Of a stretch of DNA of 34,101 nucleotides, positions 1-34,101 are shown piece by piece. This DNA comes from Candidatus Epulonipiscium sp. (GTDB lineage Bacteria > Bacillota > Clostridia > Lachnospirales > Defluviitaleaceae), in the NCBI GenBank assembly GCA_012521175.1, contig JAAYMW010000174.1, forward strand, positions 1-34,101, written 5' to 3'. Position 1 is the first letter of the stretch. Every line of letters begins with the position of its first letter. The notes beneath the pieces were generated by a model. The model worked only from the letters and a program-made list of their open reading frames with translations, was not told where the DNA came from and did no database searches. Both the position numbers and the translations under genes were made by a program.

Positions 1-81
1 ATGTTTCCGTGTACGTATTTTAGCGCTTCAGGTTGAGTAGACAACTTGGATGTAATTCCGAAAACCCAGTAAAATCAAGGC

Positions 82-1440
82 TTACAGCCGCGACATCAAT
101 ACGCAGCACTCCACATGTGGCGTATGGGGAAACATGTCCACGCACTGTACCTTTTCCACCTTATATCCATTCTCTACAAACACTTTCAAATCCCTAGCCA
201 GGGATGTAGGTTTGCAGGATACGTATATCATCTGTGGGGCACCGAAATTTATGATTTTATGAATTGCTTTTGGATGGATGCCATCCCGTGGTGGGTCTAG
301 GATAATTAAATCTGGCTTATCTTTTAGTTCGTCTACTTTTGTCAACACATCTCCGGCGATAAATTCACAGTTATCCAAGCCGTTTAATTTGGCGTTTTCT
401 TTGGCCGCTTTGACTGCTTCTTCTACGATTTCAATGCCGATCACTTTCTTGGATACATCTGCCATGATTTGCGCAATGGTTCCTGTTCCGCAATATAAGT
501 CAAATATAATTTTGTCCTTTGTGGAACCGGCAAAGTCTCTCACTACGGAGTATAGTCTTTCTGCTCCTAAGGAATTGGTTTGGAAGAAGGAAAAGGCTGA
601 TATTTTAAACTTTAACCCTAAAATTTCTTCCATAAAGTAGTCTTGTCCGTAAAGGATGCGGGTTTCGTCGCTTTGTACAACATCTGCAAGACTGTCATTA
701 ATGGTATGAAGAATTCCTTTAACTTCACCTTCAAGTTTAAGTTCAAGTATTTCTTTAACTAAACCTGATAAATCCATCTCCATCTGTGAACTGGTGACTA
801 AATTGACTAAAATTTCTCCCAGTTTGGCGCTTTTTCGCACTACTAAGTGGCGAAGATAGCCCTCGTGTCTTCTGTTATGATAAAAAGGAACTTTTCTTTC
901 TTTAAAGTATTCCAGCACTTTCATCATTATCTTTGTAAAATCTTCATCTACGATCTGGCAGCCTTCTACGGTAACCATTTCATAAAAACTGCCCTTCTTA
1001 TGCATACCTAAAGCCAGATCTCCGCCTTTTTCTACGTCTCCAAAGGAGAATTCCATTTTATTTCGATAGGAATATTCTGATGGGCTGGGTACGATATCCA
1101 AAAATTCATATCCTTCTATTCCTGCATGATTGAGCAATCTTTTTACCTGATTTTGCTTGAGTTTTAGCTGTTCATCATAAGGCAAGGTTTGATAGGTACA
1201 TCCTCCACATATTCCAAAATGAGGACAGGCGGCTTCTTTTTCTATAGGCGCTCTTTCCAAAACGTCTTCAATCGAAGCTTCTATTTTGTCTCTTCGTTTC
1301 TTCGTAATGCGCACTTTAACTTTCTGACCTTTAATAGCGTTTTTTACGATTACTTTTTTATCCTCTATATAAGCTATACCTTTGTTTGGAAAGATTACAT
1401 CTTCTATCATTGTTTCATATACTTCGTTTTTCTTAGGCAT
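82..1440 (-). CDS. rlmD: 23S rRNA (uracil-5-)-methyltransferase RlmD/RumA family (TRAM domain, 4Fe-4S motif)
   Basis: 452-aa ORF; CPHFGICGGC Fe-S motif; FDLYCGTGTIAQ SAM motif; DPPRDG and YVSCKPTSLARDL motifs. Confidence 0.93.
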   Translation of the reverse strand: MPKKNEVYETMIEDVIFPNKGIAYIEDKKVIVKNAIKGQKVKVRITKKRRDKIEASIEDVLERAPIEKEAACPHFGICGGCTYQTLPYDEQLKLKQNQVKRLLNHAGIEGYEFLDIVPSPSEYSYRNKMEFSFGDVEKGGDLALGMHKKGSFYEMVTVEGCQIVDEDFTKIMMKVLEYFKERKVPFYHNRRHEGYLRHLVVRKSAKLGEILVNLVTSSQMEMDLSGLVKEILELKLEGEVKGILHTINDSLADVVQSDETRILYGQDYFMEEILGLKFKISAFSFFQTNSLGAERLYSVVRDFAGSTKDKIIFDLYCGTGTIAQIMADVSKKVIGIEIVEEAVKAAKENAKLNGLDNCEFIAGDVLTKVDELKDKPDLIILDPPRDGIHPKAIHKIINFGAPQMIYVSCKPTSLARDLKVFVENGYKVEKVQCVDMFPHTPHVECCVLMSRL

Positions 1441-1535
1441 GGCTTTCCTCCACTAAATTAGTCTATATTGTTATTCTTTATTATTCTTCTTTAAAAAAGG
1501 GATATTCTCCAAACAGATCAAAATATTAGTTCCCT

Positions 1536-1574
1536 TTATTTATTCCATGAGTTTATCCACCATGGAATAAATAA
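1536..1574. repeat. Perfect 14-bp inverted repeat with 11-nt spacer (TTATTTATTCCATG-agtttatccac-CATGGAATAAATAA)
   Basis: Read directly in the yebC-rlmD intergenic region. Confidence 0.7.
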
Positions 1575-1580
1575 TTAAAA

Positions 1581-1620
1581 GGCCCTCTATAGAAATAGCT
1601 TATATTTCCAGTAGAAGGCC
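1581..1620 (-). terminator. Probable intrinsic terminator downstream of yebC
   Basis: Minus strand GGCCTTCTACTGGAAATATAAGCTATTTCTATAGAGGGCC followed by TTTTAATT. Confidence 0.65.
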
Positions 1621-1650
1621 AAATGCTTTTGTATACTATTTAAAAACTGT

Positions 1651-2388
1651 CTACTCTTCCTCTGGTTCATCCCAGTTATGATAAACTTCCTGAACATCAT
1701 CATCGTCTTCAAGAAGATCTAATAAGGTTCTCATTTTCTTAATATCCTGAGGATCTGTTAAGGTTGTTGTTGTCTGAGGAATCATTGCGATTTCTGCGGA
1801 AGCCATATTAATACCTGCTTTTTCAAGCGCTTCTCTCACAACCGAAAACTCCTCAGGTGCTGTTAAGATCTCGTAACCTTCTTCTTCAGCAACAAAATCT
1901 TCTGCTCCGGCATCTAAAGCAAGCATCATCAACTCGTCTTCATCGATGTCGTCGCCTCTTTCAATGATGATTTGTCCTTTTTTATCAAACATAAAAGATA
2001 CGCATCCAGTAGTCCCCATATTTCCTCCACCTTTTGAGAAAGCATGGCGAACATTGGCTGCTGTACGATTTTTATTATCCGTTAATACTTCTACGATAAC
2101 AGCTACTCCACTAGGACCGTAACCTTCATAAATAATAGGTTCATAATTAACTCCGGATACGTCCCCTGCTGCTTTTTTGATGCTTCTTTCTATCGTATCA
2201 TTAGGCATATTGTTAGATTTTGCTTTTGCAATAACATCTCTTAATTTTGCGTTATTCGCAGGATCTGGGCCGCCTTCTTTAACGGCAACTGCAATTTCTC
2301 TACCAAGCTTTGTAAAGATCTTTCCTTTCTTGGCATCTGCCTTTTCTTTTTTATGCTTTATATTGGCAAACTTAGAATGCCCTGCCAT
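1651..2388 (-). CDS. YebC/PmpR family DNA-binding regulatory protein
   Basis: 245 aa beginning [32 protein letters not shown], typical of the family; SD AGGAGG upstream. Confidence 0.95.
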
Positions 2389-2424
2389 TCAATTTCCTCC
2401 TAACATTCTTGTATCCCAGATATT

Positions 2425-3141
2425 TTAGCATGATTCTTGAGATTTGACAATATCGCTTATTTGTTTCAAGCTTGAAACAGTATAGTCAGCATACTGTTTT
2501 TGTCTTGGTTCTTCTTTTCCCTCAGGGTTAAACCATATGGTTTTTATGCCTACTTCTTTTGCTCCAATAATATCTCCCTCAAAATCATCACCAATAAACA
2601 AAATCTCTTCATGTAATACATGAGCTTGATCCATGGCGTAATCAAAGATCTCTGGATGGGGCTTGGCTTTTCCCACTTCTCCAGAATAAACAATCCATTT
2701 AAAGTATTTCTTTAAGTCTGATCCCTCTAATTTAATGGCTTGAGTTTCAGGAAAGCCGTTTGTAATAATCCCCAGGGGATATCTTTCCATTAATTCTTCT
2801 AAGAGTTCTTTTGCTCCTTCTACTAAAAAAGTCCATGTGGGATAAATGGATATATAAAGCTTATTTAATTCAATCGCTAAATCTCGGTTTTTAATATTAT
2901 AGTGCTCCAGTAAATCAATAAAACGATTGATGCGTACTTCTGAATGACCTAACTTCCCTTTTTTATAAGCATCCCATACTTTATCATTACAATAATTGTA
3001 AATCTTTGCAAAGGTCTCTTTATCATCTGAAATAAAACAAAGCTTTTTTAAGTATTCATAAACGCTTTCTATTGATTTTTCCTGAGCTTTATCATGATCC
3101 CACAAAGTATTGTCTAAGTCAAAGAAAATGGCTTTAATCAT
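2425..3141 (-). CDS. HAD superfamily hydrolase, YjjG-type pyrimidine nucleotidase
   Basis: FFDLDNTLWDHD, GIITNGFPETQ and FIGDDFEGDIIGAKEVG motifs; likely start at MIKAIFFDLDN rather than the first ORF Met. Confidence 0.85.
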   Translation of the reverse strand: MIKAIFFDLDNTLWDHDKAQEKSIESVYEYLKKLCFISDDKETFAKIYNYCNDKVWDAYKKGKLGHSEVRINRFIDLLEHYNIKNRDLAIELNKLYISIYPTWTFLVEGAKELLEELMERYPLGIITNGFPETQAIKLEGSDLKKYFKWIVYSGEVGKAKPHPEIFDYAMDQAHVLHEEILFIGDDFEGDIIGAKEVGIKTIWFNPEGKEEPRQKQYADYTVSSLKQISDIVKSQESC

Positions 3142-3350
3142 CGTAATTCCTCTCAATCTTTTCTATTTTAGGCATATAAAAAAACATTAAAAATATCATC
3201 AATTCATAAAAAAATGATTCATTTCTATTCATGTTAGCAGAATATGTATTTATCGTATCATAAACAGCATAAAATTCACAATACGAAAGTCGTAAGTTTT
3301 ATAAGACTTCATGTTTCTCCAAAACTTAAGCATATGATGAGATGGAAGAA

Positions 3351-3395
3351 ATACAAATATCCCCTTGAACTGAAAATTCAAGGGGATATTTGTAT
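3351..3395 (-). terminator. Terminator-like hairpin after cysK: 19-bp perfect stem, 7-nt loop
   Basis: ATACAAATATCCCCTTGAA-ctgaaaa-TTCAAGGGGATATTTGTAT, 8 nt past the cysK stop. Confidence 0.75.
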
Positions 3396-3402
3396 AATGA
3401 TA

Positions 3403-4326
3403 TTAATCTTGATTAAATAATGCTGTACTTAAGTATCTTTCACCGTAGCTTGGGGAAATCGTTAATACTTTTTTGCCTTTTCCAAGTCTTTTTGCAACTT
3501 TAAGAGCAGCAGCAATAGCAGCTCCTGAAGAGATTCCTACAAGAATGCCTTCTTCTTTTGCCATTCTTCTTGCAGTCTCTAATGCTTCTTCGTCTGTAAT
3601 TTTCTCAATGGAATTATAAATTTTCGTATCCAATACATCCGGAATAAATCCTGCACCGATTCCTTGAATCAAATGGGGGCCTTTCTTTTCTCCTGATAAT
3701 ACAGCAGATTTTGCAGGTTCAACTGCTACAATTTCTATATTAGGAATGGCTTCTCTTAATACTTGACCACATCCAGTAATGGTTCCACCGGTTCCTATAG
3801 CAGACACAAATGCATCTAAATCCGTACCCATGGCTTCTAAAATCTCTTTCCCTGTTGTGTTGCGATGTATTTCAGGATTTGCTGGGTTTTCAAATTGCTG
3901 AGGCATAAAGTAACCTTCTTGTTCTACCAATTCCTTAGCTTTATTGATTGCTCCTGTCATTCCTTCTGACCCAGGGGTTAAGTAAAGTTCTGCACCGAAT
4001 GCTTTTAAAAGTTTTCTTCTTTCTAAACTCATGGTCTCAGGCATGGTTAGTACGACACGATAGCCTTTTGCTGCTCCAATCATCGCCAAACCTATTCCTG
4101 TATTTCCGCTGGTAGGCTCTACAATAGTGTCGCCTGGCTTTATTTTCCCTGCTTTTTCTGCAGCTTCAATCATATTTAAGGCAATTCTGTCTTTTACACT
4201 GCTTCCAGGATTATACCATTCCAATTTCACATAAACCTCTGCGCTATCTTGATCTACTAGCTTATTTAATCTAACGATAGGGGTATTTCCAATTAACTCC
4301 GTAATAGAATTATATACTTTACTCAT
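3403..4326 (-). CDS. cysK: Cysteine synthase A (O-acetylserine sulfhydrylase)
   Basis: [15 protein letters not shown]-lysine motif, [22 protein letters not shown]. Confidence 0.96.
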
Positions 4327-4379
4327 TGTGCTTCCTCCTTAATCCCTATAATTTTTATCGGAATTTATGATTTTGGTTT

Positions 4380-4409
4380 ATTTTACTATATATTTTTCTG
4401 ATTTGTCAA
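4380..4409 (-). promoter_or_regulatory. Putative SigA promoter of cysK (TTGACA-N18-TAAAAT)
   Basis: Minus strand TTGACAAATCAGAAAAATATATAGTAAAAT upstream of cysK. Confidence 0.7.
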
Positions 4410-4435
4410 TACTTTTTCCATATATTCTTAATTTT

Positions 4436-4822
4436 TTATTTTCCCATGGTTCTTAAGGCAACCAATACACACGCCTGTACAGCATTTATCCCTTTTTCTT
4501 TTGCCAGGGCAAGAAGTTCCTCACTGACAGTTCCGGGCTGAAGCCAAATGTTTTTAATACCCAGCTCGGCGCATTCTTCTACAACACCCAGTCCTATTTT
4601 GGGATTCACAACAAAATCAACAACTTCAGGCTTTTCGGGCAAATCCTTTAAAGCTTTGTAGGCTTTATCCCCGTCTATCTCATCATATTTTGGACTAACG
4701 GGATAAGCTTTATACCCTGCTTCTTTTAACGCTTTATAGATCTTGTACCCGTATTTTTCTTGATCAATGGTCGCCCCCACCACTGCCCAAACCTTTTTTT
4801 CCATTAGTTGTTCTGGTGTCAT
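4436..4822 (-). CDS. CoA-binding domain protein
   Basis: 128 aa; Rossmann-like WAVVGAT...KIYKALKEAGYKAYPVSP; NIWLQPG motif. Confidence 0.88.
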   Translation of the reverse strand: MTPEQLMEKKVWAVVGATIDQEKYGYKIYKALKEAGYKAYPVSPKYDEIDGDKAYKALKDLPEKPEVVDFVVNPKIGLGVVEECAELGIKNIWLQPGTVSEELLALAKEKGINAVQACVLVALRTMGK

Positions 4823-5508
4823 AATGATTCCTCCTCATTTATTTCTTCAATATTCAATTCGTTATCTATCCATGCACCATACACATATTTGATTTGCTGG
4901 ATCTGTGCCTGGGCACCGCTAATTTCGGTTATTTTACTGATAAACTTCTCCTCATTTCCTTGTTCTACTAAAACAACAAAAGTGATTGCGTCAGTATAGA
5001 TTGTATCCTGAATAACATTCCCCATTTGAAGAATTTCATACTGTATTTTCCCCAGCCGGGAGTAATCGGTCACTACATGGAAAACGCAGTAAAGCACTTT
5101 TTCAACAATTTTAGCTGCCAAAACGCCTTCCCTGGCACATCTTCCATATGCCCGGACAAGACCCCCTGTTCCAAGAAGGGTTCCGCCAAAATACCTTGTT
5201 ACTACAATGGCAGTATTTTTTAGATCATCTCCTTTTAATACATTTAAAACAGGCAACCCTGCCGTTCCACTAGGTTCACCGTCATCGCTAAATCTCTGAA
5301 TTTGATCTCTTTCACCGATTTGATAGGCAAATACATTATGGGTTGCATCCCAGTACTTTTTTCTCATTTCTTCGATAAATGCCTGTGCTTCTTCTTCATT
5401 CTTAACAGGTCGAACTGTGGCTATAAATCTTGACTTTTTTTCTATGATTTCTGCTTCGGCAGGTTGTAATATAGTTTTAAATCTTTTTAGCATAAATCTT
5501 CTCCTCAA
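4819..5508 (-). CDS. YigZ/IMPACT family protein
   Basis: KSRFIATVRPVKNEEEAQAFIEE, RFSDDGEPSGTAGLPVLNVL, TRYFGGTLLGTGGLVRAY; overlaps downstream gene by ATGA. Confidence 0.92.
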   Translation of the reverse strand: MRRRFMLKRFKTILQPAEAEIIEKKSRFIATVRPVKNEEEAQAFIEEMRKKYWDATHNVFAYQIGERDQIQRFSDDGEPSGTAGLPVLNVLKGDDLKNTAIVVTRYFGGTLLGTGGLVRAYGRCAREGVLAAKIVEKVLYCVFHVVTDYSRLGKIQYEILQMGNVIQDTIYTDAITFVVLVEQGNEEKFISKITEISGAQAQIQQIKYVYGAWIDNELNIEEINEEESL

Positions 5509-5601
5509 AACTTAATTTATATTTATTATATCATATAATATAAATAATTAGTTTAACAAGCTTAACTTTGGTTAACATAACTCAAAAAAATGGATATTAA
5601 A

Positions 5602-5630
5602 AAACACCTTGTATTATCTCCAAGGTGTTT
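5602..5630 (-). terminator. Intrinsic terminator whose 5' arm lies inside the DUF6514 coding sequence
   Basis: Minus strand AAACACCTTG-gagataata-CAAGGTGTTTTTTAAT; the TAA stop lies in the loop. Confidence 0.85.
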
Positions 5631-5928
5631 CATCCATCAAATCATCTATTATATAAAGCATCGAGATTGGTGTAACGGCATGAGCAATGAGTTTATTAAT
5701 AATCTCCTTAGCCATTTCTTTTTCATGGGTAAGCGATTCAATTTGATCCGTCTCAGTATAGATTGTCTCTCCAAAATGAGCACACTTTTTTACAATTTCG
5801 ATTCCATAGGTTTTGGTCAAATGATTGGTTTCCTTATTTTCTTTTTCTAATAGAAAATATTCCAGTTGAATCGTTCCTCCATCTGGTGTGCAACAATTTC
5901 TGGTTCCTTCTAAGAATTTTGCAAGCAT
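5614..5928 (-). CDS. DUF6514 family protein
   Basis: Start revised to MLAKFLEGTRNCC with GGGGGG upstream; YGIEIVKK...ITP-type C-terminus resembles DUF6514. Confidence 0.65.
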   Translation of the reverse strand: MLAKFLEGTRNCCTPDGGTIQLEYFLLEKENKETNHLTKTYGIEIVKKCAHFGETIYTETDQIESLTHEKEMAKEIINKLIAHAVTPISMLYIIDDLMDETPWR

Positions 5929-6049
5929 TACAACAACCCCCCGTAATAATCTTAGGTGTAAACTGCTATTACTTCTAAAGGTTATTATAGCAAAACAAAA
6001 GAAAAAAACCAGAATAAGATTTCGCAATATTCACTCATATTTTTATGAT

Positions 6050-6056
6050 TTCGACA
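6050..6056 (-). promoter_or_regulatory. Candidate Spo0A box (TGTCGAA)
   Basis: Minus strand AATAATGTCGAAATC. Confidence 0.5.
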
Positions 6057-6083
6057 TTATTAAAATTTATATTTTACCTTCTT

Positions 6084-6090
6084 TGTCGAA
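6084..6090 (+). promoter_or_regulatory. Candidate Spo0A box (TTTGTCGAA)
   Basis: Plus strand CTTTGTCGAATACC, matching the extended 0A consensus TTTGTCRAA. Confidence 0.5.
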
Positions 6091-6148
6091 TACCGTTAAA
6101 CAGTTTGATTATTTGCGATATTTTTTTCGCATTTAAGTAAAAAACTTT

Positions 6149-7408
6149 TTATTTAATCATATATTTCTCCAACTTACGATAAACTTCTTCATTCACATTG
6201 GCTTCTATATAAATGCCGTCTTCCCTATATTCCTCCAGGATCTTTTCCCCTTGCCCCCGAATAAGTTGAAGCATTCCTGTATCGGAGTAAGGAATGAGTG
6301 CTTTTAAGATTTTTCGATTGGCTTTTAGAATATTTTCTATTTCTGACAAAACTTCATTTAAGCCCTCCGATGTTTTAGCGGAGACTTTAAAGGTCTTTTC
6401 TGCCTTTTTATCTACTGGAAGATGGTTGGAAACACCGATATCCATTTTGTTGTACAAGGTAAGGATAGGTTTTCCCAGGGCATTTAATTTTTCTAAAGTC
6501 TCATACACAGTCTTCATATGAACTTCTATGCTTTGGCTGGTTCCATCTACAACATGAAGAAGAATGTCGGCATATTGAGCTTCTTCCAGGGTGGATCTAA
6601 AGGCTTTGATTAAATGATGGGGCAGCTTTCTTATAAATCCTACCGTATCGGTAATCAGCACTTCTGATCCTCCGGGAAGAATGAGGCTTCTTGTAGTAGG
6701 ATCAAGAGTCGCAAATAATTTATTCTCAGCCAATACATCCGCTCTGGAAAGTGTATTCAGCAGTGTAGACTTCCCTGCATTGGTGTAGCCTACAATCGCA
6801 ATAAGAGGCGTTCCTGCTTTTTTTCTTCTGGAGCGAATCAGTTCACGATGGGTTTCTATCTCCACTAATTCAGCCTTTAATTGACCAATACGACTTCTTA
6901 TATGTCTTCTGTCGGTTTCTAGTTTCTTTTCCCCCGGACCTCTTGTTCCTATGCCTCCACCTAATCTCGATAAAGCAGCGCCTGAACCTGCAAGTCTTGA
7001 CAGCTGATATCTTAGCTGAGCCAGTTCTACTTGAATCTTACCTTCTTTAGATTTGGCTCTTTGCGCAAAAATATCTAGGATAAGCATTGTCCTGTCCATG
7101 ACTTTGCATTCAAGCATTTTCTCAAGATTTCTCATTTGAGCAGGAGACAGTTCATCATCGCAGATAATTCCTGTTGCACCTAGCTCTTCTATCCTGTTTT
7201 TAAGCTCTTCAATCTTTCCTTTGCCTAAATAGGTAGAGGGATGGATTTTTTCCCTCTTTTGAATAAGTTTATCCAGGGTAACAGCTCCTGCTGTATTCGC
7301 CAATTCTTCCAGTTCGTCAATACTTTCTTCAATATTTTCGTCTGTTTCTACTCCCACAAGGATAACCTTTTCAATGGGCTCTGTGTTTTCAAATAATTGT
7401 TCGTCCAA
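6149..7408 (-). CDS. hflX: GTPase HflX
   Basis: GGGIGTRGPGEKKLETDRR, GYTNAGKSTLLN, DTVGFIRKLPHHL. Confidence 0.96.
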   Translation of the reverse strand: MDEQLFENTEPIEKVILVGVETDENIEESIDELEELANTAGAVTLDKLIQKREKIHPSTYLGKGKIEELKNRIEELGATGIICDDELSPAQMRNLEKMLECKVMDRTMLILDIFAQRAKSKEGKIQVELAQLRYQLSRLAGSGAALSRLGGGIGTRGPGEKKLETDRRHIRSRIGQLKAELVEIETHRELIRSRRKKAGTPLIAIVGYTNAGKSTLLNTLSRADVLAENKLFATLDPTTRSLILPGGSEVLITDTVGFIRKLPHHLIKAFRSTLEEAQYADILLHVVDGTSQSIEVHMKTVYETLEKLNALGKPILTLYNKMDIGVSNHLPVDKKAEKTFKVSAKTSEGLNEVLSEIENILKANRKILKALIPYSDTGMLQLIRGQGEKILEEYREDGIYIEANVNEEVYRKLEKYMIK

Positions 7409-7443
7409 AGATATTTCTCCTTTGTAAAAAATTTAGAGAATGA

Positions 7444-9564
7444 TTATAGTTGGAAAAGCAATTCACTATAAGTAGGGATTGGCCACAGTTCTGCATCCAC
7501 CAAAGTTTCAAGGTGGTCTGCATCTTCTCTTAATTTTTTCATTTCTTCACAAACCACATCACGGTAGTAACATGCTTTTTTATAGGAGTCCTCTTGCATA
7601 CTACACGCTTTCTGAGTAGCTTCTTCTAAGCTGTTTAAATTGCGTTTAAACGAAGCTAAAGTATTGCTTAATTCTTCTAATAATTCCACTTGAGCACTTA
7701 CATCAAAATCACCAATATTTTTAATCTTTGAGATGGATTCTGCCACTTGAGCAGAAAATTTGATACCCACAGGTAAAATCTGACGCTTTGCCATAAGAAT
7801 CATAGTCTTTGCTTCAATTTTAATGGTATTGATGTAATCTTCCAGTAATATTTCAAATCTGGAACAAAGCTCCGTTTTAGAAAGTACTTTATGTCTTTCA
7901 AATAAGTTAATAGCTTTTTCTGTGATAAGAGCAGGAATAGCATCCACTGTAGAAGATATATTCGGAAGACCTCTTCTGGCTGCTTCTTCTATCCATTCAT
8001 TAGAATATCCATTTCCATTAAAAATTACTCGTTTATGTTCTCTAATAGTTCTTCGTAAAAGTTTTCTTACTGCCCTATCAAAGTCCTCTGCTTTTTCCAG
8101 CTCGTCTGCCATCTCACATAATACATCCGCTACAATGGTATTTGTGATGACATTTGGATCGGAGATAGATGCAGAAGAAGGCACCATTCTAAATTCAAAT
8201 TTGTTTCCTGTAAAGGCAAAGGGAGAAGTTCTGTTCCTGTCGGTGGTGTCTTTGCGCATCTGAGGTAAAGTCGATACACCAATTTCAAGAATTTCTCTTT
8301 CTTTAGAGCATACATCACATCCAGTCTCTATTTGCTCTAGAATCTCAGTTAATTGCTCCCCTAAGAAAATTGAAATAATTGCCGGAGGTGCTTCATTGGC
8401 ACCTAATCTATGGTCGTTTCCTGGATTTGCAGCAGAAACCCTGAGTAAATCCGCATGTAAATCAACTGCTTTAATAATTGCAACCAAGAATAATAAAAAT
8501 TGGATATTTTCATGGGGCGTACGGCCAGGCTTTAATAAATTTTGTCCGTCATCTGTAGAAAGTGACCAGTTATTATGTTTTCCTGAACCATTTACCCCAG
8601 CAAAAGGCTTTTCATGGAGAAGACAAGCAAAGCCATGTCTGTCAGCAACTTTTTTAAGAGTCTCCATAATCAGCTGATTATGGTCGGCTGCTACATTGGT
8701 CGTATCAAAAATCGGAGCAATTTCGAATTGAGCCGGAGCTACTTCATTATGTTTCGTTTTAGCAGGTACGCCCAGCTTCCAAAGTTCAATATCCAGTTCC
8801 TGCATAAATCCAGCAACTCTTTCTTTGATGCTGCCATAATAATGGTCTTCTTTTTCCTGACCTTTTGGAGGCAAAGCTCCAAATAAGGTTCTTCCGGTAA
8901 AGATTAAATCTTTTCTTTGTTCATATAGTTTTTTATCCACTAAAAAGTATTCCTGCTCTGCCCCAACTGTAGTAATTACTTTTTTTGTTGTAGTATTGCC
9001 AAATAATCTTAATATTCTAAGAGCCTGTTTTGAAATTGCTTCCATCGAGCGAAGTAGAGGAGTCTTTTTATCCAGCGCATCTCCTGTATAAGAGCAGAAT
9101 GCCGTTGGAATGTATAATGTAATGCCATTAGCGTCTTCTTTTAAGAATGCAGGAGAGGTACAATCCCATGCCGTATATCCTCTGGCTTCAAAAGTAGCAC
9201 GGAGCCCCCCTGAAGGAAAAGATGAAGCATCGGATTCCCCTTTAATTAACTCTTTTCCAGAAAACTCCATAATCACACGACCATCGGGGGTGGGAGAAAT
9301 AAAGGATTCGTGTTTTTCGGCTGTCATTCCTGTCATAGGCTGAAACCAGTGAGTATAATGCGTAGCACCTCTTTCGATAGCCCAGTCTTTCATAGCATTG
9401 GCAACAACTTCAGCTACTTTTAAATCCAAAGATGCGCCCTCATCAATTGTTTTCTTTAATGCTTTATAAGTCTCTTTTGGCAATCTCTCTCTCATAGTGG
9501 AATCATTAAAAACATTAGAACCAAAATTTTCTGTTAGTGGATTTCCTTGATATTTCTTATTCAC
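7444..9564 (-). CDS. glnN: Glutamine synthetase type III
   Basis: 706 aa; [56 protein letters not shown] start with SD AGGAGG. Confidence 0.95.
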
Positions 9565-9607
9565 AGTTTTTCCTCCTATAATTCATTTAAAAGCGTCAAA
9601 TTAATAT

Positions 9608-9637
9608 AAAAAACGTTCTCAAACTTTCTTGAGAACG
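9608..9637 (-). terminator. Intrinsic terminator within the glnN 5' leader (attenuator candidate)
   Basis: Minus strand CGTTCTCAA-GAAAGT-TTGAGAACG-TTTTTT, 44 nt upstream of the glnN start, with no minus-strand gene upstream. Confidence 0.8.
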
Positions 9638-9912
9638 CTATGATTTCAAAGAATTCTGTGGCAAAAAACTCAAATGACCTTATCAATAAATCTGTGAGTA
9701 TATTATCACACTAAAAATGTATATGCAATAGGTATAAAAAATTTTATAATCATTTACAAAATAGGTTTTAACTAAATTTTCTCTATGTTATAATTATTTT
9801 AAATCTAAGATGCATATTATTGATTCTATTGTGCATCTGCTACATAAATTTCAGTCTTATGTTCACTCTATTACTGAAAAAACAAATGATTAATTATGAA
9901 AGGATAGGTATT

Positions 9913-10911
9913 ATGGAATATCAGGCATGCAGTACCAGATATGCAACGATGAAGTATAATCGCTGCGGGAAAAGCGGACTTAAGCTTCCTGCCATCTCTC
10001 TTGGCTTATGGCATAATTTTGGAGGCGTAGATGTATTTGAAAACAGCCGGGCCATTGCCCGTCGTGCATTCGATCTTGGAATTACCCATTTTGACCTTGC
10101 CAATAACTATGGCCCCCCTCCAGGATCAGCCGAAGAAAACTTTGGGAAAATCATGAAACTGGACTTTAAACCTTATAGAGACGAAATGATTATTTCTACA
10201 AAAGCTGGATATTACATGTGGGAAGGACCGTATGGGGAATGGGGTTCACGAAAATATATGCTTTCCAGTCTGGATCAAAGCTTAAAAAGAATGGGGCTTG
10301 ATTATGTGGATATTTTCTACTCCCACAGGCCTGATCCCGAGACACCTCTGGAAGAAACGATGGGTGCACTGGACACTGCAGTGCGACAGGGAAAAGCGCT
10401 TTATGTAGGAATTTCCAACTACAAGCCGGACCAGGCAAAACAGGCAATTAAAATTTTAAGGGATTTAGGTACCCCTTGCCTGATTCATCAGCCCTCCTAT
10501 TCAATGTTTAACCGATGGATAGAAGATGAAGGACTCCTGGATCTTTTAGAAGAAGAAGGTGTTGGCTCGATTGTCTACTCTCCCTTGGCTCAGGGACTTC
10601 TAACCAATAAGTATTTAAAAGAAATCCCCGCGGATTCCCGAGCTGCTAAATCTACCTCCAGATTTTTAAACAAAAGCGACATTACGCCAGAAAAATTAAA
10701 TAAGATTCATAAATTAAATGAACTGGCCAATGAAAGAGGGCAGTCTTTAGCTCAAATGGCCCTTGCATGGGTGCTTAGAAAAGGCCGTGTAACTTCTGCA
10801 TTGGTTGGAGCAAGTAAGGTAAGCCAAATAGAAGATAATGTTGCAGCTCTTAATAATCTGGAGTTTAGTGAAGAAGAACTCAATAAAATAGAGCAAATTT
10901 TAAAAGCTTAA
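9913..10911 (+). CDS. Aldo/keto reductase, YghZ/glyceraldehyde-3-phosphate reductase type
   Basis: Start revised to MEYQACSTRYATMKYNRCGKSGLKLPAISLGLW; FDLANNYGPPPGSAEENFG, YVDIFYSHRPDPETPLEETM. Confidence 0.93.
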   Translation: MEYQACSTRYATMKYNRCGKSGLKLPAISLGLWHNFGGVDVFENSRAIARRAFDLGITHFDLANNYGPPPGSAEENFGKIMKLDFKPYRDEMIISTKAGYYMWEGPYGEWGSRKYMLSSLDQSLKRMGLDYVDIFYSHRPDPETPLEETMGALDTAVRQGKALYVGISNYKPDQAKQAIKILRDLGTPCLIHQPSYSMFNRWIEDEGLLDLLEEEGVGSIVYSPLAQGLLTNKYLKEIPADSRAAKSTSRFLNKSDITPEKLNKIHKLNELANERGQSLAQMALAWVLRKGRVTSALVGASKVSQIEDNVAALNNLEFSEEELNKIEQILKA

Positions 10912-10915
10912 ACAT

Positions 10916-10947
10916 AAGAAAGAGTTTCGTTTTCGAAACTCTTTCTT
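10916..10947. terminator. Bidirectional terminator between convergent genes, 14-bp perfect stem
   Basis: AAGAAAGAGTTTCG-TTTT-CGAAACTCTTTCTT. Confidence 0.85.
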
Positions 10948-10961
10948 AATTTACAGCCGTA

Positions 10962-11330
10962 TTATTCATTTTGGTCATATTCTTCATAGTTTTCATTTTC
11001 TTCAACGGGATGGTCTTGCTCTTTTTGTTCGTTCTGTTCTCTAAATACTTTTCCTACTTCTTCAACAGTCTTCATCGTGTTTTGAACCATAATTTGCATC
11101 ATTCTTCTTAATTTTGGCTCCAGGTCTTTTACCGCACTACCCATTTTTTGTGCCAATTCTTTACCCCATCTGTCCAAATCCTGAACAAACTCATCCGCTT
11201 TATTGTCATTGTGATCTCTATCACCACGTATGTCGTCAGATCCAACAGCCTTTAACATCTCTACAGCTTGCTCCGGTGTAAGTTTTCCTTCATCCACCAT
11301 TTTTAATATCATTCTTGTTTCTTCGCTCAT
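10962..11330 (-). CDS. SHOCT-like (YvlB-type N-terminus) small protein, function unknown
   Basis: MSEETRMILKMVDEGKLTPEQAVEMLKAVG; SD GGAGGATC upstream. Confidence 0.7.
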   Translation of the reverse strand: MSEETRMILKMVDEGKLTPEQAVEMLKAVGSDDIRGDRDHNDNKADEFVQDLDRWGKELAQKMGSAVKDLEPKLRRMMQIMVQNTMKTVEEVGKVFREQNEQKEQDHPVEENENYEEYDQNE

Positions 11331-11534
11331 AATGATCCTCCTTTTTTATATAGTATACCCTGTTTTTTTTTTGCAAAATATTTAATTCCTTATTATATAC
11401 GCAAAACATCTTATTTTGTTTGAAATAAAATAAGACTTCTTTATATCTTTTCCAAATTTTAAAATATGAATCATCTTTTTTAATCAGGGCAACCTAAATA
11501 TGTACGGATTCTCTAATAAAGGAGAGCTGATAAA

Positions 11535-11738
11535 ATGTCTAATGATCTTCACAATCCTAATATTTTTCACAATAAAATAGATTTCGAACACGAAACTTCT
11601 ACCACCAGTATGCATTTTCAGTCTGGTGATCGTCCAACCCCAAGAGAAGCCAAATCCCAAAAAGCTCAACTAAATTCCAGACATTCTGTTTCCGGAAAAG
11701 GAGACGTAAGAATTCAAATGAAAGAAAAACAGACTTAA
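11535..11738 (+). CDS. Orphan 67-aa hydrophilic protein
   Basis: SD AAAGGAGAG 8 nt before ATG; terminator directly at the stop codon; no recognised family. Confidence 0.65.
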   Translation: MSNDLHNPNIFHNKIDFEHETSTTSMHFQSGDRPTPREAKSQKAQLNSRHSVSGKGDVRIQMKEKQT

Positions 11739-11761
11739 AGCCGCATTTTGCGGCTTTAAGT
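11733..11761 (+). terminator. Hairpin terminator overlapping the stop codon of the 67-aa ORF
   Basis: ACTTAAAGCCGCA-ttt-TGCGGCTTTAAGT. Confidence 0.75.
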
Positions 11762-12043
11762 ATATATTTCATTATATTAAATAATATTTACATTTTAACT
11801 CACTTCTATTTTTTTTCATCATACACTAAAGTATAAAGATTAATACACTTAGAATTATATCCATAGTATTGAATACCTACAAAAAACACCCTATCTTATC
11901 ATTCCATATCTGTATCTTCATGGTATGATGAAATTACATAATATTCCTTTGACTTTAATAGATATTTCATTCCTTTCAGTAAACTATATAAATTATCCTC
12001 TTAATTGAGAATAACTATTATGATTGTAAAAGAGGGGGTAAAT

Positions 12044-12235
12044 ATGCGTAAAAATACAAATCATACAACAGAAGAAATTGAACTTTTAAAAACTGCGTTG
12101 GATACTCTCTTGGAACAGCGAAACTATAATTTATTAGATCCCCTTGTTCAACAATTAAGTAGAAAATTAGATGCATTGATTTATAAAGTAATTGAACAAC
12201 AAACCATTCCTTCCAGAAAAAAATCTGATTCATAG
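12044..12235 (+). CDS. Spo0E-like sporulation regulatory protein (aspartyl-phosphate phosphatase family)
   Basis: About 63 aa with LSRKLDALIYK, matching the Spo0E SQELD-x-LI signature; start revised to MRKNTNH behind GAGGGGG. Confidence 0.8.
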   Translation: MRKNTNHTTEEIELLKTALDTLLEQRNYNLLDPLVQQLSRKLDALIYKVIEQQTIPSRKKSDS

Positions 12236-12253
12236 TAAGTCAAGCGGCTTACT
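12234..12253 (+). terminator. Terminator of the Spo0E-like gene
   Basis: AGTAAGTC-aagc-GGCTTACT followed by TTTTT. Confidence 0.7.
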
Positions 12254-13061
12254 TTTTTATTTTTAAACTTGCCTGTTTATTGTCTTTTATAGGTCTTTGT
12301 CTGCCTTCATGATCGATATAATAATTTTTCTTTAAAATAAGCTGGGAAATAGGAACAAGCTCGTAGCCCTGTTGTTTTAATCCTGTGATAATCGTATCTA
12401 GTGCATCCTTTGTGTACTTTGCATTATTATGGAACAATATAATAGAACCGCTTCCGAGATGCTTATTATTTAATACCTGTTTAATTAAAGGGTCTGTTCC
12501 AAACTCTTTCCAGTCAAGGGAATCCACATCCCACTGAATCGAGTAATAGCCACATTCTTCGGCTGCTTCAATGACTGTATTATTGTATTCACCAAAGGGT
12601 GGTCTAAATAGGTTCATATCAATACCTGTAAGCTTTTTGACTGCTTCATGGGCTGCCATAATTTCTTTTTTGCTCCCCTCTTTTGACAGCTGACCCATAT
12701 GCGGATGTTTGTTGGAGTGGTTTCCTATATCATGCCCTGCTGCAGCGATTTTTTTGACCTCTTCCGGGTATTTTCTCACCCAGTCCCCAACTAAAAAGAA
12801 GGTAGCCTTTACACCATGTTTGTCGAGGATTTTTAGGATATCGTCCGTATCGTCTGCGCCCCAGGCTGCATCAAAACTTATAGAGATTTTATTATCTCCT
12901 CTTTCTACACAGTAAATGGGAATCTTCCTTTGCTGTTTGCTGGTAACATTATTAAAAACTTCCGTAACATAGGGTTTTGACAACCCCATAGAAAGCATAA
13001 TCAAAAGAAATGCACAAACTATTTTAATAATGCCTTTCATATGGATGACGTAAATTTTCAT
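12249..13061 (-). CDS. Polysaccharide deacetylase, PdaB-like sporulation type
   Basis: Start revised to MKIYVIHMKG; ISFDAAWGADDTDDILKILDKHGVKATFFLVGDWV, AGHDIGNHSNKHPHM, LFRPPFGEYN, QWDVDSLDWK. Confidence 0.87.
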   Translation of the reverse strand: MKIYVIHMKGIIKIVCAFLLIMLSMGLSKPYVTEVFNNVTSKQQRKIPIYCVERGDNKISISFDAAWGADDTDDILKILDKHGVKATFFLVGDWVRKYPEEVKKIAAAGHDIGNHSNKHPHMGQLSKEGSKKEIMAAHEAVKKLTGIDMNLFRPPFGEYNNTVIEAAEECGYYSIQWDVDSLDWKEFGTDPLIKQVLNNKHLGSGSIILFHNNAKYTKDALDTIITGLKQQGYELVPISQLILKKNYYIDHEGRQRPIKDNKQASLKIKK

Positions 13062-13068
13062 AAGAAAA

Positions 13069-13102
13069 TCCCCCCTCTTCATATTTTTATTCAGAGGGAG
13101 GA
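13069..13102 (-). promoter_or_regulatory. Hairpin sequestering the Shine-Dalgarno of the pdaB-like gene
   Basis: Minus strand TCCTCCCTCT-gaataaaaatatga-AGAGGGGGGA (one U-G pair); the 3' arm contains the SD 8 nt before the ATG. Confidence 0.55.
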
Positions 13103-13119
13103 TCATATATTCTGCAATC

Positions 13120-14076
13120 TTATAATAATTGAAGCAAATCCTTTGTTATATTCTTATACGTTCCATCTGAAAGATTCTCAAGGGATGCGTAAGCTTTACG
13201 AATAAATTTATCCTTTAACGCCTTAGTTTCTTTTAAGGCGCTCGTTTCTTTTACTAAGGCAATCACCCGATTAATCTCATTTTTTTCTATATGCTCTTTT
13301 TTGCTTAAAAGCTCTTTTATTTCATGTTTTACTTTATCATCCTGTAAAGCAAATAAAAGCGGAAGAGTATAAATACCTTGTTTAATATCATTACCCATAG
13401 GTTTTCCTTCTATTTTCTCCGTAGAAGTATACTCTAAAAGATCATCTCGTATTTGAAATGCCATCCCGAAAGAAAATGCAAATTTTCCAAGAGCATTTAG
13501 GGTTTTTCTCTTGCATTTTCCTTCATAAGCGCCTACCAAAATACTCATTGCAAACAGCACTGCTGTTTTTCTATAGATTCTTTTTAAGTAATCCGTTACA
13601 GTAACATCGGTATTATACTTGATTTCATATTGATCAATTTCACCTTCACAAATTGCTTTAACCCCTTGTGCTATTCTGTTTAAATGCTCAAAAGAAGTTT
13701 TGTTTGAAAGTATCGTAAAAGCTTTTGTAAACAAGTAGTCCCCTGTATAGACAGCCATATCCCGTCCATATTTTGCCTGAACCGTAGTTTTCCCTCTTCT
13801 AAGTTTGGATTCGTCAATAATATCGTCGTGAACAAGAGTTGCCGTATGAAGCAGCTCTATTGCTGCCCCAAGGGGAATAATCTTTTCAGGGTCATATTTG
13901 CCGCATTTCGCTCCTAATATCACAAAAGCCGGTCGTAATCTCTTGCCTCCGGACTCTATTAATTCTAAACTAATCTCTGTTAGAATTTTTTTTCTGGAGG
14001 GAACAGCTTTTTTCATATAATTTTCTACTTTAATTAATTCCTCATGTATTTCTGGATAAGCTTCCCACAAACTCAT
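13120..14076 (-). CDS. Polyprenyl diphosphate synthase (HepT-like; DmkB-like in EET context)
   Basis: GGKRLRPA, LVHDDIIDESKLRRG, FQIRDDLLEY. Confidence 0.92.
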   Translation of the reverse strand: MSLWEAYPEIHEELIKVENYMKKAVPSRKKILTEISLELIESGGKRLRPAFVILGAKCGKYDPEKIIPLGAAIELLHTATLVHDDIIDESKLRRGKTTVQAKYGRDMAVYTGDYLFTKAFTILSNKTSFEHLNRIAQGVKAICEGEIDQYEIKYNTDVTVTDYLKRIYRKTAVLFAMSILVGAYEGKCKRKTLNALGKFAFSFGMAFQIRDDLLEYTSTEKIEGKPMGNDIKQGIYTLPLLFALQDDKVKHEIKELLSKKEHIEKNEINRVIALVKETSALKETKALKDKFIRKAYASLENLSDGTYKNITKDLLQLL

Positions 14077-14600
14077 CTAATTTCTTCCCTTCTTAGTTGT
14101 TTCGCCCACTCTGCTTTTTCAAAATGCTGATACAGAAAATTTGTACTGATACCTACGAAATATCCTGTAATTACCCCGGATATCAAAAGAATCGGAAGGT
14201 AAAAATATATCCTTAAATCTTGAATAACAAAAGCTGCTACCAGCAGCTGCCCTGCATTATGAAAAATTGCTCCACAAATACTTATGGAGCCCAGTCCCAA
14301 ATAATTGTTAAAGTATTTATAGAGTAAAATCATCACAATATTACTAAGCATTCCTCCAACGATACTAAAGAAAAATGCCGAGACACTTCCTCCAAAAATA
14401 GAACCCATCACTGTTCTTAAAATCACTATAATGAGTGCTTCTTTCCATCCTAAAAACAATAATGCAAAGAGTGAAATGATATTTGCCAGTCCCAATTTTA
14501 CCCCTGGAAAAAGAACCGGAATTTGCCCCTCTATAATATAAATAATCAGTGCAATCCCAACCAATAAAGACAAAAATACCAATCGTTTTGTTCTTACCAT
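14073..14600 (-). CDS. Gx transporter family / heptaprenyl diphosphate synthase component I-like membrane protein (EetB-like)
   Basis: LVGIALIIYIIEGQIPVLFPGVKLGLANIISLFAL; probable start MVRTKRL; ATGA overlap with hepT. Confidence 0.87.
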   Translation of the reverse strand: MVRTKRLVFLSLLVGIALIIYIIEGQIPVLFPGVKLGLANIISLFALLFLGWKEALIIVILRTVMGSIFGGSVSAFFFSIVGGMLSNIVMILLYKYFNNYLGLGSISICGAIFHNAGQLLVAAFVIQDLRIYFYLPILLISGVITGYFVGISTNFLYQHFEKAEWAKQLRREEIR

Positions 14601-14663
14601 AATAACCACCATTCTATCTATCTTTGGCATACTAAAGCACTTACTCTTCCCCCACAATTACAA

Positions 14664-15047
14664 TCAATAAGTTACCTGATCCAGTTCCTCATTGATTCCT
14701 TCAATATGAATGGATAATTTATGCGGTAGGCATACTGCTATATCTCCCGGTTCCGACAGCCATCCCGAATGTACGCAAACCAAATCAGGGCAATTGGCAT
14801 CAATAAAGCGAATCTTTCCTTTCTCCACCCGGATAATATTAAATTTTCCGTTTTCTTCTTCAATTCTCCATTCTCTTGGTTCTTCCACTGAATTTAAATC
14901 AATCGCTTCTATGACTTTTTGATTTTGAATGATTTTGGCATTGAGGGTTTTTCCTTGATTAAAATATTTATACAGTCTCACAGCCAAAGAACTAACCACA
15001 AGCAAACCCAATACGCCTATTGCAACAATTTTATCCCCTTTTTTCAT
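14664..15047 (-). CDS. NusG domain II-containing membrane-anchored protein (EetA-like)
   Basis: N-terminal TM segment; CPDLVCVHSGWLSEPGDIAVCLPHKLSI motif. Confidence 0.87.
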   Translation of the reverse strand: MKKGDKIVAIGVLGLLVVSSLAVRLYKYFNQGKTLNAKIIQNQKVIEAIDLNSVEEPREWRIEEENGKFNIIRVEKGKIRFIDANCPDLVCVHSGWLSEPGDIAVCLPHKLSIHIEGINEELDQVTY

Positions 15048-15067
15048 TGTACTCTCCTCTTTACTAT

Positions 15068-16108
15068 CTAGTTGGCCAGTTGAAACTCTTCATTTTCTAG
15101 TTTAAATCGGTCTTTTAATCCCGATGTCACATAAATTTTTTTATCTTCTGTAACAATGACTGCTTCTACATTCTCTAAGCTTTCTATTAAAGCCATCCCT
15201 TTTTCTAATCCTAAAACATAAACACTGGTTGAAAGGGCATCCGCATCAATAGAAGCATCTGTAACAATGGTGCTGCTTATAATACCGGCTTCTGCAGGAT
15301 AACCTGTTTTAGGATCGATAATATGATGGTACCTTTTTCCGTTTTCCATAAAATATCTTTCATAATTGCCAGAAGTTACAATAGTTTCATCCACAACTTC
15401 TATCACTGCAATATGTTTTCCCCTTTCATCCAAAGGATTCTGAACGCCTATGCGCCAGGGAGAGCCATCCAACTTGCTTCCTAAAGTAACAACATTTCCT
15501 CCCAAATTAACAAAAGCGGTTTTTATCCCATTTTCTTTTAGTATCTTTTTGACTTCATCTCCTGTATAGCCTTTAGCAATAGCGCCTAAATCAATAGCTT
15601 GTCCTTTTTTATTTAATTTTACCTGTTGCGTATTTTTATCCAGGATTACGTCTTTATAATCCACTAAATCAAGCAAATCGTCGATCTCTTCCTGTTTGGG
15701 AACTCTCGCATGTTCTGTTCCAATTCCCCATAGTTTGACAATCGGTTCAATCGTAAGGTCAAAAGCACCCTCCGTTAAATCACTATAGTGTTTAGCTTTC
15801 TCAATAACATAAAATGTATCCGGGCTAATCTGAACGAAATTTTTTCCGGAATTCTCATTTATTTGGATAACCTCGCTTTTTTCTTGATTAACCGTCATTT
15901 TATTTTCTATTTCCTGAATTCTTTTGGCTGATTCTTCTATGGCCTTTTTGGCCTTATCTTCGTCTCCATCATAGATTTGTATCTGAATGACTGTGCCAAG
16001 GGCATAAATTTCTTCCTTAATTACGGTATTCGTTCCTTTATTGTTAGCACATCCGGAAAGAATACTTACTATTGTAATTAAGAAAATTAAAGATATATTT
16101 TTTTTCAT
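15068..16108 (-). CDS. apbE: FAD:protein FMN transferase (ApbE/FmnB-like lipoprotein)
   Basis: Lipobox LSGCANN; DLGAIAKGYTGDEV, HHIIDPKTGYPA, TDASIDADALSTSVYVLG. Confidence 0.94.
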   Translation of the reverse strand: MKKNISLIFLITIVSILSGCANNKGTNTVIKEEIYALGTVIQIQIYDGDEDKAKKAIEESAKRIQEIENKMTVNQEKSEVIQINENSGKNFVQISPDTFYVIEKAKHYSDLTEGAFDLTIEPIVKLWGIGTEHARVPKQEEIDDLLDLVDYKDVILDKNTQQVKLNKKGQAIDLGAIAKGYTGDEVKKILKENGIKTAFVNLGGNVVTLGSKLDGSPWRIGVQNPLDERGKHIAVIEVVDETIVTSGNYERYFMENGKRYHHIIDPKTGYPAEAGIISSTIVTDASIDADALSTSVYVLGLEKGMALIESLENVEAVIVTEDKKIYVTSGLKDRFKLENEEFQLAN

Positions 16109-16151
16109 TGATTCACCAACTTATATTTTATTCTCAACTTGTTTATTATAT

Positions 16152-16181
16152 ATTATATCGTTTATCACTAATAAATATCAA
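16152..16181 (-). promoter_or_regulatory. Putative promoter of the apbE operon (TTGATA-N18-TATAAT)
   Basis: Minus strand TTGATATTTATTAGTGATAAACGATATAAT. Confidence 0.6.
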
Positions 16182-16210
16182 TTGACAATTTTTAAAGGAA
16201 GGCATGAAAA

Positions 16211-16240
16211 CAATTCCCCAAGAAAACTCTCGGGGAATTG
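16211..16240 (-). terminator. Terminator of the FMN-binding lipoprotein gene
   Basis: Minus strand CAATTCCCCGAGA-gttt-TCTTGGGGAATTG-TTTTC. Confidence 0.8.
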
Positions 16241-16259
16241 AAAATAATAATTGTATTTA

Positions 16260-17099
16260 TTATTTTGCAGCTTCTAAAGCTTTTTTAGCCATTTCTTTGA
16301 AGCTTTCGGAACCATGAGTTGCACCAGTTACAGCATCCACTGCATCAACATCTTGTTTTTCAACAAGAGCTGCTTCTAATTGTGGGAATGCTTCTGCTGG
16401 TCCTATGTTAACTTTTTCTTTCATTCTCTTGTTGTAATCTTCATCAGCTTGTTTGGATGCGCCTTCTTCATTAACTTCATCGTAATCAACTGCAGCGATT
16501 TTACCATCTTTTACTTCGATAGTAATCACTGGTTTCCAACCACGTTCATCCGCTTCACCTTCAGCTGTATAAGTACCATCTTTTAAAGCTCCTGCTGCAT
16601 CTGCTGCTACTGGTCCTGCTGCTAAAGCTTTCTTAACCATTTCTTTAAAGCTTTCAGAACCATGAGTTGCACCAGTTACAGTATCAACAGCATCAACATC
16701 TTGTTTTTCAATTAACGCTTGTTCTAATTGTGGGAATGCTTCTGCTGGTCCTATGTTAACTTTAGCCTTCATATTGTTGTTGTATTCTTCGTTAGTTTCT
16801 TTTAATGTACCTTCTTCATTGATTTCATCATAATCAACTGCAACGATTTTACCATCTTTTACTTCAAGAGTAATGATTGGTTTCCAACCGTGGTCATCAA
16901 AAGCATCGCCTTCTGCTTTGTAAGTACCATCAGCTAATGCTGATTCAGTGGTAGCTTCTTCTTTTGTTTCTGCTGCTTGTTCTGTTTGAGTTTGTGTTGT
17001 ATCAGCAGGTTGTTTAGTTTCTTCTTTCTTTGCACCGCATCCAGTTAATGCACTAAATGATAACCCTAATGCTAATGCTAATGCTATAATTTTTTTCAT
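16260..17099 (-). CDS. Lipoprotein with two tandem FMN-binding domains (PplA-like)
   Basis: Lipobox ALTGCGAK; two copies of ~104 aa, each with DxVTGATHGSESFKEM. Confidence 0.9.
   Translation of the reverse strand: MKKIIALALALGLSFSALTGCGAKKEETKQPADTTQTQTEQAAETKEEATTESALADGTYKAEGDAFDDHGWKPIITLEVKDGKIVAVDYDEINEEGTLKETNEEYNNNMKAKVNIGPAEAFPQLEQALIEKQDVDAVDTVTGATHGSESFKEMVKKALAAGPVAADAAGALKDGTYTAEGEADERGWKPVITIEVKDGKIAAVDYDEVNEEGASKQADEDYNKRMKEKVNIGPAEAFPQLEAALVEKQDVDAVDAVTGATHGSESFKEMAKKALEAAK
16269..16580 (-). repeat. FMN-binding domain repeat, copy 2 (aa 174-277)
   Basis: KDGTYTAEGEADERGWKPVIT...DAVTGATHGSESFKEMAKKAL. Confidence 0.9.
16620..16931 (-). repeat. FMN-binding domain repeat, copy 1 (aa 57-160)
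   Basis: ADGTYKAEGDAFDDHGWKPIIT...DTVTGATHGSESFKEMVKKAL. Confidence 0.9.
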
Positions 17100-17144
17100 T
17101 ATAGCGCCCTCCTCTTTGTAATTAAGAATTTTTGTTACTATGAC

Positions 17145-17173
17145 ATTGTATTATCCCGACATTTTTTTGTCAA
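17145..17173 (-). promoter_or_regulatory. Strong SigA-type promoter of the FMN-binding lipoprotein gene
   Basis: Minus strand TTGACA-N17-TACAAT. Confidence 0.75.
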
Positions 17174-17346
17174 AGTTAACATAATTAATTTTTGTATGCT
17201 AAAGTTTAAACATCTCCATCATTCTCAGTAATCCTCTCTATTTCGTTGGTTTTTAAATTATACTTTTAAAAAATTTTTTGATATAATTATCATGACTTAA
17301 TGTGCTTTGAGTTGTTAATAATATGTCTTATAAGGAGGAAGATACC

Positions 17347-19098
17347 ATGAGCAAAAAAATAGTAATCCTTGGTGCAGGTTATGGTGGAATACAAGCTGCA
17401 CTGACCCTAAACAAAAAGAAAAAGAAGTCCGATGATGTTGAAATATATATCATAGATAAAAATCCACATCATACGCTTCTTACAGAACTTCATGAAATTG
17501 CAGGAAATCGTATTGAAGAAGATGGAGTATTGGTTCAATTAAGAGATATTTTCCAGTATACTGATGTAAATGTTATCTTAGATTATATTGAAGATATCGA
17601 TTTTGAAAAACAAGTATTAAAATCAGAAAACAATACTTATCCCTATGACTACCTTATTATGGGGATAGGAAGCGAACCTAATTTCTTCGGCATAGAGGGA
17701 ATGAAAGAACATAGCTTTACGCTGTGGTCCCATGAAGATTCCTTAATTATAAAAGAACATATTTTAAAGATGTTCCAAAAAGCTTCTTCTGAAAAAGATC
17801 CTGCAAAAAGAAAATCTTACCTTACTTTCGCTGTAGGTGGCGGTGGATTTACCGGAACCGAAATGATTGGAGAACTGGCTTTTTGGGTAAATGATTTGGC
17901 AGAACAATATAATGTCAATAGAAATGAAGTAAGACTCATTCTTATTGAAGCATTACCTAATATACTTCCAATTTTAGACGACTCTTTAGTTGAAAAAGCT
18001 GTAAAATATTTAAAGAATAAATTAAAGGTAGAAATCCTTACAAATTCCAGAATTACAAAAGTGAACGAAACATCTTTCGTACTAAACGATAAAGATGTTA
18101 TCGAATCTCATACACTAATCTGGACCGGTGGTGTACAAGCTAATCGTTGTTTCACTGAACTAAAGCTTGAAAAAGGAAGAGGCGAAAGAGTTTGCGTAGA
18201 TGAATATACAAGAACTCCTTATAAGAACGTATTTGCAGTGGGTGACTATGCCCTGTTTATAACAAAAGACAATAAACCTCTACCTGCACTGGTTGAAGCT
18301 GCTTTGGAAACAGGAACAATTGCAGCCAAAAATATCTTAAACCTTGTTCGCAATAAAGAATTGGAAAAAGGCGATCCAAAACTTCACGGCGTAATGGTTT
18401 CTCTTGGTAAAAACTATGGGGTTGCTGACTTGATGGGTATCAAATTATCCGGATTCCCTGCAATCTTCATGAAACATTTGGTTAATATCCATTATCTCTT
18501 TGGCATTGGCGGATTTGAGCTGATTGTAAATTATTTAAAACATGAACTCTGGGGCGTAAGACATAAAAAAGGCATCATCCACAGCCATTTGGAAAGACTA
18601 ACACCTACATTCTGGTTAGTGCTGTTAAGACTATATCTGGGATATATGTGGATTATGTCCGGTCTTGAAAAAGTTAATGGTGGATGGTTTGAATATGAAA
18701 TGCTTGCCGGAAGCAATGCAGACGCAACTACTGGAGCTTCCCTCATGCAGTTAGTTTCAGATCATACCCCTGGCTGGTATGCATGGATTGTTGACACACT
18801 CATCGTTCCTAATGCCATGTTATTCCAAAAAATCATTGTTCTTACAGAAGTAGGACTTGGACTTGCATTTATTACAGGTACCTTTACATTTATCGCAGCG
18901 ATTGTATCCATTGGTATGAATATTAACTTCTTACTTTCTACAGGACTTAACGATTTATGGTTCTTAGTTTCTTCCATTCCAATGTTAGGTGGAGCCGGAA
19001 GAGCATTTGGCGTAGACCATTATCTTATCCCATATCTTATGAGACAATGGAGATATTTCGTAAACAATAAAAAGATTAAAATTAATCTATGGAAATAA
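17347..19098 (+). CDS. Type II NADH dehydrogenase with C-terminal multi-TM DoxX-like extension (Ndh2-type)
   Basis: VILGAGYGGIQAAL FAD motif; VGGGGFTGTE NAD motif; VFAVGDYA; membrane extension after ~aa 420; start revised to MSKKIVILG with SD AAGGAGG. Confidence 0.88.
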   Translation: MSKKIVILGAGYGGIQAALTLNKKKKKSDDVEIYIIDKNPHHTLLTELHEIAGNRIEEDGVLVQLRDIFQYTDVNVILDYIEDIDFEKQVLKSENNTYPYDYLIMGIGSEPNFFGIEGMKEHSFTLWSHEDSLIIKEHILKMFQKASSEKDPAKRKSYLTFAVGGGGFTGTEMIGELAFWVNDLAEQYNVNRNEVRLILIEALPNILPILDDSLVEKAVKYLKNKLKVEILTNSRITKVNETSFVLNDKDVIESHTLIWTGGVQANRCFTELKLEKGRGERVCVDEYTRTPYKNVFAVGDYALFITKDNKPLPALVEAALETGTIAAKNILNLVRNKELEKGDPKLHGVMVSLGKNYGVADLMGIKLSGFPAIFMKHLVNIHYLFGIGGFELIVNYLKHELWGVRHKKGIIHSHLERLTPTFWLVLLRLYLGYMWIMSGLEKVNGGWFEYEMLAGSNADATTGASLMQLVSDHTPGWYAWIVDTLIVPNAMLFQKIIVLTEVGLGLAFITGTFTFIAAIVSIGMNINFLLSTGLNDLWFLVSSIPMLGGAGRAFGVDHYLIPYLMRQWRYFVNNKKIKINLWK

Positions 19099-19115
19099 TG
19101 AAACATTAGTTATAT

Positions 19116-19143
19116 AATAGGGGCGAATATTTTCGTCCCTATT
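19116..19143 (+). terminator. Terminator of ndh2-like gene
   Basis: AATAGGGGCGAA-tatt-TTCGTCCCTATT-ATTTT (one G-U pair). Confidence 0.75.
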
Positions 19144-19167
19144 ATTTTAGATAAAAGGAGCACTTCT

Positions 19168-19905
19168 ATGCAGAATATAAAACTGATGATTGCCTATGAC
19201 GGAAGTCGTTATTATGGTTGGCAAAGACTAGGAAATACTGAGCAAACCATTCAGGGCAAAATTGAAAACGTCCTTTCAAAAATGTTAAAGGAAAACATTG
19301 AATTAATTGGTTCCGGAAGAACCGATGGTGGCGTTCATGCCCGTGGACAAGTTGCCAACTTTAAAACCAGTGTTGCTGTGAGTCCTCAGGATGTCATTCA
19401 ATATTGTCACTATTATCTTCCCAGTGACATTACAGTATATGATGCCAAAATCGTTGATGAAAAGTTCCACGCCAGATATAATGCCAAAGGCAAACAATAT
19501 ATCTATCAGATAGATAATGGCATCATTCATAATGTATTTGAAAGGAAATACCGCTATCATGTGCCGCAGCCTTTAGATATCGATAAAATGAAAAAAGCTT
19601 CTTCCTACCTTATAGGGGAACATGATTTTAGAAGCTTTACCAATTTAAAATCCAAAAAGAAATCCACCATCAGAACCATTTCAAAAATAGATTTTATCCA
19701 AAACGATACCTTTATAGATATTTCTTTTGAGGGAAATGGCTTTCTGTACAATATGGTAAGAATTATAACAGGAACTCTTATAGAAGTGGGCTTAAATAAC
19801 ATGCTTCCGGAAGATGTTAAAACAATTCTAAATAAAAAAGAAAGGCCCCTTGCCGGTCCGAATATTCCTCCCCATGGACTTTTCCTTCAGAAAGTATTCT
19901 ATTAG
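19168..19905 (+). CDS. truA: tRNA pseudouridine(38-40) synthase
   Basis: YDGSRYYGWQRL, GSGRTDGGVHARGQVANF, FLYNMVRIITGTLIEVG. Confidence 0.96.
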   Translation: MQNIKLMIAYDGSRYYGWQRLGNTEQTIQGKIENVLSKMLKENIELIGSGRTDGGVHARGQVANFKTSVAVSPQDVIQYCHYYLPSDITVYDAKIVDEKFHARYNAKGKQYIYQIDNGIIHNVFERKYRYHVPQPLDIDKMKKASSYLIGEHDFRSFTNLKSKKKSTIRTISKIDFIQNDTFIDISFEGNGFLYNMVRIITGTLIEVGLNNMLPEDVKTILNKKERPLAGPNIPPHGLFLQKVFY

Positions 19906-19974
19906 ATTTCTGCCTTGTATTTTGAGCTGTTTGGAGCTATCATATTACTAAAGTAATAAGAATTGGGGTATTGT

Positions 19975-20439
19975 ATGATTACATTAGACATCATTGACGT
20001 TAAAAAAACGATGGGATTGCTTCTTAAAAGCACTTTGTTTGATGCCTTTGAAGTGAGAACTGTTGAAATTCATGCTTTTACAAAATTCACTATCGATGGG
20101 ATTTTGAACAAAGCTTTTTTGGATACGGATGAACGAGAAATGTATAATAACCGTCATTATGTTTTGTGGGAAGAAATAAAACCCTATGTTTATAACATTA
20201 TAAAAGGCGAAAAAGCACCCACTTATTTTAAAATTGTCTTATCTGCCAATGAGGTCACACTACTTAAATTTTCCAAAAATATCTCTGCCTTATTTATTAA
20301 TTTAATTTATTCTCAAGAAAAACTTACCTGTACCACCGGTGTGGCTTTTAAAAATTTTGTTCTGGATAAATCGGATGAATACGAGTGGGATGCATACATT
20401 CGCTCCTTCTTTAAAAATGCTCAGATTTTTGTAGAATAA
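19975..20439 (+). CDS. DUF5721 family protein
   Basis: MITLDIIDVKKTMGLLLKSTLFDAFEVRTVEIHAFTKFTIDG resembles DUF5721. Confidence 0.65.
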   Translation: MITLDIIDVKKTMGLLLKSTLFDAFEVRTVEIHAFTKFTIDGILNKAFLDTDEREMYNNRHYVLWEEIKPYVYNIIKGEKAPTYFKIVLSANEVTLLKFSKNISALFINLIYSQEKLTCTTGVAFKNFVLDKSDEYEWDAYIRSFFKNAQIFVE

Positions 20440-20454
20440 GAAAAAAGACAGAAA

Positions 20455-20479
20455 AAAGTAAGAGCCCTGCTCTTACTTT
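20455..20479. terminator. Terminator between convergent genes
   Basis: AAAGTAAGAGC-cct-GCTCTTACTTT followed by AATTTTTT; overlaps the CBS gene stop codon. Confidence 0.75.
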
Positions 20480-20855
20480 AATTTTTTGCAATAAAAAGAT
20501 CTACGATATTTTCAAGAGAAATCATTCCAACAACTCTGCCCTTATCCACAACAGGCATTCCTATAATATTATGCTTTCTTAGTCTTTTAGCCGCTTCTTT
20601 TACTGTTTCCTCCGGCATGGCTGTTACCACATCTTTACTCATTGCCCATTCTACAGGACAGGTTTCATAGTGCCCTGTTACGCTTAAAAATCTATATATA
20701 TCCGCTTTTACAATAAATCCTACTAACTGTTTATTTTCATTGACAACCGGCAACCCATTTAGTTTTTTGGTTTCCATTATGGACAGAGTTTTTTCCAAGG
20801 TATCCTGAGGCATTACCATATGAACTTCACCATTCATGATGTCTTTGATTGTCAT
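20478..20855 (-). CDS. CBS-domain pair protein
   Basis: MTIKDIMNGEVHMVMPQDTLEKTLSIMETKKLNGLPVVNE; two CBS repeats. Confidence 0.92.
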   Translation of the reverse strand: MTIKDIMNGEVHMVMPQDTLEKTLSIMETKKLNGLPVVNENKQLVGFIVKADIYRFLSVTGHYETCPVEWAMSKDVVTAMPEETVKEAAKRLRKHNIIGMPVVDKGRVVGMISLENIVDLFIAKN

Positions 20856-20937
20856 CCTTATCCTCCTTTAATCATTCTTAATGCTATTATACCATATAAA
20901 ATACATAAATGAATCTTCTATAATATCAAAAATTTTA

Positions 20938-20964
20938 TTAGCACTCGTTACGATTGAGTGCTAA
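20938..20964. promoter_or_regulatory. CIRCE element (HrcA operator)
   Basis: Perfect TTAGCACTC-N9-GAGTGCTAA. Confidence 0.95.
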
Positions 20965-20971
20965 TTTTTCC

Positions 20972-21001
20972 TTGACATTTTCATTTCTTGTGATATATCA
21001 T
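20972..21001 (+). promoter_or_regulatory. Putative htpG promoter (TTGACA-N18-TATCAT)
   Basis: Seven nt downstream of the CIRCE element. Confidence 0.65.
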
Positions 21002-21034
21002 TATGTAAGAAATCAAAAGAAGGGAGAGAAACAT

Positions 21035-22912
21035 ATGTCTCGTGAAAAAGGCAATCTATCTATACATAGCGAGAATATTTTTCCAATCATCAAAAAATGG
21101 CTGTATTCCGATAATGACATTTTTATCCGGGAATTGGTATCCAATGGATCCGATGCAATTTTAAAATTAAAAAAATTAGTTGCCATGGGAGAAGCTTCTG
21201 TCCCTGAAAATACACAATATAAAATACAAGTCATATTGGATGAAAAAAATAAAACAATTAAAGTGTGTGACAATGGAATTGGTATGACTGGAGAAGAGGT
21301 CAAAAAATACATTAACCAAATCGCCTTCTCCGGTGCAGAAGATTTCCTGGAAAAATATAAGGACAAAATGGATAAGGATCAAATCATAGGTCATTTTGGG
21401 TTGGGCTTTTATTCTGCATTTATGGTAGCTGAAAAAGTTCAGATCGATACCCTTTCCTATCAGGAAAATGCTGCCCCTGTCCGCTGGATTTGTACCGGAG
21501 GAACAGAGTATGAAATGGAAGACTCCGACCGCAGCGAACGAGGAACGACTATTACTCTATATATTGGAGATGAGGGCAAAGAATTCTTAAATGAATATAA
21601 GCTTCGTCAGATTTTAGAAAAATACTGCAGCTTTATGCCTGTAGAGATTTACCTTGAAACCGTCAAAGAAGAAAATAAAGAAGAAAAAGGCAAAGAAGAA
21701 CCCAAACCAATCAATGACCCCCATCCTCTATGGTTAAAGCATCCTAATGATTGTACAGAAGAAGAATATAAAGCATTCTACAGAAAAGTATTCATGGATT
21801 TTAACGACCCGCTTTTCTGGATTCATTTGAATATGGATTATCCCTTTAATTTGAAAGGAATCCTGTACTTCCCTAAACTTAAGAATGAATTTGATACCAT
21901 AGAAGGCAAGATCAAACTCTTTAATAACCAAGTTTTCGTGGCAGATAACATCAAAGAAGTGATTCCTGAATTCCTTCTGCTGCTTAAGGGAACTTTAGAC
22001 TGCCCGGATTTGCCTCTAAATGTATCCAGAAGTTTTCTTCAAAATGACGGCTATGTAACCAAAATCTCCAACTATATTACGAAGAAAGTTGCCGATAAAC
22101 TCGTATCCCTTTATAAGAATCAAAAAGAAGACTATATTAAATACTGGGATGATATCCATCCGTTTATAAAATACGGGGCAATGAGAGAACCTAAATTCTA
22201 TGACAAAGTAAAGGATATTATCATCTATAAAACCATAAATGGGGACTATTTAACCTTAAAAGAATACTTAGAAAGAAATGAATCCAAACATAAAGATAAA
22301 GTGTTCTATGTGACCGATGAACGTCAACAGGCACAATATATCAAACTGTTTAAAGACAATGATATGGAAGCAGTTATTCTAAACTCCACCATAGACAATC
22401 CATTTATCTCCCATATTGAAATGCATGAAAGCGGCATTTCCTTCAATCGAATCGATGCAGATATCTCTGAACATCTTAAAGTTGAAGATAATAAAAAAGA
22501 TGAAGCTGAAACGAAAGCCCTTCAAGAAAAACTTGAAAAAATCTTTAAGGATAACTTGAATAATCAGGATTTAAAAGTCCAAGTTGAAAACTTAAAATCC
22601 GAAAACATTTCTGCTATGATTCTTCTTTCGGAACATTCAAGACGTATGGAAGAAATGACTAAAATGTTCGGCGGAATGAATATACCAAATATGTTCCAGA
22701 AAGAACAAACTCTTGTGCTCAATAAAAATAATAAATTAATTCAAACCATTGCCGAAAAAGCAGATCATGAAGAACATAAAGAACTCATTCAAATGCTCTG
22801 TGAGCAGGTATACGATCTGGCGATGTTAAGCCATGAACCTTTAGAATCTGAAGCGATGAATAAATTCATCGACAGAAGCAATCTATTACTAGCCAAAGTG
22901 GCTCAATTCTAG
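21035..22912 (+). CDS. htpG: Molecular chaperone HtpG (Hsp90)
   Basis: Start revised to MSREKGNLSIHSENIFPIIKKWLYSDNDIFIRELVSNGSDA; upstream ORF extension overlaps CIRCE; SD AAGGGAG. Confidence 0.95.
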   Translation: MSREKGNLSIHSENIFPIIKKWLYSDNDIFIRELVSNGSDAILKLKKLVAMGEASVPENTQYKIQVILDEKNKTIKVCDNGIGMTGEEVKKYINQIAFSGAEDFLEKYKDKMDKDQIIGHFGLGFYSAFMVAEKVQIDTLSYQENAAPVRWICTGGTEYEMEDSDRSERGTTITLYIGDEGKEFLNEYKLRQILEKYCSFMPVEIYLETVKEENKEEKGKEEPKPINDPHPLWLKHPNDCTEEEYKAFYRKVFMDFNDPLFWIHLNMDYPFNLKGILYFPKLKNEFDTIEGKIKLFNNQVFVADNIKEVIPEFLLLLKGTLDCPDLPLNVSRSFLQNDGYVTKISNYITKKVADKLVSLYKNQKEDYIKYWDDIHPFIKYGAMREPKFYDKVKDIIIYKTINGDYLTLKEYLERNESKHKDKVFYVTDERQQAQYIKLFKDNDMEAVILNSTIDNPFISHIEMHESGISFNRIDADISEHLKVEDNKKDEAETKALQEKLEKIFKDNLNNQDLKVQVENLKSENISAMILLSEHSRRMEEMTKMFGGMNIPNMFQKEQTLVLNKNNKLIQTIAEKADHEEHKELIQMLCEQVYDLAMLSHEPLESEAMNKFIDRSNLLLAKVAQF

Positions 22913-22943
22913 ACTGGGTCTATAGAAAAGTGACGCAAATGAC

Positions 22944-22972
22944 AACCCTCCAAGTTGGAAACTTGGAGGGTT
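22944..22972 (+). terminator. htpG terminator
   Basis: AACCCTCCAAGTT-gga-AACTTGGAGGGTT-TATTCTATTT. Confidence 0.8.
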
Positions 22973-22994
22973 TATTCTATTTACTATTAGTTTT

Positions 22995-23267
22995 TTAAAC
23001 TCCTTCAATAACAGCAAACCTTTCATTTGTTTCATTTTTTATTTCCTTATGCTCACGCTCATTCATGTCTTAACTTGTCTATATAACTTCAGATATAATC
23101 TGCACATCTTTTTGTATTTTTTCAAGAATAATTCCTTGTCTATTTTGCTCTTTTGCAATAGAATCAAATCTTTTACTCGTTTCTTCTCCAAAATCCTGAA
23201 TTTCTTTTCTAATACTAACGAACTCACTATATAACCTTTCAATCAATTCAAAGGCTTTTTCTTCCAT
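22995..23267 (-). pseudogene. Small coiled-coil protein gene, apparently interrupted by two in-frame stops
   Basis: MEEKAFELIERLYSEFVSIRKEI...QIISEVI*TS*DMNEREHKEIKNETNERFAVIEGV*; same frame throughout; SD GAGGTG. Confidence 0.5.
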
Positions 23268-23413
23268 GTTATCACCTCATAAACATTATAGCATAAAGAT
23301 TTAAAATTATTAACTACCAGTTGTATCTATTATTTTAATTATAATTTGTCCTTTTCATTATTCATTTTACAACATAAAGGAGAATGTTCCCATTGGAAAT
23401 GTATAGAAAAAGA

Positions 23414-23440
23414 CTGTCGACATTTTATGTATGTCAACAG
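23414..23440 (-). terminator. Terminator of the addB-alaX-aroK-addA operon
   Basis: Minus strand CTGTTGACAT-acataaa-ATGTCGACAG-TCTTTTTC. Confidence 0.7.
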
Positions 23441-23467
23441 CCTGAGTCATACAGTAGACAGCTCTTT

Positions 23468-26400
23468 TTAATAAAACACAGCTTTTCCTATGCTAAATAG
23501 GAAGAGGCATTTTTCTTTTACTTTTTTCCCTGTAATCTCTTCGATGGCTCTTGTATATAAGTTAACCTGTACCTCGTATTTTTTCATCAATTGTTCGATT
23601 TCTCTTTGAGGATTTTCCTTATCAAAAATGGCATCTGTTTTATAATCAACCAGTACAACCCCATCATTTTCTTCAAAATAGCAGTCAATGATTCCTCTGA
23701 CAAATACTTCCTCATCGGATTGAAGTTCTTTATAGATTTCTCTGGCACTTAAAGAAAGAATAAAAGGCACTTCTTTTTTTACCTGAAGACTCCCTTTAAT
23801 CCTTTTTGCCAAGGAAGATCTGGTAAAATGAAGCAAAGCTTTAATGGAGACTGCTTTTCTTTCTTCTTCAGAAAGTAGGCCTTTTGCCTCCATCTTTAGC
23901 AGTTGATTTTCTATCTCTGTATAGTCTTTAGCTTCATCCAGATTCAAATGCTTCATGACAAAATGCATTAAAATACCTTTTTCTGTGGCATTTAACCCTT
24001 TGGTCTGTTCAATAAAATGAGGTCGAGAAAGTCCACTTTCTCCAAAAAACGGTGTCATCTGCTCTTCTATCATGTCTTTTTCATATTGTTTTTTAAGCTC
24101 TGAAACAGATACAATAACGGATAATGCAGTCGCTTCTTCATAAGGATATTTCCAGGACAATTTATTAAAAATCTCTTCTCTGTAAGGACTATAGGCTTTG
24201 CTGGTATTCCAGTTTAAGAGTTCTTCTAATATACGTTCTTTTTCTTTAATTTTATTTTCATCCCGAAGGATAATGTCCCCTTTTGTCCATCTATAAATCC
24301 TCCACTGGGAAAGATCTTCATAGAGACTTTCTATAGGGTTTTTAAAACAATTTGCCCAATTTCTTATTCTTTCTCCATCCCTGTGTCTAACCAGGCTTAA
24401 ACCAATCCACTCTAAGTATGTTTTAGCTTTTGTAAGGATGTAGGGAGAGAGCGCTTCACTTTTTGCAGTTACCTGTCTTGCCCATTTCTTTGCATGGTTT
24501 TCTATGCCCTTTATAGTTCCTGTTAATATAAGTTTTTCCTTAGCTCTTGTAAGGGCAACATAGAGGATTCTCATTTCTTCTGAGAGAGTTTCCATCATAA
24601 CTCTTGCCTTAATAGCCAACTTAGGTGCTGTTTCATAGGCAATTCTTCTTTCATAATCTATATAGTCAGGGCCTACGCCTAAATCCTGATGAAGGAGTAT
24701 TGGTTGATGTAAATCCTGAAGGTTAAACTGTTTACCTAAACCAGACACAAAAACAACTGGGAATTCCAGTCCTTTGCTTTTATGTATACTCATAATCCGA
24801 ACAATGTTTTCATTTTCCCCTACAATTTTAGCTGCTCCCATATCTCCCTGCTTTTTTCGCATTCTTTCTATAAAGCGAATAAAATTAAATAAACCCTTAA
24901 AACTGGTAGCCTCATAACTTGCTGCCCGATCTCTTAAGATTCTTAGATTCGCCTGTCTTTGGGCGCCTCCCGGCATGGCACCTAAATAATTATAATAATT
25001 GGTTTCGGTATATAACATCCAAAGCAGTTCGTCTATGGAAATATGCGCTGCTTCTTTTCTCCACCTATTAAGGTTATTAAGAAAATTTTTTACCTTGCTT
25101 GTTAATTCGGTTTCTTCCAGGCTGCCCTCAATATATTTTAGAAGAGATTCATAAAAATCCCCATGAGAAAAAGCTGTTCGAATTTCAACCAATTCATCGG
25201 CATTTAAAGAAACGATGGGGGAACGAAGTACCGTCACTAGGGGGATATCCTGTCGTGGATTATCAATAATTTGTAATAAACTTAAGACCGTTTTTACTTC
25301 TATAGCATCAAAATATCCCGAAGCAATATCTGCATAAGCTGGTATACCACCCCTTGATAATTCCTCCATAAATATATTGGACCAGCTTGAAGTAGTACGA
25401 AGAAGAATGACGATGTCCCGATATTCTACTCTTCTATAGTTCCCAAGCTTTTTATCGTATATCCAAACGGGCTCTTCATCACTCATTAGCTGATGAATTC
25501 TTTGAGTTACGATTTTGGCCTCCAATTCAATATTGGTAAGCTCTTCTAATTCTTCCCCAACTTTGCTTTCTTCTTCATCAACTTCCACAAACTCATCGTT
25601 TACAGCCTCCGACTCAATCATATGGAGTTCTATAGAATCACCAATATTAAGGCCCTCTGCCTCCGGATAAGCTGCCCCTGGATTTAAGGCTGCTTTTTCA
25701 TCATATTCGATTTCTCCTAAGTTTGGGGTCATCAATTGTCTAAAAATAAAATTGACTCCATGGAGAATATTTTCCCTGCTTCTGAAATTTTGAAATAAAT
25801 CAATTCTTTGTGCTTTCCCTTTGCCATCCGTAGAAAAAGAATTGTATTTCTCAATGAATAAATCTGGCTTTGCCAAACGGAAGCGATAAATGCTTTGTTT
25901 AACGTCCCCTACCATAAAGCGATTGGGATGATCCGTATCTTTTTTAGAGATTACCCCAAGGATCGTCTCCTGCACTAAGTTACTGTCCTGGTATTCATCA
26001 ATTAAAATCTCCTTGTATTTTTCTCTTAAATCAAGAGCGATTTGAGAAGGTATCATTTCTTCTAAAGTGCTTTTTTCGTCTAAAAGAATCTTTAGACAAT
26101 AATGCTCTATATCGCTAAAATCTATAACACCCATTTCTTTTTTAGCGGATTGGAAACGGTCTGAAAATTCAATGATGACTTTTTCTAAAGCTTTCAAAAT
26201 AGGAAAAACTTTATAAACGTCTTCCATCATCGCTTCCGGAGATTTGAAGAAAATCTTTTCTTGAAGGTCTTTTTTTATACCATCTTTGACAATTTCTCTG
26301 AGATTTTTTGCTTCCTCTTTTAAACCGGCATCGGTGTTTTTCCCACATCTTCCTAAGGTTGAAAAAGCAATTTGCTGAATATACAAATATATATCTTTCG

Positions 26401-27199
26401 TACTGCCTTCACAAAGGCTGATGATTTTCTTAAGGATCCTGATATCATCTTCTATAGCATCTATATATTTCTCCGGTCCATTTGGCTCAAAGCAAAGAGA
26501 TAAGGCATGGTTTGCGACTTCAAGCAACCCTTCCGTTTCTGTTTTAACCTGTTCTTTTAAAATACTGGCCCAGGGTGTTCTATCAAAATCTTCATTTTTC
26601 TCGGGATTAAATAGCTCTACTTGCTCTTTAAGCCACTCCTTAGGCCATGGATTACTTTGAATAAAATCATGTATCCGAAGAATCATCTCCTGAAGATTCG
26701 TATCTTCCTTTTTCCCTCCATAGCTTTCTACCAGAGCGTGAAAGCCCTCGTCTTCTTTTTCATAAAACTCTTCAAAAAGCGCTTCTATTAAGTCATTTTT
26801 TAAGAGAAGCATTTCTGCTTCATCTGCTATTCTAAACGAAGGGTCTAAATCTAGTAAATGAAAATGATTCCTGATAACCTCTAAACAAAAGGAATGGATT
26901 GTGGAAATAGAAGCCCGGTTAAGAAGCGTCAATTGCTTTTGAAGATGTATGTTCCTGGGCTCTTCTTCTAATTTTTTAGAGATGGCTTCTCCCAGCCGCT
27001 CTCTCATTTCCGCTGCAGCAGCATTCGTAAAAGTTACAACTAAAAGAGTATCTATATCCGTTGGATTACTGGTATCCGTAATCATCTTCACAATACGTTC
27101 TACCAATACAGCCGTTTTCCCTGAACCTGCTGCAGCAGCAACCAACAAGTCGCATCCCCGTGTGTCAATTGCTGCTTGTTGTTCTTTTGTCCACTGCAC
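23468..27199 (-). CDS. addA: ATP-dependent helicase/nuclease subunit A
   Basis: 1243 aa; AAAAGSGKTAVLVERI, VVTFTNAAAAEMRERL, LVDYKTD nuclease motif; GTG start. Confidence 0.95.
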   Translation of the reverse strand: MQWTKEQQAAIDTRGCDLLVAAAAGSGKTAVLVERIVKMITDTSNPTDIDTLLVVTFTNAAAAEMRERLGEAISKKLEEEPRNIHLQKQLTLLNRASISTIHSFCLEVIRNHFHLLDLDPSFRIADEAEMLLLKNDLIEALFEEFYEKEDEGFHALVESYGGKKEDTNLQEMILRIHDFIQSNPWPKEWLKEQVELFNPEKNEDFDRTPWASILKEQVKTETEGLLEVANHALSLCFEPNGPEKYIDAIEDDIRILKKIISLCEGSTKDIYLYIQQIAFSTLGRCGKNTDAGLKEEAKNLREIVKDGIKKDLQEKIFFKSPEAMMEDVYKVFPILKALEKVIIEFSDRFQSAKKEMGVIDFSDIEHYCLKILLDEKSTLEEMIPSQIALDLREKYKEILIDEYQDSNLVQETILGVISKKDTDHPNRFMVGDVKQSIYRFRLAKPDLFIEKYNSFSTDGKGKAQRIDLFQNFRSRENILHGVNFIFRQLMTPNLGEIEYDEKAALNPGAAYPEAEGLNIGDSIELHMIESEAVNDEFVEVDEEESKVGEELEELTNIELEAKIVTQRIHQLMSDEEPVWIYDKKLGNYRRVEYRDIVILLRTTSSWSNIFMEELSRGGIPAYADIASGYFDAIEVKTVLSLLQIIDNPRQDIPLVTVLRSPIVSLNADELVEIRTAFSHGDFYESLLKYIEGSLEETELTSKVKNFLNNLNRWRKEAAHISIDELLWMLYTETNYYNYLGAMPGGAQRQANLRILRDRAASYEATSFKGLFNFIRFIERMRKKQGDMGAAKIVGENENIVRIMSIHKSKGLEFPVVFVSGLGKQFNLQDLHQPILLHQDLGVGPDYIDYERRIAYETAPKLAIKARVMMETLSEEMRILYVALTRAKEKLILTGTIKGIENHAKKWARQVTAKSEALSPYILTKAKTYLEWIGLSLVRHRDGERIRNWANCFKNPIESLYEDLSQWRIYRWTKGDIILRDENKIKEKERILEELLNWNTSKAYSPYREEIFNKLSWKYPYEEATALSVIVSVSELKKQYEKDMIEEQMTPFFGESGLSRPHFIEQTKGLNATEKGILMHFVMKHLNLDEAKDYTEIENQLLKMEAKGLLSEEERKAVSIKALLHFTRSSLAKRIKGSLQVKKEVPFILSLSAREIYKELQSDEEVFVRGIIDCYFEENDGVVLVDYKTDAIFDKENPQREIEQLMKKYEVQVNLYTRAIEEITGKKVKEKCLFLFSIGKAVFY

Positions 27200-27702
27200 T
27201 ATTTAATACCCTCCCATAATTCTTTAACTTCTTCGGTAATCTGCTCCATAGTTTTTCCCATACATCTAATCGTTGCATCTGCATACTTTTCGTAAAGGGG
27301 CACTCTTTCATCATATACTTGAAGAAGGGATTGTCCTTTCTTCATGACAATACCCCTTGTGGTGATATTGCGGATTCGTTTTTCTATTTCCATATAAGGT
27401 AATTGAAGATATACAACAAAGCCAATTTCTTTTAAATATTTCATGCCCTCAGGCTTTAAAACGACACTTCCGCCTGTGGCAATGACAGTGCCCTCAACAT
27501 CCAAATCCAGGATAGCTTTTTCTTCTATGGAAAGAAAAGCATCTATGCCGTCTTCTTCAATAATCTCTTGCAGAAGTCTGTTTTGATTTTGCTGAATAAT
27601 GATATCCGTATCTACAAAAGGCATTTTTAAAGTTTTCGCCAAAATAACGCCTAAAGTACTTTTTCCTGACCCCGGCATTCCTATTAAAACAATATTCTTC
27701 AT
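27199..27702 (-). CDS. aroK: Shikimate kinase
   Basis: NIVLIGMPGSGKSTLGVILAKTL, FVDTD, ATGGSVVL. Confidence 0.88.
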   Translation of the reverse strand: MKNIVLIGMPGSGKSTLGVILAKTLKMPFVDTDIIIQQNQNRLLQEIIEEDGIDAFLSIEEKAILDLDVEGTVIATGGSVVLKPEGMKYLKEIGFVVYLQLPYMEIEKRIRNITTRGIVMKKGQSLLQVYDERVPLYEKYADATIRCMGKTMEQITEEVKELWEGIK

Positions 27703-27727
27703 ACTCAGTCCTCCACATTCTGCCTTA

Positions 27728-28909
27728 TTAATCGTCTAATGCTTGGCAAACTTGATTTAATTTTTCTGCACATTTTTTAAGTTCTTCTTCGCTTCCAAAA
27801 CTTGCCTGAGCTTGGAGAGCACTGCCTCCACCCCTGGCATTGAAATTTTTCATCACATCTTTTAAAAGATTTCCGCAGTGAAGCAATAAGTCCGTATTAT
27901 GGGATAAAAATAATTTTTTCTCTTCCAGGGATAGCCCTATAAAAATATACTCTCCCATTTGAAACACTTGTTTTGCGATAAACATAATGTCATTTAGGGT
28001 TTTGTTTTTATAGGAACCATATACAACAAGTTTTTTTGCATCTTTAACTAATTTCTGAGCTTCGCAAAGAGAAAGTTCCTGGCGAAGGTTTTTTACCAAC
28101 CCTTCAGTTTTTTTCACATCCTCCATATATTTTTCGATTTTTTCTAAAAGGGTATTGTCGTTGGCTGAAAACTTTTCATATAAAGAAGTGATGATTTCAT
28201 GTTTTTTGCTGTAATCCTGTAGCGCTTTTCTACCACATTGGAAATAGATTCTTGTCATTCCTTTAGACTTTTCCATTTTTAAAATCTTAAGGATGCCCAC
28301 TTCTCCCGTTGAAGCAACATGGGTACCACAGCAGGGACAAAAATCTACATCTTCAATTTCAACGATTCTTATGTCTTCATCTACCTTGGGCTGCTTTCTA
28401 AGAGGCAAAAGCTTCGCCCCTTCTAAGTCTTTCATATAGGTTTTTACGGGAAGATTTCTATAAATGACTTCATTGACTGCATCTTCGACTTCTTTTACCA
28501 TATCAGGAGTGACTTCAGAAAGACTTATATCTATGGATACATAATCCTCCCCCATGTGAAAAGCATTGCTCACGCCCTTATACAAGCGATAAAAAGTTGC
28601 CGCCAGAATATGTTCACCTGTATGCTGCTGCATATGCTCAAAACGGCGGTTAAAATCGATTTTACAGTCCACCTTTTTGTTATCTGGAACCTTAGGCACT
28701 ACATGAAATATCATATCGTCTTTTTCAAATACATCTAACACTTCTATGCCATCAATGGTACCTCTGTCGGAAGGTTGTCCCCCTCCTTCCGGATAAAAAT
28801 AAGTTGTATCAAGAACCAACAGGTATTTGTCGTTCTTAGGGATAATGGCTTGAATTGCTGCAGTCCACTGGCTTAAATAAGGATTTTTATAATAAGATTT
28901 TTCTGTCAT
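27728..28909 (-). CDS. Alanyl-tRNA editing protein, AlaX-L type (DHHA1 C-terminal domain)
   Basis: TTYFYPEGGGQPSDRG, HMQQHTGEHILAATFY, CPCCGTHVASTGEVG, FNARGGGSALQAQASF. Confidence 0.92.
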   Translation of the reverse strand: MTEKSYYKNPYLSQWTAAIQAIIPKNDKYLLVLDTTYFYPEGGGQPSDRGTIDGIEVLDVFEKDDMIFHVVPKVPDNKKVDCKIDFNRRFEHMQQHTGEHILAATFYRLYKGVSNAFHMGEDYVSIDISLSEVTPDMVKEVEDAVNEVIYRNLPVKTYMKDLEGAKLLPLRKQPKVDEDIRIVEIEDVDFCPCCGTHVASTGEVGILKILKMEKSKGMTRIYFQCGRKALQDYSKKHEIITSLYEKFSANDNTLLEKIEKYMEDVKKTEGLVKNLRQELSLCEAQKLVKDAKKLVVYGSYKNKTLNDIMFIAKQVFQMGEYIFIGLSLEEKKLFLSHNTDLLLHCGNLLKDVMKNFNARGGGSALQAQASFGSEEELKKCAEKLNQVCQALDD

Positions 28910-28939
28910 ATGTATACCTCTTTTCTATCGCTTTAGTAT

Positions 28940-31900
28940 CTACTTATCTTGTTTTAATTGCTGCCAGATGTCTTCTTTTTTCAGATTTTTTAGGATTCTA
29001 TATTGATTATCCTCAAGGAGTGTGTCAAATTGACAAACCGATCGATACAAACAATAATTGCAAGATGTATTCTTTCCACTTTTATAAGGACTTACTTTCA
29101 CATTGCCTTTTAAAATTTCTTCTCCAATCTCTGCTACAATATTGCGTACATAGTTTCTTAAGATATTGAATTCTTCTAAGGTAGCAGTGGATGAACGCGT
29201 ATCAAATCCATTCTTAGTCAGCGTAACCGGCAAAATATCAGAATATCTTTGTAAGGTATTATCCATTTTTTTAACTACATCCAAATCTTCCAGTACCATG
29301 CCGGACAGTTTTAAATTCTTTAACAGCAATTTTTCCAGTTCTTCTTCCGACATTTCTTTCGCTGAACGAATTAGAGGATCATCTATTCTAAAATAAAACA
29401 CCCCTGCCGGAAATAATTCTTGATGAAGTATCTCTTTCCCATTTTCTAAGAAAGCATCCAGATAAAGAAGAAGTTGTAGCTGAATACCGTAAAAAATATC
29501 TGCCAAATTAAAGGTTCTATTTCCGGATTTATAATCAATAATTTTTATGTAGGCTTTATTGTTTTCATCAAGAATATCCACTCTGTCGATTCTTCCTGTT
29601 AAGATAATCTTTTCTCCCGTCTTCAATTCAACTACGATTGGAGGAAGCTTGTAATGTTCGCCAAACCCGACTTCAAACCCCAGAGGTTCAAAATTTCCTC
29701 TTTTTATATGCTCTGTAAGAGCCCAAACCGCTCTTTTTGTAATTCTTTTTAAACGCACCAGTAAATACTTATTCCTTGCAGTACTCAATAAAATCTCATG
29801 GCCAAGTTTTGGAGCAATCTCATCCATCGTCTGTTCGATTAAAGTATTGCTTGTGTCTTGATCCAAATTCTTCCACGCAATACCTCTCGTTTGAAGTTTC
29901 TGTGAAAAAATATCCAGGGCACTGTGAAACAATCTGCCTAAATCCGGTGTTTGAAGCTGATATATTCTTCTCTCTTTAGCTTTTAAGCCATATTCTACAA
30001 AATATCCAAAAGGACAAGCAGCGAATTTTTCTAATCTGGAAACGCTGGAGTATATTTTATTTCCATATAAGGTTTTTACGCTTTTAGCTGTCAAATAATT
30101 TTCCTGGTTGGTATGAAAGAGGCCTTTCACTGTAATTCTTGTTTTGTCTTTCCAATCTGCTTGAGACAAATACCAGCTGTATACATCCTTCCATGTATCG
30201 CAAAGCCCTCCTTTTTCGAGGATATCTCTTAATTCCAGCCCTAAATAATGAAAGGTAGGTACAGGGGCAGAAATATACTCTTCCTTTGAATTTTGCAAAT
30301 CACTGATTTCATAAATATGTGGGAAAATCTTCTTGATTCTTGAAACAATCACCGAAGGCCTTAGGGCTTTTCCTTCTTCATCCCCCATAGAAAAACTAAG
30401 CTGTAAATACTGTTCCGGCTTTGTTAACCCTGAGTAAATAAGGAATTGCTCTTCAAATGCTCTTCTTCTGCCGTCAGGAGCTAACTCTAAGCCCATTTGA
30501 CTCATTTCTCCTCTTTCTTCATCGGAGAATATGCCAAGTTCTTCAGTGGCTGCAGGAAGAATTCCATCATTGATACCAATGACGATTAATGCCTTAATAT
30601 GAGGAAGTCTTGATCTTTCCAAGTCTGCTACCACTACCTGATCAAGCGCCGGAGGGACAAGCCCCATTTGGCATTGTTCAAGTCCTGCATCCAGTATTTT
30701 TGCATACTCTTTTATGGTTACTTCTTCGTCTCCCAAAATTTCAACCTGCTTATCCAATAATTCCATAATCAAATCCCAAATTTGTACATTTTGCTTCGCT
30801 AAAATCAATTGGTTGGTCTCCATAAAATGATTGATATGCTCCTGAAGGCGTTCTTTTATCCCCAAATCTTCTATGAATTCATACAGGATAGTAGTAATCT
30901 CTCTGACCGATTGCTTTTGTTTACTTTTTAATTTTTGGTGAAATACCAAAAGAGGTTCTGCCACTTGTTTTCTTGTTTGGTTGATCCTTTCTAAAAGACT
31001 TTCTTCGTATTCCTTTTTAATCACATCGTCTAAATCATCTAAAGTCTTCTTCTCCCAGTCCTTTTTTGTCCATTGATTGACACCTTTTATCCCATAAGCT
31101 AAAACATAGTTTTCTAAGATGTCTATCTCTTCTTCATCAATGCCTGTGAATCTGGTTTTAAGATATCGAAACATACTTTCATAGGACCAGTTATTGATAA
31201 TGATCTCAAGAGATGCCCGAATGAGTTCAACGAAAGGATGGGATAATATGCCCTGTTTCATATCGATAAAATATGGGATATTATACTCTTTAAAAATGCC
31301 CTCTATGATTTTTTGATATTTAGAAATCGCCCCCGTAACCACTGCAATATCCCTGTATCGATAGCCCTTGTGTTGTACAAAATCTAAGATATTCTTTGCC
31401 ACTTGTTCTATTTCATTATAGGGATTCGTGGCAATGTATAATCTTATATATTCCGTTTCTTTTTCATAGGGCTTACAGGGGTAATTAAAGTATTCTTTTT
31501 CTAAGTGAATAAGCTCTACATTTTTACCAGAAGTGTTATTTTTATTGAATAGCTTTACGGGTTCTTCTAATTTCACGTTGTATAATGCCATAATTTTATT
31601 CAGCTTATCAAAAGTTCTTCTGCTCTCGCAGAAAGGATCCCCTTCATCACAGGGTAAAAACAAGTCTACATCAGGGTCCAAAGTAAGAGAAATATGCATG
31701 ATTTCCGCCTTTTTTAGCAGTTGATAGATAATTCTGTACTGCTGGGGGGTAAAACCATAAAATCCGTCAATCCATATATGGGCTCCTTCTAAGAAAGAGC
31801 AGCTCTCAATCTTATTTGCCAATACATCCAGTATCTCTTCTGAGGTGATATATTTTTCCTTCATATAATTTTTAAACCCCTGAAACACCAAACATAAATC

Positions 31901-32368
31901 ATTGAGCTTTTCTTTTAAAATAGTGCTTTTTACGTTATCTTTGCTTTCTGACAAGGTTTCTGGAGCAATATCATACTGCTGAAATTCGGAAATAATGTTC
32001 CCCAGTGTCTGCATAAAGCCCGGTTGTTTAACGGATTTGTTAAGAATCTGAAGTTTTTCTTCCATCCCGTCAATCACTTTTCTAAGGACCATGTTTCTGC
32101 CTAAATCCCCTAAAAGCTTCTCATGAGGCCCTCCCACTTCTTCAAACACCCTGTGGGCTAATCTCTGGAAGCTAAGAATCTCAACATCCATTATTCCTTT
32201 TTCATCTAAGACTTTAATTAAATCTTTATGAGCCTGGAAATTAAATTGTTCTGGTACGATGAGTATCAAGGGTTTCCCAGATTTCTCTCTGATTTTTTGT
32301 TTGATATCATTATAGATAAAACGGGTTTTTCCTGTACCTGAACGGCCGAATATGTATCTAATACTCAC
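28940..32368 (-). CDS. addB: ATP-dependent helicase/nuclease subunit B
   Basis: RYIFGRSGTGKT Walker A; IDYKSG nuclease motif; C-terminal CNYCLYRSVC Fe-S cysteines; likely GTG start (MSIRYIFG) 7 nt after GGAGG. Confidence 0.94.
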   Translation of the reverse strand: MSIRYIFGRSGTGKTRFIYNDIKQKIREKSGKPLILIVPEQFNFQAHKDLIKVLDEKGIMDVEILSFQRLAHRVFEEVGGPHEKLLGDLGRNMVLRKVIDGMEEKLQILNKSVKQPGFMQTLGNIISEFQQYDIAPETLSESKDNVKSTILKEKLNDLCLVFQGFKNYMKEKYITSEEILDVLANKIESCSFLEGAHIWIDGFYGFTPQQYRIIYQLLKKAEIMHISLTLDPDVDLFLPCDEGDPFCESRRTFDKLNKIMALYNVKLEEPVKLFNKNNTSGKNVELIHLEKEYFNYPCKPYEKETEYIRLYIATNPYNEIEQVAKNILDFVQHKGYRYRDIAVVTGAISKYQKIIEGIFKEYNIPYFIDMKQGILSHPFVELIRASLEIIINNWSYESMFRYLKTRFTGIDEEEIDILENYVLAYGIKGVNQWTKKDWEKKTLDDLDDVIKKEYEESLLERINQTRKQVAEPLLVFHQKLKSKQKQSVREITTILYEFIEDLGIKERLQEHINHFMETNQLILAKQNVQIWDLIMELLDKQVEILGDEEVTIKEYAKILDAGLEQCQMGLVPPALDQVVVADLERSRLPHIKALIVIGINDGILPAATEELGIFSDEERGEMSQMGLELAPDGRRRAFEEQFLIYSGLTKPEQYLQLSFSMGDEEGKALRPSVIVSRIKKIFPHIYEISDLQNSKEEYISAPVPTFHYLGLELRDILEKGGLCDTWKDVYSWYLSQADWKDKTRITVKGLFHTNQENYLTAKSVKTLYGNKIYSSVSRLEKFAACPFGYFVEYGLKAKERRIYQLQTPDLGRLFHSALDIFSQKLQTRGIAWKNLDQDTSNTLIEQTMDEIAPKLGHEILLSTARNKYLLVRLKRITKRAVWALTEHIKRGNFEPLGFEVGFGEHYKLPPIVVELKTGEKIILTGRIDRVDILDENNKAYIKIIDYKSGNRTFNLADIFYGIQLQLLLYLDAFLENGKEILHQELFPAGVFYFRIDDPLIRSAKEMSEEELEKLLLKNLKLSGMVLEDLDVVKKMDNTLQRYSDILPVTLTKNGFDTRSSTATLEEFNILRNYVRNIVAEIGEEILKGNVKVSPYKSGKNTSCNYCLYRSVCQFDTLLEDNQYRILKNLKKEDIWQQLKQDK

Positions 32369-32396
32369 TCTCATTCCTCCACAATTACTTTTATAC

Positions 32397-32422
32397 AAAA
32401 GAAGCTGTTTCCAGCTTCTTTT
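32397..32422 (-). terminator. Terminator of the lipoprotein deacetylase gene
   Basis: AAAAGAAGCTG-tttc-CAGCTTCTTTT, overlapping the stop codon. Confidence 0.7.
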
Positions 32423-33548
32423 ACTCTTCTATTTCATATACATATAATTCTTTATCCCCTAAACTATCCTTATTAACATTTTCTTCCTGACTCTTAGGAA
32501 CCGCAATGCGATTAGGGTTCCCATCAGAAATATATCTATACTCCGGATGTTTTTCATAATACTCCAAATACCAGCCTAAATCCCCTTCTTCTCCCCTGGA
32601 TCCTCTAACTCTTGGAACATTAAAGGGATCAAATTGAATATGATTTATTGGAACAAATGGTCCACTGGGACCTTCCCTAAGCCCTATCTTGTAGCTGTAT
32701 TCTTTGCCGTTATAAATTCCTTTTTCAACTAAGTGCCTTAATTCTTCCTTAGGTCTTTCTCCGAACGGATAGGAGAAGGAATCTACTGTGTATCCGGGCA
32801 GGGCTTCTTTAATCATCTGATCCACTTTTCCTATCTGCTCTTGTATTCCTTCTTCCTCCAACTCCGATAAATGGGCATGGGAATAGGTGTGGTTGGATAC
32901 TTCGTAACCGTTATTGATTAAATACTCTACCCTTTCTTTAAACGTTCCTGCTCCTGCAAAGGGATCATTGTCTCCATTGATATAAAATATCGCATGTCTT
33001 CCAAAGTCAGGATGTTCTTCGTAAAATTTATTCATAATATCTACAGCACTATCAGGCGTGGGCTTAAATTCGCCGTTTTCTTCTATCAGTGAAAAACTTG
33101 AACGGATACCATCATCAAAAGTCAGTACAACAGGAGTGTACCCTGCTTCTACAGAAATATTATTGTCTATGTAATCCCTCATGGAGATAGGCCTGTAGCC
33201 ATTTTCATAGAGATATTCTAAATCTTCTTTAAGCCCTTCCACTGTTCTTTGATACGGGCTTGGCGGATCGCTTTCTACAATCCCATGATACATAATAATC
33301 ATGATATGCCCTAATTCATTGGGTCTTACTTTTTGGTAATCTATCTCAACAATTTCTTCTTTCTCTTCGTTAATGTCCTCATCTTCTTTTAGTTCTTGCT
33401 CAGTAATATCCGGTATCTCAACTCTTTCATCCATTTTTTGTTCTTCTTGGGGCATCTTATCATTGTTTGTGCAACCTGTTAATGCAAATAGGGTGCTTAG
33501 TATCAATATAAATGCTAAACTGTGTTTAAATCTGCTATACATTTTCAT
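32421..33548 (-). CDS. Polysaccharide deacetylase family lipoprotein
   Basis: Lipobox FALTGCTNN; VVLTFDDGIRSSF, GYEVSNHTYSHAHLS, SYPFGERP. Confidence 0.85.
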   Translation of the reverse strand: MKMYSRFKHSLAFILILSTLFALTGCTNNDKMPQEEQKMDERVEIPDITEQELKEDEDINEEKEEIVEIDYQKVRPNELGHIMIIMYHGIVESDPPSPYQRTVEGLKEDLEYLYENGYRPISMRDYIDNNISVEAGYTPVVLTFDDGIRSSFSLIEENGEFKPTPDSAVDIMNKFYEEHPDFGRHAIFYINGDNDPFAGAGTFKERVEYLINNGYEVSNHTYSHAHLSELEEEGIQEQIGKVDQMIKEALPGYTVDSFSYPFGERPKEELRHLVEKGIYNGKEYSYKIGLREGPSGPFVPINHIQFDPFNVPRVRGSRGEEGDLGWYLEYYEKHPEYRYISDGNPNRIAVPKSQEENVNKDSLGDKELYVYEIEE

Positions 33549-33576
33549 CTCTCCCAGCTAAGTTATGTCACTTACT

Positions 33577-33605
33577 ATTATACCCCTTATTCTACTTCAT
33601 ACCAA
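33577..33605 (-). promoter_or_regulatory. Putative promoter of the lipoprotein deacetylase (TTGGTA-N17-TATAAT)
   Basis: Minus strand TTGGTATGAAGTAGAATAAGGGGTATAAT. Confidence 0.6.
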
Positions 33606-33638
33606 GAGATAATTGCCTTTTTATTCATTCGTTCTTAA

Positions 33639-33654
33639 TTGTTACAAGTAACAA
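33639..33654. repeat. Palindrome TTGTTAC-AA-GTAACAA
   Basis: Perfect 7-2-7 dyad between divergent genes. Confidence 0.6.
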
Positions 33655-33745
33655 AAAATTTCTCCTTTTCTTTCTATATTATATGATTTATAATAAAGAT
33701 TAGTAGATAAATCGTCACAGATTTTCATAAAGTTCCAATTTATGT

Positions 33746-33770
33746 ATTATCATGTGGGATTTGTGATAAT
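33746..33770. repeat. Dyad ATTATCA-N11-TGATAAT
   Basis: Perfect 7-bp arms 28 nt upstream of the next start codon. Confidence 0.5.
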
Positions 33771-33797
33771 TCAAAACAAATTACGGGAGGGTTTATA

Positions 33798-34101
33798 ATG
33801 GGAATATTCAGAAAAAAACAAAAAGAAAAAGCAACTCAACAAAATGAAAATCTACAAAAAGAATTGATTCTTCAATTTGATAACGCTTTAAATCCTGTAA
33901 AAAATAGTGTGGACGAATTAAAAGATATTATATCTGCGGCATCCGATGCTTCAGAGTCTATTTCATCCCTTTTAAATCAGCAAGCACCTTCTTATATGAA
34001 TAATGTCTCTCAATTAGCAGATATTACAAATCAGTATGATTCTCTTGCCACTGAAACAAAACATATTTCAGATAGTATTGAATCTATGAACGAGATCGCA
34101 G
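33798..34101 (+). CDS. Coiled-coil protein, possibly soluble methyl-accepting chemotaxis-like; 3' end beyond the window
   Basis: SD GGGAGG then ATG; MGIFRKKQKEKATQQNENLQKELILQFDNALNPVKNSVDELKDIISAASDASESISSLL...; no stop before the edge, so absent from the ORF track. Confidence 0.6.
   Translation, partial: MGIFRKKQKEKATQQNENLQKELILQFDNALNPVKNSVDELKDIISAASDASESISSLLNQQAPSYMNNVSQLADITNQYDSLATETKHISDSIESMNEIA

Follow-up and report, generated by a model that had tools for sequence, protein, structure and literature searches.

A probable flavin-based extracellular electron transfer locus in Clostridia labelled Candidatus Epulonipiscium, with a quinone head group most likely obtained from other organisms

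Can these anaerobic Clostridia hand electrons from NADH on to extracellular acceptors, and from where would they obtain the quinone for doing so? Both questions are raised by a locus in a window of 34,101 nucleotides (the whole stretch of DNA analysed), which is contig 1 of a MAG of 2.15 Mb in 220 contigs that is 79% complete. Among named public genomes, its closest relatives are likewise MAGs and carry the label "Candidatus Epulonipiscium sp."; their Ndh2 identities are 94% and 76%. An initial annotation had likened six adjacent genes at 13120–19098 to the extracellular electron transfer (EET) locus of Listeria, and profile searches confirmed all six at these coordinates, with strong family matches. 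The locus is very probably a flavin-based EET (FLEET) locus that works with a naphthoquinone head group taken from other organisms. The EET assignment is supported by family models, by gene order in eight genomes, by the Ndh2 tree and by synteny with Listeria; what is read directly from the sequences here is the identity of the genes, their motifs and synteny, and which proteins are present or absent when curated cut-offs are applied.

Gene content, layout and control signals

The features of the locus and its immediate surroundings are as follows.

12249..13106 (-): polysaccharide deacetylase (PF01522, 2e-37; synteny), outside the EET set
13120..14076 (-): dmkB, polyprenyl diphosphate synthase (PF00348, 4e-68), with a 4-bp overlap with eetB
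14073..14600 (-): eetB, PF07456 membrane protein with predicted ECF S-component fold (PF07456, 4e-49; ECF_trnsprt, 9e-6)
14664..15047 (-): eetA, membrane-anchored NusG_II domain (PF07009, 5e-31)
15068..16108 (-): apbE (fmnB), FAD:protein FMN transferase lipoprotein (PF02424, 3e-97)
16152..16181 (-): promoter-like site of the apbE operon, TTGATA-18-TATAAT (11/12 bases match)
16211..16240 (-): intrinsic terminator downstream of pplA (stem of 13 bp with 6 GC pairs; T tail)
16260..17099 (-): pplA, two-domain FMN-binding lipoprotein (PF04205 twice), each domain with one VTGAT flavinylation motif
17100..17346 (no strand): divergent pplA/ndh2 control region, conserved in three species
17173-17145 (-): pplA promoter-like site, TTGACA-17-TACAAT (11/12 bases match)
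17347..19098 (+): ndh2, type II NADH dehydrogenase with a C-terminal DoxX-like membrane extension (Pyr_redox_2, 1e-37; DoxX, 2e-5)

All frames of the EET locus are intact. On the minus strand, pplA is followed by apbE-eetA-eetB-dmkB, and ndh2 runs divergently on the plus strand. Comparison of gene order across eight family genomes showed the block, unchanged in arrangement and orientation, in G001, G002 and G004–G007; in G003 and the more distant G014 it is spread across contig breaks, and in G013 it is kept without a pplA match. This conservation of order and strand argues against a chance grouping. The deacetylase gene begins 13 bp after dmkB, an adjacency kept across the family, and is probably co-transcribed with the dmkB operon. 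A plasmid search with near-DNA matching gave no match, and an Rfam scan of the window found nothing.

The three units proposed at the outset (apbE-nusGII-gx-hepT, here apbE-eetA-eetB-dmkB; pplA alone; and divergent ndh2) hold. As proposed, pplA stands alone between its own terminator, a stem-loop lying 3′ of the gene, and a promoter-like site upstream; in the pplA-apbE gap, the strong terminator is followed by the promoter-like site of the apbE operon. The region has no excess of promoter-like sites (40 versus 39.4 expected from shuffles), so the case for the pplA site comes from its sequence match and from the conservation of both hexamers in three species of the genus. The start of ndh2 is probably the ATG at 17347 rather than position 17323, where the ORF opens, since a good Shine-Dalgarno sequence, AAGGAGGA, lies just upstream of the former.

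The nearest solved relatives of Ndh2 are type II NADH dehydrogenases (best PDB relative 4nwz, 1.5e-76), and the protein is 74–94% identical across the family. A published operational definition of EET calls for an NADH dehydrogenase with a transmembrane helix no more than five genes from an ApbE or FMN_bind protein with a signal or lipidation site (PMC8238504), and in the window Ndh2, with its DoxX region, adjoins pplA (lipobox LTGC) and apbE (LSGC). Within the flanks available for the 80 best Ndh2 relatives, neighbours included dmkB (67/80), apbE (54/80), eetA (48/80), eetB (47/80), pplA (44/80) and dmkA (34/80). In the Ndh2 tree, the window protein falls among Ndh2s of EET loci, in a supported clade with those of Thermotalea, Anaerosolibacter, Fervidicola and Thermosediminibacter (Clostridia). 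It had been conceivable that these genes belong by phylogeny with unrelated ApbE/FMN-binding systems; the tree, for Ndh2, and Listeria FmnB as the closest solved structure, for ApbE, speak against this.

The proposed synteny comparison with known EET loci supports the assignment: in Listeria, too, a homologous Ndh2 is surrounded by this gene set. Shared features are the gene families, the divergence of pplA and ndh2, and a two-site PplA (PMC8906456, PMC9973259). The arrangement differs: in Listeria, dmkA-apbE-pplA is divergent from ndh2-eetA-eetB-dmkB, whereas in the window eetA-eetB-dmkB stands on the apbE/pplA side rather than behind ndh2, and dmkA is unlinked. Also unlike Listeria, no FmnA (the ECF-T subunit) was found among the window proteins scanned, and DHNA synthesis was not found in the genome. 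Closer in layout are Thermotalea metallivorans, Anaerosolibacter and a Clostridia MAG (L117–L120), which share the half-layout dmkB-...-apbE-pplA divergent from ndh2 and whose Ndh2s belong to the clade of the window's protein at 55–59% identity; unlike in the window, eetA and eetB were not detected beside apbE in L117, L119 and L120.

Flavinylation, flavin export and a candidate redox site

PplA matches model NF041941 over nearly its full length at 2e-72 and 244 bits, a score below the curated cut-off of 325, and has a PDB relative in 3o6u (5.6e-24), a PplA-domain protein. Two FMN domains are characteristic of the window's genus, and a single one is found in other genera of the family (four other members). 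The closest PDB chain to ApbE is 7esa (2.9e-81), which is Listeria FmnB (PMC8906456), and alignment to that protein shows SGxYERY, HHIxDPKTGYP and the Asp of SIDxDxLST all to be kept.

Exactly one ApbE was found per genome in 13/13 genomes searched, and that of the window genome lies in the EET locus. Its rnf operon is on contig C165, without an apbE there, and no rnf genes occur within the ApbE cluster, as they would in an Rnf-associated one. The FMN_bind proteins found in the genome are RnfG, PplA with its two sites, and a small lipoprotein on contig C97, all with [ST]GAT motifs. Since the genome has a sole ApbE and its rnf operon has none of its own, the ApbE of the locus should serve both Rnf and EET, flavinylating RnfG and the C97 lipoprotein besides PplA.

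The eetB start is probably the ATG at 14600 rather than the TTG at 14657 where the ORF opens, because the alignments of most homologues begin only near residue 20. A profile search with EetB reaches the riboflavin S-component RibU (3p5n, E=0.009), and an AlphaFold2 model (pLDDT 88) matches RibU structures with a Foldseek probability of 1.00 and TM of 0.63–0.65, at modest E values of 0.006–0.01. These profile and fold matches rule out the prenyl synthase subunit of the old Pfam name. EetB is predicted to be an ECF-S type subunit of a flavin exporter, consistent with work in Listeria, where EetB is an FAD-binding subunit required for FAD export (PMC9973259).

In EetA, residues C86, D88, C91 and C106 are invariant in 35 homologues from EET loci, forming a CxDxxC-x14-C motif, and H109 is present in 28/35. 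The modelled fold is that of Lin0431/DUF1312, that is, of NusG_II proteins; Lin0431 of Listeria innocua, the nearest solved one, is without the first two cysteines. As a candidate site, the motif may serve in redox chemistry, metal binding or disulfide formation. A Rieske-like reading (C-x-D...C-x-x-H) was dropped, as an Asp stands in place of the Rieske His, H109 is not invariant, and the fold search returned NusG_II/DUF1312 proteins and no Rieske. EetA of Lactiplantibacillus plantarum has been proposed as the electron carrier of a flavin-dependent route (PMC9888254), and deletion of eetA in Listeria gave no EET phenotype (PMC9973259).

The supply of quinone

DmkB keeps both Asp-rich motifs, DDIID and DDLLE, with D215 changed to Glu (76 sequences compared). 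The initial annotation was correct that the window holds no DmkA, and the profile search elsewhere in the genome that it suggested located the enzyme split over two contig ends: one half lies at an end of contig C37 and the other at an end of C143, covering positions 1–162 and 163–299 of one DHNA polyprenyltransferase model. Each of seven family members has a single, unbroken copy of DmkA, which carries the conserved Asp motif NNxCDxxxD. Both DmkA and DmkB, the pair looked for in an EET system, are therefore present, dmkB in the locus and dmkA unlinked.

Synthesis of DHNA by the organism itself, which is not strictly defining for EET, was not found, no match for MenB, MenD or MqnC exceeding its cut-off. 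The quinone pathway on which the EET assignment had been made to depend is thus present as regards DmkA and was not found as regards the DHNA-making enzymes. No family member had MenB or MenD over the cut-off, and no MqnA-type match (PF02621) exceeded it in the window's family; these absences are judged by profile cut-offs, which a non-homologous DHNA route would escape. Among sub-threshold candidates, a MenD-like match in G001 (166 bits, cut-off 244) was rejected, as its neighbours are a transposase and a gene resembling an NAD-dependent epimerase and it is without a counterpart in sister genomes, and PF02621 matches of 31–36 bits in G021, G032 and G042 look like cross-matches to periplasmic binding proteins.

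The wider pattern was surveyed in 295 genomes of the order. EET-type Ndh2 was found in 44/295 and DmkA in 38/295, with both in 33, a co-occurrence significant by genome (Fisher p=5e-29) and by genus (p=6e-14); since the genomes are related, these p-values treat them as more independent than they are, and counting by genus is the more cautious choice. MenB exceeded its cut-off (342.7) in two of the 295 (G081 and G162), neither with Ndh2 or DmkA, and in 0/44 of the Ndh2-bearing genomes; among the 88 genomes with a match, the MenB-like matches of the other 86, at 79–163 bits, were rejected as other crotonase-family proteins. MqnC was found in 0/295.

Since DHNA synthesis was not found in a genome that has DmkA, the head group is most likely scavenged from other organisms. 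A precedent is the FLEET system of L. plantarum, which, like the window genome, has the DMK-finishing enzymes without DHNA synthesis and scavenges the head group (PMC8837199, PMC10746273). Unlike in L. plantarum, DHNA dependence is here a prediction, made for anaerobic Clostridia and across all 44 Ndh2-bearing genomes of the sample. Two genomes with closely similar Ndh2 loci, G013 (80% complete) and G014 (100%), gave no DmkA match, so such loci may sometimes do without a quinone; L. plantarum can largely dispense with dmkA and dmkB (PMC9888254).

Competing readings and biological meaning

For homologues it is established that Ndh2 oxidises NADH, EetB exports FAD and FmnB carries out flavinylation, and the role of PplA is established as well. 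For the organism of the window we infer the electron flow, its acceptors, the scavenging of DHNA and the sharing of ApbE. Ndh2 would oxidise cytosolic NADH and pass the electrons to a polyprenylated naphthoquinone (DMK/MK), made by DmkB and the unlinked DmkA from a head group that is most likely scavenged. From there, electrons would move to FMN held covalently by PplA, a lipoprotein of the cell surface, and then to acceptors outside the cell, for example Fe(III), flavins or humics, with EetB exporting the FAD that ApbE/FmnB would use to flavinylate PplA.

Given the single ApbE per genome and an rnf operon (G000:C165) without one, apbE-eetA-eetB-dmkB might instead serve mainly flavin export and flavinylation for Rnf, with ndh2 and pplA an accessory NADH sink and no respiration of outside acceptors. 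Rnf-associated ApbE/EetB systems of Clostridia do use the same FAD exporter and ApbE families, and in this class eetB and rnf often co-localise (PMC9973259). Unlike in those systems, the locus here holds ndh2, pplA and dmkB, with rnf on a different contig; in all family members compared, the neighbours of the operon are ndh2 and pplA and not rnf, dmkB is without a known role in Rnf maturation, and DmkA tracks Ndh2 across the order. An Rnf-centred role of this kind seems improbable, and it is not mutually exclusive with the EET assignment. We consider it quite improbable, too, that Ndh2, as a generic NADH:quinone oxidoreductase of the common quinone-reducing NDH-2 type, feeds a quinone pool for another terminal reductase, such as cytochrome bd, with PplA incidental. 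Both the DoxX-type extension of Ndh2 and the divergent position of pplA are traits of EET loci, and with RnfG, PplA and the small lipoprotein the only FMN_bind proteins found, no flavinylated fumarate-type reductase with an FMN_bind domain was found.

The lack of MenB, MenD and MqnC matches over cut-off might also mark the locus as a relic, unable to work in nature without DHNA synthesis. Against this stand the intact frames, the high Ndh2 identity within the family, and the conservation of catalytic motifs and flavinylation sites; moreover, L. plantarum, also without DHNA synthesis, performs EET on exogenous DHNA or riboflavin (PMC8837199, PMC9888254). Decay of the locus is hardly credible. 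A bolder combination, which we regard as rather unlikely as a whole, is that EET in the order runs without a self-made classical naphthoquinone, through guild-wide cross-feeding of DHNA or an unrecognised head-group pathway feeding DmkA, and that EetA, through its invariant motif, acts between Ndh2 and flavins as a redox carrier based on a metal or on thiols.

The favoured reading, a FLEET locus with a scavenged head group, places the system in a known kind, with a layout other than that of Listeria and an order-wide dependence to test. The Listeria-type EET module is extended to an uncultured family with named relatives among MAGs labelled Candidatus Epulonipiscium, EetA gains a concrete candidate redox site, and one ApbE is suggested to serve both Rnf energy conservation and EET. 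Across the order, the testable prediction is that genomes with Ndh2 mostly keep the quinone-finishing DmkA (33/44) and are without MenB and MqnC. If this is true, these Clostridia would need DHNA from their neighbours in order to respire outside acceptors.

A conserved cysteine motif in EetA

Alignment of EetA homologues from EET loci showed that C86, D88, C91 and C106 of the window protein (eetA, 14664-15047) are unchanged in 35/35 sequences, forming a CxDxxC-x14-C motif that is followed by PH in most of them. The first two of these cysteines are missing from the nearest solved paralogue, Lin0431 of Listeria innocua, and no assigned function for the motif was found in the literature searched.

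FMN-binding lipoproteins

The number of FMN domains in PplA differs across the family: two in members of the window's genus (window 16260-17099) and a single one in G004-G007 (L083-L086), which suggests that one domain arose by internal duplication or was lost in this family. In the PplA-like protein of locus L090 (G021:C2, 7811-8725), both sites read AGVS instead of [ST]GAT, making flavinylation doubtful. Besides RnfG and PplA, the window's own genome encodes a third FMN-binding lipoprotein at G000:C97:20263-20745 (= L108:4264-4746), which is 160 aa long and has an SGAT motif. Its solitary gene has a PilZ-like neighbour on one side and a PAS/GGDEF/EAL-type regulator on the other, an arrangement also kept in family member G001 (L109), and the product is possibly an additional ApbE substrate.

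Quinone-related genes in relatives

G001 also encodes a MenD-like ThDP enzyme of 580 aa, in locus L045 (G001:C1:2786054-2790268). Neighboured by a NAD-dependent epimerase-like gene and a transposase, and with no counterpart in sister genomes, it is probably a MenD paralogue within a surface-sugar cluster.

In relatives G013 (L088) and G014 (L011/L087), Ndh2 shares 66-71% identity with the window protein and is accompanied by apbE-eetA-eetB-dmkB. Neither genome yielded a DmkA match, and these loci could represent a quinone-independent form.
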